Shown: positions 1 to 54,769 of the stretch, one piece after another
Layout: the number at the start of each line of letters is the position of its first letter
How positions within the stretch are numbered: the first letter of the stretch is position 1
Assembly: GCA_913057435.1 (NCBI GenBank)
Contig: CAJXNY010000035.1
Span: forward strand, 1 to 54,769
DNA from: an uncultured Oceanospirillaceae bacterium
GTDB lineage: Bacteria > Pseudomonadota > Gammaproteobacteria > Pseudomonadales > Balneatricaceae
Direction of reading: 5' to 3'
DNA: 54,769 nt
The notes under the pieces: generated by a model
What the model saw: only the letters and a program-made list of their open reading frames with translations
Database searches by the model: none
What the model was told of the DNA's origin: nothing
Position numbers and translations under genes: made by a program

Positions 1-45
1 TTGCCAAGGTCGGGGTCGCGAGTTCGAATCTCGTTTTCCGCTCCA
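1..45 (+). tRNA. tRNA-Gly (anticodon GCC), 3' part only
   Basis: The window opens inside the anticodon loop, with GCC at 3-5 flanked by TT and AA. The T arm follows as a GCGAG stem, TTCGAAT loop and CTCGT stem. The 3' acceptor strand TTTCCGC, discriminator T and an encoded CCA end at 45. The sequence closely resembles the 3' half of E. coli glyV-type tRNA-Gly. The D arm and the 5' acceptor strand lie outside the window. A contig break inside a tRNA gene fits a repeated tRNA locus. Confidence 0.93.
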
Positions 46-72
46 ATCTTCTTCCGTGTGAAGAATAAAGAG

Positions 73-97
73 AACCAGCCAATGTGCTGGTTTTTTT
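73..97 (+). terminator. Rho-independent terminator after tRNA-Gly
   Basis: A perfect 7-bp stem (AACCAGC at 73-79, GCTGGTT at 86-92) closes a 6-nt loop and runs into seven T residues. It lies 28 nt after the tRNA and would end the tRNA transcript. Confidence 0.85.
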
Positions 98-149
98 GTG
101 TCCGCTTTTCAGGAATGGTGTTGCCAGACGTGCAGTCAGGCTGTGTGTC

Positions 150-1463
150 TTAGTTGGCAAAGTCTTTTTTAGCACCTGAGGCAGCAGCCGGTTTTTTAGC
201 CGGAGCCTTCTTTGGCGGTGCTTTGGGAGTCTGTGCCTGTCTTGATGCGACGGTGCGATTTCGGCCACCCTCTTTAGCAGCATACAGTGCTTCATCTGCT
301 GTTTTCATGACGTCCATCGGACCTTGATGGTGGTCAGTTTTTTCTGCCACGCCAATACTGATCTCTACGTGAACAATCTCGGTTTCAGGCTCGTTGTTAC
401 GATGTTCTTTCCCTTCTGTATTGTCATCCGGGCGGTTCTTATTGCGGATATGCATCTGATAATGTGCGATACGCTCGCGTACTTCTTCCAGATACATCAT
501 ACATTCCTGTTCGCTTTTCCCAGCAAATACAACGGTGAACTCTTCACCTCCGTAACGGAATGCTTTACCTCCACCAGACACTTTATTTATCTGGGCGGCT
601 ACCATTCGTAATACCTGGTCACCGATGTCATGGCCATAGGTATCGTTGAATTTCTTGAAGTGATCGACATCCATCATGGCGACAGAGTAGTGACGCCCCA
701 GAGTCGCGAATTTGGTCATTAATGCCCGGCGGGCGGGGATTTCCGTCAGTTCATCCAGGTAGGCCATATCATGCGAGGTCTGCATGACAGAAATGCAGAG
801 GGCAATCAGAGAAGCCGATACAAAGAGAGAGGAGACGAGCGGCTTATCAAACAATGCGAGCAGGAGGGCAGCGGAGAACAGTGAGCTCAGGATGGCAGCT
901 TCAGTGTAAGTTTTGCGAAACCACATAGCCAGCCCGGCAGGGATCAACGCCAGGCTCAAAATAATAGTGGCTGCCTGGCTGAGATAGAGGTCATGCCTGA
1001 GCATTTCCAGGGTGATCATCGGTAGATCGGCAAGCAAGTAGCCCAGACTGCGGTTTTCCCAGGAAATATAAAGCAGCAAATAGGTAATAACGACCCCTGC
1101 AATTCGGGATATGCCGTAGGGGGTAATGAGGCCACGCTCCTGATAAGCGGCAATCAGTCCGGTATGCAGGGGGAGTAGCAGTGATAGCAAACTGAACAGC
1201 ACGTAGGTGTGTGCCTCATCAAGCGAGGTTTGCAGGCCTGTCTGAATAAGAAAGTACGCACAGCAGAGATTGAGTGCCCCCAGAACAACCTGGCTACGGT
1301 TGAATCCATAACCGAGCAACGCTGCGACCAGTGTGAGCAGATAGGGGATCAGGGTAATGACCGTCTGGTATTCTGTTGTCAGGTTCCCGGCAATATTGAG
1401 CAGCAGTGCTGCACCGGCAAGTAATGAAAAGGACGGAATCAGTAGGAGTAGGCGAGCAGCCAA
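150..1463 (-). CDS. Membrane-bound GGDEF diguanylate cyclase
   Basis: Likely makes cyclic di-GMP from two GTP at the inner membrane. The first ~225 residues are strongly hydrophobic, with about eight membrane segments and no recognisable sensor family. A GGDEF domain follows from about residue 235 (DELTEIPARR), with GGEEF at 305-309, which normally marks an active cyclase. The RxxD product-inhibition site expected just before it is absent (SGGGK instead). The last ~25 residues are a Lys/Pro/Ala-rich tail. The only plausible start is TTG at 1463, because a stop lies four codons upstream; AGGG sits 7 nt before it. The gene is single and points toward the tRNA. The cyclase call is firm; the signal it senses is unknown. 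Confidence 0.88.
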   Translation of the reverse strand: MAARLLLLIPSFSLLAGAALLLNIAGNLTTEYQTVITLIPYLLTLVAALLGYGFNRSQVVLGALNLCCAYFLIQTGLQTSLDEAHTYVLFSLLSLLLPLHTGLIAAYQERGLITPYGISRIAGVVITYLLLYISWENRSLGYLLADLPMITLEMLRHDLYLSQAATIILSLALIPAGLAMWFRKTYTEAAILSSLFSAALLLALFDKPLVSSLFVSASLIALCISVMQTSHDMAYLDELTEIPARRALMTKFATLGRHYSVAMMDVDHFKKFNDTYGHDIGDQVLRMVAAQINKVSGGGKAFRYGGEEFTVVFAGKSEQECMMYLEEVRERIAHYQMHIRNKNRPDDNTEGKEHRNNEPETEIVHVEISIGVAEKTDHHQGPMDVMKTADEALYAAKEGGRNRTVASRQAQTPKAPPKKAPAKKPAAASGAKKDFAN

Positions 1464-1590
1464 GTGAATACCCTATAATATCAATGGCGATAATTCAGGG
1501 CTGCAACAATACCATAATGCTGCGAGAAGGTATTGATAGAACAACGCTTTTAGATAAATTAGCGCTATAGCAAGTGCGGTGGGGACTAAA

Positions 1591-1624
1591 CAGATGTATT
1601 ACGTAGACCCAGGTAATACACCTG
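1591..1624. terminator. 12-bp inverted repeat downstream of the DUF2892 gene
   Basis: Arms CAGATGTATTAC and GTAATACACCTG (one mismatch) surround a 10-nt spacer. Short T runs flank the hairpin on both strands, so it may terminate the leftward DUF2892 transcript. It could equally be a protein-binding palindrome, because the inner 8 bp (TGTATTAC/GTAATACA) are perfect. The rest of 1464-1666 shows nothing else I recognise. Confidence 0.4.
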
Positions 1625-1666
1625 TTTTAGTTAGAGTACGGAGCACCTTGGCTTTTGAATGAATCC

Positions 1667-2083
1667 TTAAGTGCTGGTTGACGGATTCTTAAATCCGAGC
1701 AGGCGAGCAAAGGTGAAGGCCAGGCACCAGCCGCTGAAAGCTGACTGTGCCAGGCTGGCGCCGATTATGGCCGTTGCAATCAGAATCTGCTGTGGCATTT
1801 CCAGTAATACAACGGATCCCACGGTGCCTAGAATAAGCAGTCCGGCAATAATATGTACACCCTGGTTCACGCTCATACCTTCTGTTGAACAAGGTTCTGG
1901 CTTCAGCCCAAACGTACTGAAAATACTCACAGCAGGGCACCAGCGGGTAAAGCCAGATTGCAGCAGATTAAGCCCCACAAAACCTGTCAGATAGTACCAG
2001 TACGGTGTAATGGAGTAGCCTAGCCACAGGCTGATTAGAATGACACTACCTGCCATCAGGCGAAGTGCAGCATTGATAGTCAT
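1667..2083 (-). CDS. Membrane protein with two DUF2892 (YgaP-like) repeats
   Basis: This 138-residue membrane protein contains two copies of the DUF2892 pattern. Residues ~2-62 and ~70-132 each have two hydrophobic helices and end in a similar block (QSGFTRWCP and QSAFSGWCL) followed by a short phenylalanine/leucine-rich stretch. Single DUF2892 domains occur alone or fused to rhodanese, as in E. coli YgaP, which is linked to sulfur transfer. Here there is no rhodanese. One cysteine is retained at the same place in each repeat. The gene stands alone, divergent from the Usp gene. Duplication within one protein is visible; function is not known. Confidence 0.75.
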   Translation of the reverse strand: MTINAALRLMAGSVILISLWLGYSITPYWYYLTGFVGLNLLQSGFTRWCPAVSIFSTFGLKPEPCSTEGMSVNQGVHIIAGLLILGTVGSVVLLEMPQQILIATAIIGASLAQSAFSGWCLAFTFARLLGFKNPSTST

Positions 2084-2304
2084 AAATAGAAGTCTCTGTA
2101 TAGCAGCAGAAAACGCCAGTATATTTTACTTGCCTAATATTTAATATAGAGAGTTTGTGCCACGCCAAAGTTTGTGCTGCTGGCCTGTAATCCCTCAATG
2201 GTTAATAAATATGGTTGATACGCTAACCTTTACGCTATCTTGCAAGGGGGAGTCGGGACTGCTATTCCTGACACTGGACTCACAGCATCAATCTGGAGTA
2301 AAGG

Positions 2305-3201
2305 ATGTTCAAAAGAATACTGGTACATCTGACACCGCACTCGGACAAAGCCTGGCTGGTCTCACGGCTGGCACCGCTGGCTGCCTTACTTGGCGCCCAC
2401 GTCGAGTTATTTACCTGTGGCTATAACCGCTCACTCAAACAGAACCATATGTTTGATAAGGAAGGCGAGCTACATGCTGAGCATAGTTATATCAAACAGT
2501 GCGAAAACCGACTGGAGAAGCTGACCCCACCGTTAGCAATGATGGGCGTTGAAGTCGGGGTTGATGCGTGCTGGGACAACCGTACTGTGGACGGTATTTT
2601 GCAGAAAGCTGAGCGCTATGATGCCGACCTTATTATTGTTGAGTTGAAAGAGCACAGTCTGCTGGAGCGGGTTTTTGGTGAGATGGAGGCTGACCTGGCA
2701 CGTCGTAGTCCTCGCCCTGTGTTGATGATGCGTGAGCGAGAATGGGCTGAGCTGCCGCTGATTGCTGCTGGGGTTGATCCGTTCCACGAAGACAACCAGA
2801 CTCACCCATTGGACCAGCAAGTGTTGAAGTCGCTGGCTGAGGTAGCGGATTCACTTAACGGCACACCTCGGGTATTACACAGTATTCATACGTTGCCCCA
2901 TGCTGCTATTTTTGATGAGCATGTCGTGACGGACTATAACGCGCTGAAAGAACACGTCAGTGAAGAGCATCATGCAGTGGTGGATGATCTGGTTAAGCAG
3001 AGCCCGCTTGTCGATGAGACGCCTATTCATTACCTCAGTGGTGAAGCGCATGTCATGTTGCCGCGCTATGCCCAGGAGAGCCAGCTGGACCTGCTGATAC
3101 TGGGTTTTGCCGAACACAGTCGGCTGGACCGATTATTGAGTAATGATATGGTTGCCCGGATAATGGATGACATGCCCTGTGACCTGCTAGTGGTCAAGTG
3201 A
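2305..3201 (+). CDS. Tandem-domain universal stress protein (UspE-like)
   Basis: A 298-residue cytoplasmic protein of two Usp domains (~1-145 and ~150-298), the layout of E. coli UspE. The N-terminus FKRILVHLTP is a typical first Usp strand, and the protein ends in DLLVVK, the usual last strand. The ATP-binding signature GxxG-x9-G(S/T) is not present in either half (GFAEHSRLDR near the end), so it probably belongs to the group that does not bind ATP. GGAGTAAAGG precedes the ATG. Its neighbours are DNA-repair and redox genes, which fits a general stress role, but there is no direct evidence for a partner. The 221-nt gap upstream, shared with the divergent DUF2892 gene, shows no clear promoter. 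Confidence 0.85.
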   Translation: MFKRILVHLTPHSDKAWLVSRLAPLAALLGAHVELFTCGYNRSLKQNHMFDKEGELHAEHSYIKQCENRLEKLTPPLAMMGVEVGVDACWDNRTVDGILQKAERYDADLIIVELKEHSLLERVFGEMEADLARRSPRPVLMMREREWAELPLIAAGVDPFHEDNQTHPLDQQVLKSLAEVADSLNGTPRVLHSIHTLPHAAIFDEHVVTDYNALKEHVSEEHHAVVDDLVKQSPLVDETPIHYLSGEAHVMLPRYAQESQLDLLILGFAEHSRLDRLLSNDMVARIMDDMPCDLLVVK

Positions 3202-3240
3202 GTGGGGCGCGCTGTTGAGACGACAGCGCGCCGGTATTGA

Positions 3241-4056
3241 TCAGAGCGTGAATTCGGCAAAAATAGGGGCGTGATCTGAAGGCTTATCCATTGCCCTGAT
3301 CTCGTAATCTACGCCCGCGTTGGTGCATTTTTCCATCAATACATCGGTGGCAAGAATGGCATCGATTCGCAGGCCGCGTTTGGGTTCTCTGTCAAAGGCG
3401 CGTGAGCGGTAGTCAAACCAGCTGAAAGTGTCGCTGTTATCCGGGTGCAGAGTACGGAAGCTGTCTTTTAACCCCCAGCTCAGTAGCCTGGCCAGCCATT
3501 CGCGCTCGACCGGCTGGAAGCTCGATTTACCATCGCGCAGCCAGCGTTTGCGGTTGGGCTCGCCAATACCGATATCGCAATCCTGGGGTGAAATATTCAG
3601 ATCGCCCATCACCACCAGCTGCGCACTGGCATCGCACTGTTGTTCCAGGTGGGCTTGTAGATCAGCATAAAATTTTCGTTTGGCCGGGAATTTGGTTTCA
3701 TGGGCGATGTTTTCCCCCTGGGGGAAATAGCCATTGATAACCGTAACGATAGAGCCATCGCTGGCTTCGTAGTCGCCGATAATCATCCGGCGCTGGGCAT
3801 CGTCTTCATCACTGATAAAGCCTTTTTGCAGTTTAACCGGCGGCTTCTTCGAAATCAGGCAGACCCCGTAGTGGCCCTTCTGGCCGTGGTATTCCACGTG
3901 GTAGCCCATCGCCTCAACATCGGCCAATGGGAACTGCTCATCTACCACCTTGGTTTCCTGCAGGCCGATGACATCTGGCTGGTACTTGTCGATGACCGCA
4001 GCCAGCTGGTGCAGGCGTGAGCGCAGACCGTTCACATTGAAGCAGACCAGTTTCAT
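3241..4056 (-). CDS. xthA: Exodeoxyribonuclease III
   Basis: DNA repair enzyme with AP endonuclease and 3'-5' exonuclease activities. The 271-residue product follows E. coli ExoIII almost throughout (268 residues). It has FNVNGLR at the N-terminus, LQETK with the metal-binding Glu at ~34-38, YHGQKGHYG, INGYFPQGE, GDLNISPQD with the Asp/Asn pair, TFSWFDYRS and the C-terminal PSDHAPI carrying the catalytic His. It is convergent with the Usp gene (39 nt apart) and divergent from gor (193 nt between starts). A GGAG lies 10 nt before the ATG. Nothing looks unusual. Confidence 0.97.
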   Translation of the reverse strand: MKLVCFNVNGLRSRLHQLAAVIDKYQPDVIGLQETKVVDEQFPLADVEAMGYHVEYHGQKGHYGVCLISKKPPVKLQKGFISDEDDAQRRMIIGDYEASDGSIVTVINGYFPQGENIAHETKFPAKRKFYADLQAHLEQQCDASAQLVVMGDLNISPQDCDIGIGEPNRKRWLRDGKSSFQPVEREWLARLLSWGLKDSFRTLHPDNSDTFSWFDYRSRAFDREPKRGLRIDAILATDVLMEKCTNAGVDYEIRAMDKPSDHAPIFAEFTL

Positions 4057-4249
4057 AGGGGAGGCTCTCCACAGAAAAACGCCAGTGTATCATTGGTTTA
4101 TCGTTCGATGTATTGGCTGTGTCTATCAATAAAGTTAATGAACTCTATTGGCTAAATGGTGTCACAGCGCGTACCTTTAGCCTCTATATCGGGCCTGCCG
4201 GCCAAGCCGCAGTACCCGCAAATTATTCAGGGATTCTCAGGAGTGAAAC

Positions 4250-5605
4250 GTGTCAGAATTTGACTTTGACCTGTTTGTAATCGGTGCCGGTTCCGGCGGC
4301 GTGCGTGCCAGCCGTATGGCGGCGGCGATGGGGGTACGTGTTGCGGTAGCAGAAGATCGTTACCTGGGCGGTACCTGCGTAAACGTGGGCTGTGTGCCGA
4401 AAAAACTGTTTGTCTACGCCTCACACTATGCTGAAAGCTTTGCTGAAGCGCAGGGGTTTGGCCTGACCAGCGGTGATATCAGCTTTGACTGGCCGACCTT
4501 GCGCGATAACAAAACCCGCGAAATTGAACGCCTGAACGGTATCTACAACAACATGCTGGTCAACTCGGGCTGCACACTGATTGATGGTCGTGCCACCCTG
4601 GTAGATGCGCACACCGTTGCGGTAGGTGATACCACGTATACTGCTGAGCGTATTCTGGTGGCGGTTGGTGGCTGGCCTAACATTCCGCAGTTCCCCGGCA
4701 ATGAGCATGTCATTAGCTCCAATGAAGTGTTCTTCCTGGAAGAATTTCCCAAGCGGGCGCTGGTTGTCGGTGGTGGTTACATCGCGGTTGAGTTTGCAGG
4801 CATCTTTGCCGGGCTGGGCGCACAGACCAGTCTGATCTACCGTGGCGATATGTTCCTGCGTGGCTTCGATAATGAAGTGCGTGAGTTTACCGCCCAGGAA
4901 GTGGCCAAAAAACACGTTGATCTGCGTTTTAATACCAATATTGAGAAAATTGAAAAAGCAGCTGATGGCACGCTGACGGCTCACCTGACGGACGGCAGCA
5001 CCGTTGAAGCTGACTGCATTATGTATGCGACTGGCCGGGTGCCCAATGTGGCTAATCTGGGGCTGGAGGCACTGGGCATCGAACAGGGTAAAAACGGTGC
5101 GATTGTCGTGAATGATCAGTTCCAGACCAATGTCCCGTCGGTTTATGCCATTGGTGATGTTATTGACCGTGTGCAGCTGACGCCGGTCGCGCTGGCCGAA
5201 GGGATGGTGCTGGTACGCAATCTGTATGGTAACCAGAACCAGCAGGTTGATTATGATCTGATTCCGACAGCGGTGTTCTGTCAGCCAAACATTGGTACGG
5301 TCGGCCTGACCGAAGAGCAGGCACGTGAACAGTACAGCAATATTGATATCTACAAATCAGATTTCCGGGCGATGAAACACACCCTCAGTGGCAGTGATGA
5401 GCGTACCTTGATGAAGATGATTGTTGATCGTGATACCGATAAAGTACTCGGTGTACATATGGTCGGGCCTGAGGCCGGGGAGATTATTCAGGGGATTGGC
5501 ATTGCTCTGAAGGCTGGTGCCACCAAAGCGGTGTTTGATTCCACTATCGGTATTCATCCGACGGCAGCGGAAGAGTTTGTGACGATGCGTGAGCCTGCGC
5601 GTTAA
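4250..5605 (+). CDS. gor: Glutathione-disulfide reductase
   Basis: NADPH-dependent flavoenzyme that reduces oxidised glutathione. It has 451 residues, the normal length. The FAD-binding GAGSGG lies at ~12-17. The redox pair C43/C48 is in [13 protein letters not shown]. The NADPH domain has [11 protein letters not shown] followed by [11 protein letters not shown], whose arginines are typical of NADPH rather than NADH use. The second FAD motif is YAIGDV, and the C-terminal GIHPTAAEE carries the catalytic His/Glu. The start is GTG at 4250, set by AGGAG 6 nt upstream. A terminator follows. It faces the ArsR-type regulator next door, which is notable because that regulator family senses thiol-linked sulfur species. 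Confidence 0.97.
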
Positions 5606-5636
5606 CGTACAGCGCTGCGGCTGTCAGGCGTAAGAT

Positions 5637-5665
5637 AAAACCAGTGACTTTGTCACTGGTTTTTT
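5637..5665. terminator. Bidirectional terminator between gor and the arsR-type gene
   Basis: A perfect 12-bp stem (AAAACCAGTGAC / GTCACTGGTTTT) with a 3-nt loop runs into T residues on the plus strand and is A-rich on the other side. It can therefore serve both converging genes. Confidence 0.92.
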
Positions 5666-5681
5666 GCTATCTGGCCAGCGC

Positions 5682-5990
5682 TTATAGCGCTGGGCAGAAC
5701 ATATCATGCAGAGTGTGGATGATCCGTTTCGCTGTATCACCCTCCAGTGAGTAGAAAATCGTCTGTGACTCACGGCGAGTCTTCACCAGACCATCTTTGC
5801 GCAGTACTGCCAGATGTTGAGACAGGGCTGACTGGCTCAGATCCAGGCAGCGGTTCAGTTCGGAGACTGATAATTCACCGCTATCCAGATGGCACAGAAT
5901 TAACAGCCGGCTTTCATTACCAAGCGCTTTCATCAGCTTGGCCGCGCGGCCAGCGTTCTCGCGCATCATCTCCAGCGTTTGCGGGTCCAT
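5682..5990 (-). CDS. ArsR-family regulator, BigR/SqrR/YgaV type
   Basis: A 102-residue winged-helix dimeric repressor. MKALGNESRLLIL and LSQSALSQHLAVLRKDGLV give the recognition helix, and RRESQTIFY the wing. Cys33 (in ILCHL) and Cys99 (in DMFCP) are 66 residues apart, the same separation as C41/C107 in SqrR and C42/C108 in BigR, which form a tetrasulfide on reaction with persulfides. A third cysteine (C48) is present. Classic As(III) or metal sites are not visible. I start at the ATG at 5990, which matches family length; a longer TTG reading from 6053 is possible. It is divergent from the RND operon across 422 nt containing ATTAG/CTAAT repeats. Persulfide sensing is inferred from the cysteine spacing. 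Confidence 0.85.
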   Translation of the reverse strand: MDPQTLEMMRENAGRAAKLMKALGNESRLLILCHLDSGELSVSELNRCLDLSQSALSQHLAVLRKDGLVKTRRESQTIFYSLEGDTAKRIIHTLHDMFCPAL

Positions 5991-6256
5991 ATCGTTTGTC
6001 TCGGTCGCTTGCACGTCGTTCAATTGAGCACTCCATGAGTGTGGGTGTATCAATCACAGGGTTGGTTCAGGACTGTGTTACCCGTGCTGCCAGCAGCCTC
6101 TGTGGGCCGTTCAGCCAGCAAGTCCTTCATTTTCAGGCCGTACACCGGCGGCCTGAAAGCCATCCTGATAAACGAAAGATCACCGGTTATCGTTATATTT
6201 GAAATTTCCTCTTACTGATCAGCAGTTTAAAGCATCACTTTTTCAATCTCAATTTA

Positions 6257-6302
6257 CTAATATATCCTGTTGTAATATTAGTCAAATCTAATTTACTATT
6301 AG
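6257..6302. promoter_or_regulatory. Putative promoter with phased ATTAG/CTAAT operator repeats
   Basis: Four ATTAG/CTAAT half-sites lie at 6257, 6277, 6288 and 6298. They form perfect inverted repeats (CTAATAT-11-ATATTAG and ATTAG-6-CTAAT) with half-site spacings of 20, 11 and 10 nt, close to whole helical turns. A candidate promoter TTGTAA (6270) - 18 nt - TACTAT (6294) overlaps them and points toward the RND operon. This is what a repressor site would look like. The ArsR-type protein next door is the obvious candidate. The rest of the 422-nt gap shows nothing recognisable. Confidence 0.5.
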
Positions 6303-6412
6303 CTTATTAATGACCTGTCCATTCGAGGATAGCAGGCTTGTACGCGGTGGTGTTGATCTGAACCGGTTCCTGCATAGGTTATCTCTCCAATCTGGCTGAA
6401 AGGAGTCACTTG

Positions 6413-8977
6413 ATGTTGTTGCAAGATCGCTTGATCGCGTTTTCCATTGATCGACCCAGGTGGGTGTTTTATTTGCTGCTGGCTTTATGTGTGCTGGCGG
6501 CGGTGCAAATTCCATCAATCAAGGTCGATACCGACCCCGAAAATATGCTTCCCCACGATCAGGCGGATCGTGTTTACCATGACCAGGTGAAGGAGCGATT
6601 CTCGCTATACGACATGATTGTCGTCGGGCTGGTGGATGAAGCCGGGGTATATACACCGGATACACTGACCGACCTGCATACCCTGTCTCAGGCCATTGGC
6701 CAGATGGACGGTGTGGTGCAGCAGGATCTGATGGCGCTGGATCGGGTGGATAACATCAGCCAGCAGGGGCCTGGTACTATTCGCTTTGAGTGGATGATGA
6801 AAACCGCACCGCAGACTCAGCAGCAGGCGGATGCAATCCAGGCAGCGGTTGAGCGCTTGCCACTGCTGAATAACACCCTGGTGTCGGCAGATGGTAAAGC
6901 GACGGCGGTGTATGTGCCGATTATCAGTAAATCAGAGAGCTATCGGCTGTCGCAGGAAATTCAGGCGGTTGTCGATACCCTGAAAAAACCGGACCAGTTC
7001 TACATGGCAGGCCTGCCGGTCGCGGAAGATACCTTCGGCGTGGAGATGTTTCTGCAGATGGCGGTGTCCGCACCGCTGGCTGGATTGATGATTTTTATCC
7101 TGATGTGGGTGTTCTTCCGTTCAATGCTGCTGATCAGTGCAGCAATGATCGTGGCGATGGCGTCGGTGATTGTCACCATGGGGCTGCTGATTGGTCAGGG
7201 CTATACCGTCCATATCATGAGCTCGATGATCCCGATCTTCCTGATGCCCATTGCGGTGGTGGATTCGGTGCATATTCTGTCGGAATTTGCTGACCGTTAT
7301 AAGCCAGGGGAAGACCCGCGAGCGGCGCTGAAAGAGGTGGTCGGCCATCTGTTTACGCCGATGCTGTTTACCTCGATTACCTCAGCGGTAGGCTTTGCTT
7401 CCCTGGCATTTACTCCAATCCCACCGGTGCAGATTTTTGGTCTGCATGTGGCATTCGGCATCCTGTTTGCGTTCATTGTAACCGTGGTGCTGGTGCCTGC
7501 GTATATCGTCAGTCTGGCCCCGGCCCGTCTGGCGGCGCTGAAGGACCATAGCCTGGAGGCTGCGGATAATGACAGCCTGCTGGGCCGTCTGCTCTCGACA
7601 ACCGGTCGTTTTTCACTGGCGCGCTCCAAGGGACTGATGCTGTTTTTCGGTGCGCTGGTGATGGTGTCGGTGTATGGCGTCAGCCAGATTCAGATTAATG
7701 ACAACCCGGTACGCTGGTTTAAAGAAGACCACAAACTGCGGGTCGCAGATCGGGTGTTAAACAGTCACTTCCCGGGTACTTACGATGCTTTCCTCGTGCT
7801 GGAAAAGCCGGCGTCTGTAGCAGAGCAACAGCAGCTGGCCAGCCAGCTGGATACGCTAGCGAAGCAGGCTGCTGTGACTGAGCAACTGACAGCCATGCGT
7901 AAAGTTGCGGCTGATCCACTGTATGTCAATTACCTTAATAACCTGGTGGACGCCTTTGACGAAGCCAGCTTCAGCGCTGAACCGGCGCAGGAAAAAGCCT
8001 GGCTGGCGATGCTGGCTGCCGTTGAAACAGCCCAGAGTGAAGCGAAATATTTTCTCACGCCTGAAGCGCTGAACTACATGGAGAAGCTGCAGGCACACCT
8101 GAATGGCTCTGATTATGTCGGTAAATCAAATGGCCTGCCGACGTTGCTCAAAACCGTTTACCGCGAACTCAATGGCGGCGGCGATGATCAGTACCGCTTA
8201 CCACCCAATGCCACGGCAGCAGCGCAGACCATACTCAGTTTCCAGGGTTCTCATCGTCCCGATGACCTCTGGCATATGGTGACTCAGGACTATCGGGCGA
8301 CCACCCTGTGGATTCAGCTGCGCAGTGGGGACAACCAGGACATGAGCAAAGTGATCGCGCTGGTTGATCAGTACATTGCCGAGAATCCTTTGCCTGAAGC
8401 GGTACAGGCGAACTGGGCAGGACTGACGTACATCAATGTGGTCTGGCAGGACCAAATGGTTAACGGCATGCTGAGCAGCCTGACCAGTGCTTTCTTCACT
8501 GTTCTGATCATGATGATTCTGCTGTTCCGTTCGGTGAAAATCGGCTTGCTGTCCATGTTACCGCTGACTGTTACCATCCTGTTCATTTACGGTGTGATTG
8601 GCATGGTAGGTAAGGATTACGATATGCCGATCGCTGTACTGTCAGCGCTGACATTAGGCCTGTCGGTGGACTTTTCCATTCACTTCCTTGAGCGTACCCG
8701 CGCCATCTTTCGTGAAACAGGTAACTGGTCTGCCACCATTGAAGAAGTGTACCAGGGGCCATCACGGGCGATCAGCCGTAATGCCGTTGTGGTTGCAGTG
8801 GGCTTTACCCCGCTGCTGGTTGCGCCTCTGGTGCCGTATATCACCGTCGGCTTTTTCCTTGCCGCAATTATGGCGGTGTCTGCAGTGGTGACGGTGGTGT
8901 TACTGCCTGCCGTGATGGACCGGATCAAAAACAAGAATGCCCTGTTCGGGGTAACACAGGAGACGCACAATGTTTAA
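6413..8977 (+). CDS. RND/MMPL-family inner-membrane transporter
   Basis: An 854-residue permease with two repeats of the RND/MMPL fold. Each has one membrane helix (about residues 17-37 and 400-420), a large periplasmic domain, then five or six helices. The second helix bundle contains GLSVDFSIHF, matching the conserved acidic proton-relay helix of the family. It is shorter than tripartite HAE1 pumps (~1030 residues) and resembles the Patched/HpnN/MMPL group that moves lipids or other hydrophobic molecules. ATG at 6413 has AGGAG 7 nt upstream, better than TTG at 6410. The stop overlaps the next start by 8 nt. With a LolA-like protein and an outer-membrane barrel in the same operon, it probably moves a hydrophobic cargo across the envelope; the cargo is unknown. 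Confidence 0.85.
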   Translation: MLLQDRLIAFSIDRPRWVFYLLLALCVLAAVQIPSIKVDTDPENMLPHDQADRVYHDQVKERFSLYDMIVVGLVDEAGVYTPDTLTDLHTLSQAIGQMDGVVQQDLMALDRVDNISQQGPGTIRFEWMMKTAPQTQQQADAIQAAVERLPLLNNTLVSADGKATAVYVPIISKSESYRLSQEIQAVVDTLKKPDQFYMAGLPVAEDTFGVEMFLQMAVSAPLAGLMIFILMWVFFRSMLLISAAMIVAMASVIVTMGLLIGQGYTVHIMSSMIPIFLMPIAVVDSVHILSEFADRYKPGEDPRAALKEVVGHLFTPMLFTSITSAVGFASLAFTPIPPVQIFGLHVAFGILFAFIVTVVLVPAYIVSLAPARLAALKDHSLEAADNDSLLGRLLSTTGRFSLARSKGLMLFFGALVMVSVYGVSQIQINDNPVRWFKEDHKLRVADRVLNSHFPGTYDAFLVLEKPASVAEQQQLASQLDTLAKQAAVTEQLTAMRKVAADPLYVNYLNNLVDAFDEASFSAEPAQEKAWLAMLAAVETAQSEAKYFLTPEALNYMEKLQAHLNGSDYVGKSNGLPTLLKTVYRELNGGGDDQYRLPPNATAAAQTILSFQGSHRPDDLWHMVTQDYRATTLWIQLRSGDNQDMSKVIALVDQYIAENPLPEAVQANWAGLTYINVVWQDQMVNGMLSSLTSAFFTVLIMMILLFRSVKIGLLSMLPLTVTILFIYGVIGMVGKDYDMPIAVLSALTLGLSVDFSIHFLERTRAIFRETGNWSATIEEVYQGPSRAISRNAVVVAVGFTPLLVAPLVPYITVGFFLAAIMAVSAVVTVVLLPAVMDRIKNKNALFGVTQETHNV

Positions 8978-9788
8978 ATCACATTTGCAGGGGATCGGCC
9001 AGCGGACTTTACTGGCGCTGATGCTGGTGTCCCCCCTGAGCCTGGCCGCTGAACTGACTGATGCCCAGACCATTGTCAGCCAGGCCAATGTTGCATCTTA
9101 TTACCGTGGCGATGACGGCCGCTCTGAAGCGCGGATGCTGATCCGTGATGCTAAGGGACGGGAGCAGGTGCGCCAGTTCACCATTTTGCGCCGGGACCGG
9201 GAAAACGGCGGCGATCAGGATTTCCTGGTGGCCTTCAGTCGGCCCGCTGATGTGCGTAATACGGTTTTTATGGTGTCCAAGCATACCCGGGCAGACGATG
9301 ACCGCTGGCTCTACCTGCCAGGGCTGGACCTGGTGAAGCGGATCTCGGCTGGTGATAAACGTACCAGCTTTGTCGGCTCGCACTATTTCTATGAGGATAT
9401 CTCCGGGCGCAATCTGAATGAAGATACTCATCAGCTGGTCGACACCACGGCTGAGTATTATGTGATTGATGCGACACCGAAAGACCTGGCCTCGGTCGAG
9501 TTTAAAAACTATCGGGTGTGGATTGATAAGCAGACGCTGCTGCCGATGACGATCGAATATAAGGACAGTGCCGATCAGCTATACCGCAAAGTCGAAGTGC
9601 TCAAAGTGGCGCAGGTATCTGGCTTTCCAACCGTGACTCAATCACGGGTCAGTGACCTGCGCAGTGGTGGCAGCACGACCATGCAGTTTCGCTTTATCAA
9701 ATATGACCTTGGCATGGAGGCGGCAGTGTTTAGCGAACGCTCCTTGCGCCAGCCGCCACGGGAGTGGCTACGCAGGCCAAAATCATGA
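8970..9788 (+). CDS. LolA-like outer-membrane lipoprotein-sorting protein
   Basis: A 272-residue periplasmic protein with a clear signal peptide (hydrophobic core ~12-25, cleavage near SLAAE). The mature part matches the LolA-like family often annotated 'outer membrane lipoprotein-sorting protein': RSEARMLIRDAKGREQVRQF, a WLYLPGLDLVKRI block, and FVGSHYFYEDI near the middle. Such proteins form half-barrels that carry a lipid tail and are regularly found beside MMPL permeases. It overlaps the permease gene by 8 nt and the barrel gene by 4 nt (ATGA), so all three are probably co-translated. Its role as the periplasmic shuttle for the transporter's cargo is inferred from context. Confidence 0.85.
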   Translation: MFKSHLQGIGQRTLLALMLVSPLSLAAELTDAQTIVSQANVASYYRGDDGRSEARMLIRDAKGREQVRQFTILRRDRENGGDQDFLVAFSRPADVRNTVFMVSKHTRADDDRWLYLPGLDLVKRISAGDKRTSFVGSHYFYEDISGRNLNEDTHQLVDTTAEYYVIDATPKDLASVEFKNYRVWIDKQTLLPMTIEYKDSADQLYRKVEVLKVAQVSGFPTVTQSRVSDLRSGGSTTMQFRFIKYDLGMEAAVFSERSLRQPPREWLRRPKS

Positions 9789-11071
9789 ACTGGCAGGCTA
9801 TCACCATAGCCAGTCTGTTATCACTGCCGGGCGTGAGCCTGGCAGAGGATGACTGGGGCGATGACAGCTGGGGTGATGATCAGACCGAGGCGAGTTCTGC
9901 GCTGCAAGGCTTCTATGAGCTGGCTGCGGGCTCCCGGCTACAGACAGACCCTGCGTTGACGGAAGATCTGACCCTGGCAGAAGCCAGGGCTCGACTGGAA
10001 TATGATCGCTATTTTGGTGAAACGCGTTTTAGTGCTAAAGCGGACTTTCTCGCGGATGGTGTCGAGCATGGTCTGCACGGTGATCTGCGTGAAGCCGTGC
10101 TGTCATTTCAGGCAACAGAGCAACTGGATATCCGGCTGGGGCAGCAGGTACTGACCTGGGGCACCGGGGATCTGCTGTTTCTTAATGACCTGTTTGCCAA
10201 AGACTGGGTGTCGTTTTTTTCTGGCCGTGAAGACAGTTATCTCAAAGCGCCCTCCGCTTCACTTAAGGCCAGTTACTATGGCTGGGACAGGGCGGATCTG
10301 GATCTGGTATGGACGCCGAAGTTTACCCATGACCGCTTTATCGATGGCGAACGGTTCTCGTTTTTCTCGCCCATGGTGGGGGCTAATGTGGCTGCACCGG
10401 CGGGTCACTTTGTGCCGCGAGAGCCCGAGACTGAGTTAGGCAATGGTGAACTGGCAGCACGACTGTTCGGTAAAGACGGCAGCACGGAGTGGGCGCTGTA
10501 TGGCTATCAGGGGTTCTGGAAGCGACCAGAATCAATGAACACGCAAGGGCAGGGAGTGTTTGACCGCCTTACCGTGCTGGGAGCCAGTGTCCGGGGCAAT
10601 GTCGCCGAGGGGATTGGTCACGCTGAACTGGCCTGGTATGAGGGTAAAGACAGCAAGGGTGATAACCCACTGCAGGCCAATGATCAGTTTCGTGCGCTTG
10701 TTGGTTACGAACAGGAGCTGGTGGCGAACCTGACCATGGGGTTGCAGTATTATCTGGAGTGGACGCAGGACTACGCTGCGTTGAGCCAGGCTGATGGGGG
10801 CTCGCCTTACCGTCCCGATGAGTACCGTCAGGTGGCAACGCTGCGATTGAGCTACCGGCTACTACAGAACAACCTGACGTTGAACGGGTTCGGCTTCTGG
10901 TCGCCAACCGATGAGGATTTTTACTTGCGCCCGTCGGTGCACTATCGACTGGATGATGTCTGGTCGGTGACAGCCGGGGCGAACATCTTTGGCGGCAAAG
11001 AACGGCATACGTTTTTTGGCCAGTTTGAAGACGCCACCAATGTGTATGCACGGCTGCGCTATAGCTTCTGA
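9785..11071 (+). CDS. Predicted outer-membrane beta-barrel protein of the RND operon
   Basis: A 428-residue protein with a signal peptide (MNWQAITIASLLSLPGVSLA). A short acidic repeat follows (DDWGDDSWGDD), then alternating polar/aromatic strands. It ends in RLRYSF, a typical C-terminal beta-signal for BAM assembly. A conserved-looking stretch GQQVLTWGTGDLLFLNDLF resembles DUF1302-type or porin-like proteins found next to RND/LolA-like pairs. I use the ATG at 9785, which overlaps the previous stop as ATGA; an upstream ATG at 9764 would spoil the signal peptide. It probably provides the outer-membrane end of the transport route. Exact family assignment is uncertain. Confidence 0.75.
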   Translation: MNWQAITIASLLSLPGVSLAEDDWGDDSWGDDQTEASSALQGFYELAAGSRLQTDPALTEDLTLAEARARLEYDRYFGETRFSAKADFLADGVEHGLHGDLREAVLSFQATEQLDIRLGQQVLTWGTGDLLFLNDLFAKDWVSFFSGREDSYLKAPSASLKASYYGWDRADLDLVWTPKFTHDRFIDGERFSFFSPMVGANVAAPAGHFVPREPETELGNGELAARLFGKDGSTEWALYGYQGFWKRPESMNTQGQGVFDRLTVLGASVRGNVAEGIGHAELAWYEGKDSKGDNPLQANDQFRALVGYEQELVANLTMGLQYYLEWTQDYAALSQADGGSPYRPDEYRQVATLRLSYRLLQNNLTLNGFGFWSPTDEDFYLRPSVHYRLDDVWSVTAGANIFGGKERHTFFGQFEDATNVYARLRYSF

Positions 11072-11128
11072 GAACACCTGAAAGGACAGGATGTTTTGCA
11101 AGATAATTAGCACTGTAAAATCCATCTT

Positions 11129-11166
11129 GACCGATCCCTGCACTTGCGGCGGTCGGTATTTTTTTG
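11129..11166 (+). terminator. Terminator of the RND operon
   Basis: Five-bp arms ACCGA (11130-11134) and TCGGT (11153-11157) enclose an 18-nt G/C-rich loop that can form a smaller GCA/TGC hairpin. They are followed by TATTTTTTT. It lies 60 nt after the barrel gene. Confidence 0.6.
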
Positions 11167-11251
11167 TCGTCCTGTTTCGTGACGTAAAGGCCGCTAGCCG
11201 TCTGTTAGGGTAAAATGGATCTCCCTTTTGCAGTACACAGTGACGTCAGAC

Positions 11252-11635
11252 ATGTCAGATACCGCGCTACCCCGTCATTTAGTGGCAACACAGACCGCCA
11301 GCGAGCTGGCTGCCATCCAGGGTTACCACGCCCATATCTACTTTGATCAGGCCAGTGAACCCCAGGCCCAGGCATTGATTGATGCTGTCAGTCAGCGTTT
11401 TGATATTCGTGTCGGGCGGATGCATCGTAAGCCGGTGGGGCCGCATCCGTGCTGGAGCTGTCAGCTGTCGTTTACGGCGGAGCAGTTTGGCAATCTGATC
11501 CCCTGGCTGGTGTTACAGCGGGCCGGACTGGTGGTGTTTGTGCATCCCTTGACGGGCGATGCGCTGTTTGATCATCGGGAGGCAGCCATCTGGCTGGGCG
11601 AGGCCCAGCCGCTGGATCTGTCTGTACTGGGCTAA
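11252..11635 (+). CDS. DOPA 4,5-dioxygenase-family protein
   Basis: A 127-residue small cytoplasmic protein of the DOPA 4,5-dioxygenase family (PF08883). It shows the family's spaced histidine motifs: YHAHIYF near the N-terminus, GRMHRKPVGPHP in the middle, and VFVHPLTGDALFDHR near the end. These are thought to bind the metal. In fungi and plants the family cleaves DOPA in pigment synthesis. Bacterial members are widespread and mostly uncharacterised, so the substrate here is not known. I start at ATG 11252, as the upstream in-frame TTG at 11228 adds residues unlike the family. It is convergent with the DUF5062 gene, only 2 nt apart. Confidence 0.82.
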   Translation: MSDTALPRHLVATQTASELAAIQGYHAHIYFDQASEPQAQALIDAVSQRFDIRVGRMHRKPVGPHPCWSCQLSFTAEQFGNLIPWLVLQRAGLVVFVHPLTGDALFDHREAAIWLGEAQPLDLSVLG

Positions 11636-11637
11636 CG

Positions 11638-11904
11638 TCAGGCCCCGTTTTTCAGAGGGTGTTCGTCCGGCAGCTGGCGGCTAATCCACAGTGCCAGTTT
11701 GTGTTTCATTTTTGGCGTGTCTTCCTGGCCCTTGGCCAGCGGGGTGATCAGCTGATCATGTACCAGTAGCTTATACAGGTACTCAACTTTCTGATTGGCG
11801 GAATCTGTCTTCTCAAAATCACCGACGCCGCGGGATTTTGCGTACACCTGGCCGATGCGCAGGGCTTCTTTTACCAGTAGAGCTTCGTTTTTCAGCGTGG
11901 CCAT
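11638..11904 (-). CDS. DUF5062 family protein
   Basis: An 88-residue soluble protein of unknown function. It matches my memory of the DUF5062 family: LKNEALLVKEALRIG at the start, VEYLYKLLVHDQLITPL in the middle, and MKHKLALWISRQLP near the end. The family is found in marine gammaproteobacteria. The start at 11904 is set by a strong AAAGGAGG 4 nt upstream; an in-frame start at 11955 would add 17 residues and overlap mtgA. It lies 47 nt downstream of mtgA and may be co-transcribed with it. No function can be read from the sequence. Confidence 0.8.
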   Translation of the reverse strand: MATLKNEALLVKEALRIGQVYAKSRGVGDFEKTDSANQKVEYLYKLLVHDQLITPLAKGQEDTPKMKHKLALWISRQLPDEHPLKNGA

Positions 11905-11951
11905 GTTGCCTCCTTTCAAATCAAGCACTGTGGCGTTCAGCTTACAGGGTT

Positions 11952-12638
11952 TCAAAGTGTTTTTAGAAGCCCTGTCCCTAACTGTTTCATCTGCTGTTGA
12001 ATCCAGCGGCTGCGTTTCAGGGTATAGGCCGATGGGCGGCTGACTGAAAAACGGTATGGGTTTGGCAGCACTGCTGCCATCCGCGCTGCCTGATAGCTTG
12101 CCAGCGAGTTGGCGGAGTGGTGGAAGTTAGCCCGTGCTGCGGCTTCTACCCCATAGATCCCCGGGCCAAATTCGACAATATTCAGGTACAGCTCCAGAAT
12201 TCTGGATTTATCCAGCAATAACTCCATCCAGCCGGTCAGCCAGGCTTCCACCCCTTTGCGGATAAAGCTGCGACTGGGCCAGAGGAACAGGTTTTTGGCC
12301 GTTTGCTGGCTCAGTGTACTGGCACCGCGCAGTCGCTTGCCATCCTGATGCGCCTCCATCGCCTGTTGAATCGCATCCAGATCGAAGCCAGCGTGTTGGG
12401 GGAATTTCTGGTCTTCAGCGGCGATTACTGCCAGCTGCATCTGTTGCGAGATATTAGTCAGCGGCACCCATCGATGGCTTATCTGTGCAGGGTAGCTGGC
12501 CGGTGGAAACAGCTGACGATGCAGTTGCCAGCCCCAGACAGGCGGGTTTACGAAGCGCAGCAGGGCAACCGGGATGATCGTTAGCAGTAGAAAAGCCAGC
12601 AGACTGAACAGTAGCAACCGTTTAAGTTTACGTAGCAC
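11952..12638 (-). CDS. mtgA: Monofunctional peptidoglycan transglycosylase
   Basis: Polymerises lipid II into glycan strands at the outer face of the inner membrane (GT51 family). One N-terminal membrane anchor (~8-28) is followed by the GT51 domain. [12 protein letters not shown] carries the catalytic Glu. [40 protein letters not shown] and MAAVLPNP match the remaining family motifs. No transpeptidase domain is present, so it is the monofunctional type. The start is GTG at 12638, placed 8 nt after AAGGAG; the GTG at 12647 is only 1 nt from that site. It is 52 nt downstream of the GreAB-like gene and in the same direction. Confidence 0.94.
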
Positions 12639-12690
12639 GCAGCACACTCCTTGGCGGGCGATACGAAGGGGGTGGAGATAATCGCATGGC

Positions 12691-13173
12691 TCAGCTCAGT
12701 TCAGTAATTTCATAGCGGTGATTGTGGCCTGCATCGGGCAGCGTAATCTCATCCCCCAGGTAGCGTGCGGCCAGCTGCTGGCCAACCGGGGTCTGGGGGG
12801 TAATCAGTATCACCTGTTGCCCTTGCCATAATAGCTGCAGGCCGCCGTGAAGTGGTCCCAGTAAAAAGTGTCGTTGCTGGCCCTGCTGGCTGGTGACCTG
12901 TACCAGCGCTCCCAGGCCGATGGCATCGTCTGCCTGAAAGTCGATCAATTGCCATTGCTGATAGTGGGCCAGCACCTGTTGCAGTGCTTCCACCCGCATT
13001 GACTGGCCGTGTGCCAGATACGCATTTTCCAGTCCCAGAGTGTCATATTTATTTTCTGCCGTACTCTCGCTATGGGTGGCATTCTGGTGCGCTTCATTGG
13101 CCGCGAACAGGGCGTTATCCAGCACCTGTTGCAGTTGTTCGGTGATCTGATCAAGCAGCGGTTGTTTACTCAT
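12691..13173 (-). CDS. GreA/GreB-family transcription factor-like protein
   Basis: A 160-residue protein with the two-part Gre layout. The helical N-terminal half (~1-75) probably forms a coiled coil. The C-terminal FKBP-like domain (~80-160) contains the diagnostic [16 protein letters not shown]. GreA and GreB enter the RNA polymerase secondary channel and stimulate cleavage of backtracked RNA through two acidic residues at the coiled-coil tip. Here the tip region ([16 protein letters not shown]) is acidic but does not match the canonical tip clearly. It could be a polymerase-binding factor with a different activity. It may head a transcript with mtgA and the DUF5062 gene. Confidence 0.72.
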
Positions 13174-13289
13174 AAGCGCTGTGTTGTGGCCGTTCTGTCA
13201 ATGTGGGGTCATTAATATACCGCGTTGAGGGGGGCGGGGGAATTTGCCGGGTCTGATCACTGTTTTATGGCAACTTGATGATTAATTGT

Positions 13290-13329
13290 GCTTTATCAAT
13301 GAGGCTTCATTAATAAAGCCGGGTACAAT
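13290..13329 (+). promoter_or_regulatory. Inverted repeat and -10-like element before the first binding-protein gene
   Basis: Arms of 13 nt (13290-13302 and 13307-13319, one mismatch; GCTTTAT...ATAAAGC outermost) are followed at once by TACAAT (13324-13329). The repeat covers the place of the -35 element, so it looks like an operator or activator site. The remainder of the 256-nt gap (13174-13429) shows nothing else clear. Confidence 0.4.
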
Positions 13330-13429
13330 AGCGGCACTTAAATTTTCAGAGCTGAACAGCCACAAGCCGGTTCAGCAGGGAATGTCCTACAGGGCACCCT
13401 TTTCTTATTTTATTCAGGAGCTTATCCGC

Positions 13430-14536
13430 ATGCTGAAGAAGCGCTTTGCCGTGTTGGCGGTATCTATGGTTGTCAGCCTGGCTGGCCACGCTGGTGACAC
13501 ACTCAAAATTGGTATCGCAGGTCCGTTCAGTGGCCCGGTGTCACCTTACGGTCAGATGCAATTACAGGGTGCCTATGCTGCGATTGAGTCTATTAATCGG
13601 CAGGGTGGCATACAGGGCATGACCCTGGAAGCGGTGGAATATGATGACGGCTGTGAGCCGAAGCAGGCTGTGTCTGTTGCCAACCGCGTAGTGAACGACG
13701 GAGTACGGTATCTGGTGGGTCACCTGTGTTCCAGCTCGACACAGCCAGCAACGGATATCTACAAAGATGAAAACGTGCTGGTGATCACCGGCTCGACCAA
13801 CCCAGGCATTACCAGCCGCGGTTATCCGCTGATTTTCCGTACCATCGGGCTTGACTCTGAACAGGGTGAAACCGCTGCACGATACATTGTTGAGCAGGTT
13901 AAACCGCAACGCGTTGCAATTATTCATGATAAACAGCAATACGGTAAGGGTATTGCGATGATTGTGAAGCAGCAGCTGCAGGCGGCTGGCACTGATATTG
14001 TCACTGTGGATGGCATTAGCAGTGGCGAGAAAGACTTTTCGGCCTTGATCAGCAAGCTTAAACGTGAGCGTGTTGATTTTGTTTACTACGGTGGTTATCA
14101 CCCGGAACTGGCGTTACTGATGCGTCAGGGTAAGGCGCTGGAGTTTAGCCCGACATACATGGGGCCAGAGGGGCTGGGTAATAAAGATATTGCCTTCCTT
14201 GCCGGTGACGCAGTGGAGGGATTACTGGTGACATTGCCTACCCGCTATGATCTGTTACCACGTAATCAGGCGGTGGTTGATCAGCTAAAAGCCAAAGGCG
14301 TTGACCCCAGTGGTCCTTTTATCTGGACCAGTTATGCTGCCGTTGAAGCGTTGGCCAGTGTCATTAAGCAGGTAGGGGCTGACGACCCTGCTCGAGTTGC
14401 TCAGGCGATGCGTGATGCCACGATCGACACGGCTATCGGCCCGCTGAGCTGGGATACGCATGGCGATCTGAACGGCTTTCCGTTTGGCGTGTATCGCTGG
14501 CATCAGGATGGTACAGGTACGCCCGTCGCACACTGA
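13430..14536 (+). CDS. Branched-chain amino acid-type ABC substrate-binding protein (copy 1)
   Basis: A 368-residue periplasmic binding protein of the LivJ/LivK family. The signal peptide covers ~1-23 (cleavage near GHAGD). The mature start DTLKIGIAGPFSGPVSPYG is typical, followed by the type I two-lobe fold with C65 and C90 (DDGCEPKQ, HLCSSSTQP) probably forming the family's disulfide. ATG at 13430 with an AGGAG-like site fits; the longer frame upstream lacks a signal peptide. The next gene is a close paralogue, but no LivHMGF permease or ATPase genes lie nearby, so it must work with a transporter encoded elsewhere. Ligand is probably Leu/Ile/Val or a related amino acid, by family. Confidence 0.9.
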   Translation: MLKKRFAVLAVSMVVSLAGHAGDTLKIGIAGPFSGPVSPYGQMQLQGAYAAIESINRQGGIQGMTLEAVEYDDGCEPKQAVSVANRVVNDGVRYLVGHLCSSSTQPATDIYKDENVLVITGSTNPGITSRGYPLIFRTIGLDSEQGETAARYIVEQVKPQRVAIIHDKQQYGKGIAMIVKQQLQAAGTDIVTVDGISSGEKDFSALISKLKRERVDFVYYGGYHPELALLMRQGKALEFSPTYMGPEGLGNKDIAFLAGDAVEGLLVTLPTRYDLLPRNQAVVDQLKAKGVDPSGPFIWTSYAAVEALASVIKQVGADDPARVAQAMRDATIDTAIGPLSWDTHGDLNGFPFGVYRWHQDGTGTPVAH

Positions 14537-14802
14537 AGTTTACGGTATTGAGTATCGCCTGCTCGGCAGGGCTATAAGCCAGCGGATCAGGCGTTATTCT
14601 GAATAAATTACGAACCTTCTTTCCCGTTCCGGTATTTATCCCAGTCTCCTTCTGGTTATTAATGCCCTGCGTCATTACTGTTCAAAAACCTGCTAAAAAC
14701 ATTTTCGTCGTTCCCATGGCTGTGGTAGTTTTTTTGCTGGGCGGGTGTTGGCCCTGATCGGTCACACTGAATCCCGTATAACAAAAACAACAGGAATCAC
14801 CC

Positions 14803-15909
14803 ATGACGTTCACAAAAAAAACATTTGCAACGCTTGCGCTCTCGATGGCTGTCAGCATGGCTTCCCACGCCGCTGATACTCTTAAAATTGGTATTGCTGG
14901 CCCAATGACCGGAACCGTATCCCAGTATGGTGATATGCAGTTTCAGGGTGCGCACGCGGCGATTGATCTGATCAATAAAGCAGGCGGTGTTAATGGCAAG
15001 ATGATTGAAGCGATCGAGTATGACGATGTCTGTGACCCAAAACAGGCGGTCGCAGTGGCGAACAAAGTTGTTAATGATGGCGTGAAATATGTCGTCGGCC
15101 ATCTTTGTTCCAGCTCCACTCAACCGGCGACTGATATCTATGAAGAAGAGGGCGTACTGGCGGTAACCTGCTCGACTAACCCCTCTATTACCGCCCGTGG
15201 CTATGAAATGATCTTCCGTACCATCGGCCTGGACTCTGATCAGGGACCAACGGCGGCACGTTATGTGATTGATAATATCAAGCCGAAGCGGGTTGCGATC
15301 ATTCATGATAAACAGCAGTACGGCGAAGGCATTGCGATGTCGGTGCGCGAAACCCTGTCCGCAGCAGGTATTGAAGCGATTGTGACCGAAGGGGTGACGG
15401 CCGGTGATAAAGACTTCTCCTCTCTGATTACCAAGCTGAAACGCGAAAACATTGATTTTGTTTATTACGGTGGCTATCACCCTGAACTGGGACTGATTAT
15501 GCGCCAGTCCCATGCGACCGGCTTTAAGCCAACGTTTATGGGGCCTGAGGCTGTGGGTAATAAAGAGGTGTCATCGATTGGCGGTGACGCTTCAGAAGGA
15601 CTACTGGTGACTCTGCCTGCTCGCTATGACCTGCTACCCAAAAACAAAGCGGTGGTTGAACTGATGAGATCCAGAAAGCAGGATCCGACCGGACCCTTTG
15701 TCTGGACCAGTGTTGCTGCAGTACAGGCGATGGTGAACGTGATGAAACAGGTTGGTACTGACGATGCCGTAGCCATCGCTGATGGTTTGCGTGGTAAAAC
15801 CCTGGATACTGCGATGGGACCGCTGACCTGGGACCAGAAAGGTGACCTGGTTGGTTTTGAGTTTGGCATTTATCAGTGGCATGCCGACGGGACGGGCACA
15901 CCGCTGTAA
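14803..15909 (+). CDS. Branched-chain amino acid-type ABC substrate-binding protein (copy 2)
   Basis: A 368-residue paralogue of the upstream protein, the same length and colinear throughout. Shared blocks include VGHLCSSSTQPATDIY, AIIHDKQQYG and VDFVYYGGYHPEL (IDFVYYGGYHPEL here). The signal peptide ends near SHAAD. Differences lie in the pocket-facing regions, for example ITGSTNPG in copy 1 against VTCSTNPS here. This adds a third cysteine and hints at a different ligand preference. RBS AGGA lies 8 nt upstream of ATG. The 266-nt gap between the copies has no clear terminator or promoter. A strong terminator follows. Tandem duplication is visible; the ligands are not. Confidence 0.9.
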   Translation: MTFTKKTFATLALSMAVSMASHAADTLKIGIAGPMTGTVSQYGDMQFQGAHAAIDLINKAGGVNGKMIEAIEYDDVCDPKQAVAVANKVVNDGVKYVVGHLCSSSTQPATDIYEEEGVLAVTCSTNPSITARGYEMIFRTIGLDSDQGPTAARYVIDNIKPKRVAIIHDKQQYGEGIAMSVRETLSAAGIEAIVTEGVTAGDKDFSSLITKLKRENIDFVYYGGYHPELGLIMRQSHATGFKPTFMGPEAVGNKEVSSIGGDASEGLLVTLPARYDLLPKNKAVVELMRSRKQDPTGPFVWTSVAAVQAMVNVMKQVGTDDAVAIADGLRGKTLDTAMGPLTWDQKGDLVGFEFGIYQWHADGTGTPL

Positions 15910-15946
15910 GCTGTTTATCGACAGTGGCCCTGTAAAGGACTGAGAG

Positions 15947-15971
15947 ATGGCTGCTTCGGCAGCCATTTTTA
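15947..15971 (+). terminator. Terminator after the tandem binding-protein genes
   Basis: A perfect 8-bp stem (ATGGCTGC / GCAGCCAT) capped by a stable TTCG tetraloop and followed by TTTTTAA. It lies 38 nt after the second copy. Confidence 0.92.
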
Positions 15972-16071
15972 ATTCTGTCTCCCGGGTTTCTGCTACACTC
16001 GCAGCGATTGGCAGGTCGGCCGTTCGCGGGCCTGTTATCACAGCCGCCTGCATAGTCCAGATAGAGTCCCG

Positions 16072-17109
16072 ATGTCCAGAAAACCTGCGTCCCAACCTGC
16101 TGAAAAAGCCACACGTAAACCGGGTTTACACCCACGAAACCCACACCGTGCCCGTTATGACTTCGACCAGCTGGTGGCGGCGGAACCTGCCCTGAAGTCT
16201 TTTTTACGTCCAGCCCCCAGTGGTGAACTGAGTCTTGATTTCGCCGACCCTGCGGCGGTGAAAACACTCAATCGTGCGTTGCTGGCTTGCTTTTATCGTA
16301 TCCAGTTCTGGGATATTCCGCCTGATTTTCTTTGTCCTCCTATTCCAGGCCGGGCGGATTACCTGCATTACATGGCGGACCTGCTGGCCGATGCTAATGG
16401 CGGTACGATTCCACAGGGGAAAAAAGTACAGGCGCTGGATATTGGTACCGGCGCAAATCTGGTGTATCCGATTGTGGGTAGCCAGAGTTATGGCTGGCGC
16501 TTTGTCGGAGCGGATATTAACCCGACGGCAGTGGCTACGGCACAGCTGATTGTTGAGGCGAATGCGGCCCTTAAGGGTCTGGTGCAGGTGCGTCATCAGC
16601 CGTTAGCCGAGCAGATATTTACCGGTATGGTACAGCCTGGTGAGTCGTTCGATTTCAGCCTGTGTAATCCACCGTTTCATGCCAGTGAGGCTGAGGCGAC
16701 CCAGGGTAGCCAGCGCAAAGTGCGGAATCTGGCAACTAACCGTGAACAACGTAACCCTGACAGTAAAGGACCACGCGGTGGGCGTCGTGGTAAGGCACCT
16801 CAGGGGTCTGCTGAACAGCTGAACTTCGGTGGCCAGCATGCTGAGCTCTGGTGCCCGGGGGGAGAAGCTGCATTTGTCAGCCGGATGATCGAACAGAGTA
16901 AAACGGTCGCTGATCAGCTGTGCTGGTTCAGCAGCCTGATCTCCAGCAAGCGCAACCTGCCCGTGCTGGAGAAAGCCCTCAGGCGAGCCGGTGCGACTCA
17001 GGTTGAGATCGTGCCGATGAGTCAGGGCCAGAAGCAGAGTCGCATTCTGGCCTGGAGTTTTCTCAGCCAGCCCCAGCGACAGGTATGGGCGAAAGAGCGC
17101 TGGAGCTGA
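16072..17109 (+). CDS. rlmF: 23S rRNA (adenine(1618)-N6)-methyltransferase
   Basis: Methylates N6 of A1618 in 23S rRNA using SAM. The basic N-terminus (KPGLHPRNPHRARYDF) is characteristic of RlmF. The SAM-binding motif LDIGTGANLVYP lies at ~123-134, and the N6-adenine catalytic motif NPPFHAS at ~199-205. A family-typical insert rich in Arg/Gly follows (~225-255). At 345 residues it is somewhat longer than E. coli RlmF (308), mostly because of that insert. It stands alone between the binding-protein genes and copA. Confidence 0.94.
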   Translation: MSRKPASQPAEKATRKPGLHPRNPHRARYDFDQLVAAEPALKSFLRPAPSGELSLDFADPAAVKTLNRALLACFYRIQFWDIPPDFLCPPIPGRADYLHYMADLLADANGGTIPQGKKVQALDIGTGANLVYPIVGSQSYGWRFVGADINPTAVATAQLIVEANAALKGLVQVRHQPLAEQIFTGMVQPGESFDFSLCNPPFHASEAEATQGSQRKVRNLATNREQRNPDSKGPRGGRRGKAPQGSAEQLNFGGQHAELWCPGGEAAFVSRMIEQSKTVADQLCWFSSLISSKRNLPVLEKALRRAGATQVEIVPMSQGQKQSRILAWSFLSQPQRQVWAKERWS

Positions 17110-17201
17110 ATAAAGACGCTATATCTGGCTTGACCCTGTAGTGGACTTTAGGGTTTATCATGGGCCCTGTCAGACTTATATGGAATGTTTGGAGTGCTGT
17201 T

Positions 17202-19445
17202 ATGGCAGAAATCATGATTCATCATCTGGCGCTGACCGGCGTCAAATGTGCGGGCTGTGTCCGTTCTCTTGAACGGGCGTTGGTGGCGGCGGATGAAGTA
17301 GAGGACTACGCCGTCAATTTTGCCGAGCGCAGCGTGGCTATTCAGAGTCTGTCTGATGCGGGACAGTTGATCGCGGTGATTGAGGCGGCAGGCTATGGTG
17401 CCCAGCTGGTTGATGATAATCAGGACCCGCAGATCCAGGCCAATGCCAGCCGTCAGCAGTATCTTGGCCTGTTACGGCGCAGCATAGTTGCGCTGGCTGT
17501 GGGTGCGGTGCTGATGGTTCTGGGCTTGCTGGATATGATGCCTGATCTCACCCAGAGTCATGGTCAGCTGGGGGCCATGTTTATGGGCCTGGTGACGCTG
17601 ACCGTGATGATCAGCAGTGCCCAGGGTATTTATGCCGGTGCATGGCTGAGTATCAAGCGTCGCAGCCTGAATATGGATACGCTGATTGGCTTGGGAACCG
17701 GGGCTGCCTGGCTGTATTCAACGGTACTGGTCGTGTTGGCCTGGCTGGCTCCAGCGCAGCTGGTGGTCACCGGCGGTCACCTTTACTACGAAGCCACGGT
17801 GATGATTCTGGGCTTTATTCTGGCCGGCCAGGCACTGGAGTTACGTGCCCGTGGCCAGACTGCTGATGCGGTGCGCTCACTGCTGAACCTGCAACCGGAT
17901 CAGGCCTGGCGGGAGCGTGATGGCCAGTTACAGCAGGTGCCGGTGGCGCTGCTGACGCTGGCTGATCGGGTGCTGATCAAACCTGGTGAACGGGTGTCAG
18001 TGGATGCTCAGGTGGAAGAGGGTGACAGCTATGTTGATGAGTCGATGCTGACAGGAGAGCCGGTACCGGTTCACAAGTCTGCAGGGGACACGGTGACAGG
18101 TGGCACCCTGAATGGTCAGGGTAGCCTGTGGGTACGTGTTGCACGCACGGGTAGCCAGACGGTGCTGGCGCAAATTATCGCGACGGTGCGTCAGGCCCAG
18201 AATGGTAAGCCACCATTGGGGCGGCTGGCGGATAAAATTGCGGCAGTGTTTGTGCCGGTCGTGATTGCTATCGCGTTACTGGCGGCACTGGTCTGGCTCT
18301 GGCTGGGCCCTGCCCCCTCACTGGGCTATGCACTGGTGGTTTTGATGACGGTGCTGATTGTGGCCTGTCCCTGTGCGCTGGGGCTGGCAACACCGATGTC
18401 AGTGATGGTCGGTGTGGGGCGGGCTGCACGTAGCGGTATTCTGATCCGAAATGGCGATGCATTGCAGCAGGCCGGTCAGGTGACGACCGTGATGCTGGAT
18501 AAAACGGGGACGTTGACCGAAGGTCGCCCGGTGGTGACCGCTGAGGTACGCAGTGCTCAGTTTCAGGGGGATGACACCCTCGCACTGATCATTGCCAGTG
18601 TTGAGCAGAAATCAGAACACCCACTGGCTGCTGCGCTGGTGACGCATCTGATCGAATCCGCTGGTGCAGCGCTGCCTGAGGTCACTGAGTTTAGTGCCAC
18701 GCCGGGTGCGGGTGTTGAAGCGCTGGTGAATGCTCAGCGAGTGCTGATTGGTAATCAGCGCTGGCTGGAGGAAGCGGGCGTGGACTGCCGCGACCTTGAT
18801 GAGGAAGCACAACAGCACAGTCAGCAGGGGTGTTCACTGGTCTGGGTTGCGCTGGGAGGTGTACTGGCCGCGCTGTATGGTGTCCGTGATCCGATCAAAG
18901 CGGATGCCCGTGAGGCCGTTCGTCAGATGCAGCAACAGGGGCTTAAGGTTGCGATGTTGTCCGGGGATAATGAACGCAGCGCTCGAGTGATTGCCGCTGA
19001 GCTGGGGATTAATGATGTCTACGCCAATGTTCGCCCTGAACAGAAACAGGCTGTTGTCGCCCGTTTACAGCAGCAGGGTGAATGCGTGGCCATGGTGGGG
19101 GATGGCATTAACGATGCGCCTGCGCTGGTACAGGCGGATGTTGGTTTTGCCATGGGCAATGGTACGGATATCGCGATAGAAAGTGCCGATGTGGTGTTAA
19201 TGCGGGGTGAGCCATCGCTGGTGGTTGAGGCGGTGTTGCTGTCTCGGGCGACGGTGAAAAATATCCATCAGAACCTGCTGGGCGCGTTCATCTATAACGC
19301 ACTGGCCATTCCGGTGGCAGCAGGGGTGCTGTTTCCACTGACCGGGTTACTACTCAACCCGGTGATTGCTGGCGCAGCAATGGCGGCATCCTCAGTGACG
19401 GTGGTAACCAATGCCAACCGCTTACGCTGGCGTAAGCTGGGCTGA
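17202..19445 (+). CDS. copA: Copper-exporting P1B-type ATPase
   Basis: Exports Cu(I) from the cytoplasm using ATP. One N-terminal heavy-metal domain (GVKCAGC at ~16) precedes two leading helices. The actuator loop has TGEPVPV, and the intramembrane Cu site is CPCALGLATP at ~388. The phosphorylation site DKTGTLTEG lies at ~433. The nucleotide-binding domain has SEHPLA, and the hinge is GDGINDAPAL. The 747-residue length fits one-HMA CopA proteins. Start at ATG 17202 (GGAG upstream) gives the usual short lead to the HMA; ATG 17160 would add 14 residues. No CueR-type regulator or chaperone gene is adjacent. The gene is convergent with the GGDEF/EAL gene. Confidence 0.95.
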   Translation: MAEIMIHHLALTGVKCAGCVRSLERALVAADEVEDYAVNFAERSVAIQSLSDAGQLIAVIEAAGYGAQLVDDNQDPQIQANASRQQYLGLLRRSIVALAVGAVLMVLGLLDMMPDLTQSHGQLGAMFMGLVTLTVMISSAQGIYAGAWLSIKRRSLNMDTLIGLGTGAAWLYSTVLVVLAWLAPAQLVVTGGHLYYEATVMILGFILAGQALELRARGQTADAVRSLLNLQPDQAWRERDGQLQQVPVALLTLADRVLIKPGERVSVDAQVEEGDSYVDESMLTGEPVPVHKSAGDTVTGGTLNGQGSLWVRVARTGSQTVLAQIIATVRQAQNGKPPLGRLADKIAAVFVPVVIAIALLAALVWLWLGPAPSLGYALVVLMTVLIVACPCALGLATPMSVMVGVGRAARSGILIRNGDALQQAGQVTTVMLDKTGTLTEGRPVVTAEVRSAQFQGDDTLALIIASVEQKSEHPLAAALVTHLIESAGAALPEVTEFSATPGAGVEALVNAQRVLIGNQRWLEEAGVDCRDLDEEAQQHSQQGCSLVWVALGGVLAALYGVRDPIKADAREAVRQMQQQGLKVAMLSGDNERSARVIAAELGINDVYANVRPEQKQAVVARLQQQGECVAMVGDGINDAPALVQADVGFAMGNGTDIAIESADVVLMRGEPSLVVEAVLLSRATVKNIHQNLLGAFIYNALAIPVAAGVLFPLTGLLLNPVIAGAAMAASSVTVVTNANRLRWRKLG

Positions 19446-19594
19446 TTATCAGCGAGCAGGATCTGTTGCAGCCATAATCTCTGGTTGCAACACAGTGGGG
19501 CGGGCTGCTGGTCCTTATTACCTGAATGTGTCAGTCGCGGTGGCATATCGGCTATAAATGCCAGTTCATTGGGGTAACGCCACGTCTACTGTGG

Positions 19595-22500
19595 TCAGGC
19601 GGTTTCAACAACGTCAATGCCTGCCTTTTCCATCAACTGTTCTACGGTGCCTGGCCTGGCCAGTAGAAAGCCTTGTAGCTCATCACAGCCTGCGTTGCGT
19701 AAAAATTCCTGCTGCGCCTGCGTCTCGACCCCTTCAGCAACAACGTTTAATCGCAGGCTGTGGGACATCTGGATAATGGCCTGAACCAGCACCACATCAT
19801 CATCGTCATCGGGAACATCACGGACAAAGGACTGATCTATCTTGACGGTGCTGACTGGCAGCTTTTTCAAGTAGATCAGTGATGAGTAGCCGGTACCGAA
19901 ATCATCCACGGATAGTGAAATGTCCATTGCCCGTATCAGATCCAGGGTATGGATGACCTCATCAATGTTTTCCATCACATGGGTTTCCGTGATCTCCAGC
20001 TCCAGCAGGTGGGGATCCAGCTTTGATTCGTTCAGTGCTTGCTCAAGGTCGAGCAGCAGACGCGCATCGCGCAGCTGGCGCGGAGATAGATTCACGGAGA
20101 CGGGAATTTGTGCACCGGACTGATTCCAGTGGGCCGCTGCCAGACAGGCCTGTTTGAGTACGAAACGACCGATGTCGACGATCAGGGTAGAGTCTTCCGC
20201 AATCGGTATGAACACTGCCGGGGATACCGGGCCCTGCCCTGCTGGGTGCCAGCGCAGCAATGCTTCTGCGCCGACAACCCGTTCGCCGTCAATATCAAAC
20301 CGGGGTTGAAAGTTGAGGAACAGTTCCTCTTTTCCCAGTGCGGCACGCAGGCCTTCCTCCAGCAGATTACGCTGCTGGTTCTGTGCGTTAAGGTTTTCAT
20401 CAAAAAACTGGACGATATTGCGCCCACGTTCTTTCGCCTGGTACATAGCCAGATCGGCATGACGGGTCAGAGTCTCGGTATCTTTACCATCTTTATCGAC
20501 AATGGCGATGCCGATGCTGGTTGATGTGAAGCAGCGAATACTGCCCAGGTCATAAGGCTCGCGTACTGAACTGAGAATGCGTTGGGCTATAGATTTCAGC
20601 TGCCCCAGGTTTTGGATATCACGCACAATAATGGTGAACTCATCTCCGCCCAGTCGGGCGACAGTATCCTTGGCTCCCACGCTGGCGTGTAAGCGGTTAG
20701 CGACCTGCTGTAGCAGCGCATCGCCCGTATTATGGCCATAGGTATCGTTAATGCTTTTAAAGCGGTCCAGATCCAGGAACATGACCGCCGAGTTCCAGTG
20801 GTCACGATTACGTGGTGCTTCAATGCATTGCTCCAGTCGCTGATAAAACAGTGACCGGTTCGGTAACCCTGTCAGGTTGTCGTACAGCGCCATACGTTCC
20901 AGCCGCACTTCAGCGGCTTTAAGCTCGGTGATATTAGTAAACAACAACACAAAACGTGGTTCCATGGCGGGGCTAAGCAGCGGTGTTATGGACACCAGTA
21001 CAGGGACTGACTCGCCATTGCGGTGCTTGAGTACACACTCACCTTGCCAGCGGCTGTTGCTTGCGAAGGCTTCCAGGCTGTCAGGGTGGCTTTGTAAAAA
21101 TACCTTGATAGCGTCATGGCCCTGGGTAAGGGTCTGGCCACTAATCTCAGTGAAGGCCCGGTTGATGGTCAGAATCATCTGCCCGGCATCCAGCACTACA
21201 ATCGCTTCGGCAGTTTCTTCAAATACCTGCTGTGCCAGTTTCAGTTCGCCTTCCGCCTGCTTCATTGCGGTGATGTCGGTCGCAATACCGCCAATGGCGT
21301 AGGGGGTGCCCAGCTCATCAACAATGGGGAACTTACTCATCAGCAAGGTTATCTGACCACTGGGGATGGACATTTTCAGCTCATAGCTCAGTGGTTTTCC
21401 GGTACTGAGTATCTGCTCATCGGCAGCGCTGACAACCTCCATAACGCCGTTGTCCAGTACCTGATGATCGACCTGGCCAATCAGTTGCTCTGGTGTCTGG
21501 CCAATAACATCAGCCATCCGCTGGTTCACCAGCCGGTAACGGTGGGCTATATCTTTGATAAAGATCAGATCGGGTGAATTGTCGATAATACTGGCAAGCC
21601 GCTGATCACGATCCTGAATCCGTAGCAACATGAGTTCAAGTGCATGGCCGACACGGTCAAATTCAGTAAACTTTGCGCCAGAAAATGAGGCTGGAACGCC
21701 GCTTTCGGGCACTTGTTCTGCATAGTTTATCAGCTGAGCCAATGAGCGGTGAGTCAGACGGTAGATCACCCAGATTGCCAGCAGTCCAAAGACGATAACA
21801 GCAATCGCCGCGTGAATCAGGGTGCGAAAATAGGTGTCTTTGAGTGCTATAAATGCACTGTTGGGTAACAGCATTCGGATACTGAACGATTCAGACGCAT
21901 CAATTTTCAGGGAGTGGTCGCGTAATATAAATTCTTTGTGCGCCTCTACCATATTGGCAATCGTGGTGGGCTGGCGGAGTTGTGCCAGTTCGCCTGGGTT
22001 GCGTTCCAGCCCGCCAATCATGATGTTTTGGTAGCTTAGCGAGATCGCATTTGAGCCGAATAGCTGTTGTAGCTGATTCATAAGCCAATAATTATTGTTT
22101 AGCATGACATAGGTGTTCAGCTGGCCGACTACTTCGCCAAGTTCAGGCTCGACGATCGGTAATACAAGCCTCATCAGATAATGGTCTTCATTGCCAGATT
22201 GTTCATGGATGCTATGCCAGCGACCTGAAGTCTGGGGGCGTCGGCTGATATTGTTCAGTGGCAGGGCCAGGTTGACGATGCCGGTGTTACGTACCTCGAC
22301 CAGTTCACCTGAAGTACGGGTTATTACGACGGCGTCAATGCGTTGGCCGCTGTCACCGTCGAGCAGGGAGTCAACGATGTTACGTATGCCAATGTGGTCG
22401 TTACGATCCAGTGCGCTACTGAGTTCATTTACCTCGATCAGTTCATGGCTTATCTGGTAGATATTGCTGAACTGCTCACCCAGTAAGCTGAGCAGAGTGC

Positions 22501-22648
22501 GCTGATCGCGGTGGTAAGTTTGTACAATTTCCTGTTGCAGAGCCCGCTGTGCTGCGAGATACGCTGAACTTAGCAGTATGGCGGAGACCACGCTCAGTAA
22601 TATCAGTACCAGTACCATTAATACGGTGGAAAAACGGATAGTACGCAC
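19595..22648 (-). CDS. LuxQ-like sensor with PAS-PAS-GGDEF-EAL output
   Basis: A 1017-residue inner-membrane signalling protein. TM1 lies at ~7-30, a periplasmic region at ~31-276, and TM2 at ~277-298. Then come a linker (~300-350), PAS regions (~351-465 and ~472-580), GGDEF (~588-750) and EAL (~760-1010). The periplasmic part resembles V. harveyi LuxQ from memory (LPIVEPELGEVVGQ, then LNNNYWLM at ~163-190). GGDEF at 667-671 is intact but the RxxD inhibitory site is not (GAKD). EAL motifs are complete: EALLRW, NLSPRQ, ELEITE, DDFGTGYSS, KIDQSF, EGVET. It may therefore make and break c-di-GMP. The start is GTG at 22648, directly after the luxP-like stop. No kinase or receiver domain is present. 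Confidence 0.9.
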   Translation of the reverse strand: MRTIRFSTVLMVLVLILLSVVSAILLSSAYLAAQRALQQEIVQTYHRDQRTLLSLLGEQFSNIYQISHELIEVNELSSALDRNDHIGIRNIVDSLLDGDSGQRIDAVVITRTSGELVEVRNTGIVNLALPLNNISRRPQTSGRWHSIHEQSGNEDHYLMRLVLPIVEPELGEVVGQLNTYVMLNNNYWLMNQLQQLFGSNAISLSYQNIMIGGLERNPGELAQLRQPTTIANMVEAHKEFILRDHSLKIDASESFSIRMLLPNSAFIALKDTYFRTLIHAAIAVIVFGLLAIWVIYRLTHRSLAQLINYAEQVPESGVPASFSGAKFTEFDRVGHALELMLLRIQDRDQRLASIIDNSPDLIFIKDIAHRYRLVNQRMADVIGQTPEQLIGQVDHQVLDNGVMEVVSAADEQILSTGKPLSYELKMSIPSGQITLLMSKFPIVDELGTPYAIGGIATDITAMKQAEGELKLAQQVFEETAEAIVVLDAGQMILTINRAFTEISGQTLTQGHDAIKVFLQSHPDSLEAFASNSRWQGECVLKHRNGESVPVLVSITPLLSPAMEPRFVLLFTNITELKAAEVRLERMALYDNLTGLPNRSLFYQRLEQCIEAPRNRDHWNSAVMFLDLDRFKSINDTYGHNTGDALLQQVANRLHASVGAKDTVARLGGDEFTIIVRDIQNLGQLKSIAQRILSSVREPYDLGSIRCFTSTSIGIAIVDKDGKDTETLTRHADLAMYQAKERGRNIVQFFDENLNAQNQQRNLLEEGLRAALGKEELFLNFQPRFDIDGERVVGAEALLRWHPAGQGPVSPAVFIPIAEDSTLIVDIGRFVLKQACLAAAHWNQSGAQIPVSVNLSPRQLRDARLLLDLEQALNESKLDPHLLELEITETHVMENIDEVIHTLDLIRAMDISLSVDDFGTGYSSLIYLKKLPVSTVKIDQSFVRDVPDDDDDVVLVQAIIQMSHSLRLNVVAEGVETQAQQEFLRNAGCDELQGFLLARPGTVEQLMEKAGIDVVETA

Positions 22649-23785
22649 TTAGTGGGTATCCTTATCCTTATCCAGATCGCTAAGCCGGAAGGCTTCCCTG
22701 GTTAACTGGCGAATATCAGTGGCTGAAGTCTGATTGTGCAGTAGTTTTATATGACCGGCGAATATATGCGGCACAGCGGAGGGTTTACCTTCAATGTCCA
22801 GTTTGATGGCCTCAGCCATAGCGACGCCGTTATCGTCGTTCATACGCATAACCGTGACATTCAGCCCGCCTGCCTGCAAAGCTTCCAGCTCACTGCTACC
22901 ACCGCCCCAGCCATTGAGCAGTATCTTGTCTTCCAGGTTTTGCTCTTTCAGGGCCTGCAAGGCACCGAGCGCTATATCGGTTGAATTGGCGTAGATCATA
23001 TTAATCTGAGGGTGTTTTCTCAGGGCGCGTATCGTCGCTTTATAAGCTTTGTCGCGGTTGCCATTGGTAAAGTACTGAGCCACCTGGCGAACACCTGGGT
23101 AACGGGCAGCTTCATTGGCAAAGGTATCGCCGCGCATTTTGCTGATGTATCCGGGGGAAAAATACAGCATCAGGTAATTCGCCTGATAGTTAGTCTTTTT
23201 CAGCATCCAGTCTGCTAGTAGTCGCGTGCCCTGGGCGTGGTCGAAACCAACGTATAAGAAAGGCCGGTGCGATTGCCAGTCTGCCAGTGGGGTCGTGATG
23301 TTCTGCAGAATGAGTTTGGGTGTACCTTTTGCCAGTACCTGCTCAATCAGTCGACGTTGGCGCACGGTTTCCAGGGTAAATACCAGGTAATCCGGTTGCC
23401 ACTTTAGTGCTTCATTTAATTGCTGGCTTTGCAATGGTGCATCAATAGAGGGGCGAGAGAGGAAGGTTTTAAGCTCATATTGCAGGCCTGTATTCTTAAG
23501 GCGATGTTCAAATGAAGTCAGGCTGCGGTGCCAGTAGTCTGAGCTTTGTAGTCCCGGGTAGATGATCGCTATTTTGGCTGGGCGTTGCTGGGCAGACTCA
23601 AGCGGGCTTGCAGGCTGATGGACCTTGCGCGAGAAGTCTTCCATTAGTGGGGTCTGTGCAGGATTTTGAGCGATATAGTCCTGTATACGGATATATTCTT
23701 CAGCCGCGGAAGCAACCGGTGTATGGAGCCAGAACAAAGCCAGTACCAAGTGGGCTATGTAGCGGTGGAAACGCGCATCCATCAT
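22649..23785 (-). CDS. luxP: LuxP-like periplasmic autoinducer-2 binding protein
   Basis: A 378-residue periplasmic protein with a signal peptide (~8-27, cleavage near ASAAE). It aligns along its length with V. harveyi LuxP: YPGLQSSDYW, LILQNITTP, LYVGFDHAQG, YFSPGYISKMRGDTF, ANSTDIALGA, NGWGGGS, VMRMNDD. Residues equivalent to the reported AI-2 contacts are all kept: Q80, S82, W85, N162, R218, S268, T269, D270, W293, R314 (Vibrio Q77, S79, W82, N159, R215, S265, T266, D267, W289, R310). The start at 23785 has GGGAGGT 5 nt upstream. The stop abuts the GTG of the GGDEF/EAL gene, so the pair is co-translated. AI-2 binding is inferred from the residues; the gene symbol is by homology. Confidence 0.92.
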   Translation of the reverse strand: MMDARFHRYIAHLVLALFWLHTPVASAAEEYIRIQDYIAQNPAQTPLMEDFSRKVHQPASPLESAQQRPAKIAIIYPGLQSSDYWHRSLTSFEHRLKNTGLQYELKTFLSRPSIDAPLQSQQLNEALKWQPDYLVFTLETVRQRRLIEQVLAKGTPKLILQNITTPLADWQSHRPFLYVGFDHAQGTRLLADWMLKKTNYQANYLMLYFSPGYISKMRGDTFANEAARYPGVRQVAQYFTNGNRDKAYKATIRALRKHPQINMIYANSTDIALGALQALKEQNLEDKILLNGWGGGSSELEALQAGGLNVTVMRMNDDNGVAMAEAIKLDIEGKPSAVPHIFAGHIKLLHNQTSATDIRQLTREAFRLSDLDKDKDTH

Positions 23786-23854
23786 TGTCGACCTCCCGTC
23801 AACTTGGGCTTGTCTGCCCAGTGTCTGATTTGTGCTCAGGGTACATTCGGCAGT

Positions 23855-23884
23855 CATGTTGATCTGTCATCACCAACATGTTGG
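23855..23884. promoter_or_regulatory. Overlapping CATGTTG/CAACATG palindromes upstream of luxP-like gene
   Basis: CATGTTG (23855) and CAACATG (23874) are inverted with a 12-nt spacer. The second half-site is itself the left part of a perfect 12-bp palindrome, CCAACATGTTGG (23873-23884). They lie 70-100 nt before the luxP-like start and look like a dimeric regulator site. The remainder of the 462-nt gap to fabV (23786-24247) has no clear promoter. A 48-codon open frame at 23968-24114 lacks an RBS and was not called. Confidence 0.45.
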
Positions 23885-24247
23885 ACTGATTTTGCTACTT
23901 TATTTCTGATTATTCTATCTAGAGTAGCGAATTCCTGTTTCGATGCCAATTAAGCACGCTAAAACAAATGCTTACCTTGATCTCGCTACCCGTTGAGGGT
24001 AATCCCTTTTATCTGGCGTACAAGTTGCTGGCTAACCACGAGTTCGTGTTGATCCATAACAGGTTGCATCTGTTGCTTTTTTTGCAGGGTTCAGGTGAGC
24101 CTTCTGTTGTCTAAGATAGCTGCATTATGGCGATTGTGCCTGTTATTCACAGTACGTCAGGGCCTGGGCTTGGCTGTCACAAAAGATGGATTTCCGGTAT
24201 CTTTAACAGCTATTTGATTGAATGGCTGATTGAGAAAACACTCGACA

Positions 24248-25444
24248 ATGATCATTAAACCGAAAACTCGTGGTTTTATCTGCACTACAACTCACCCGAC
24301 TGGTTGTGCGCAGAACGTGCGTGAGCAGATTAGCTACACCCAGCAGCTGGGGAGTCAGGACGGTGGTCCAAAACGTGTTCTGGTGATTGGTTCGTCCAGT
24401 GGTTATGGCCTGGCGTCCCGTATTACCGCAGCGTTTGGCTACGGTGCTTCAACGATAGGCGTCTTCTTCGAGAAGCCAGGTACTGAGCGCAAGCCTGGTA
24501 CGGCGGGCTGGTATAACTCTGCGGCGTTTGAAAACGCAGCAGCAGAGTCAGGCTTGTACGCTAAAAGCCTGAATGGCGATGCGTTCAGCCATGATGCCAA
24601 ACAGAAAACCATTGATCTGATTAAAGACGATCTGGGTCAGGTTGATCTGGTTATTTACTCACTGGCCTCGCCAGTACGTAAAATGCCAGACAGCGGTGAA
24701 GTAGTGCGTTCCTGCCTGAAGCCGATCGGTGAGACCTACCGTTCAACGGCGATCGATACTAACAAAGATATTATTATCGAAGCGGAAGTTGAACCGGCCA
24801 CTGAAGAAGAGATTGCCAACACGATTACCGTGATGGGTGGTCAGGACTGGGAACTGTGGATGCAGGCCCTGAAAGACGGTGGTGTACTGGCTGAAGGCGC
24901 TAAGTCTGTTGCTTACAGCTACATCGGTACGGATATTACCTGGCCGATCTACTGGGATGGTGCGCTGGGTAAAGCCAAGCAGGATCTGGACCGTGCAGCC
25001 AACGGTATCAACACCGACCTTGCGGCCAGCGGTGGCTGTGGTCACGTGGCTGTGCTCAAGTCTGTTGTCACTCAGGCGTCTTCAGCGATTCCAGTGATGC
25101 CGCTATATATCTCCATGGCATTCAAAATCATGCGCGAGCTGGGCATTCATGAAGGTTGTATTGAGCAGGTTAACCGCCTGTTCCGTGATCGCCTGTACGC
25201 CGGTGGCGAAATGCCACTGGATGAAGGCAACCGTATCCGTCTGGATGACTGGGAACTGCGTGATGATGTACAGCAGAAATGTCGTGAGATCTGGCCGCAG
25301 GTGACCACAGAAAATCTCCGCGACCTGACTGACTACGCTGCTTATAAAGATGAGTTCCTGAAACTGTTTGGTTTTGGTGTCGACGGTGTCGATTATGAGG
25401 CCGACGTGAGCCCGGATGTGAAATTCGACGTCATTGATATCTGA
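24248..25444 (+). CDS. fabV: Trans-2-enoyl-ACP/CoA reductase FabV
   Basis: Catalyses the last step of each fatty-acid elongation cycle with NADH; the FabV type is intrinsically resistant to triclosan. The 398-residue protein starts [17 protein letters not shown], the signature FabV N-terminus. The cofactor loop is [24 protein letters not shown] and the active-site Tyr-(x8)-Lys region ([15 protein letters not shown]...GKAK) match the family. ATG at 24248 agrees with FabV starts; an in-frame upstream codon at 24230 adds six residues. It is a single gene with its own terminator, divergent from the luxP-like gene. No fabI is seen here. Confidence 0.96.
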
Positions 25445-25460
25445 TCATACGACGTAAACT

Positions 25461-25495
25461 AAAAGGACGGCCCGTGATGGGTCGTCCTTTTTTTT
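25461..25495 (+). terminator. Terminator of fabV
   Basis: A 13-bp stem (AAAAGGACGGCCC / GGGTCGTCCTTTT, one G-U pair) with a GTGAT loop ends in an eight-T run, 17 nt after fabV. Confidence 0.95.
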
Positions 25496-25618
25496 GGTCA
25501 GTTTTTTGCTGGCATTATCGCTCAGTGCTACCCCTGCATCAGCCCTGCTGCTATGTTGGGGGACGGGTGGCAGCTTGTGCTACCAGCTTACAAATGTGTA
25601 AAGCCGAGGAGGTTCCTG

Positions 25619-26467
25619 TTGGAAACGGGTAAGGAATTACGGTTTGATATTGATGGCCGCCTGATGGCAGGGCTGGAATTTGGTGACCCGAATGGGCTGC
25701 CGGTGGTGGCACTGCATGGCTGGCTGGATAATGCTGCCAGCTGGCGGCTGGTGGCAGCGCAGCTCAAAGGAATACGGCTGATTGCACTGGACCTGATGGG
25801 GCATGGTTTCTCGGATCACCGACCGGATAGTATGCCTTATTATATCTGGGACAATGTATCTGATGTGCTGGCGGTACTGGATGAGCTGGCGCTGGACCAG
25901 GCCCACATTGTAGGCCATTCCATGGGAGCCAGCATTTCAACATTATTAGCGGGGTGTTACCCCACTCGCGTACAGCGTCTGTGTCTGGTAGAGGGGATTG
26001 CACCGCTGGTTTACAGCCCGCAAACATTACCTGAACTGATGGCTCAGGCCATTGATAAACGCCGTCGGATGCAGGGGCGTCGGTTACGGCCCTACGCTGA
26101 TCTTGACGCTGTTGTGCAGGCGCGGGTAAAAGGGCGCTGGCCGGTCACAGAGCAGGCCGCACGCTGGCTGGTGGAGCGGGGCGTGGTGCAGAAATCTGAT
26201 GGGATCTTCTGGCGTAATGACCCGGCGCTGGTACAGCCGTCTATTTTGCGAATGAGTGAAGATCAGGTTGGTGCCTTTATTGATGCCGTTACGGCACCTG
26301 TCCAGCTGGTGCTGGGGGATGAGGGTATTGGTGAGGGCCTGGTTCTGTCACGACTGGCGCGTTTTCATCAGTTGGAGCAGCGTACTGTTGTCGGCAGTCA
26401 CCATTTGCATCTGCAGGAAGAAGGGGCGACCAGGGTCGCTGAATTACTCAATCAGTGGGCTGAATGA
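25619..26467 (+). CDS. Alpha/beta-fold hydrolase
   Basis: A 282-residue cytoplasmic hydrolase of the alpha/beta fold. HGWLDNAASW forms the oxyanion region at ~31-40. GHSMGAS at ~100 carries the nucleophile Ser. An Asp after VLGDEG and a His in GSHHLHLQ complete a likely triad. Substrate cannot be told; relatives are annotated as esterases or lipases. The start is unusual: TTG at 25619 sits 6 nt after a perfect AGGAGG, while the frame upstream has no good RBS. It is followed 52 nt later by the DUF4892 gene and then the patatin gene, so a three-gene lipid-related transcript is possible. Confidence 0.82.
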   Translation: METGKELRFDIDGRLMAGLEFGDPNGLPVVALHGWLDNAASWRLVAAQLKGIRLIALDLMGHGFSDHRPDSMPYYIWDNVSDVLAVLDELALDQAHIVGHSMGASISTLLAGCYPTRVQRLCLVEGIAPLVYSPQTLPELMAQAIDKRRRMQGRRLRPYADLDAVVQARVKGRWPVTEQAARWLVERGVVQKSDGIFWRNDPALVQPSILRMSEDQVGAFIDAVTAPVQLVLGDEGIGEGLVLSRLARFHQLEQRTVVGSHHLHLQEEGATRVAELLNQWAE

Positions 26468-26519
26468 ATTTATTGGTAGCGTTGTTGCCTGAACAGACAG
26501 GCGAACAGGTGGGGGACTT

Positions 26520-27356
26520 ATGAGCCGTTTTAGGATTGCAATCTCGATTGTTTTATTCTGCCTGGCGCTATGTGCACAGGCTGCTACTGACACCCGTGGC
26601 AGTAGCGATCATCCGTTGCTGGAGCGTTATCCACGTGCCTGGATTGTGAATTTCGACCAGCTCGAAGCCCCTGATTACCGTTGGGTGCTAGGCGCGTTAG
26701 AGAAAGTTAACGGAGTGCTTAGCACGGAGCAGGAACAACGCCTGCCGGGTCTGCTAACCCGCATCAGCTACCGGATTCCACCAGGGGTTACCGCGCAGCA
26801 GGCCTTTGCTTATGTGCAGGCTCAGCTTGAGGCCGGTAACGCGCAGCTGAAATTCCAGTGTCAGGGGCGAGCCTGTGGCAGTAGTAATGAATGGGCGAAT
26901 AAGATTTTCGGTTACGCCAAATTGTATGGGGTGGAGCGTTCACAGTCTTACGCCGCCTGGCAGCTGAATAATACGATGGTGTCGCTGTACAGTGTTCAGC
27001 GCGGGAATAAACGGGTGTATCTGCACCTTGATCTGCTGGAGCAGAAGGCGCCGGATCAGGTGCAGCGGTTACAACGTGAGGGATACGTGCGCTGGCCACA
27101 AGGCGTGGAGCAGGATGAAATGCTGGCCTACCTGGCATCAAGCCACCGCATGATATGGCTCGTTGGCCATCAGCAGGGTGTGGGTGAGGCTGACGTGTTG
27201 CAAGCCCAGTCTCGCCAGATGGCGGAAGCGGTTGCGCAGCAGCTGCGTGAGGCGGGTGTTGCCAGCGAACGGCTACAGGTGTTTGGTGCCGGGGCGCTGG
27301 CACCCGGCCTGGTGGCCGAGGGTGAAAGCGCTGTGTTTGTGATTGAGCGGCCCTGA
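26520..27356 (+). CDS. DUF4892 domain-containing periplasmic protein
   Basis: A 278-residue exported protein with a signal peptide (~5-22, cleavage near AQAAT). The mature start has SSDHPLLERYPRAWIV, typical of DUF4892 proteins in Pseudomonas and relatives. CQGRACGSSNEWAN in the middle has a cysteine pair. The C-terminal part (~195-275) has IWLVGHQQG and a long Gln/Ala-rich helix, then ERLQVFGAGALAP, reminiscent of an OmpA-like or SIMPL-like periplasmic fold, though I cannot confirm either. RBS GGGGGAC lies just upstream. Function is unknown. It lies between a hydrolase and a patatin gene in the same direction. Confidence 0.75.
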   Translation: MSRFRIAISIVLFCLALCAQAATDTRGSSDHPLLERYPRAWIVNFDQLEAPDYRWVLGALEKVNGVLSTEQEQRLPGLLTRISYRIPPGVTAQQAFAYVQAQLEAGNAQLKFQCQGRACGSSNEWANKIFGYAKLYGVERSQSYAAWQLNNTMVSLYSVQRGNKRVYLHLDLLEQKAPDQVQRLQREGYVRWPQGVEQDEMLAYLASSHRMIWLVGHQQGVGEADVLQAQSRQMAEAVAQQLREAGVASERLQVFGAGALAPGLVAEGESAVFVIERP

Positions 27357-27394
27357 CATATCAATGTGCTGACAGGGCTGCAAGGAGGGGGAGT

Positions 27395-28288
27395 ATGGCG
27401 ACAACTGTCTCACTGGTTCTGGGTAGTGGTGGTGCCCGTGGTTATGCCCATATTGGTGTGATTGAAGAGCTTAACCGGCGTGGCTATCAGATTATCAGCA
27501 TCGCAGGGAGTTCGATGGGGGCGCTGGTCGGTGGTGTTTATGCCGCTGGTGCCCTCGAACCTTATCGAGAATGGGTGTGTGGTCTGAGCTGGATCCAGGT
27601 GCTGAAACTGCTGGATGTGGGACTGGCTCGCGGGGCGATTCATGGCAATAAAGTTTTCACCCGCCTTGAAGCGATGCTGGGGGGCGTGCTGATTGATGAT
27701 CTGCCCATTAAATACACCGCCGTTGCGACCGATATTACTTACCATAAAGAGGTCTGGTTTCAGCATGGGCCCCTGCTTGAAGCGATTCGTGCCTCGGTTG
27801 CGGTGCCTGGTTTTTTCACCCCGGTAATCAAAGAAGAGCATATTCTGGTGGACGGCGGTGTATTGAACCCCTTGCCAATTATTCCGACCGTGGCTGCGCA
27901 GGCGGATCTGATTATTGCGGTTGATCTGACCTACAGTACCAAGAATGTGGCGCGGGCAATTCAGCTGCCACGTAACGGCTGGCTGGATGAGCCGGGCTTC
28001 AGTGATGACTGGCCAGCGGCGAATGATGACCCAAACGCGCAGAATGCACGCTCAATAAAACCGCCTGAAGTGGGTGGGCGTCTGGATATGTTACTGAATG
28101 CAGTTGAGGTAATGCAGAGCAGCCTGACTCAGTACAAAATTGCGGGCTACCCGCCGGATCTGATTATTCCGATTGATAAGGATGTCTGTGGCTTCTTTGA
28201 CTTTCACCGGGCGGTGGAAGTCATAGACGCCGGGCGTGAAGCGGCCCGGACATCACTGACCAGGCTGGAGCAAGGAGGGACAGATTAA
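27395..28288 (+). CDS. Patatin-like phospholipase
   Basis: A 297-residue protein of the patatin family (RssA-like). The oxyanion hole GSGGARG is at ~9-15, the nucleophile elbow GSSMG at ~38-42 (Ser40), and the catalytic Asp in DGG at ~152. There is no signal peptide, so it probably acts in the cytoplasm on lipid acyl esters. Length and motif spacing match short bacterial patatins with no C-terminal barrel. RBS AAGGAGGGGG lies upstream of ATG. It ends 21 nt from the convergent folE. Confidence 0.93.
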   Translation: MATTVSLVLGSGGARGYAHIGVIEELNRRGYQIISIAGSSMGALVGGVYAAGALEPYREWVCGLSWIQVLKLLDVGLARGAIHGNKVFTRLEAMLGGVLIDDLPIKYTAVATDITYHKEVWFQHGPLLEAIRASVAVPGFFTPVIKEEHILVDGGVLNPLPIIPTVAAQADLIIAVDLTYSTKNVARAIQLPRNGWLDEPGFSDDWPAANDDPNAQNARSIKPPEVGGRLDMLLNAVEVMQSSLTQYKIAGYPPDLIIPIDKDVCGFFDFHRAVEVIDAGREAARTSLTRLEQGGTD

Positions 28289-28309
28289 ACCACTCCTTGC
28301 TGCTTGTCT

Positions 28310-28849
28310 TTACTTGATCAGGGAGGTGAACTCGGCACGGGTGGCCGGATTCTCACGGAAGTTACCCAGCATCATAGAAGTGGTCATGCTGCTGTTCTGT
28401 TTACCAACACCGCGCATCATCATACACATATGCTTGGCTTCGATTACCACGCCAACGCCCGCTGCATTGGTGACTTCCATCATCGCATCGGCGATCTGTT
28501 TGGTCATGTTTTCCTGAATCTGCAAGCGACGGGCGAACATATCAACAATACGTGCAACTTTAGACAGGCCGACAACATGGCCCTGTGGAATGTAGGCTAC
28601 GTGTGCTTTGCCAATAAATGGCAACAGGTGATGCTCACATAGCGAGTAGAACTCGATATCTTTAACCACAACCATTTCGCTGTTGTCAGACGGGAACATG
28701 GCCCCGTTCACAACTTCTTCCAGGCTCTGCTCATATCCCTGATTCAGAAAGCGAAACGCTTTGGCAGCGCGTTTTGGGGTATCCAGCAGCCCTTCACGGT
28801 TAAGGTCTTCACCGATACCGGCAATGATTTGAGCAAATGCTTTTTCCAT
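28310..28849 (-). CDS. folE: GTP cyclohydrolase I (type IA)
   Basis: Converts GTP to dihydroneopterin triphosphate, the first step of folate synthesis. The 179-residue product has [12 protein letters not shown], then [21 protein letters not shown] with the zinc Cys and two His at ~70-74. [17 protein letters not shown], then [10 protein letters not shown] with the second zinc Cys, complete the site. The length is typical of the short bacterial type, shorter than E. coli FolE (222). It is a single gene, convergent with the patatin gene. The presence of the zinc ligands argues against the metal-flexible type IB family. Confidence 0.96.
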
Positions 28850-28946
28850 CCAGAAGCGTCCTGTTGTGCCAAGGTGTTATAAAAAACACGTAGAAATTGA
28901 GGGCCGTAAATTACGCGAACAATCGCTTCAGGTAAAGTATGGCCGG

Positions 28947-29507
28947 TTATCTGTTCTGCTTCAGTAAAACGTACAGTGCCCCGGTGCCGCCATCACGGGG
29001 CAGGGCGGAGCAAAAAGCGGTGACTCCCTCTAGTTGACGTAGCCAGTCATTTACATAGGATTTGATCAGCGCCTCATTGCCTGCTTCAGCGCTGAACGCT
29101 TTGCCGTGCACCACCAGTACACAGCGGCTGCGGCTGCGCACGGCATCACGGATAAATGTGCTCAGCTCATCGCGAGCTTCATTGACCGAGAAGCCGTGCA
29201 GATCGAGCCCGGCATCCCAGCCAATATGGCCCTGTTTTAGTTTGCGCAGGCGGCCAATCTGCACGCCGGGGCCTGCAAATATCAATTCTTCGTCGGACTC
29301 CACCAGCTCAACCGCTTCATTGGACAGGCCGTCGATTACCCGGTCCTGTTCTTTGATAGCGGCGTGGCGGCGGAACAGCAATGAGCTGTCCTGAGACCGC
29401 TTTTTGCCAGTCTCGGCACGGTCATGGGTATGACGGGTTACGCCCTTCATTTCAACGGCGAAATCCAGTTCATCCTCATCAGTGTGGTTGTTACGGCGCT
29501 CTGGCAT
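28947..29507 (-). CDS. Smr-domain endonuclease-like protein
   Basis: A 186-residue protein with a C-terminal Smr domain (~95-186): DLHGFSVNEARDEL, LVVHGKAFS and GGTGALYVLL. Smr proteins are nucleases or nucleic-acid binders; E. coli SmrB cuts mRNA at collided ribosomes. The gene sits divergent from prmB, like smrB (yfcN) in E. coli. The C-terminal sequence (IKSYVNDWLRQLEGVTAFCSALP) is closer to my memory of SmrA (YdaL), so I give no symbol. The N-terminal half is charged and probably flexible. RBS AGGA lies 6 nt before ATG. Confidence 0.88.
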   Translation of the reverse strand: MPERRNNHTDEDELDFAVEMKGVTRHTHDRAETGKKRSQDSSLLFRRHAAIKEQDRVIDGLSNEAVELVESDEELIFAGPGVQIGRLRKLKQGHIGWDAGLDLHGFSVNEARDELSTFIRDAVRSRSRCVLVVHGKAFSAEAGNEALIKSYVNDWLRQLEGVTAFCSALPRDGGTGALYVLLKQNR

Positions 29508-29636
29508 GGTTTTCCTGCACGGTTTTCTTTAACATATTGCCCCCGCTGAACATAATTGCAGGCGAATAAAGCCGCATAAACTTCAGGGGTATCATTCAGT
29601 TACAACCCAGTCGGGGGCGGTATTATCCTCTCAGCT

Positions 29637-30554
29637 ATGATGAACGATCAAGCAGCATTGCAGACAGACCTTCTCACAATCCGTGATTATATCCGCTGGA
29701 CCACCAGTCAGCTCAACCGTTACCAGGTATATTTTGGCCATGGTAATGATAATGCATGGGATGAAGCTACCCAGTTGGTGCTGGGAGCGGTGTACCTGCC
29801 CTGGGATACCAACCCGGTGGTACTGGACGCCCGGCTGGTTCCGGATGAAAAAGCCCGGATACTGGATTTTGTCAGCGCCCGCATCGACGAGCGCAAGCCA
29901 TTACCCTATCTGACCAATGAAGCCTGGTTTTGTGAACTACCATTTTATGTGGATGAGCGAGTACTGATACCACGTTCTCCTATCGGGCAGCTGATCCAGA
30001 CTGAATTTTCGCCCTGGCTGCGTGAAGGGCCTGTGCCACGGATTCTGGATTTGTGTACCGGCAGTGGCTGTATCGGTATTGCCTGCGCCTATGCGTTTCC
30101 TGAGGCGATGGTTGATCTGGTAGACCTGTCGCCGGAGGCGATAGACGTCAGCTGGACCAACATTGAAAAGCATGAAATGAACGACCGGGTACGGGCACTG
30201 GAGAGCGATCTGTTCAGTGCGGTCAGCAATGAACGTTATGACCTGATTGTGTCGAATCCGCCGTACGTTGATGCCGGTGATCTGGCCAGTATGCCGGATG
30301 AATACCAGCATGAGCCAGAGCTCGCGCTGGGTTCAGGCCCGGACGGGCTGGACATTACCCGGCGTATTTTGCGTGAAGCCAATGATTACCTGACCGAAGA
30401 CGGTCTGCTGATCGTTGAAGTGGGCAACAGCGAAATACATATGATGGAACAGTATCCTGACCTGCCGATCACCTGGCTGGAACTGCCAGAGGGCGGTAAC
30501 GGGGTATTTGCTATTACGGCACAGGATCTGGCAACCTGTCGTCACCAAATCTGA
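29637..30554 (+). CDS. prmB: Ribosomal protein uL3 glutamine N5-methyltransferase
   Basis: Methylates a glutamine of ribosomal protein uL3 (L3 Gln150 in E. coli) using SAM. The helical N-terminal domain (~1-100) has a region YLTNEAWFCELPFYVDERVLIPRSP typical of PrmB/HemK. SAM motif I is LDLCTGSGCIGIA at ~136-148, and the catalytic NPPY lies at ~203-206 followed by VDAGDLASMPDEYQHEP, the PrmB-type continuation rather than PrmC. The 305-residue length is near E. coli's 310. Two ATGs (29637, 29640) are equally good. aroC follows 54 nt later, the same order as in E. coli. Confidence 0.95.
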   Translation: MMNDQAALQTDLLTIRDYIRWTTSQLNRYQVYFGHGNDNAWDEATQLVLGAVYLPWDTNPVVLDARLVPDEKARILDFVSARIDERKPLPYLTNEAWFCELPFYVDERVLIPRSPIGQLIQTEFSPWLREGPVPRILDLCTGSGCIGIACAYAFPEAMVDLVDLSPEAIDVSWTNIEKHEMNDRVRALESDLFSAVSNERYDLIVSNPPYVDAGDLASMPDEYQHEPELALGSGPDGLDITRRILREANDYLTEDGLLIVEVGNSEIHMMEQYPDLPITWLELPEGGNGVFAITAQDLATCRHQI

Positions 30555-30608
30555 GCTGGCGTTCGATAACAAGAACGACAGTCTCGCTGAAAAGGGTTAG
30601 AACACGCT

Positions 30609-31700
30609 ATGTCTGGTAACAGCTTCGGCACACTTTTTACAGTCACCACCTTTGGTGAAAGTCACGGACCGGCACTGGGTTGCATTATTGATGGCTGCCC
30701 GCCGGGGATTGAACTGACCGAAGCGGATCTGCAGATAGATCTGGATCGTCGTAAACCAGGGACCTCACGCCACACCACTCAGCGTCGTGAAGCGGATGAA
30801 GTGAAAATCCTGTCCGGGGTGTTCGAAGGTAAAACGACGGGTACGTCGATCGGGCTGCTGATTGAAAATACCGATCAGCGCTCCAAGGATTATTCCAACA
30901 TAGCGGATACCTTCCGTCCGGCGCATGCCGATTATGTGTATACCCAGAAATACGGATTCCGTGATTACCGTGGTGGTGGTCGTGCCTCTGCCCGCGAAAC
31001 GGCGATGCGTGTTGCTGCCGGTGCTGTTGCGAAAAAATATCTGGCGTCCAAAGGCGTTCAGGTACGTGGCTTTATCTCCCAGCTGGGGCCAATCTGTATC
31101 AACGAGCAGAATTTCGACTGGGGCCAGGTTGAACAGAACCCGTTCTTCTGCCCGGATGCGGATGCCGCGGAGCAGATGGTCACGTATATGGATGCCCTGC
31201 GTAAAGAAGGCAATTCCATCGGTGCCAAGGTGACGGTCAAAGCCAGTGGTGTACCGGTCGGGCTGGGTGAGCCGATCTTTGACCGGCTGGATGCCGAGCT
31301 GGCGCACGCACTGATGAGCATCAATGCTGTCAAAGGTGTGGAAATTGGTGATGGCTTTGCTGTGGTTAACCAGAAGGGCACCGAACACCGTGATGAGATG
31401 ACTCCGGAAGGTTTCCAGTCTAATCATGCCGGTGGCATCCTGGGCGGTATTTCTACGGGCCAGGACATTGTCGCCTCTATGGCGCTGAAACCTACCTCCA
31501 GCCTGCATTTGCCAGGCCGCAGTATCAACGCTGCGGGTGATCCGATTGAGGTTGTTACCAAAGGCCGTCATGACCCTTGCGTCGGGGTCCGTGCCACACC
31601 GATTGCTGAAGCAATGATGGCCATCGTACTGATGGATCATCTGCTGCGTCACCGTGGCCAGAATGCAGATGTACACTGCGATACACCGGTTATTGTATAA
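30609..31700 (+). CDS. aroC: Chorismate synthase
   Basis: Makes chorismate from EPSP with reduced FMN, the last step of the shikimate pathway. The 363-residue protein carries all three family signatures: [14 protein letters not shown] near the N-terminus, the [16 protein letters not shown] block at ~117-132, and RATPIAEAM near the C-terminus. [19 protein letters not shown] is also canonical. It is probably co-transcribed with prmB. No clear terminator follows; the next 200 nt hold the structured region before speD. Confidence 0.98.
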
Positions 31701-31814
31701 GCTGATCTGACCATGATTCATGGAAGTACAGATCAGAAAATTATGCTGATTGCAGCATAAAATCTTGCGCCCCCTGTCCATTACGAGGTATAAGGCGCAT
31801 CAAATTTGAAGTGT

Positions 31815-31894
31815 GCCCGGCCAGGAGCCTCTGCGGCAGTATCCGACTTTTTGAGGCGGGTGCCCAAGCAGGGGTTTTTTATTTCTGGCCGGGT
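31815..31894 (+). ncRNA. Putative structured leader upstream of speD
   Basis: A 12-bp stem (31815-31826 with 31883-31894, two G-U pairs; core CCCGGCCAG / CTGGCCGGG) closes an 80-nt element. Inside, directly stacked, is a GCCTC/GAGGC helix (31827-31831 with 31853-31857). That helix contains a CGG/CCG hairpin. A CCC/GGG hairpin at 31863-31873 is then followed by a six-T run. The element ends 34 nt before the speD ATG. It matches no riboswitch I recognise. It may be an attenuator, or part of it may terminate aroC transcription. Confidence 0.4.
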
Positions 31895-31928
31895 AGAATA
31901 TTGACCGCGTTTTTGGAGTAACTTGCCA

Positions 31929-32423
31929 ATGCAAGACGCAATGACTGTGATTCCCGAGGACGACCGAGAGGCGTCCGGCAGTGTTGCACAATGGCCTGCC
32001 TTCACACAGGGCAGCGATGAAGAGCGTTTGGACTTCTTCATTGAGCGAGATGGCGTTCGCTATGCCGGAACCCACCTGATTATCGATCTGGATGGCGCCA
32101 GCCGACTGGATGATCTTGAGGTAATGGAACAGGCACTGCGTGATTCTATTGAAGCTGCTGGTGCAACACTGCTGCATATTCATCTGCATCATTTCACCCC
32201 CAACGGCGGTATTTCCGGCGTGGCGGTGCTGGCCGAGTCACATATCAGTGTCCATACCTGGCCTGAGCGTGACTTTGCTGCGTTTGATGTATTTATGTGT
32301 GGCGAGGCTCAGCCGATGAAGGCCGTTCCGGTACTGGAAGCTGCTTTTACGCCGAGCAAAGTGAATGTAGATGAACTGCTGCGCGGCAAGCGCAAGGTGG
32401 AAGATGATGACTACCTACGTTGA
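31929..32423 (+). CDS. speD: S-adenosylmethionine decarboxylase proenzyme
   Basis: Supplies decarboxylated SAM, the aminopropyl donor for spermidine. The 164-residue precursor belongs to the short prokaryotic class (SpeH/class 1B type). [13 protein letters not shown] contains the Glu-Ser cleavage site whose Ser becomes the pyruvoyl group, with the adjacent His. [12 protein letters not shown] is the typical first strand. The N-terminal ~40 residues are an acidic extension not in the shortest members. ATG 31929 is preferred over in-frame TTG 31923. The end overlaps speE by 17 nt, so the two are co-translated, placing both steps of spermidine synthesis in one operon. Confidence 0.93.
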
Positions 32424-33258
32424 AAAACTGTATGACGGTTATGGCCAGTCTTACGACATTGAAGAAGTGTTGTTTGAACAGCAGACCGACTCCTGGCACC
32501 TGATCATCTTCCGCAACCGGATGTTCGGTACAGTGATGGCGCTGGATGGCATCATCCAGACCACAGAGCGTGACGAGTTTGTTTACCACGAGATGTTGAC
32601 GCACGTACCGTTGTTTGCCCATGGCAATGCAAAGCGGGTGCTGATCATCGGTGGTGGCGACGGCGGCATTCTGCGTGAAGTGTGTAAACACCCAGAAGTG
32701 GAGCACGTGACGCAGGTTGAGATCGATCAGGCCGTGATTGATATGTGCAAAGCGTACCTGCCAGGTCATTCTGCCGGTGCTTTTGATGATGCTCGTGCCA
32801 ACATCGTGATTGCGGATGGTATTGAGTACGTATCGACGACGGATGAAAAATTCGATGTCATCATCTCCGATTGCACCGACCCGGTGGGTCCGGGTGAAGT
32901 GCTGTTTTCCAGCACGTTCTATGAGCACAGCAAGCGCTGCCTGAAGCCGGGTGGTATTTTTGTGGCGCAGAACGGCGTGGCGTTTATGCAGATCGATGAA
33001 GTGGTAACCACTCGCCGTCGCCTGAGCCCGTATTTCACGGATCAGACCTTCTACGGAGCACCTGTGCCGACCTACATTGGTGGCCTGATGACGCTGGCAT
33101 GGGGTGGCGATGACGTTGCCCAGCGCCAGCTGCCTGTTGCAGAGCTGCGTAAGCGATATGATGCGGCAGGCTTTAAAACGCGCTACTACAACCCTGAAGT
33201 GCATGCGGCCAGCTTTGCGTTGCCGCAGTTTATTCAGGATGCGTTGCAGGACGCCTGA
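32407..33258 (+). CDS. speE: Spermidine synthase
   Basis: Transfers the aminopropyl group from decarboxylated SAM to putrescine. The 283-residue product has the N-terminal beta domain ([39 protein letters not shown]). The binding loop is [13 protein letters not shown] at ~79-91, and the catalytic Asp lies in [11 protein letters not shown] at ~153-163. These match E. coli SpeE closely. The GGTGG-type RBS fits ATG 32407 a little better than 32404. It overlaps the end of speD. A strong terminator follows. Spermidine made here could matter to the c-di-GMP network, but no link is visible in the sequence. Confidence 0.97.
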
Positions 33259-33271
33259 GTACAGGCGTTGT

Positions 33272-33299
33272 AAACCGGCGGCACTGGCCGTCGGTTTTT
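33272..33299 (+). terminator. Terminator of speDE
   Basis: An 11-bp stem (AAACCGGCGGC / GCCGTCGGTTT, one G-U pair) with an ACTG loop ends in TTTTT, 14 nt after speE. Confidence 0.92.
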
Positions 33300-33445
33300 A
33301 GCTGAATGTAGAAAAATACGGTATGAACCGGATGCGAACGCATCAAGTAGCTGATGCAAGGTCAGCTCTTAAAATTGCGTCAAACGCTGAACGGTGTCGC
33401 TGCTATACACCAGCGACTACCGTTACTTAGCTGAGAGTGCGCAAA

Positions 33446-33625
33446 TTACTGGTTACCACCGTGGTACAGATCTCCGCCGTACCAGCTGTGTGGATGTTTT
33501 GCCATCTCTTCAGGGGTCGAATTACTCTGTTTTTCGAACTCGCTGCTACCTGTTTGCCAGGTAGTCACTGCAGACGCAGTGCTTGCAAAAACGGTTAACA
33601 GCAGGGCTGCCATAAAGGTTTTCAT
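33446..33625 (-). CDS. Small exported protein of unknown function
   Basis: A 59-residue precursor with a clear signal peptide (MKTFMAALLLTVFASTASA), leaving about 40 mature residues. The mature part is rich in Ser, His, Trp, Gly and Asn, has no Cys, and ends HSWYGGDLYHGGNQ. GAGGA upstream supports ATG 33625; an in-frame ATG at 33661 would hide the signal peptide. I do not recognise a family. The gene is alone, between speE and the MFS gene. The 187-nt gap after speE also holds a 7-bp hairpin (33396-33417) without a T run. Confidence 0.6.
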   Translation of the reverse strand: MKTFMAALLLTVFASTASAVTTWQTGSSEFEKQSNSTPEEMAKHPHSWYGGDLYHGGNQ

Positions 33626-33835
33626 GACGTTGTCCTCAATCTTTAACTTCAAGCGGAACATTCAACTACACCGTATGCAGTTAGTATGAAATCAACCTGA
33701 AAACCCCGTATAAATATTGACCAGAATGGTTTGATTTGCGGTCATAAACGTAAGTTGTGCAGGTTTCATATCCTGCTGTTTCTGTTGTTTCCCCGTATAC
33801 TCCAGCCCAGTTCCTCAGCCTCTGAAGATGATCGG

Positions 33836-34993
33836 ATGCCTACTGTTCCCTATTACCGCCTGTCGGGTTTCTACTTTTTTTATTTTGCCTTGCTCGGTGC
33901 GCTGGTGCCGTACTGGAGTCTGTTTTTACAGGATAAAGGTTTTGGTCCGCAGCAGATTGGTCTGCTGATGGCCGTTCTGCATGCCTCGCGGATTATCGCG
34001 CCCAACCTGTGGGGGTGGCTGGCAGATCGCAGTGGTCGGCGAATTCAGATTGTGCGCTACGGAGCCGGGCTGACCTGTCTGTGTTTCAGCGCCATGTTCT
34101 GGCAGCACAGTGCGTTGGGCATTGGGCTGGTGATGGCGGCGTTCAGCTTCTTCTGGAATGCGGTGCTGCCCCAGTTTGAGGTGCTGACGCTGGCGCATCT
34201 GGGCGAGCAGCGGGACCGTTACAGTCAGGTACGGTTGTGGGGGTCTATCGGTTTCATTGCCACCGTGGTGGGGCTGGGCTGGCTGTTTGACCAGATCGCC
34301 GTCAGCTGGCTGCCACATCTGAGCCTGGTACTGATGGTGCTTATCTGGCTCAATACGCTGCTGATCACGCCGCCCCCGGCTGCGCCGGTTGAGCAAAGCA
34401 CTGGCCAGGGCTTTATGTTGCAGCTGAAACGGCCTCAGGTGCTGGCATTTTTTGCGGTGATGTTTCTGGTTCAGCTGGGGCACGGCCCTTACTACACTTT
34501 CTACAGCGTCCTGATGGAATCGCTGGGTTACAGCCGCAGTGAAATCGGGCTGTTGTGGGCGATCGGGGTGGCTGCGGAGGTCGTAATCTTTATCTATATG
34601 CCGCGCTTACTGACACGCTTTGGTTATCGGCGGCTGCTACTCTCGGCGTTAACGCTAACCGCGCTTCGCTGGCTGTTTGTGGCCTGCTGGCCCGAGGTTG
34701 CACCGCTGATGCTGTTTTCGCAGACACTGCATGCGGCCAGTTTTGCCGTGGTACATGCGGTGGGGATTGCGCTGGTACACCATTACTTCACAGAGCGTAA
34801 CTACGGCCAGGCTCAGGCGCTTTTTTCCAGCGCGGGCTTTGGTGCCGGTGGAGCGGTGGGGGCGCTGATCAGTGGTCTGTTATGGGAAACAGCAGGACCA
34901 CTACCGACCTTTATGATTGCTGCGCTGACTGCGGTACTGGGCCTGCTATTGACGGTGGTCTGGATCCACCCGGAAAAAGTGCAGCAAAATTGA
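33836..34993 (+). CDS. MFS transporter, HcaT/PPP-like
   Basis: A 385-residue inner-membrane carrier with 12 hydrophobic segments. The loop between TM2 and TM3 reads GWLADRSGRRIQ, the MFS signature, and the N-terminal FYFALLGALVPYWSLFL is typical of the MFS_1-like group that includes E. coli HcaT and YcaD-like proteins. By family it may import small aromatic acids or sugars, but substrate cannot be read from the sequence. I start at ATG 33836, since codons upstream do not resemble the family and add a hydrophobic stretch out of register. It stands alone; DUF6489 follows with its own promoter. Confidence 0.88.
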   Translation: MPTVPYYRLSGFYFFYFALLGALVPYWSLFLQDKGFGPQQIGLLMAVLHASRIIAPNLWGWLADRSGRRIQIVRYGAGLTCLCFSAMFWQHSALGIGLVMAAFSFFWNAVLPQFEVLTLAHLGEQRDRYSQVRLWGSIGFIATVVGLGWLFDQIAVSWLPHLSLVLMVLIWLNTLLITPPPAAPVEQSTGQGFMLQLKRPQVLAFFAVMFLVQLGHGPYYTFYSVLMESLGYSRSEIGLLWAIGVAAEVVIFIYMPRLLTRFGYRRLLLSALTLTALRWLFVACWPEVAPLMLFSQTLHAASFAVVHAVGIALVHHYFTERNYGQAQALFSSAGFGAGGAVGALISGLLWETAGPLPTFMIAALTAVLGLLLTVVWIHPEKVQQN

Positions 34994-35021
34994 TCATCGT
35001 GTTGTTTTGCACTGCTGTTTA

Positions 35022-35027
35022 TATAAT
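35022..35027 (+). promoter_or_regulatory. Consensus -10 element before the DUF6489 gene
   Basis: A perfect TATAAT lies 39 nt upstream of the DUF6489 start. A TTGTTT (35002) is present but only 14 nt away, so the -35 is not convincing. Confidence 0.4.
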
Positions 35028-35065
35028 AGTAAGACGTGTCTGGCAGGTTCCACAGGGAGTGAAAA

Positions 35066-35323
35066 ATGAAGATCACTGTAGACGTCGAAATGACGCCAGA
35101 AGAGTTTCGCAAGGTAATGGGATTACCCGATGTTGCACCCTTGCAACAGGAGATGATCAATAAAATCAGGGAGCAGATAGATGCGGGCGTCGAAGGCTAT
35201 GACCCGCTGACCTTATTCAAACCCTATCTTAACGGCAACCAGAACTCCGTCGAAATGATGCAGAAGATGTTGCTGGGTATGATGGGTAATTATACCGGCT
35301 CCAGTAAGAACTCCGAATCCTGA
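35066..35323 (+). CDS. DUF6489 family protein
   Basis: An 85-residue soluble protein beginning MKITVDVEMTPEEFRKVMGLPDV, the pattern of DUF6489. This family is often encoded beside PHA genes in gammaproteobacteria. The C-terminal part has several methionines and an amphipathic helix (VEMMQKMLLGMMGNY), which could contact a PHA granule or a partner protein. It lies 42 nt before phaR and is probably co-transcribed with it. The association with PHA metabolism is inferred from this neighbour only. Confidence 0.78.
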   Translation: MKITVDVEMTPEEFRKVMGLPDVAPLQQEMINKIREQIDAGVEGYDPLTLFKPYLNGNQNSVEMMQKMLLGMMGNYTGSSKNSES

Positions 35324-35365
35324 GTCGTATCGGGGACGAGTTTCACCGGAAGAGAGAGAAGTGAT

Positions 35366-35896
35366 TTGCGTATTCTGAGAAAGTACACCAACCGCCGTCT
35401 GTATGATACGTCGCGCAGCTGTTACGTTACGCTGGAAGACGTTAAGCAGCTGGTGCTGAACGGCGAGCCGTTTCAGGTACAGGACTCTAAAACAGGTAAC
35501 GACCTTACCCGGAATATTCTGCTGCAGATCATCAGTGACCAGGAAGCCCAGGGCCATGGCACATTGCTGACCAACCAGGTATTACAGCAGCTGATCCGCT
35601 TCTACGGCGACAGCATGCAGGGCATGATGGCCCAGTATCTGGAGCAGAGTATTGCCTCCTTCCTGGACCACCAGGAACGGATTCGCGAGCAGATGCAGAA
35701 CATGATGGGGGCTGCGAACCCGCTTACGGTGATGAACCGTATCGCTGATCAGAATATGGCGATGTGGAACATGTTCAACCCCAATGGTGTGCCGCCAGAA
35801 GGCGATGCCGGGTCGGTACCAGATGGTAACCAGGGTAAAGCTGAACAGGGGCCTTCGCAGGCAACACCTGAAACTGAAAAACGTCACAGCGATTAA
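35366..35896 (+). CDS. phaR: Polyhydroxyalkanoate synthesis repressor PhaR
   Basis: A 176-residue regulator that in studied species binds PHA granules and represses phasin and PHA genes. The N-terminal PHB/PHA accumulation regulator DNA-binding domain begins RILRKYTNRRLYDT, with YVTLEDVKQLVLNGEPFQVQDSKTG. The following region (~65-115) is the second, granule-binding domain, with helices rich in Gln. The tail is Gly/Pro/Glu-rich and likely disordered. The start is TTG at 35366, preceded by a GA-rich RBS. A strong terminator follows. The synthase genes phaE-phaC are 10 kb away in this window. Confidence 0.93.
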   Translation: MRILRKYTNRRLYDTSRSCYVTLEDVKQLVLNGEPFQVQDSKTGNDLTRNILLQIISDQEAQGHGTLLTNQVLQQLIRFYGDSMQGMMAQYLEQSIASFLDHQERIREQMQNMMGAANPLTVMNRIADQNMAMWNMFNPNGVPPEGDAGSVPDGNQGKAEQGPSQATPETEKRHSD

Positions 35897-35915
35897 CGTC
35901 GCTGCAGCAACAGAT

Positions 35916-35950
35916 AACGGCCCGCCGCGACTTCGCGCCGGGCCGTTTTA
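35916..35950 (+). terminator. Terminator of the DUF6489-phaR transcript
   Basis: A 9-bp stem (AACGGCCCG / CGGGCCGTT) continues into an inner CGCGA/TCGCG helix and is followed by TTTTATT, 20 nt after phaR. Confidence 0.93.
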
Positions 35951-36020
35951 TTGTGTGCCAGCGCAGGGGCTTGATGCCGTGCCCGGTGTTAAGGACTGAG
36001 CCAGACAGGAGTCTTACCGT

Positions 36021-36722
36021 GTGATGAACGCCACCACTGCTTCGACCCAACAGCGCCCGCTGTTACAGGCCCATGGGCTGGTAAAGACTTACCTTGCCCA
36101 CGGCGTTCAACAGTCGGTGCTTAGTGGGCTGGACCTGACACTTGAAGCAGGCGAAATTGTGGTGTTGCAAGGCCCCAGCGGTGAAGGTAAATCCACCCTG
36201 CTGAATTTGCTGGCCGGACTGGACCGACCTGATGCCGGTGAGATCTGGCTCAAGGGTGAGGATCTGGCCCAGGCGGCTGAAGCCCGGCTTTGCCAGCTGC
36301 GGCGACAGTCGATCGGGCTGGTGTTTCAGTTTTTTAACCTGGTGCCCACGCTGACGGTGACAGAGAACCTGCAGCTAACCTTGTCGCTGTGTCAGAGGGT
36401 TACACATCAGGCTGAGATAGCAACGTTGCTGGCCCAGGTTGGACTGACAGGCAAAGCGGCTATGTTTCCCCAGCAGCTGTCGGGCGGCGAGCAGCAACGG
36501 GTGGCGATTGTACGCACGCTGTTACAGCAGCCTGCGCTAATTCTGGCGGATGAGCCGACCGGCAATCTGGACCGCAATAATGCTGAGCGGGTGATGGCGC
36601 TGTTTGTTGAACAGGTCCGACAGCGTCAGGGCACCTTGCTGCTGGCCACCCATGACGTCAGCCTGACAGCCCTGGCGGATCGCTGTCTACGGCTGGAAAA
36701 TGGTCGGTTGCGGGATGACTAG
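36021..36722 (+). CDS. ABC transporter ATPase of an AttEFGH/LolD-like system
   Basis: A 233-residue ATP-binding subunit of the LolD/MacB type. Walker A is GPSGEGKST at ~54-62, the Q-loop VFQFFNL, the signature LSGGEQQR, Walker B LILADEPTGNLD, and the H-loop ATHD. It powers the permease encoded next, whose start overlaps this stop by 8 nt. With the third gene (CrtC/AttH-like) this matches AttEFGH-type cassettes, named from Agrobacterium. Such mechanotransmission-type ABC systems drive periplasmic or envelope processes rather than import. GTG at 36021 has AGGAG 9 nt upstream; ATG 36024 is an alternative. Confidence 0.9.
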   Translation: MMNATTASTQQRPLLQAHGLVKTYLAHGVQQSVLSGLDLTLEAGEIVVLQGPSGEGKSTLLNLLAGLDRPDAGEIWLKGEDLAQAAEARLCQLRRQSIGLVFQFFNLVPTLTVTENLQLTLSLCQRVTHQAEIATLLAQVGLTGKAAMFPQQLSGGEQQRVAIVRTLLQQPALILADEPTGNLDRNNAERVMALFVEQVRQRQGTLLLATHDVSLTALADRCLRLENGRLRDD

Positions 36723-39216
36723 CCGGTTACTGCTGCGGGCCAGCCTGCGTAGCCTGTATCAACAACCGCTGCAACTGTGCATGTTGCTGGCGGGCATCAT
36801 GCTGGGTATCGCCGTGGTGACGGCAATGCAGCTCAGTACCCAGAGCGCCCGGCTCAGTTACCAGTACGCCAGCCAGCAGCTCGCCAGCGGTGCCCGTTAT
36901 CAGATCAGATCCGCCGGGGGGATTGCCGCCAGCGTATACGCCCGGCTCAAACGGGCCCCCGAGCAATGGCCGCTGTTACCAGTGGTGGAATTTCCAGTGC
37001 AGTTACCAGGCGGCGAGCAACTACAGTTGACCGGGCTGGATTTTCTGGCCGAGCAACAGTTGCGGACCGCAGGCCAGAGGGTGTTCAGTGGCGGTGGTAG
37101 CTGGAACGCCACCTTGTTGCAGTCGGCGGTCTGGCTGGGCGAGTCTACCGCGCAGCAGCTGGGGCTGATGCTCGGAGATCAGCTGACACTGACGACCCCG
37201 GTGGGCGAGCGTTCCCTTAAGCTGGCAGGCACCCTGGATGATCGTACTCAGCCACTATTGGCCCAGCGTATATTGATGGATATGGGCCAGGCCCTGGCGC
37301 TGAGTAACCAGCCCGAGGTACTCAGCTACCTACTACTTCCACCCCCTCAGGGCAGCGCAATAGCACGCTGGCCTGAGGTGATGTTGCAAAAATTGCGCAG
37401 CCAGTTACCACCCGATACTCACTTGCAGCCTCTGGAAAACCCGCAACCGGCCCGGCTGGGGGATGCACTCTATTTTAACCTCAACGCCATGGCGCTGCTG
37501 GCGCTGTTGCTGGGCACACTGATTGTGCTCAGTGCCGTCTGGCTATCACTGCTGCAACGTCGGCCATTGTTTGCAGCACTGCGGCTGGCCGGGGTCAGTG
37601 GCCGTCAGTTGTATGGTTTTTTACTGCTCGAAACTCTGGTGCTGGCAGGGCTGGCCAGTGCGGCGGGTCTGGCATTGGGTGTGGTCATTGCGGATCAGTT
37701 ATTGCCCTTGCTGGTACAGAGTCAGGCGGCGTTTACTGCACCTCCGCTGGCCCGCCTGAGCCTGAACTGGGGTGACATTATAAGGTTCGGGTTACTGGGC
37801 TGTGGCAGTGCGCTGCTGGCGGCCGCCTGGCCATGCTGGCAGCTGGCGCGGCAATCACCGCTAGCGTTGCAGGCTGCACCGGTGGCAGCGTTAAATGAGG
37901 TTAAGCGGCCACTGGTCTTGCGCGGGGCAGTGCTGGTGCTGATGCCGCTGGCTATTGTGCTGGTGATGCAGTCACAGCTGCTGGCGGTATACCTGGGTAC
38001 AGGGCTGCTGGCACTGCTGGCGGCGCTGTTAACGACGCCCTTATTGCAGGGCCTGGCTGCAGTCTGCGTAGTATTGATCCAGCGCAGTGGCGTGGGGGCA
38101 CGCCATCCGCTGCTCTTGATGGTGCCGCGTGATTGCCTGCGCCAGCAGGTGTATAGCAAGGGGGTGATGTGGGTGCTGATGCTGGCACTGAGCGTATCGC
38201 TGGCGGTTACCGGTATGACCGACAGTTTCCATACCGCGTTTCAGGGCTGGATCGGTCAGCGCCTTAATGCCCAGGTGTATACCAGCCCGCCGGACCGGGA
38301 TGCCCCAGGGCAGAAGGCAGGCCTGAGTACGATGCTGGTTGAGCAGCTGCTGACCGACCCGCAGGTGAAGGCCGTTGCCCGGCGGGCACGTCAGCCACTC
38401 ACGCTGGCGGGTCTGTCGCTGTTTATCTATGGCGTTGATTTTCCACCGGCTGCACGCACCGCGTATCAATTCAGGCAGGGCGATAGCGAAACGTTATGGC
38501 AGGGTTTTCAATCCGGCTCTGAAGTGCTGATCAGCGAACCACTGGCCAATCATCTGCAGCTGGGGCGGGGAGATTACCTGAGTTTGCCGTTGGTCAGTGG
38601 TGAGCAGTCATTCAAAATCGCCGGGGTCTACTACGATTATGGTAGTTACCAGGGCCAGGTACTGATCAGTTACCCGGCGTTTCAGCGTCACTGGCCCGAG
38701 GTTCCTCTTGGGGGGATACGGCTGTATCTGCACAACCCTGATCAGGCTGAATCATTCGCCCGCCAGCCTGTGCTGAAGCCCTATGAAGTACGGCTGGCCG
38801 GGCCAATTATCCGCCGCAGTGAGCAACTGTTCGAGCAGACGTTTCTGATCACCGATGCCCTGCAGCTGTTGTTGCTGGTCGTGGCGCTGGTGGCGATGGT
38901 CAGCAATCTGCTGGCGCTGCAGCTGCATCGCCAGCCGGAACTGCAACGTTACCGGGCGCTGGGCCTGAGCCGTGCGATGCGGGCAGGCCTGTTGATGGGC
39001 CAGGCGCTGCTGCTGGCGTTCAGCGCCGGGTTATTGGCCTGGCTGCTAGGTGAACTGATGGCCTGGTTGCTGGCTGAGCGGGTTCAGTTACTGGCCTTCG
39101 GCTGGACAGTGCCCTGGCAGTTTGCGCCGGAACGAGGGCTGATAGCCTTGCTGTTGGGGCTGATTGTGGCGCTGCTGGCAGCGCTCTATCCGGCGTTTAA
39201 AGAGGTGAAATCATGA
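36715..39216 (+). CDS. FtsX-like ABC permease of the AttEFGH-type system
   Basis: An 833-residue permease with two FtsX/MacB-like units. A first helix lies near residues 18-40, followed by a large periplasmic domain (~45-255), three helices (~255-365), further helices (~395-470), a second periplasmic domain (~480-690) and three terminal helices (~700-825). It thus corresponds to AttF and AttG combined. Leu, Gln and Ala are very frequent. It overlaps the ATPase gene by 8 nt and the following gene by 4 nt (ATGA). The substrate is unknown; related systems act on lipoproteins or envelope lipids. Start at ATG 36715. Confidence 0.88.
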   Translation: MTSRLLLRASLRSLYQQPLQLCMLLAGIMLGIAVVTAMQLSTQSARLSYQYASQQLASGARYQIRSAGGIAASVYARLKRAPEQWPLLPVVEFPVQLPGGEQLQLTGLDFLAEQQLRTAGQRVFSGGGSWNATLLQSAVWLGESTAQQLGLMLGDQLTLTTPVGERSLKLAGTLDDRTQPLLAQRILMDMGQALALSNQPEVLSYLLLPPPQGSAIARWPEVMLQKLRSQLPPDTHLQPLENPQPARLGDALYFNLNAMALLALLLGTLIVLSAVWLSLLQRRPLFAALRLAGVSGRQLYGFLLLETLVLAGLASAAGLALGVVIADQLLPLLVQSQAAFTAPPLARLSLNWGDIIRFGLLGCGSALLAAAWPCWQLARQSPLALQAAPVAALNEVKRPLVLRGAVLVLMPLAIVLVMQSQLLAVYLGTGLLALLAALLTTPLLQGLAAVCVVLIQRSGVGARHPLLLMVPRDCLRQQVYSKGVMWVLMLALSVSLAVTGMTDSFHTAFQGWIGQRLNAQVYTSPPDRDAPGQKAGLSTMLVEQLLTDPQVKAVARRARQPLTLAGLSLFIYGVDFPPAARTAYQFRQGDSETLWQGFQSGSEVLISEPLANHLQLGRGDYLSLPLVSGEQSFKIAGVYYDYGSYQGQVLISYPAFQRHWPEVPLGGIRLYLHNPDQAESFARQPVLKPYEVRLAGPIIRRSEQLFEQTFLITDALQLLLLVVALVAMVSNLLALQLHRQPELQRYRALGLSRAMRAGLLMGQALLLAFSAGLLAWLLGELMAWLLAERVQLLAFGWTVPWQFAPERGLIALLLGLIVALLAALYPAFKEVKS

Positions 39217-40373
39217 AACCCCGACAGTGGCTTGGTTTGCTGATGGTGTTATTGCTGGGCCTGATGCTGGTCTGGCTGGCGCGTGAGCCGTCTGATGTCC
39301 AGTCCTCAAACACCCCGGCAACATCGCTGCTGAGCCAGTTATTAACCGACCGGAGCCAGCAACCGGGCTGGGCTCAGGCACGGCCCGACTACCGGTTGCA
39401 GTTTCCCGCCGATCATCTGGCCCATAACCGGTTCTCCATTGAATGGTGGTATCTCACCGCCAACCTGACGGCAGTCGAAACCGGTGAGCACTATGGGGCG
39501 CAGTTCACCCTGTTCAGGCGTGGGCTGGCACCGACAGACAGCAGCGCTAACCGCTGGCAGCAACCGCAATTATATATGGGCCATATGGCCCTGACGGACA
39601 CCGCCGCAGGCCAGCACCGCAGTGCTCAGCGCTTCAGTCGACAGGGACCTGGACTGGCAGGTAGTACGGCACAGCCGTTAGCGGTCTGGCTGGAGAACTG
39701 GCAGCTGCAGGCCGAACAACCGCAGCAACTGTTTCCCGCCCGGTTACAGGCCTGGGATCGCCAGCAGCAATTTGGTTATCAGCTTCGGCTGACACCGGAC
39801 AAGCCAATGTTGCTGCAAGGCCAGCAGGGCTATAGCGCCAAGCATGCCGCTGTTGGGCCAGGCCAGCCACAAGGCGCATCGCACTATTACTCCTATACCC
39901 GGTTGGCGGTCAGCGGGACATTGCGTAAAGGCGAACAGCGGATTGAAGTCCGTGGCCAGGCCTGGTATGACCATGAATGGACCAGCAGCACCCTGGTGGA
40001 AGGTCAGCAGGGCTGGGACTGGTTCGCCTTGCAGCTGGATGATGGTCGTGATCTGACGGTGATTCGGGTACGGGGTGAACAGGGTGATCACTGGCAGCTG
40101 TCGCTGGCCGGGCCGGACGGAGCGCCATTACCAGTAAGTGGTCTGCCGCACCTGACGGTAACCCAGCACTGGCGCAGTGACGACGGCGTGCAATACCCGG
40201 CGCGCTGGCGGCTAAAACTGGCACAACCGGCGCTGGATATCCAGATTAAGCCCCGGCTGGCCGACCAGGAGATGAAGCAGCTGGTGCGCTACTGGGAAGG
40301 TGCAGTCACGGTGTCGGGTAGTCATCGTGGCCAGGGTTACGTTGAGCTGACCGGCTATGACCAGACCGATTAA
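39213..40373 (+). CDS. AttH/CrtC-like lipocalin-fold envelope protein
   Basis: A 386-residue protein with one N-terminal membrane anchor or signal (~7-24), then two lipocalin-like beta domains. FSIEWWYLTANL is the AttH/CrtC family signature; YGAQFTLFRRG and AWYDHEWTSS later are also typical, the latter containing residues used by carotenoid hydratases. In this context (ABC ATPase plus FtsX permease, ATGA overlap) it is AttH-like rather than a carotenoid enzyme, as no carotenoid genes are near. It may handle a lipid or hydrophobic molecule at the periplasmic face. It abuts the convergent argO with no gap. Confidence 0.88.
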   Translation: MKPRQWLGLLMVLLLGLMLVWLAREPSDVQSSNTPATSLLSQLLTDRSQQPGWAQARPDYRLQFPADHLAHNRFSIEWWYLTANLTAVETGEHYGAQFTLFRRGLAPTDSSANRWQQPQLYMGHMALTDTAAGQHRSAQRFSRQGPGLAGSTAQPLAVWLENWQLQAEQPQQLFPARLQAWDRQQQFGYQLRLTPDKPMLLQGQQGYSAKHAAVGPGQPQGASHYYSYTRLAVSGTLRKGEQRIEVRGQAWYDHEWTSSTLVEGQQGWDWFALQLDDGRDLTVIRVRGEQGDHWQLSLAGPDGAPLPVSGLPHLTVTQHWRSDDGVQYPARWRLKLAQPALDIQIKPRLADQEMKQLVRYWEGAVTVSGSHRGQGYVELTGYDQTD

Positions 40374-41003
40374 TCAGGATGACTGAAACAGACTCCAGGC
40401 GATACTCCACATTACCAGCCCTACCACACAATCCAGCACCTGCCAGGCAATGGGTTTACGGAACAGCGGGGCCAGCCAGCGCGCCCCCAGGCTGAGCGAA
40501 AAGAACCAGATAATCGATGCACTCACTGCGCCTAGGGTGAACCAGGGCCGCAGCTCGACCGCTACCTGACTGCCGACACTGCTCAGTAATACCACCGTAT
40601 CCAGATAGACATGGGGGTTGAGCAGGCTGACCGCCAGGGTGGTCATCAACGCCGCTTTACGGCTGATCACGACATCTGTGCTGGCTTCCAGAGTGCCAGG
40701 CTTTAGCGCGGCTCGCAGTGACTGTGCGCCGTACACCAGCAGGAAGGCGATGCCACCCCAGCGAGCGATGGCCATCAGCAAGTCGGACTGGTTAAGCAGG
40801 GCGCCGAGCCCCAGCATGCCGACACAGATAAGGCTCAGGTCGATCAGGGCGCACAATGCCGCAATCATCCAGTGGTATTGCTGACGCAGGCCCTGCGCCA
40901 GTACGTAGGCATTTTGCGCACCGATGGCAATAATCAGGCTGCCGCCGGTCAGCATGCCCTTGCTCAGCGTCAGCCACTCGGGGCTGGCAGGTATAAATAT
41001 CAT
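40374..41003 (-). CDS. argO: LysE/ArgO-family amino acid exporter
   Basis: A 209-residue inner-membrane exporter with about six helices. GGSLIIAIGAQNAYVLAQG at ~17-35 and SLLNPHVYLDTVVLL at ~125-139 are the LysE/ArgO signatures. The family exports basic amino acids such as arginine and lysine. It is divergent from an ArgP-type LysR gene, as in LysE-LysG of Corynebacterium, and E. coli ArgP activates argO. Start at ATG 41003 leaves a normal N-terminus; the frame extends upstream to 41075 without an RBS. The symbol is by family and context. Confidence 0.88.
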   Translation of the reverse strand: MIFIPASPEWLTLSKGMLTGGSLIIAIGAQNAYVLAQGLRQQYHWMIAALCALIDLSLICVGMLGLGALLNQSDLLMAIARWGGIAFLLVYGAQSLRAALKPGTLEASTDVVISRKAALMTTLAVSLLNPHVYLDTVVLLSSVGSQVAVELRPWFTLGAVSASIIWFFSLSLGARWLAPLFRKPIAWQVLDCVVGLVMWSIAWSLFQSS

Positions 41004-41078
41004 AAGGTTATCTCTAAAAATCACTGGCGTGATGATGGCAAAATCGTTTAATTTAGCCCAGCTAATAATTTTCACTTT

Positions 41079-41097
41079 AGATTAGAGATTTTAATCT
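41079..41097. promoter_or_regulatory. Putative ArgP site between argO and argP
   Basis: An inverted repeat AGATTA-7-TAATCT includes a T-N11-A spacing (T41082, A41094), the usual LysR operator form. It directly precedes the argP GTG, and lies 76 nt from the argO start. It could serve autoregulation, activation of argO, or both. Confidence 0.5.
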
Positions 41098-42021
41098 GTG
41101 CTCGATTATCGTCAGCTGCAGGCGCTTGCCGCAGTATTAGAAGAACAAAGTTTCGATAAAGCGGCCCAGAAGCTTCACGTCACCCAGTCCGCCATTTCCC
41201 AACGGATTAAGCAGCTGGAAGACAAACTGGGCCATTCATTGGTGATACGGGGCACGCCGTTGCAGGCCACCCGTGCCGGGCAGCAGGTACTGAAACACTA
41301 TCGCCAGGTTAGCCTGTTGCAGAACGATATGCTGCAGGGATTGATCATCGACCAGGGCGAGGGGTACAGCCGTCTGTCCATTGGCCTCAACGCCGACAGT
41401 CTGGAGACCTGGTTCCTGGATGCCATGGCACCACTGATGGCGGCGAAGAAATTGCTGCTGGAGCTGAAAGTGGATGATCAGGACCAGACTCACCATCTGC
41501 TGCGCAGCGGTGAAGTGATCGGCTGTATCACCTCCAGCCCGGAAGCGATGCAGGGTTGCAGCTGCATCCCGCTGGGTGTCATGCCCTATCGCTGCCTGGC
41601 CAGCCCGGATTATATGGCACGCTATTTTCCTGACGGTGCCAATCGCGAAGGGTTCCTGATGGCGCCCGTGGCTGAATACAGCAATAAAGACGAGCTGCAA
41701 AACCGTTACCTGGAACGCTTCTTTAGCCTCAAGGCGGGTGAATACCCCTGTCACCGCATTCCTTCGTCAGTGGCATTCTTTGAACTGATCCAGCGCGGCT
41801 ACGCCTGCGGCATGGTGCCAGACCAGCAAAGCCAGACACTGATCAAAAGTGGTGAAGTACTCGATATGAGCCCGGGTGATTACCTGGCGGTGCCCCTGTA
41901 CTGGCATGTCTGGAATCTGAAAACCGAACTGGCCCGCAGCCTCACCGATACCCTGATTAATGCGGCAAAAGTGTCACTGGACCCGTTTGAAAACCATAAG
42001 GATTTAGTACACCCGCTGTAA
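41098..42021 (+). CDS. argP: LysR-family regulator ArgP (IciA)
   Basis: A 307-residue LysR-type transcription factor. The N-terminal helix-turn-helix contains DYRQLQALAAVLEEQSFDKAA and LHVTQSAISQRIKQLE, which closely match E. coli ArgP. The effector domain (~90-290) is of the ArgP type, expected to sense lysine and arginine. It starts at GTG 41098. The divergent argO-like exporter is the likely target. In E. coli ArgP also controls dapB, lysC and other lysine genes, so asd elsewhere in this window is a possible but unproven target. Confidence 0.92.
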   Translation: MLDYRQLQALAAVLEEQSFDKAAQKLHVTQSAISQRIKQLEDKLGHSLVIRGTPLQATRAGQQVLKHYRQVSLLQNDMLQGLIIDQGEGYSRLSIGLNADSLETWFLDAMAPLMAAKKLLLELKVDDQDQTHHLLRSGEVIGCITSSPEAMQGCSCIPLGVMPYRCLASPDYMARYFPDGANREGFLMAPVAEYSNKDELQNRYLERFFSLKAGEYPCHRIPSSVAFFELIQRGYACGMVPDQQSQTLIKSGEVLDMSPGDYLAVPLYWHVWNLKTELARSLTDTLINAAKVSLDPFENHKDLVHPL

Positions 42022-42103
42022 CGGGGCTTTTAATGTAACTCTGTCAATAAAAGCGTAAGCTCTCCGTCGCAATTCCGGTAGCAACGGTCGAGGGGCTATT
42101 ATC

Positions 42104-45100
42104 TTGAAAAACATCGTGGGCATGTTTAATGAAGCAACTGTCAAACGGATGGTTAGCAGCATCACCTGGCAGCGAGGTAGCCGATATTATATTGAGGGCC
42201 GGGTGGAGCTGCTACCGGTTGATCAGCCTTTTGAAGTTGCTCGCGCCAGAGTAAAAGGTTCCGGACGCAAACATTATACGACGTCAGTTTTTATTCTGGA
42301 TAATGGAGAGCTGGAAGGCGAATGCAGCTGCCCTGTCGTGCATGATTGCAAGCATGCCGTTGCGACCACGCTGGAATGGCTCGACTCTGCCGAAAATCTG
42401 GATATTGATGAATCGGGTATGTATCCGGCTGAACAGGCGGCGTCTGACTGGCAGGCCTGGTTTTCTGAAATGCCCGAATCAGGAGGTACTGACAGTACCA
42501 CCGAGTTGCAGGGTAAAAACTACTATCTGCTTTATTCACTGTCGCTGGATGCGCAGGCTAATCCCGTTATCAGCCTGCGCAAAGGGTATCTGAAACTGGA
42601 TGGTGGCTGGAGTCAGATCAAACCCTTCCAGCCGGACTTCTTTGGCCTGAACTGGAGTCCCCCGGCATTTTTGTTGCCTGTCGATATCGCCATACTCAAA
42701 GGCGTGCAGCATAGTCGCAAGCAGCGTGGCGCTATATGTCTGGAAGGTGCGGCGGGGGCGGAAACCCTGGCGTTGATGCTGACGACAGGTCGCCTGAGCT
42801 GGCAGGATGATCTGACCCCGCTGCACACTTCAGTGGAGCGCTCGTTACAATGGCAGTGGCAGGCGTCTGAAGATCACTCCGTATTGTGCCCATCGGTACA
42901 GGGGCTACAGCAGGTTGCCATCCTGGATGTCTCGCCGCTGTACTACTACGACCCGGCACAGAACGGCGTTGGTCTGCTGACCTCCGAGCTGCCCGTTACC
43001 CAATGCCAGCACCTGTTCAGGATGCCGCCGGTTCCTGCTTCCAGGCTGCCCGTTGTTGCCCTTCAGCTGCGTCAGATTTTCGATGAACAGCATCTGCCGC
43101 TGCCTGTAGAACCGGATATAAAGGAAGCCTGCACACCGGTGCCACGGGTATGGTTGATGGTGGTGGTTAATGAGTATGGCGCACGCTTTCCCGGCCTGCT
43201 GGCCAGCTTCGACTATGGCGACTGTAACCTGTTGCCTGATTATGACGACATGCTGGTGGAAGGCCAGGTACTGCACCTGGAGAAGGATGATCAGATCTGG
43301 GCGATTCGTCGTGACCTGCCGGAAGAGTTAAAGCAGCTGGAACGCCTGGAAGCTGCAGGGATGGAGCTGCATGAGTCTCTGTTGGGGCAGTCCGATATCT
43401 GGATGCCCTGCACTGATCACGGCAGGGCTGCGGCGCTGGATATCTGGCAGAGCCTGCTGGATGAGCACCTTCCTGCCTGGCAGCGGGAGGGCTGGCAGGT
43501 GGAGATAGACCCGGAGTATCTGTTCAAGCTGGATCGCAGCCAGGTCGTTGTGAATCTGGATGATGGTGATAGCGGCTGGTTTGATTTTGCGCTGCAGCTG
43601 CCGGTAGGCGAGCGAATGCTGGGTACGCAGCAACTGGTTGAAGGCTGGCTGGAAGGCGGGCAGCCAGACCAGCTGGCACTGGCGATGGAAGACGGCTGGA
43701 TACAGGTCGATACCCGACCGCTGCAGCCACTGTTTACCCTGCTGCTGGAGCTGTATCAACAGGAGCAGCTGGATGGACCGGTATCTTTGCCACCGTTCCA
43801 GGCGGTGCAGCTGACCGATGTAGCATTGGATAGTCTGGATGAACGCAGCGCCCCGCTGACCCGGCAGCTGATTCAGCAGCTGAAAGGTTTTAAGGGGCTG
43901 GAAGCCGTGCCCACCCCCGAAGGCCTGCAAGCCACCCTGCGTGATTACCAGCAGCAGGGGCTGAACTGGCTCTGCTTCCTGCAGCAGTATGGCTTTGGTG
44001 GTATCCTGGCGGATGATATGGGGCTGGGCAAAACCCTGCAGGCACTGACACTGCTACTGCATATAAAGCAATCCGGGCAGGCCCGTGAACCGAGTGTGAA
44101 AGCACCGGCAATGGTTTTGGCACCGACCAGCCTGATGGGCAACTGGCTGCGCGAAGCGGAGCAGTTTGCCCCGCAGCTGAAAGTCTGCCTGATCCACGGC
44201 CCTGACCGGGCAGAGCAATTCTCGAAACTGTCTGACTGTGATCTGGTGATTACCAGCTACCCATTGCTGTTACGTGACTTTGAGCAGTACGCCGAGATTA
44301 ACTTCAGCGTGCTGATTCTGGATGAAGCCCAGGCGATCAAAAACCCCAACAGCCGGACTGCACAGCAGGTAAGAAAGCTCAGCAGCGCCATGCGGCTCTG
44401 TCTGACGGGTACGCCGCTGGAAAACCACCTCGGTGAACTCTGGTCATTGATGGATTTTGTACTGCCGGGTTTGCTCGGTGGTCAGAAACAGTTCCAGCAA
44501 CGCTGGCGCAAACCGATTGAGCAGGAGGGTGAAACCGAACGTCAGCAGGCACTGGGGCAACTGGTGGCGCCATTTATGTTGCGCCGGACCAAAGCTGAAG
44601 TTGTTGCTGAGTTGCCGCCTAAAAGCGAGATCGTTAAATACGTTGAACTGGCAGGCAAACAGCGGGAGCTGTATGAAGCGATCCGCCTGAGTATGGAAAA
44701 ACGCATCCGCGAGCTGGTGGCCAGCCAGGGCATGGCCCGAAGCCATATCGAGTTTCTGGATGCGCTGCTTAAACTGCGCCAGGCCTGTATTGATCCACGG
44801 CTGGTAAAACTGGAACAGGCACAGGGCATCACTCAGAGTGCCAAGCTGGACTGGTTGACCGAGACACTGCCAGAGATGGTGGAAGAAGGTCGTCGGCTGC
44901 TGATTTTCTCGCAGTTTACCCAGGTGCTGGGGCTGGTTGAGCCAATGCTGAAACAGCACAAAATCGGTTACAGTAAACTGACCGGCCAGACTCGCAAACG
45001 CCAGCAGGCGATTGACGCCTTCCAGCAGGGAGACGTGCCGGTGTTCCTGATCAGCCTGAAGGCCGGTGGCAGTGGCCTGAACCTGACCGCAGCGGACACG

Positions 45101-45358
45101 GTCATCCACCTTGACCCCTGGTGGAATCCAGCGGTTGAACAACAGGCCACCGACCGCGCCTACCGCATTGGTCAGGACAAGCCGGTGTTTGTCTATAAGC
45201 TGGTAACGGCGGACACCGTTGAAGAACGTATTCTGCAGTTGCAGCAGCAGAAACAGGCGCTGGCAGACTCTCTGTTTGCAGCGTCGGGCGGTACGGCGAT
45301 GCCTACGGATGGTGATCAATTATTGGCGCTGTTTTCCAGCAGTGAGACTCTGGAATAG
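42104..45358 (+). CDS. SWIM zinc-finger SNF2/DEAD-box helicase-like ATPase
   Basis: A 1084-residue member of the bacterial SNF2 family. The N-terminal SWIM finger is CSCPVVHDCKH at ~72-82 (CxC...CxH). A long middle region (~100-590) is less conserved. The ATPase core has Walker A ADDMGLGKT near 637, DEAQ (ILDEAQAIKN), LTGTPLEN, and helicase C motifs including QATDRAYRIGQ. Such proteins translocate on double-stranded DNA and remodel protein-DNA complexes; their role in bacteria is poorly known. The start is TTG at 42104, with GAGGGG 8 nt before it. It is convergent with phaC. No restriction or defence gene is adjacent, so I treat it as chromosomal housekeeping. Confidence 0.92.
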   Translation: MKNIVGMFNEATVKRMVSSITWQRGSRYYIEGRVELLPVDQPFEVARARVKGSGRKHYTTSVFILDNGELEGECSCPVVHDCKHAVATTLEWLDSAENLDIDESGMYPAEQAASDWQAWFSEMPESGGTDSTTELQGKNYYLLYSLSLDAQANPVISLRKGYLKLDGGWSQIKPFQPDFFGLNWSPPAFLLPVDIAILKGVQHSRKQRGAICLEGAAGAETLALMLTTGRLSWQDDLTPLHTSVERSLQWQWQASEDHSVLCPSVQGLQQVAILDVSPLYYYDPAQNGVGLLTSELPVTQCQHLFRMPPVPASRLPVVALQLRQIFDEQHLPLPVEPDIKEACTPVPRVWLMVVVNEYGARFPGLLASFDYGDCNLLPDYDDMLVEGQVLHLEKDDQIWAIRRDLPEELKQLERLEAAGMELHESLLGQSDIWMPCTDHGRAAALDIWQSLLDEHLPAWQREGWQVEIDPEYLFKLDRSQVVVNLDDGDSGWFDFALQLPVGERMLGTQQLVEGWLEGGQPDQLALAMEDGWIQVDTRPLQPLFTLLLELYQQEQLDGPVSLPPFQAVQLTDVALDSLDERSAPLTRQLIQQLKGFKGLEAVPTPEGLQATLRDYQQQGLNWLCFLQQYGFGGILADDMGLGKTLQALTLLLHIKQSGQAREPSVKAPAMVLAPTSLMGNWLREAEQFAPQLKVCLIHGPDRAEQFSKLSDCDLVITSYPLLLRDFEQYAEINFSVLILDEAQAIKNPNSRTAQQVRKLSSAMRLCLTGTPLENHLGELWSLMDFVLPGLLGGQKQFQQRWRKPIEQEGETERQQALGQLVAPFMLRRTKAEVVAELPPKSEIVKYVELAGKQRELYEAIRLSMEKRIRELVASQGMARSHIEFLDALLKLRQACIDPRLVKLEQAQGITQSAKLDWLTETLPEMVEEGRRLLIFSQFTQVLGLVEPMLKQHKIGYSKLTGQTRKRQQAIDAFQQGDVPVFLISLKAGGSGLNLTAADTVIHLDPWWNPAVEQQATDRAYRIGQDKPVFVYKLVTADTVEERILQLQQQKQALADSLFAASGGTAMPTDGDQLLALFSSSETLE

Positions 45359-45409
45359 CTTTGGCTGTCGTATTCTGGTCGGTGAGGGTGTTTTCCGGAC
45401 GTTCCTTGC

Positions 45410-46480
45410 TTAGCCCTGGCTGCGGAGCCGCAGCCAGTCCACAATCTTCGGCGCAACCACTGTTTGCGCCTTGCCGCTGACAAACACCCCGATATGCCCG
45501 GCACCGAGTTCCAGGGCTTCATAATCCTGGCTGCTACAGGCCTGCTCCAATGCTCTGGAGGCGGCGGGTGGGACGAGGTGGTCGTGGCTACCGAAGATAT
45601 TGAGCACAGGCTGGGTGATCTGCTTGAGATCAACCCGCTGCTCGCCAATCATCGCTTCGCCTTTGATCAGCAGGTTCTGTTTAAAGAACTGCTCGAAGAA
45701 TTCGCGGAACGCTTCACCGGCCAGGTCGGGGCTGTCTTCCAGCCATCTTTCCATCCGCAGGAATGACAGTGCCTGGGCTTTGCTTTGCAGCTGGCCTGGC
45801 ATGTTGAGGTGTTTCTGCACCCCCAGTGCCATGGGCATCAGTGAGGCGTAGGTCTGGTTGAGCAGTTCGCCGGGCAGGTTACCGTAGCACTGGATGGCCA
45901 GGTCGGTATCCACGTAGCGGGCCAGGGCGCTGAGCATGTTGTCCGGGGTGTGGAAATCGACCGGGGTGACCATGGTGATCAGGTTTTTGATTTTCTGCGG
46001 GTAAAGCGCGCTGTAACAGAGGCTGAAGGTGCCGCCCTGGCAGATGCCCAGCAGGTTGAGTTGATCACTGCTGGCGTGCAGGCAAACCTGATCGACGCAG
46101 TCGTTCAGATAGCCATGAATGTAGTCATCCAGATCGAGGAAACGGTCAGCGCGGTCGGGGTGGCCCCAGTCGATCAGATACACATCCAGCCCGCCTTCAA
46201 CCAGCCTGCGTAGCAAAGAGCGCTCCGGTTCCAGGTCGATCATATAAATCCGGTTAACCAGCGCGTAACTGATCAGCAGCGGGGTGGTGCAGCGCTGCTC
46301 ACCCTGGGCCGGGCAGTGGTAAAGGCGCAGTTTGTCCTGGCGGTAGATCTCTGTTTTTGGCGTTTGCCACACATCGACTTCGCGGATTTCACTCAGGGTC
46401 TGGTAACTCTGGGCCAGTTGCTGATTGAATGCCTGCAGCTCCTGGCTGAGCTGAGTGGGGTCAAACTGAAAACCGGCCAT
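45410..46480 (-). CDS. phaC: Class III PHA synthase catalytic subunit
   Basis: Polymerises hydroxyacyl-CoA into polyhydroxyalkanoate. At 356 residues it has the short class III length (class I and II are ~560). The lipase-like box GICQGG at ~146-151 carries the catalytic Cys. VYLIDWGHPDRADRF and IFGSHDHLVP with the Asp, and GAGHIGVFVSG with the catalytic His, complete the triad. The start overlaps the phaE stop as TAATG. Class III enzymes prefer short-chain monomers such as 3-hydroxybutyryl-CoA. phaA and phaB are not in this window. Confidence 0.96.
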   Translation of the reverse strand: MAGFQFDPTQLSQELQAFNQQLAQSYQTLSEIREVDVWQTPKTEIYRQDKLRLYHCPAQGEQRCTTPLLISYALVNRIYMIDLEPERSLLRRLVEGGLDVYLIDWGHPDRADRFLDLDDYIHGYLNDCVDQVCLHASSDQLNLLGICQGGTFSLCYSALYPQKIKNLITMVTPVDFHTPDNMLSALARYVDTDLAIQCYGNLPGELLNQTYASLMPMALGVQKHLNMPGQLQSKAQALSFLRMERWLEDSPDLAGEAFREFFEQFFKQNLLIKGEAMIGEQRVDLKQITQPVLNIFGSHDHLVPPAASRALEQACSSQDYEALELGAGHIGVFVSGKAQTVVAPKIVDWLRLRSQG

Positions 46481-47412
46481 TAGGCATCGTCCTTGCTGCT
46501 GAGGGCCGCCAGCTGGCGGGTCATCTGGTCGATCTGGGTCTGCATCTGTTCCATCACTGGCTGCCAGGGGGCGGCCTGTAGCTGGGTGAGTTGTTGCTGC
46601 AACCGCAGATTTTCCTGTTGCTGTTTACGTAGCTGTTTGCGCAATTGTTGTTGCTGTTTTAATACCTGATCGAACAGCGGCAGGCTGACCAGCCCGGCCT
46701 GTTCATATTGCTCGTCTCGCCACTGCTGAATAAAGCTTTGTAACCGCATCAGGGCGTTGCTGATATTGCCGTAGGCCTGCTGGTAGCTGTCGGTGAATAC
46801 CGCCTCGCGGTAAGCGCTGTCGTAATGGCGGGTCCAGTGCTGGTGGAGTTCAGTCAGCGAATGGACAGGTGGTTCGGCCGTGTTCAGCGTTTTGGCCAGC
46901 TGGTCGCGGGCTTGCAGGCTGATCTGATTGGCCTGGGTCAGGTATTCACGCAGGGCTTGCTGGTACTGAGTGTAAAGCTCAGCACCGGCCAGCATCCGGG
47001 CGCGCTGGCTGGCAGTCACGCCAGGCAGGGCGGTGGACAGTATGGCTTTAAGGGAGTCACCAAAGGGCGTCAGCTGACTGTCGAGCAGGTTCTGCCCGCG
47101 TAGCATGGCGATTACCGGCTCCGGCAGTTGCCAGCGACGCAGTAACAGGTCGGTCTGCTGTTGCTGGATATAGCTGACGAAAGCATCCAGCTGGGTATCC
47201 AGTGGCTGGCTGAGGGAGGATTGCTGTAACAGGCTCTCACCAAAACGGCGGAACTGCTCACCCTGGCTGCCCAGGCGGCTGATGAGTTCGGCCATGGCAA
47301 CCGGGGCAGTGGCAGGCGCGGGCGTATTCAGCGGGGCAGAGGATGCCAGCTGTTGCCAGTACTGCTGCTGCGTGTGCAGCCATGACTCCATCTGTTGATA
47401 AAACTCGGACAC
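46480..47412 (-). CDS. phaE: Class III PHA synthase subunit PhaE
   Basis: The non-catalytic partner needed by class III PhaC. The 310-residue protein is largely alpha-helical and Gln-rich. PhaE-type motifs include an N-terminal FYQQMESWLHTQQQYWQ and a central HYDSAYREAVFTDSYQQAYG region. The C-terminal ~65 residues are a Gln/Leu heptad coiled coil ending near TRQLAALSS. It starts at GTG 47412, with GGAGA upstream. It overlaps phaC by 1 nt, so the two are made together in fixed proportion. No phasin gene is next to it. Confidence 0.93.
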   Translation of the reverse strand: MSEFYQQMESWLHTQQQYWQQLASSAPLNTPAPATAPVAMAELISRLGSQGEQFRRFGESLLQQSSLSQPLDTQLDAFVSYIQQQQTDLLLRRWQLPEPVIAMLRGQNLLDSQLTPFGDSLKAILSTALPGVTASQRARMLAGAELYTQYQQALREYLTQANQISLQARDQLAKTLNTAEPPVHSLTELHQHWTRHYDSAYREAVFTDSYQQAYGNISNALMRLQSFIQQWRDEQYEQAGLVSLPLFDQVLKQQQQLRKQLRKQQQENLRLQQQLTQLQAAPWQPVMEQMQTQIDQMTRQLAALSSKDDA

Positions 47413-47476
47413 CCATGTCTCCTTACATCAGTCAGGCGGTCAGTTTACCCTGGCCGGGATGGAATAAAACTGCTAC

Positions 47477-48361
47477 TTAGTCACCCATTCTGCCCGTCTG
47501 AGCGGTCAGTAACTGGATAAATGCATTGGCGGCATTGGACAGCGTGCGATTGCGGTGATGAATATAGCCCAGCGGTCGTGACAATGGCACGGCATCGACC
47601 GGTAAAACCTGCAAGTCATCGCCGATCATCGTCCGGGGCAGCAGGCTCCAGCCCAGCCCGATGCTCACCATCATTCGCACGGTATCCAGATAGTTGGTGC
47701 TCATCGCCAGATCCAGGCTCAGGCCGTGGCTGTCGAACAGCTGACGCACCCGGCTCTGGGTGAAGGTCTGTTCGCCGGGCAGAATAGCTTTATAGCCGGT
47801 CAGCTCCTGCAGGGCCACGGTGTCGCGGGCGGCCAGCGGGTGATCATTAGCCACCACAAACTTCAGCTCATCCACCCACACCTGATGGGTTTCCAGGGCA
47901 TCATCGGGCACTGGTGCCAGGGTGATCAGTGCCAGTTCCAGCTCGCCTTTCAGAATGCCGTCATAGGCGACTTCAGATTCGGAAAAGCGCAAGTCCAGCT
48001 CCACTTGCGGATACTGTTTACTGAATGCCCGTAACACCGGAGGCAGGCGGTGCAGGCTGATATGGTGGCTGGCAGCGACGGACAGTCGGCCACTGATATC
48101 CCCACTGAGGTTACCAATGGCCCGGCGGGCATCATCAAGCTGTAACAGGATGCCACGGGCGCGGGGCAGCAGGGCCTGGCCTGCTTCGGTAAGGGTGATG
48201 CGCCGGCCAATACGGTCAAACAGGCGGGCATCGAGCTGGCTCTCCAGCTGGGCGATCCGCTTGCTGACGGCGGACTGGGTCAGGAACAGATGCTCGGCAG
48301 CGGCCGAGAACGAGCCTTGCTCCGCCACGGTAATAAAGGCATTGAGTGCGTGAATATCCAT
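47477..48361 (-). CDS. LysR-family regulator divergent from leuC
   Basis: A 294-residue LysR-type regulator. The helix-turn-helix lies at ~16-45 (GSFSAAAEHLFLTQSAVSKRIAQLE), and the effector-binding domain at ~90-290. It is not close to LeuO. In Pseudomonas and relatives a LysR gene occupies this same place beside leuC. The divergent promoter region has a LysR-type T-N11-A palindrome and a good sigma-70 promoter for leuC. It probably controls leuCD according to a leucine-pathway intermediate such as isopropylmalate; that effector is inferred from position only. Confidence 0.88.
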   Translation of the reverse strand: MDIHALNAFITVAEQGSFSAAAEHLFLTQSAVSKRIAQLESQLDARLFDRIGRRITLTEAGQALLPRARGILLQLDDARRAIGNLSGDISGRLSVAASHHISLHRLPPVLRAFSKQYPQVELDLRFSESEVAYDGILKGELELALITLAPVPDDALETHQVWVDELKFVVANDHPLAARDTVALQELTGYKAILPGEQTFTQSRVRQLFDSHGLSLDLAMSTNYLDTVRMMVSIGLGWSLLPRTMIGDDLQVLPVDAVPLSRPLGYIHHRNRTLSNAANAFIQLLTAQTGRMGD

Positions 48362-48376
48362 GGCGTCACTCTATCT

Positions 48377-48391
48377 ATTCCTTAGAGGAAT
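48377..48391. promoter_or_regulatory. LysR-type operator between lysR and leuC
   Basis: A perfect inverted repeat ATTCC-TTAGA-GGAAT contains the T-N11-A pattern (T48378, A48390). It lies 16 nt from the lysR start and just upstream of the leuC promoter, the usual place for an autoregulatory and activator site. Confidence 0.65.
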
Positions 48392-48413
48392 GCAAACCAG
48401 TAAAAATATGAAT

Positions 48414-48442
48414 TTGTTTTGAGTGAGCAACCGCAATATTAT
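48414..48442 (+). promoter_or_regulatory. Sigma-70-type promoter of leuCD
   Basis: TTGTTT (48414-48419) and TATTAT (48437-48442) are separated by exactly 17 nt. Transcription would begin near 48449, about 100 nt before the leuC start. The LysR palindrome lies 23 nt upstream of the -35. Confidence 0.7.
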
Positions 48443-48551
48443 GATGGGCATCAACCGTGCGTATCTGACGTAACGGTATAAAAACATAACAGATTATCGC
48501 TTCGGCACTGACTGATACGGTCATTCAGTGCAAACCATGGAGACCGCTTCA

Positions 48552-49973
<1,422 letters not shown>

Positions 49974-49987
49974 GGGGAGAGGCAAGC

Positions 49988-50635
49988 ATGAACAAGTTTA
50001 ACCAGCACACCGGTATTGCCGCGCCGCTTGACCGCGCTAACATTGATACCGATATGATTATTCCAAAGCAGTTTCTGAAATCGATCAAGCGTTCCGGTTT
50101 CGGCCCGAACCTGTTCGACGAACTGCGTTATACCGATGAAGGCCAGCCGGATCAGGATTGCAGCGGCCGCCCGCTGAACCCGGATTTTGTGCTGAACCAG
50201 AGCCGCTACCAGGGTGCCAGCGTACTGCTGGCCCGTGAGAACTTCGGCTGCGGCTCCAGCCGTGAGCACGCCCCCTGGGCGCTGGAAGACTTCGGCATCC
50301 GTTCGGTGATCGCACCAAGCTTCGCTGAGATTTTCTACAACAACTGCTTCAAAAACGGCCTGTTGCCAATCGTCCTCAAAGACGAGCAGGTAGACCAGCT
50401 GTTCAGCGAAACCGCTGCCAGCGAAGGTTACCAGCTGACCGTCGACCTGGAGCGCCAGGTGGTGGTCACCCCAACGGGTGAAGAACTGGAATTCGCAATC
50501 GATGGCTTCCGCAAACACTGCCTGCTCAACGGCCTGGACGACATCGGCCTGACCTTGCAGCATGCGGATGAGATCAAGGCGTACGAAGAAAAACGCCGCC
50601 AGAATGCGCCATGGCTGTTTGACGCCATCAAATAA
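49988..50635 (+). CDS. leuD: 3-Isopropylmalate dehydratase small subunit
   Basis: A 215-residue partner of LeuC. The swivel-domain motifs are present: [18 protein letters not shown] at ~14-31, and [20 protein letters not shown], carrying the substrate-contacting loop, at ~79-98. GGGGAGAGG upstream gives a strong RBS. It is co-transcribed with leuC. After it lies a 179-nt gap with a REPIN before leuB, so leuB may be separated from leuCD by mRNA processing or partial termination. Confidence 0.97.
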
Positions 50636-50656
50636 GGCCGCTGCAGAGGCCTCTTT

Positions 50657-50750
50657 GTAGGAGCGAGCTTGCTCGCGATAGCTGTAGCAGCCCGCTCCGC
50701 GGGCGTCGGGGTCTAGAATGAGCCCGGATCGCCAGCAAGCTGGCTCCTAC
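50657..50750. repeat. REPIN: inverted pair of REP sequences between leuD and leuB
   Basis: Two 23-bp REP units face each other: GTAGGAGCGAGCTTGCTCGC plus GAT at 50657-50679, and its inverted, one-base-variant copy at 50728-50750. Each unit is a GTAGGAG head plus an imperfect hairpin (GCGAGCTTGCTCGC). Between them is another perfect hairpin (GCCCGC / GCGGGC). The design is that of the Pseudomonas-type REPs moved by RAYT transposases. No RAYT gene lies in this window. Only one such pair is seen here. Confidence 0.88.
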
Positions 50751-50814
50751 GGTCAAAACAAATTTAAACCAGGCTGTGCTCCGGCACGGCCCACGGACAA
50801 AAAAGGATACAGGA

Positions 50815-51897
50815 ATGACTAAGAACGTATTGGTACTGCCAGGTGATGGTATTGGTCCTGAAATCGCGGCTGAAGCGCGCAAAGTACTGGATGTGGTTAA
50901 CGCCCAGTTCGACCTCGGCCTGAGTGTTGATGAAGCACTGGTCGGCGGTGCAGCCATCGATGCCGCAGGCGATGCCCTGCCAGCAGAGACATGGGCCAAG
51001 TGTGAAGCGGCAGATGCCATCCTGCTGGGTGCCGTTGGCGGTCCTAAATGGGACACACTGCCACCTAACGAGCGTCCTGAAAAAGCCGGTTTGCTGAAAA
51101 TTCGTGCCCAGCTGGACCTGTTCGGTAACCTGCGTCCTGCCATCCTCAGCCCACAGCTGGCGGATGCGTCTTCCCTCAAACCTGAAGTGGTTGCGGGCCT
51201 GGATATCCTGATCGTGCGTGAACTGACCGGTGGTATCTACTTCGGTGAGCCACGCGGCATCCGTACCCTGGAAAACGGTGTTCGTCAGGGTTACAACACC
51301 TACGTATACGACGAAGACGAGATCCGTCGTATCGGCCGTGTTGCCTTTGAAGCAGCGATGAAGCGTGACAAGCGTCTGTGTTCTGTCGATAAAGCCAACG
51401 TCCTGGAAGTGACCATGCTGTGGCGTGAAGTCATGGAAGAGCTGGGTAAAGAGTACCCGGAAGTTGAGCTGAGCCACATGTACGTGGACAACGCAGCGAT
51501 GCAGCTGGTGCGCGCACCGAAGCAGTTCGACGTGATGGTAACCGGCAACATGTTCGGCGACATCCTGTCTGACGCCGCTGCCATGCTGACCGGCTCTATC
51601 GGCATGCTGCCATCGGCCTCTCTGGATCAGAACGGCAAAGGTATGTACGAGCCTTGCCACGGTTCTGCGCCAGATATCGCAGGCCAGGGCATTGCCAACC
51701 CGCTGGCAATGATCATCTCTGCAGCGATGATGCTGCGCCACTCTCTGGGCATGGAAGACGCGGCAGCGAAAATTGAAGCTGCTGTTGATACCGTACTGGA
51801 TCAGGGCCTGCGCACTGGCGATATCTGGTCTGAAGGCACTCAGAAAGTCTCTACCAGCGAGATGGGCGATGCGGTTGTAGCCGCACTCAACGCCTAA
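50815..51897 (+). CDS. leuB: 3-Isopropylmalate dehydrogenase
   Basis: Oxidatively decarboxylates 3-isopropylmalate using NAD. The 360-residue protein opens [13 protein letters not shown]. Substrate-binding arginines lie in [13 protein letters not shown] and [10 protein letters not shown]. The family signature [25 protein letters not shown] is at ~243-267 and [18 protein letters not shown] follows. ATG 50815 has AGGA just upstream. It follows the REPIN and precedes a hairpin before asd, the common Pseudomonas-like order leuCD-leuB-asd. Confidence 0.97.
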
Positions 51898-51961
51898 GCC
51901 GTTGTAAAGCTTCGTATAAAGGCTGATTGCAACGGGCCTTGATCAGTTGCAGAATAATGAC

Positions 51962-52018
51962 AGGTCGATGGAATCAGACTTAAGTGTGAACTTGAGCTGG
52001 CCATCGGCCTTTCTTGTC
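51962..52018 (+). terminator. Long hairpin with T-rich tail between leuB and asd
   Basis: A 10-bp outer stem (AGGTCGATGG / CCATCGGCCT, one G-U pair) encloses an inner CTTAAGT-GTGA-ACTTGAG hairpin and is followed by TTTCTTGTCT. It lies 64 nt after leuB and only 29 nt before the asd start. It may terminate leuB transcripts, or act as an attenuator within the asd leader. Confidence 0.65.
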
Positions 52019-52046
52019 TAACTATTTTAATTTTTTGGGGATACCA

Positions 52047-53159
52047 ATGAAGCGTGTAGGTTTCGTAGGCTGGCGCGGAATGGTGGGTTCCGTGCTGATG
52101 CAGCGCATGAAGGATGAACGTGACTTCGATCAGATCGACGAGCCCGTTTTCTTCACCACTTCTCAGGCAGGTCAGGCAGGTCCGGACATCGGTAAAGCGA
52201 TTCCAGCCCTGAAAGACGCGTACTCAATTGATGAGCTGACGCAGATGGACGCCATTATTTCCTGCCAGGGCGGTGACTACACGAACGCGGTGTACCCGAA
52301 ACTGCGTGAAGCGGGCTGGAAAGGCTACTGGATCGACGCTGCCTCTTCCCTGCGTATGGACGACTCCGCCATCATCGTACTTGATCCGGTCAACATGAAC
52401 GTGATCAAAGATGGCCTGAGCAACGGCACCAAAACCTTCGTCGGCGGTAACTGTACCGTTTCCCTGATGCTGATGGGCCTGGGCGGTCTGTTCCAGAACG
52501 ACCAGATCGAATGGATGACCTCCATGACCTATCAGGCAGCATCCGGCGGCGGCGCACGTCATATGCGCGAGCTGATCAGCCAGATGGGCATCATCAAGGA
52601 CTCCGTTGCGGACAAACTGGACGCCAACTCAGCGATCCTGGAAGTTGACCGCATCGTTGCTGAAACCATCCGTGGCGGCGATATGCCGGTCGATAACTTC
52701 GGCGTACCACTGGCAGGCTCCCTGATCCCATGGATCGACACCAAACTCGACAACGGCCAGAGCCGTGAAGAGTGGAAAGCCTTCGCTGAAACCAACAAAA
52801 TCCTCGGTCGTAGCAACAACCCGATCCCGATCGACGGCACCTGTGTCCGTATCGGCGCGATGCGCTGCCACAGCCAGGCCTTCACCATCAAGCTCAAGCA
52901 AGATGTGCCGATGGACGAGATCGAAAGCATGCTCGCTGAAGCCAACCCATGGGCCAAAGTGATCCCCAACGATCGCGACATCACCGCTGCTGAACTGACA
53001 CCAGCGAAAATCACCGGTACCCTGAACGTGCCAGTGGGCCGCCTGCGTAAGATGAACCTGGGCAATGATTTCCTCAACGCGTTCAGCGTGGGCGATCAGC
53101 TGCTGTGGGGTGCGGCGGAACCACTGCGTCGTATGCTGCGGGTGTTGATGGAGGGTTGA
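52047..53159 (+). CDS. asd: Aspartate-semialdehyde dehydrogenase
   Basis: Reduces aspartyl phosphate to the semialdehyde, the branch point to lysine/DAP, threonine and methionine. The 370-residue protein is the gammaproteobacterial (E. coli-like) type. It opens [35 protein letters not shown] carries the catalytic Cys at ~134, and [16 protein letters not shown] contains the active-site His (~274). ATG 52047 follows TTGGGG. A hairpin lies directly upstream, and an inverted repeat and a terminator follow. Confidence 0.97.
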
Positions 53160-53162
53160 TGG

Positions 53163-53194
53163 AATTAATCAGCAGAGTGATCTGCTGATTAATT
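53163..53194. repeat. Perfect 14-bp inverted repeat after asd
   Basis: AATTAATCAGCAGA and TCTGCTGATTAATT flank a GTGA tetraloop, starting 3 nt after the asd stop. There is no T run. A true terminator follows 33 nt later, so this is more likely an mRNA-stabilising hairpin or a protein site. Confidence 0.75.
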
Positions 53195-53226
53195 GTCAGG
53201 TTGCTCTGCTGAGTAACGATCCAAAG

Positions 53227-53258
53227 ACCGGCTTTTTAAGGAAAGCCGGTTTTATTTT
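53227..53258 (+). terminator. Terminator of asd
   Basis: A perfect 9-bp stem (ACCGGCTTT / AAAGCCGGT) with a 6-nt loop is followed by TTTATTTTAT. Confidence 0.92.
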
Positions 53259-53443
53259 ATACATACTTTAAGACTAGGGCTGTGAAAATATATTATATTT
53301 CAGGTGAAAGATATAAATTACTAATTGCTCTGGAATTCGTCTGTGATTTTTTAATTATTAACAAAGTATTGACGTGAGTGTGATAAATGGTTTTGCTTTC
53401 TGAGGTTTTTGATTCAAGTCAAGAAACTATCGTACTGACGGTC

Positions 53444-53473
53444 TTATTTAAATAATAGCTTTTTATTTATAAT
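53444..53473 (+). promoter_or_regulatory. Possible promoter of the RTX gene
   Basis: A perfect TATAAT (53468-53473) lies 94 nt before the RTX start, with a weak TTATTT -35 18 nt upstream. The region 53260-53567 is very AT-rich compared with the rest of the window and shows nothing else I can name. Confidence 0.4.
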
Positions 53474-53567
53474 AGCCCTGCGCTAATATGGCTGCACTCT
53501 TTGAATTAACAGATTTTATTCTGTAGGTATAGAGTATTTTTAATCACTTAATGAACAGGGAAAGTTT

Positions 53568-54503
53568 ATGACAACCTACTTGACAGATTTCGATGACACT
53601 CACCAAGTGAATCAAAGCGATTTAGAATATGATACATATTTTCGTCGGTATGAAAGTGATATATATGCAAGGGGTGGGGACGACACTGTTATAGGTAGTG
53701 GTTATACAGACCGTATCTCCGGTGTGGACGGTAATGATACACTATATGGTATGGGTGGGGAGGATGATCTCTCTGGTGGTTCAGGTGACGATACGCTACA
53801 TGGCGGAGATGGCGATGACTCCATACGCGGTGGCAGCGATAATGATAAACTATATGGTGACGACGGTGCCGATTATATAAAAGGTGATGGCGGTAACGAT
53901 GAGCTTTATGGTGGGGACGGCGAAGATTACTTAAAAGGTGGCGACGGTAACGATCAAATCCTGGGCGGGAATGGCGGCGATAGTCTAGATGGTGGATTTG
54001 GTGACGATGTAATGTTAGGTGAAAGTGGTGACGATTCTATTCGCGGCGAATGGGGTAATGATTTACTTTCTGGTGGCTCTGGTGATGATTCGCTCAACGG
54101 CGGTACTGGAAACGATACCTTATGGGGGGACTCTGGTGCAGATACCTTATGGGGTGAAGAGGGGGATGACTACCTGATTGGCGGCGATGGTAGTGACTTC
54201 CTGGCCGGTGGTTTAGGAAATGATGTCTATGTTACTAACATGGGTGAATTTGGAAGGGATGATATCTATGAGACGTATGACTCAGGTGGTATAGATACGG
54301 TGTACTTCCAGGACACTCTGCTTTCAGAATTATCTCTCTACCGAGACTTCGATAACCTCCATATTACAACTGCCGCAGATGCGAACGATGGTAGCTTTGA
54401 TTCGGGTGTAATGATCGTAAACTTCTTTCAAGGCGGTGATAATATGGTTGAAGTGCTTGCAGCAGCTGATCAATCTATTGATATTACCGGGTTGGTATCT
54501 TAA
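53568..54503 (+). CDS. Compact RTX calcium-binding repeat protein
   Basis: A 311-residue acidic protein with no N-terminal signal peptide. Residues ~34-222 are 21 uninterrupted nonapeptides of the GGxGxDxLx type, which bind Ca2+ and fold into a beta-roll. The C-terminal ~85 residues (IDTVYFQDTLLSEL ... LHITTAADAND ... VMIVNFFQ) resemble the haemolysin-type calcium-binding related domain and probably carry the type I secretion signal. Only ~33 residues precede the repeats, so there is no toxin, protease or lipase domain. The gene is more AT-rich than its neighbours. GGGAAAG precedes the ATG. No type I secretion genes are in the window. It may be a secreted surface or biofilm protein; that is a guess. 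Confidence 0.92.
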   Translation: MTTYLTDFDDTHQVNQSDLEYDTYFRRYESDIYARGGDDTVIGSGYTDRISGVDGNDTLYGMGGEDDLSGGSGDDTLHGGDGDDSIRGGSDNDKLYGDDGADYIKGDGGNDELYGGDGEDYLKGGDGNDQILGGNGGDSLDGGFGDDVMLGESGDDSIRGEWGNDLLSGGSGDDSLNGGTGNDTLWGDSGADTLWGEEGDDYLIGGDGSDFLAGGLGNDVYVTNMGEFGRDDIYETYDSGGIDTVYFQDTLLSELSLYRDFDNLHITTAADANDGSFDSGVMIVNFFQGGDNMVEVLAAADQSIDITGLVS

Positions 54504-54553
54504 TTTCACCCTGAATTTTAGTATGGTTTAAGATGGTCGTCTGATTTTTAGAC

Positions 54554-54589
54554 TCAGGCTGCAGTTTTACTGTGGCCTGATTTATTTTT
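54554..54589 (+). terminator. Terminator after the RTX gene
   Basis: An 11-bp stem (TCAGGCTGCAG / CTGTGGCCTGA, two G-U pairs) with a TTTTA loop ends in TTTATTTTT, 50 nt after the stop. The 150 nt that follow, up to the adapter, contain no gene I can see. Confidence 0.82.
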
Positions 54590-54739
54590 ACGAAAAAGTA
54601 AAAGAAAAACAGAGAAAGGAAGGAATACATCTATAAATATTAGCGCCTTCTGGAATCGCTGTTTACACTACTAAGCTGGCGGGTAATATAGGTCTGCATG
54701 TTTGTGCTTTACTCCATTGTTATTAAGCAAAGAAAAAAC

Positions 54740-54769
54740 CTGTCTCTTATACACATCTGACGCTGCCGA
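54740..54769. other. Nextera sequencing adapter (not genomic)
   Basis: The last 30 nt are the 19-nt Tn5 mosaic end (CTGTCTCTTATACACATCT) followed by GACGCTGCCGA, the start of the Nextera read adapter in read-through orientation. This is library sequence left at the contig end. Confidence 0.97.

Follow-up and report, generated by a model that had tools for sequence, protein, structure and literature searches.

A LuxP-like gene abutting a LuxQ-like GGDEF-EAL gene suggests a direct link from AI-2 to c-di-GMP in an Oceanospirillaceae bacterium

RESULTS

A luxP-like gene is joined to a gene for a LuxQ-like GGDEF-EAL protein

We describe a gene pair in an uncultured marine Oceanospirillaceae bacterium that likely encodes a LuxP-type AI-2 receptor acting directly on a c-di-GMP enzyme. 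The gene order, the homology of both input parts, the pocket residues, the intact catalytic motifs, the presence of luxS in the genome and the recurrence of the pair are observed; the ligand, the complex, the signal transfer and its direction are inferred. The pair lies on the minus strand of the window, the whole 54,769-nucleotide stretch of DNA analyzed here, in which an Rfam search gave no match. The luxP-like gene (22649–23785), encoding a predicted periplasmic AI-2 binding protein of 378 amino acids, is followed in the same frame and with a gap of 0 bp by the partner gene (19595–22648), encoding a LuxQ-like sensor of 1017 amino acids with a c-di-GMP output. The luxP-like open reading frame ends with TAA, and the GTG start of the partner is the very next base, as an earlier note on this DNA had described. 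The same stop-then-GTG join is found in four relatives (L003–L006), and this recurrence supports the GTG start of the partner. An in-frame ATG farther upstream, at 23857, is also possible as the start of the luxP-like gene.

In a phmmer search, residues 31–370 of the luxP-like protein matched the Vibrio harveyi LuxP structures 4yp9, 1zhh and 1jx6. Four LuxP sequences were retrieved at E = 1e-96 to 1.4e-96, and the next best match was a sugar-binding protein at 4.1e-12. An E value of 1e-96 over residues 31–370 shows that the similarity to LuxP is not due to chance, and the identity to Vibrio campbellii LuxP is 46% over 352 amino acids. Ten AI-2 pocket residues of Vibrio LuxP are listed in the portion of the source available to us (PMC8301110), and all ten are identical in the window protein; nine were placed by spacing, and the last arginine by motif, its number being off by one from that listed. 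At the position of the pocket serine, nine relatives carry A and nine carry T. On these sequence grounds, and with no binding data, we infer that the protein is an AI-2 receptor with AI-2 as its ligand.

The partner protein carries a LuxQ-type periplasmic domain

The Pfam family LuxQ-periplasm (PF09308) matches residues 35–254 of the 1017-residue partner (21887–22546, minus strand; residue numbering of the partner domains leaves out the start codon) between two membrane helices, with E = 8.5e-14 and a score of 52.1 bits (cut-off 25.7). The motifs LPIVEPELGEVVGQ and LNNNYWLM, in which a resemblance to LuxQ had previously been noticed, are both present and fall within this match. In addition, the profile of the partner's periplasmic family retrieved three different sequences from the PDB with E ≤ 0.1; each of them is LuxQ and the best has E = 7.5e-33, which argues against chance similarity. 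An AlphaFold2 model of the domain reached a mean pLDDT of 90.0, and its top six Foldseek matches are all LuxQ. The likeness is thus borne out by Pfam, the PDB profile search and structure comparison, which rule out a mere pattern match by eye, and the absence of LuxQ similarity that would have refuted the proposal was not encountered. The NCBIfam model of Vibrio LuxQ aligns with approximately residues 4–376 only and scores 109.9 bits, far below its cut-off of 1200, which is what a protein resembling LuxQ in its input half alone would give.

A fused LuxP–partner model was also predicted by AlphaFold2 from an alignment that left out LuxP-only rows, giving a pTM of 0.70 and a mean pLDDT of 84.2. 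This prediction suggests that the two proteins form a complex, but does not show it; with no control, no coordinates and no PAE, the interface is not shown. In a fold search with the fused model, the best 50 rows were LuxP and other binding proteins, with no LuxQ chain among them.

The pair recurs, and its input is probably AI-2

The survey of luxP genes beside GGDEF/EAL genes that the earlier note had proposed was carried out on the best 80 of 97 LuxP loci found. An adjacent partner is present in 67 of these 80 loci, with a histidine kinase output in 35, GGDEF plus EAL in 25, GGDEF only in one, SpoIIE in one and no output domain in five. PF09308 was detected at E ≤ 0.001 in 65 of the 67 adjacent partners (32/33 plus 33/34), and all 67 match the profile iterated from the window periplasmic region. 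Adjacency of LuxP and a LuxQ-periplasm protein spans four phyla, whatever the output, and a search of three further genomes of the genus found the same pair in each. The window pair is therefore a member of a recurrent family, and both the locus survey and the genus genomes rule out a one-off.

Along the LuxP tree, the c-di-GMP label switches three times or more. When placed among 27 paralogues from the host and from alphaproteobacteria, the LuxP-linked GGDEF-EAL modules group at three separate positions, and the starred branches require two changes or more, but a one-clade topology for these modules was not rejected (p-AU 0.073).

Since LuxP belongs to a sugar-binding superfamily, a different small ligand (a sugar, a borate-diol or an AI-2 analogue) is possible, in which case the pair would sense nutrients or the environment, with c-di-GMP as its output, and would not be a quorum-sensing system. 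Among genomes with the GGDEF+EAL type, luxS is present in 11 of 14 gammaproteobacterial and 0 of 11 alphaproteobacterial ones, so that self-made AI-2 cannot be the input in 14 of the 25. In addition, a LuxQ-GGDEF-EAL protein of the same kind stands with a TctC-type binding protein in place of LuxP in three relatives, so AI-2 is not the fixed input of the sensor part. On the other side, the pocket that is identical at 10/10 positions in the window protein is kept whole in 22 of 27 c-di-GMP-type LuxPs, compared with a median column conservation of 0.5 in the LuxP alignment; the window genome has luxS in one copy (E = 9.3e-56); and bacteria without luxS are able to listen to the AI-2 of others, as the luxS-less alphaproteobacteria look to be doing. 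We therefore regard another ligand as unlikely, and AI-2 remains our preferred input. The luxS match also excludes a genome without a source of AI-2.

The output is a GGDEF-EAL module without a kinase domain

A Pfam scan confirmed the order PAS-PAS-GGDEF-EAL after the periplasmic region. All on the minus strand, the first PAS domain (PF08448) covers residues 356–462 (21263–21583), the second (PF13426) residues 482–575 (20924–21205), the GGDEF diguanylate cyclase domain (PF00990, E = 1.1e-50) lies at 20417–20890 and the EAL c-di-GMP phosphodiesterase domain (PF00563, E = 5.2e-68) at 19652–20350. The same scan found no HisKA, HATPase or receiver domain in the partner; therefore, no phosphorelay step is encoded in the pair. 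Together with the LuxQ-type input, this supports the previous proposal of a LuxPQ sensor joined to a c-di-GMP output that skips the phosphorelay, in which AI-2 binding, the complex and a change in c-di-GMP are inferred.

In the motif table, the GGDEF motif and the EAL catalytic motifs EALLR, DDFGTG and EGVET are intact in the window partner, from which enzyme activity is inferred, and the GGDEF domain has no RxxD, which we take to be the inhibitory site of such domains. The two catalytic domains could instead function chiefly in binding c-di-GMP or contacting proteins, with AI-2 acting through another cyclase touched by the partner rather than through the partner's own enzymatic activity. The host does have many GGDEF-EAL relatives, and the GGDEF motif is degenerate in 2 of 25 GGDEF+EAL partners (L009 and L010, Oceanospirillum), but it is intact in the other 23 and in the window, where the EAL motifs are intact as well, as they are in 25 of 25 partners; we hold this explanation to be very improbable. 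With at least 28 GGDEF-EAL-like regions in the genome, the window protein may nevertheless contribute only slightly to the c-di-GMP pool.

The host genome encodes a second LuxP

A second luxP, 39% identical to the first, lies beside a histidine kinase gene in the same genome. The periplasmic region of this kinase is LuxQ-like but diverged: the window-derived profile detected it at E = 5e-12 (nominal 100,000 sequences), whereas PF09308 gave no match in it. The window partner is thus not the sole LuxQ-like protein of the genome, which had been the first impression from the LuxQ-periplasm search. With this pair present, the organism is not necessarily without a kinase route, and the second pair could be the main AI-2 sensor of the genome. 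That the window adjacency is meaningless, with LuxP serving a histidine kinase from another locus while the GGDEF-EAL protein senses something on its own, can practically be dismissed despite this second pair, given that the second kinase already has an adjacent luxP of its own and that LuxQ-periplasm occurs in nearly all adjacent partners across phyla and outputs.

DISCUSSION

Our analysis indicates that this organism probably regulates c-di-GMP through cell-density sensing in a single step. In the mechanism we propose, AI-2 from the cell's own LuxS and from neighbors would enter the periplasm and be held by the LuxP-like protein, which would be seated on the double-PAS-fold LuxQ-type periplasmic domain of the partner. 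Closure of LuxP on its ligand may alter how the partner dimer packs, a change that would travel via the membrane helices and the two PAS domains to GGDEF-EAL, shifting the balance between c-di-GMP synthesis and breakdown. AI-2 may lower c-di-GMP, which would favor motility or dispersal at high density; this direction is a guess by analogy with LuxQ, whose kinase is switched off by AI-2, and with ScrB-ScrC, in which the signal favors the phosphodiesterase.

The window pair resembles Vibrio LuxP-LuxQ in that its LuxP homologue has identical pocket residues, its periplasmic domain is of LuxQ type in both sequence and fold, and its genes are adjacent. By comparison, LuxQ is a hybrid histidine kinase, whereas the window output is PAS-PAS-GGDEF-EAL, with no HisKA, HATPase or receiver domain. 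Other known systems are compared here from the available portions of the cited sources. In the ScrA-ScrB-ScrC system of Vibrio parahaemolyticus, a periplasmic protein binds a quorum-like signal and governs a GGDEF-EAL membrane protein of dual function (PMC10269520); as in the window pair, a periplasmic binding protein reports to a GGDEF-EAL protein, but the input is 'Signal S', which ScrA makes. NspS-MbaA of Vibrio cholerae likewise pairs a binding protein with a c-di-GMP-metabolizing membrane receptor, with the polyamine norspermidine as input (PMC9578409). Neither of these two likenesses comes from sequence comparison. Receptors for AI-2 in which dCACHE or GAPES1 domains sit on cyclases, such as rpHK1S-Z16 of R. 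palustris and YeaJ of Salmonella (PMC7584622, PMC12834153, PMC12268683), likewise need no phosphorelay for AI-2 to act on a c-di-GMP enzyme, but the membrane protein itself binds AI-2, with no LuxP. In Burkholderia RpfR (PAS-GGDEF-EAL), the quorum signal BDSF, a fatty acid, is sensed directly by the GGDEF-EAL protein, with no binding protein (PMC13220807). The earlier note knew of no characterized system of this exact form. The general idea is known from ScrB-ScrC (PMC10269520), and direct links between AI-2 and c-di-GMP from other proteins (PMC7584622, PMC12834153).

For the family as a whole, we consider it likely, with somewhat less assurance than for the pair itself, that LuxP and the LuxQ periplasmic domain form an exchangeable input cartridge. 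Evolution would have attached this cartridge to c-di-GMP enzymes on several occasions, to a lone GGDEF domain and to a SpoIIE phosphatase on one occasion apiece among our loci, and also to histidine kinases. On the same reading, luxS-less marine alphaproteobacteria would use the c-di-GMP form for listening to the AI-2 of other species, the sensor would be able to swap its binding protein for one of TctC type, and AI-2 would set c-di-GMP in one step via LuxP outside Vibrio.

If true, LuxP would be a general AI-2 reader able to set a second messenger directly, and not only an input to the Vibrio phosphorelay. The family would provide a natural series, with the same input and different outputs, for studying how a LuxP-bound periplasmic domain signals through the membrane, and alphaproteobacteria without luxS would offer specific examples for asking whether marine cells eavesdrop on AI-2. 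It would then be possible to test, in harmless marine bacteria such as relatives of Marinobacterium, Halomonas, Stappia and Labrenzia, whether cell density is coupled in one step to biofilm formation, motility or dispersal.

Gene pair and domain architecture

The luxP-like gene (22649–23785, minus strand; a 378-aa ORF) ends in TAA and is followed, with zero bases in between, by the GTG start of the LuxQ-like sensor gene (19595–22648, minus strand; a 1017-aa ORF). The gapless stop-then-GTG join claimed in the earlier note is thus present, and it is common to the window and four relatives (L003–L006). Pfam orders the second protein as LuxQ-periplasm (E=8.5e-14; 52.1 bits against a cut-off of 25.7), PAS_4, PAS_9, GGDEF (E=1.1e-50) and EAL (E=5.2e-68), in agreement with the PAS-PAS-GGDEF-EAL arrangement proposed to follow the periplasmic region. 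The motif table lists no RxxD, the inhibitory motif, in the window GGDEF. Elsewhere in the window, two similar ORFs lie in tandem (13286–14536 and 14803–15909), which, judged by sequence alone, resemble branched-chain amino-acid binding proteins.

The predicted AI-2 pocket of the LuxP-like receptor

Among PDB sequences, the window LuxP matches four LuxPs by phmmer (E=1e-96 to 1.4e-96), the next match being a sugar-binding protein (E=4.1e-12), and it is 46% identical to V. campbellii LuxP across 352 aa. Ten AI-2 pocket residues are listed after 1ZHH in one source (PMC8301110); neither the window LuxP nor the second LuxP of its genome differs at any of them, nine being mapped by spacing and the last arginine by motif, as its listed number is off by one. 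Across 82 LuxPs (80 surveyed loci plus two of the window genome), Y84, W85, N162, R218, T269, W293 and R314 (window numbering) are invariant, Q80 and S82 are conserved in 80, and S268 is retained in 64 (A in nine, T in nine), against a median column conservation of 0.5. The complete set is retained in 61/82 LuxPs overall and in 22/27 of the c-di-GMP type.

The LuxQ-type periplasmic domain and a possible complex with LuxP

The proposed LuxQ likeness of the periplasmic region was upheld by the Pfam match and by a profile built from 64 periplasmic regions, whose only PDB hits at E≤0.1 were three distinct LuxQ sequences (E=7.5e-33, 6.5e-27 and 1.5e-22). The AlphaFold2 model of residues 1–309 (mean pLDDT 90.0, pTM 0.80) has only LuxQ periplasmic chains as its top six Foldseek matches (E 3.7e-11 to 4.9e-10; TM by target 0.76–0.82; identity 15–16%), and dCACHE-type domains rank after them, from E=2.4e-07.

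Because both genes share one frame, LuxP and the first 309 residues of its partner could be modelled as a single chain, with the natural stop read as Q. In this fused model (mean pLDDT 84.2, pTM 0.70), the sole run with pLDDT <50 is residues 342–364, around the join. The predicted LuxP half resembles AI-2-bound 1jx6 (TM by target 0.96) more closely than apo 1zhh_A (0.84), which may reflect method bias. Since the model lacks a mismatched control, PAE and coordinates, it offers no more than a hint of a LuxP–partner complex.

Distribution of LuxP partners and their outputs

With each species represented by one genome, a pattern scan gave 97 LuxP-encoding loci, of which the best 80, biased towards the window's LuxP, were surveyed. 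A partner, defined as a close-by downstream same-strand ORF of ≥250 aa, is present at 67 of these 80 and missing at 13; in at least four of the latter (L048, L064, L068 and L074) the sequence stops right after luxP. These 67 and 13 loci span Pseudomonadota, Thermodesulfobacteriota, Campylobacterota and Bdellovibrionota. PF09308, the LuxQ-periplasm family, is found at E≤0.001 in 65/67 partners (32/33 plus 33/34), and all 67 match a profile obtained by iteration from the periplasmic region of the window protein.

Within this best-80 set, 35 partners carry HisKA+HATPase and 25 carry GGDEF+EAL (14 in Gammaproteobacteria, 11 in Alphaproteobacteria), as the survey suggested in the earlier note had sought. 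The catalytic EAL motifs are intact in 25/25 of the latter and the GGDEF motif in 23, both exceptions being Oceanospirillum (L009 and L010). Rarer outputs are a lone GGDEF in Sulfurospirillum (L081, 7011–8861) and a SpoIIE phosphatase joined to LuxQ-periplasm in a Desulfococcaceae bacterium (L023, 7170–9404). Five of the 67 have no output domain: L054 lies at a contig end, and the L014, L026, L034 and L071 partners stop after periplasmic or PAS domains, with no GGDEF-EAL found elsewhere within these four loci. A luxP without an adjoining sensor gene occurs at L018, L029, L035, L052, L077, L078 (Motilimonas) and L013 (Halomonas smyrnensis), each of two Motilimonas genomes having two such copies.

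PF09308 occurs in 17/57 relatives, own genome counted. Among 18 non-window PF09308 loci, nine hold luxP and GGDEF-EAL in one stretch, including all three other searched genomes of the window's genus; another six show luxP with no GGDEF-EAL within range, and the remaining three GGDEF-EAL but no luxP.

Exchange of output and of binding protein

The c-di-GMP label requires three changes on the LuxP tree, with 82 rows or with 85 after adding Vibrio, all forced by well-supported branches, and five on the periplasmic-domain tree (71 rows, three of them TctC-type), three being forced; the direction of change is not readable from the trees. Set among 27 paralogues, which are the top 30 of 65 matches in three genomes minus three LuxP-linked ones, the LuxP-linked GGDEF-EAL modules form three groups: 13 Oceanospirillaceae/Halomonas, two Aeromonadaceae and 11 Alphaproteobacteria. 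A single clade of these modules is not rejected (p-AU 0.073). The window module's best match in both alphaproteobacterial genomes is the LuxP-linked copy, by a narrow margin in one, which counts against separate capture of GGDEF-EAL.

In three relatives a gene for a TctC-type binding protein, not luxP, precedes a gene for a LuxQ-periplasm, PAS, GGDEF and EAL protein (L099, 320–1285 and 1381–3654, PF03401 4.7e-32; L101, 307–1284 and 1342–3504, 2.6e-28; L093, 2273–3214 and 1–2271, minus strand, by resemblance only); thus, both the output and the binding protein of the LuxQ-type sensor are exchangeable. On a Roseicitreum antarcticum plasmid, an lsr-like operon encodes a 33% identical LuxP-like protein (L108, 4959–6095) alongside ABC transporter parts, a monooxygenase, an aldolase and lsrK, annotated as an autoinducer-2 kinase; here a LuxP relative belongs to an uptake system.

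Distribution of luxS

luxS was found in 32/76 genomes searched (25/50 plus 7/26; L041 and L043 not included, L077 and L078 in genomes already counted). GGDEF+EAL-type genomes have it in 11/25, namely 11/14 Gammaproteobacteria and 0/11 Alphaproteobacteria, the gammaproteobacterial genomes without a match being L005 (a MAG) and the two Oceanospirillum (L009 and L010). Only 10/33 kinase-type genomes carry luxS, so its absence is not peculiar to the c-di-GMP form. The luxS-less genomes are compatible either with sensing of AI-2 made by other species or with a different ligand.

Relation to known systems

In the available portions of the sources, LuxP is stated to occur in Vibrio only (PMC7584622, PMC11796354) and is listed in Desulfovibrio (PMC8586430, PMC5187520); one source describes it as a transport component and counts 267 LuxP receptors, three tested for AI-2 binding (PMC12268683). 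LuxQ-periplasm is tabulated in 115 proteins, 112 kinases and one c-di-GMP protein (PMC4822843, Table 1), so one case had already been counted, unnamed in the part available. No description of LuxP with a GGDEF/EAL partner was found among the open PMC papers examined after full-text searches; subscription papers are mostly outside this coverage. As far as the accessible text goes, ScrB–ScrC (PMC10269520) and NspS–MbaA (PMC9578409) provide mechanistic precedents. The joining of a LuxPQ-type sensor to a c-di-GMP output, inferred previously, is well supported as anatomy; as mechanism, AI-2–LuxP control of c-di-GMP through the partner is likely, though unproven. The pair places a known input on a known output, a combination found to recur on both sides.

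The organism's genome (4.76 Mb across 77 contigs) contains luxS (contig C22, E=9.3e-56), and PF09308 matches the window protein alone. A second LuxP (contig C2, 186519–187553; 39% identical to the window LuxP) is sister to three Vibrio LuxPs (97/90), on a long branch whose placement is unsure. Its gene is followed by one whose 609-aa product carries HATPase_c (E=4.4e-11) and HisKA_3 (24.1 bits against a cut-off of 24) and matches the periplasmic profile in its N-terminal region (E=5e-12, nominal 100,000 sequences). Just after this pair lies a 144-aa GGDEF ORF (L085, 10876–11310; PF00990 E=9.1e-32, motif SGEEF). With a second luxP beside a histidine kinase, the organism therefore probably has two LuxP inputs, of which one feeds a kinase and the other c-di-GMP.
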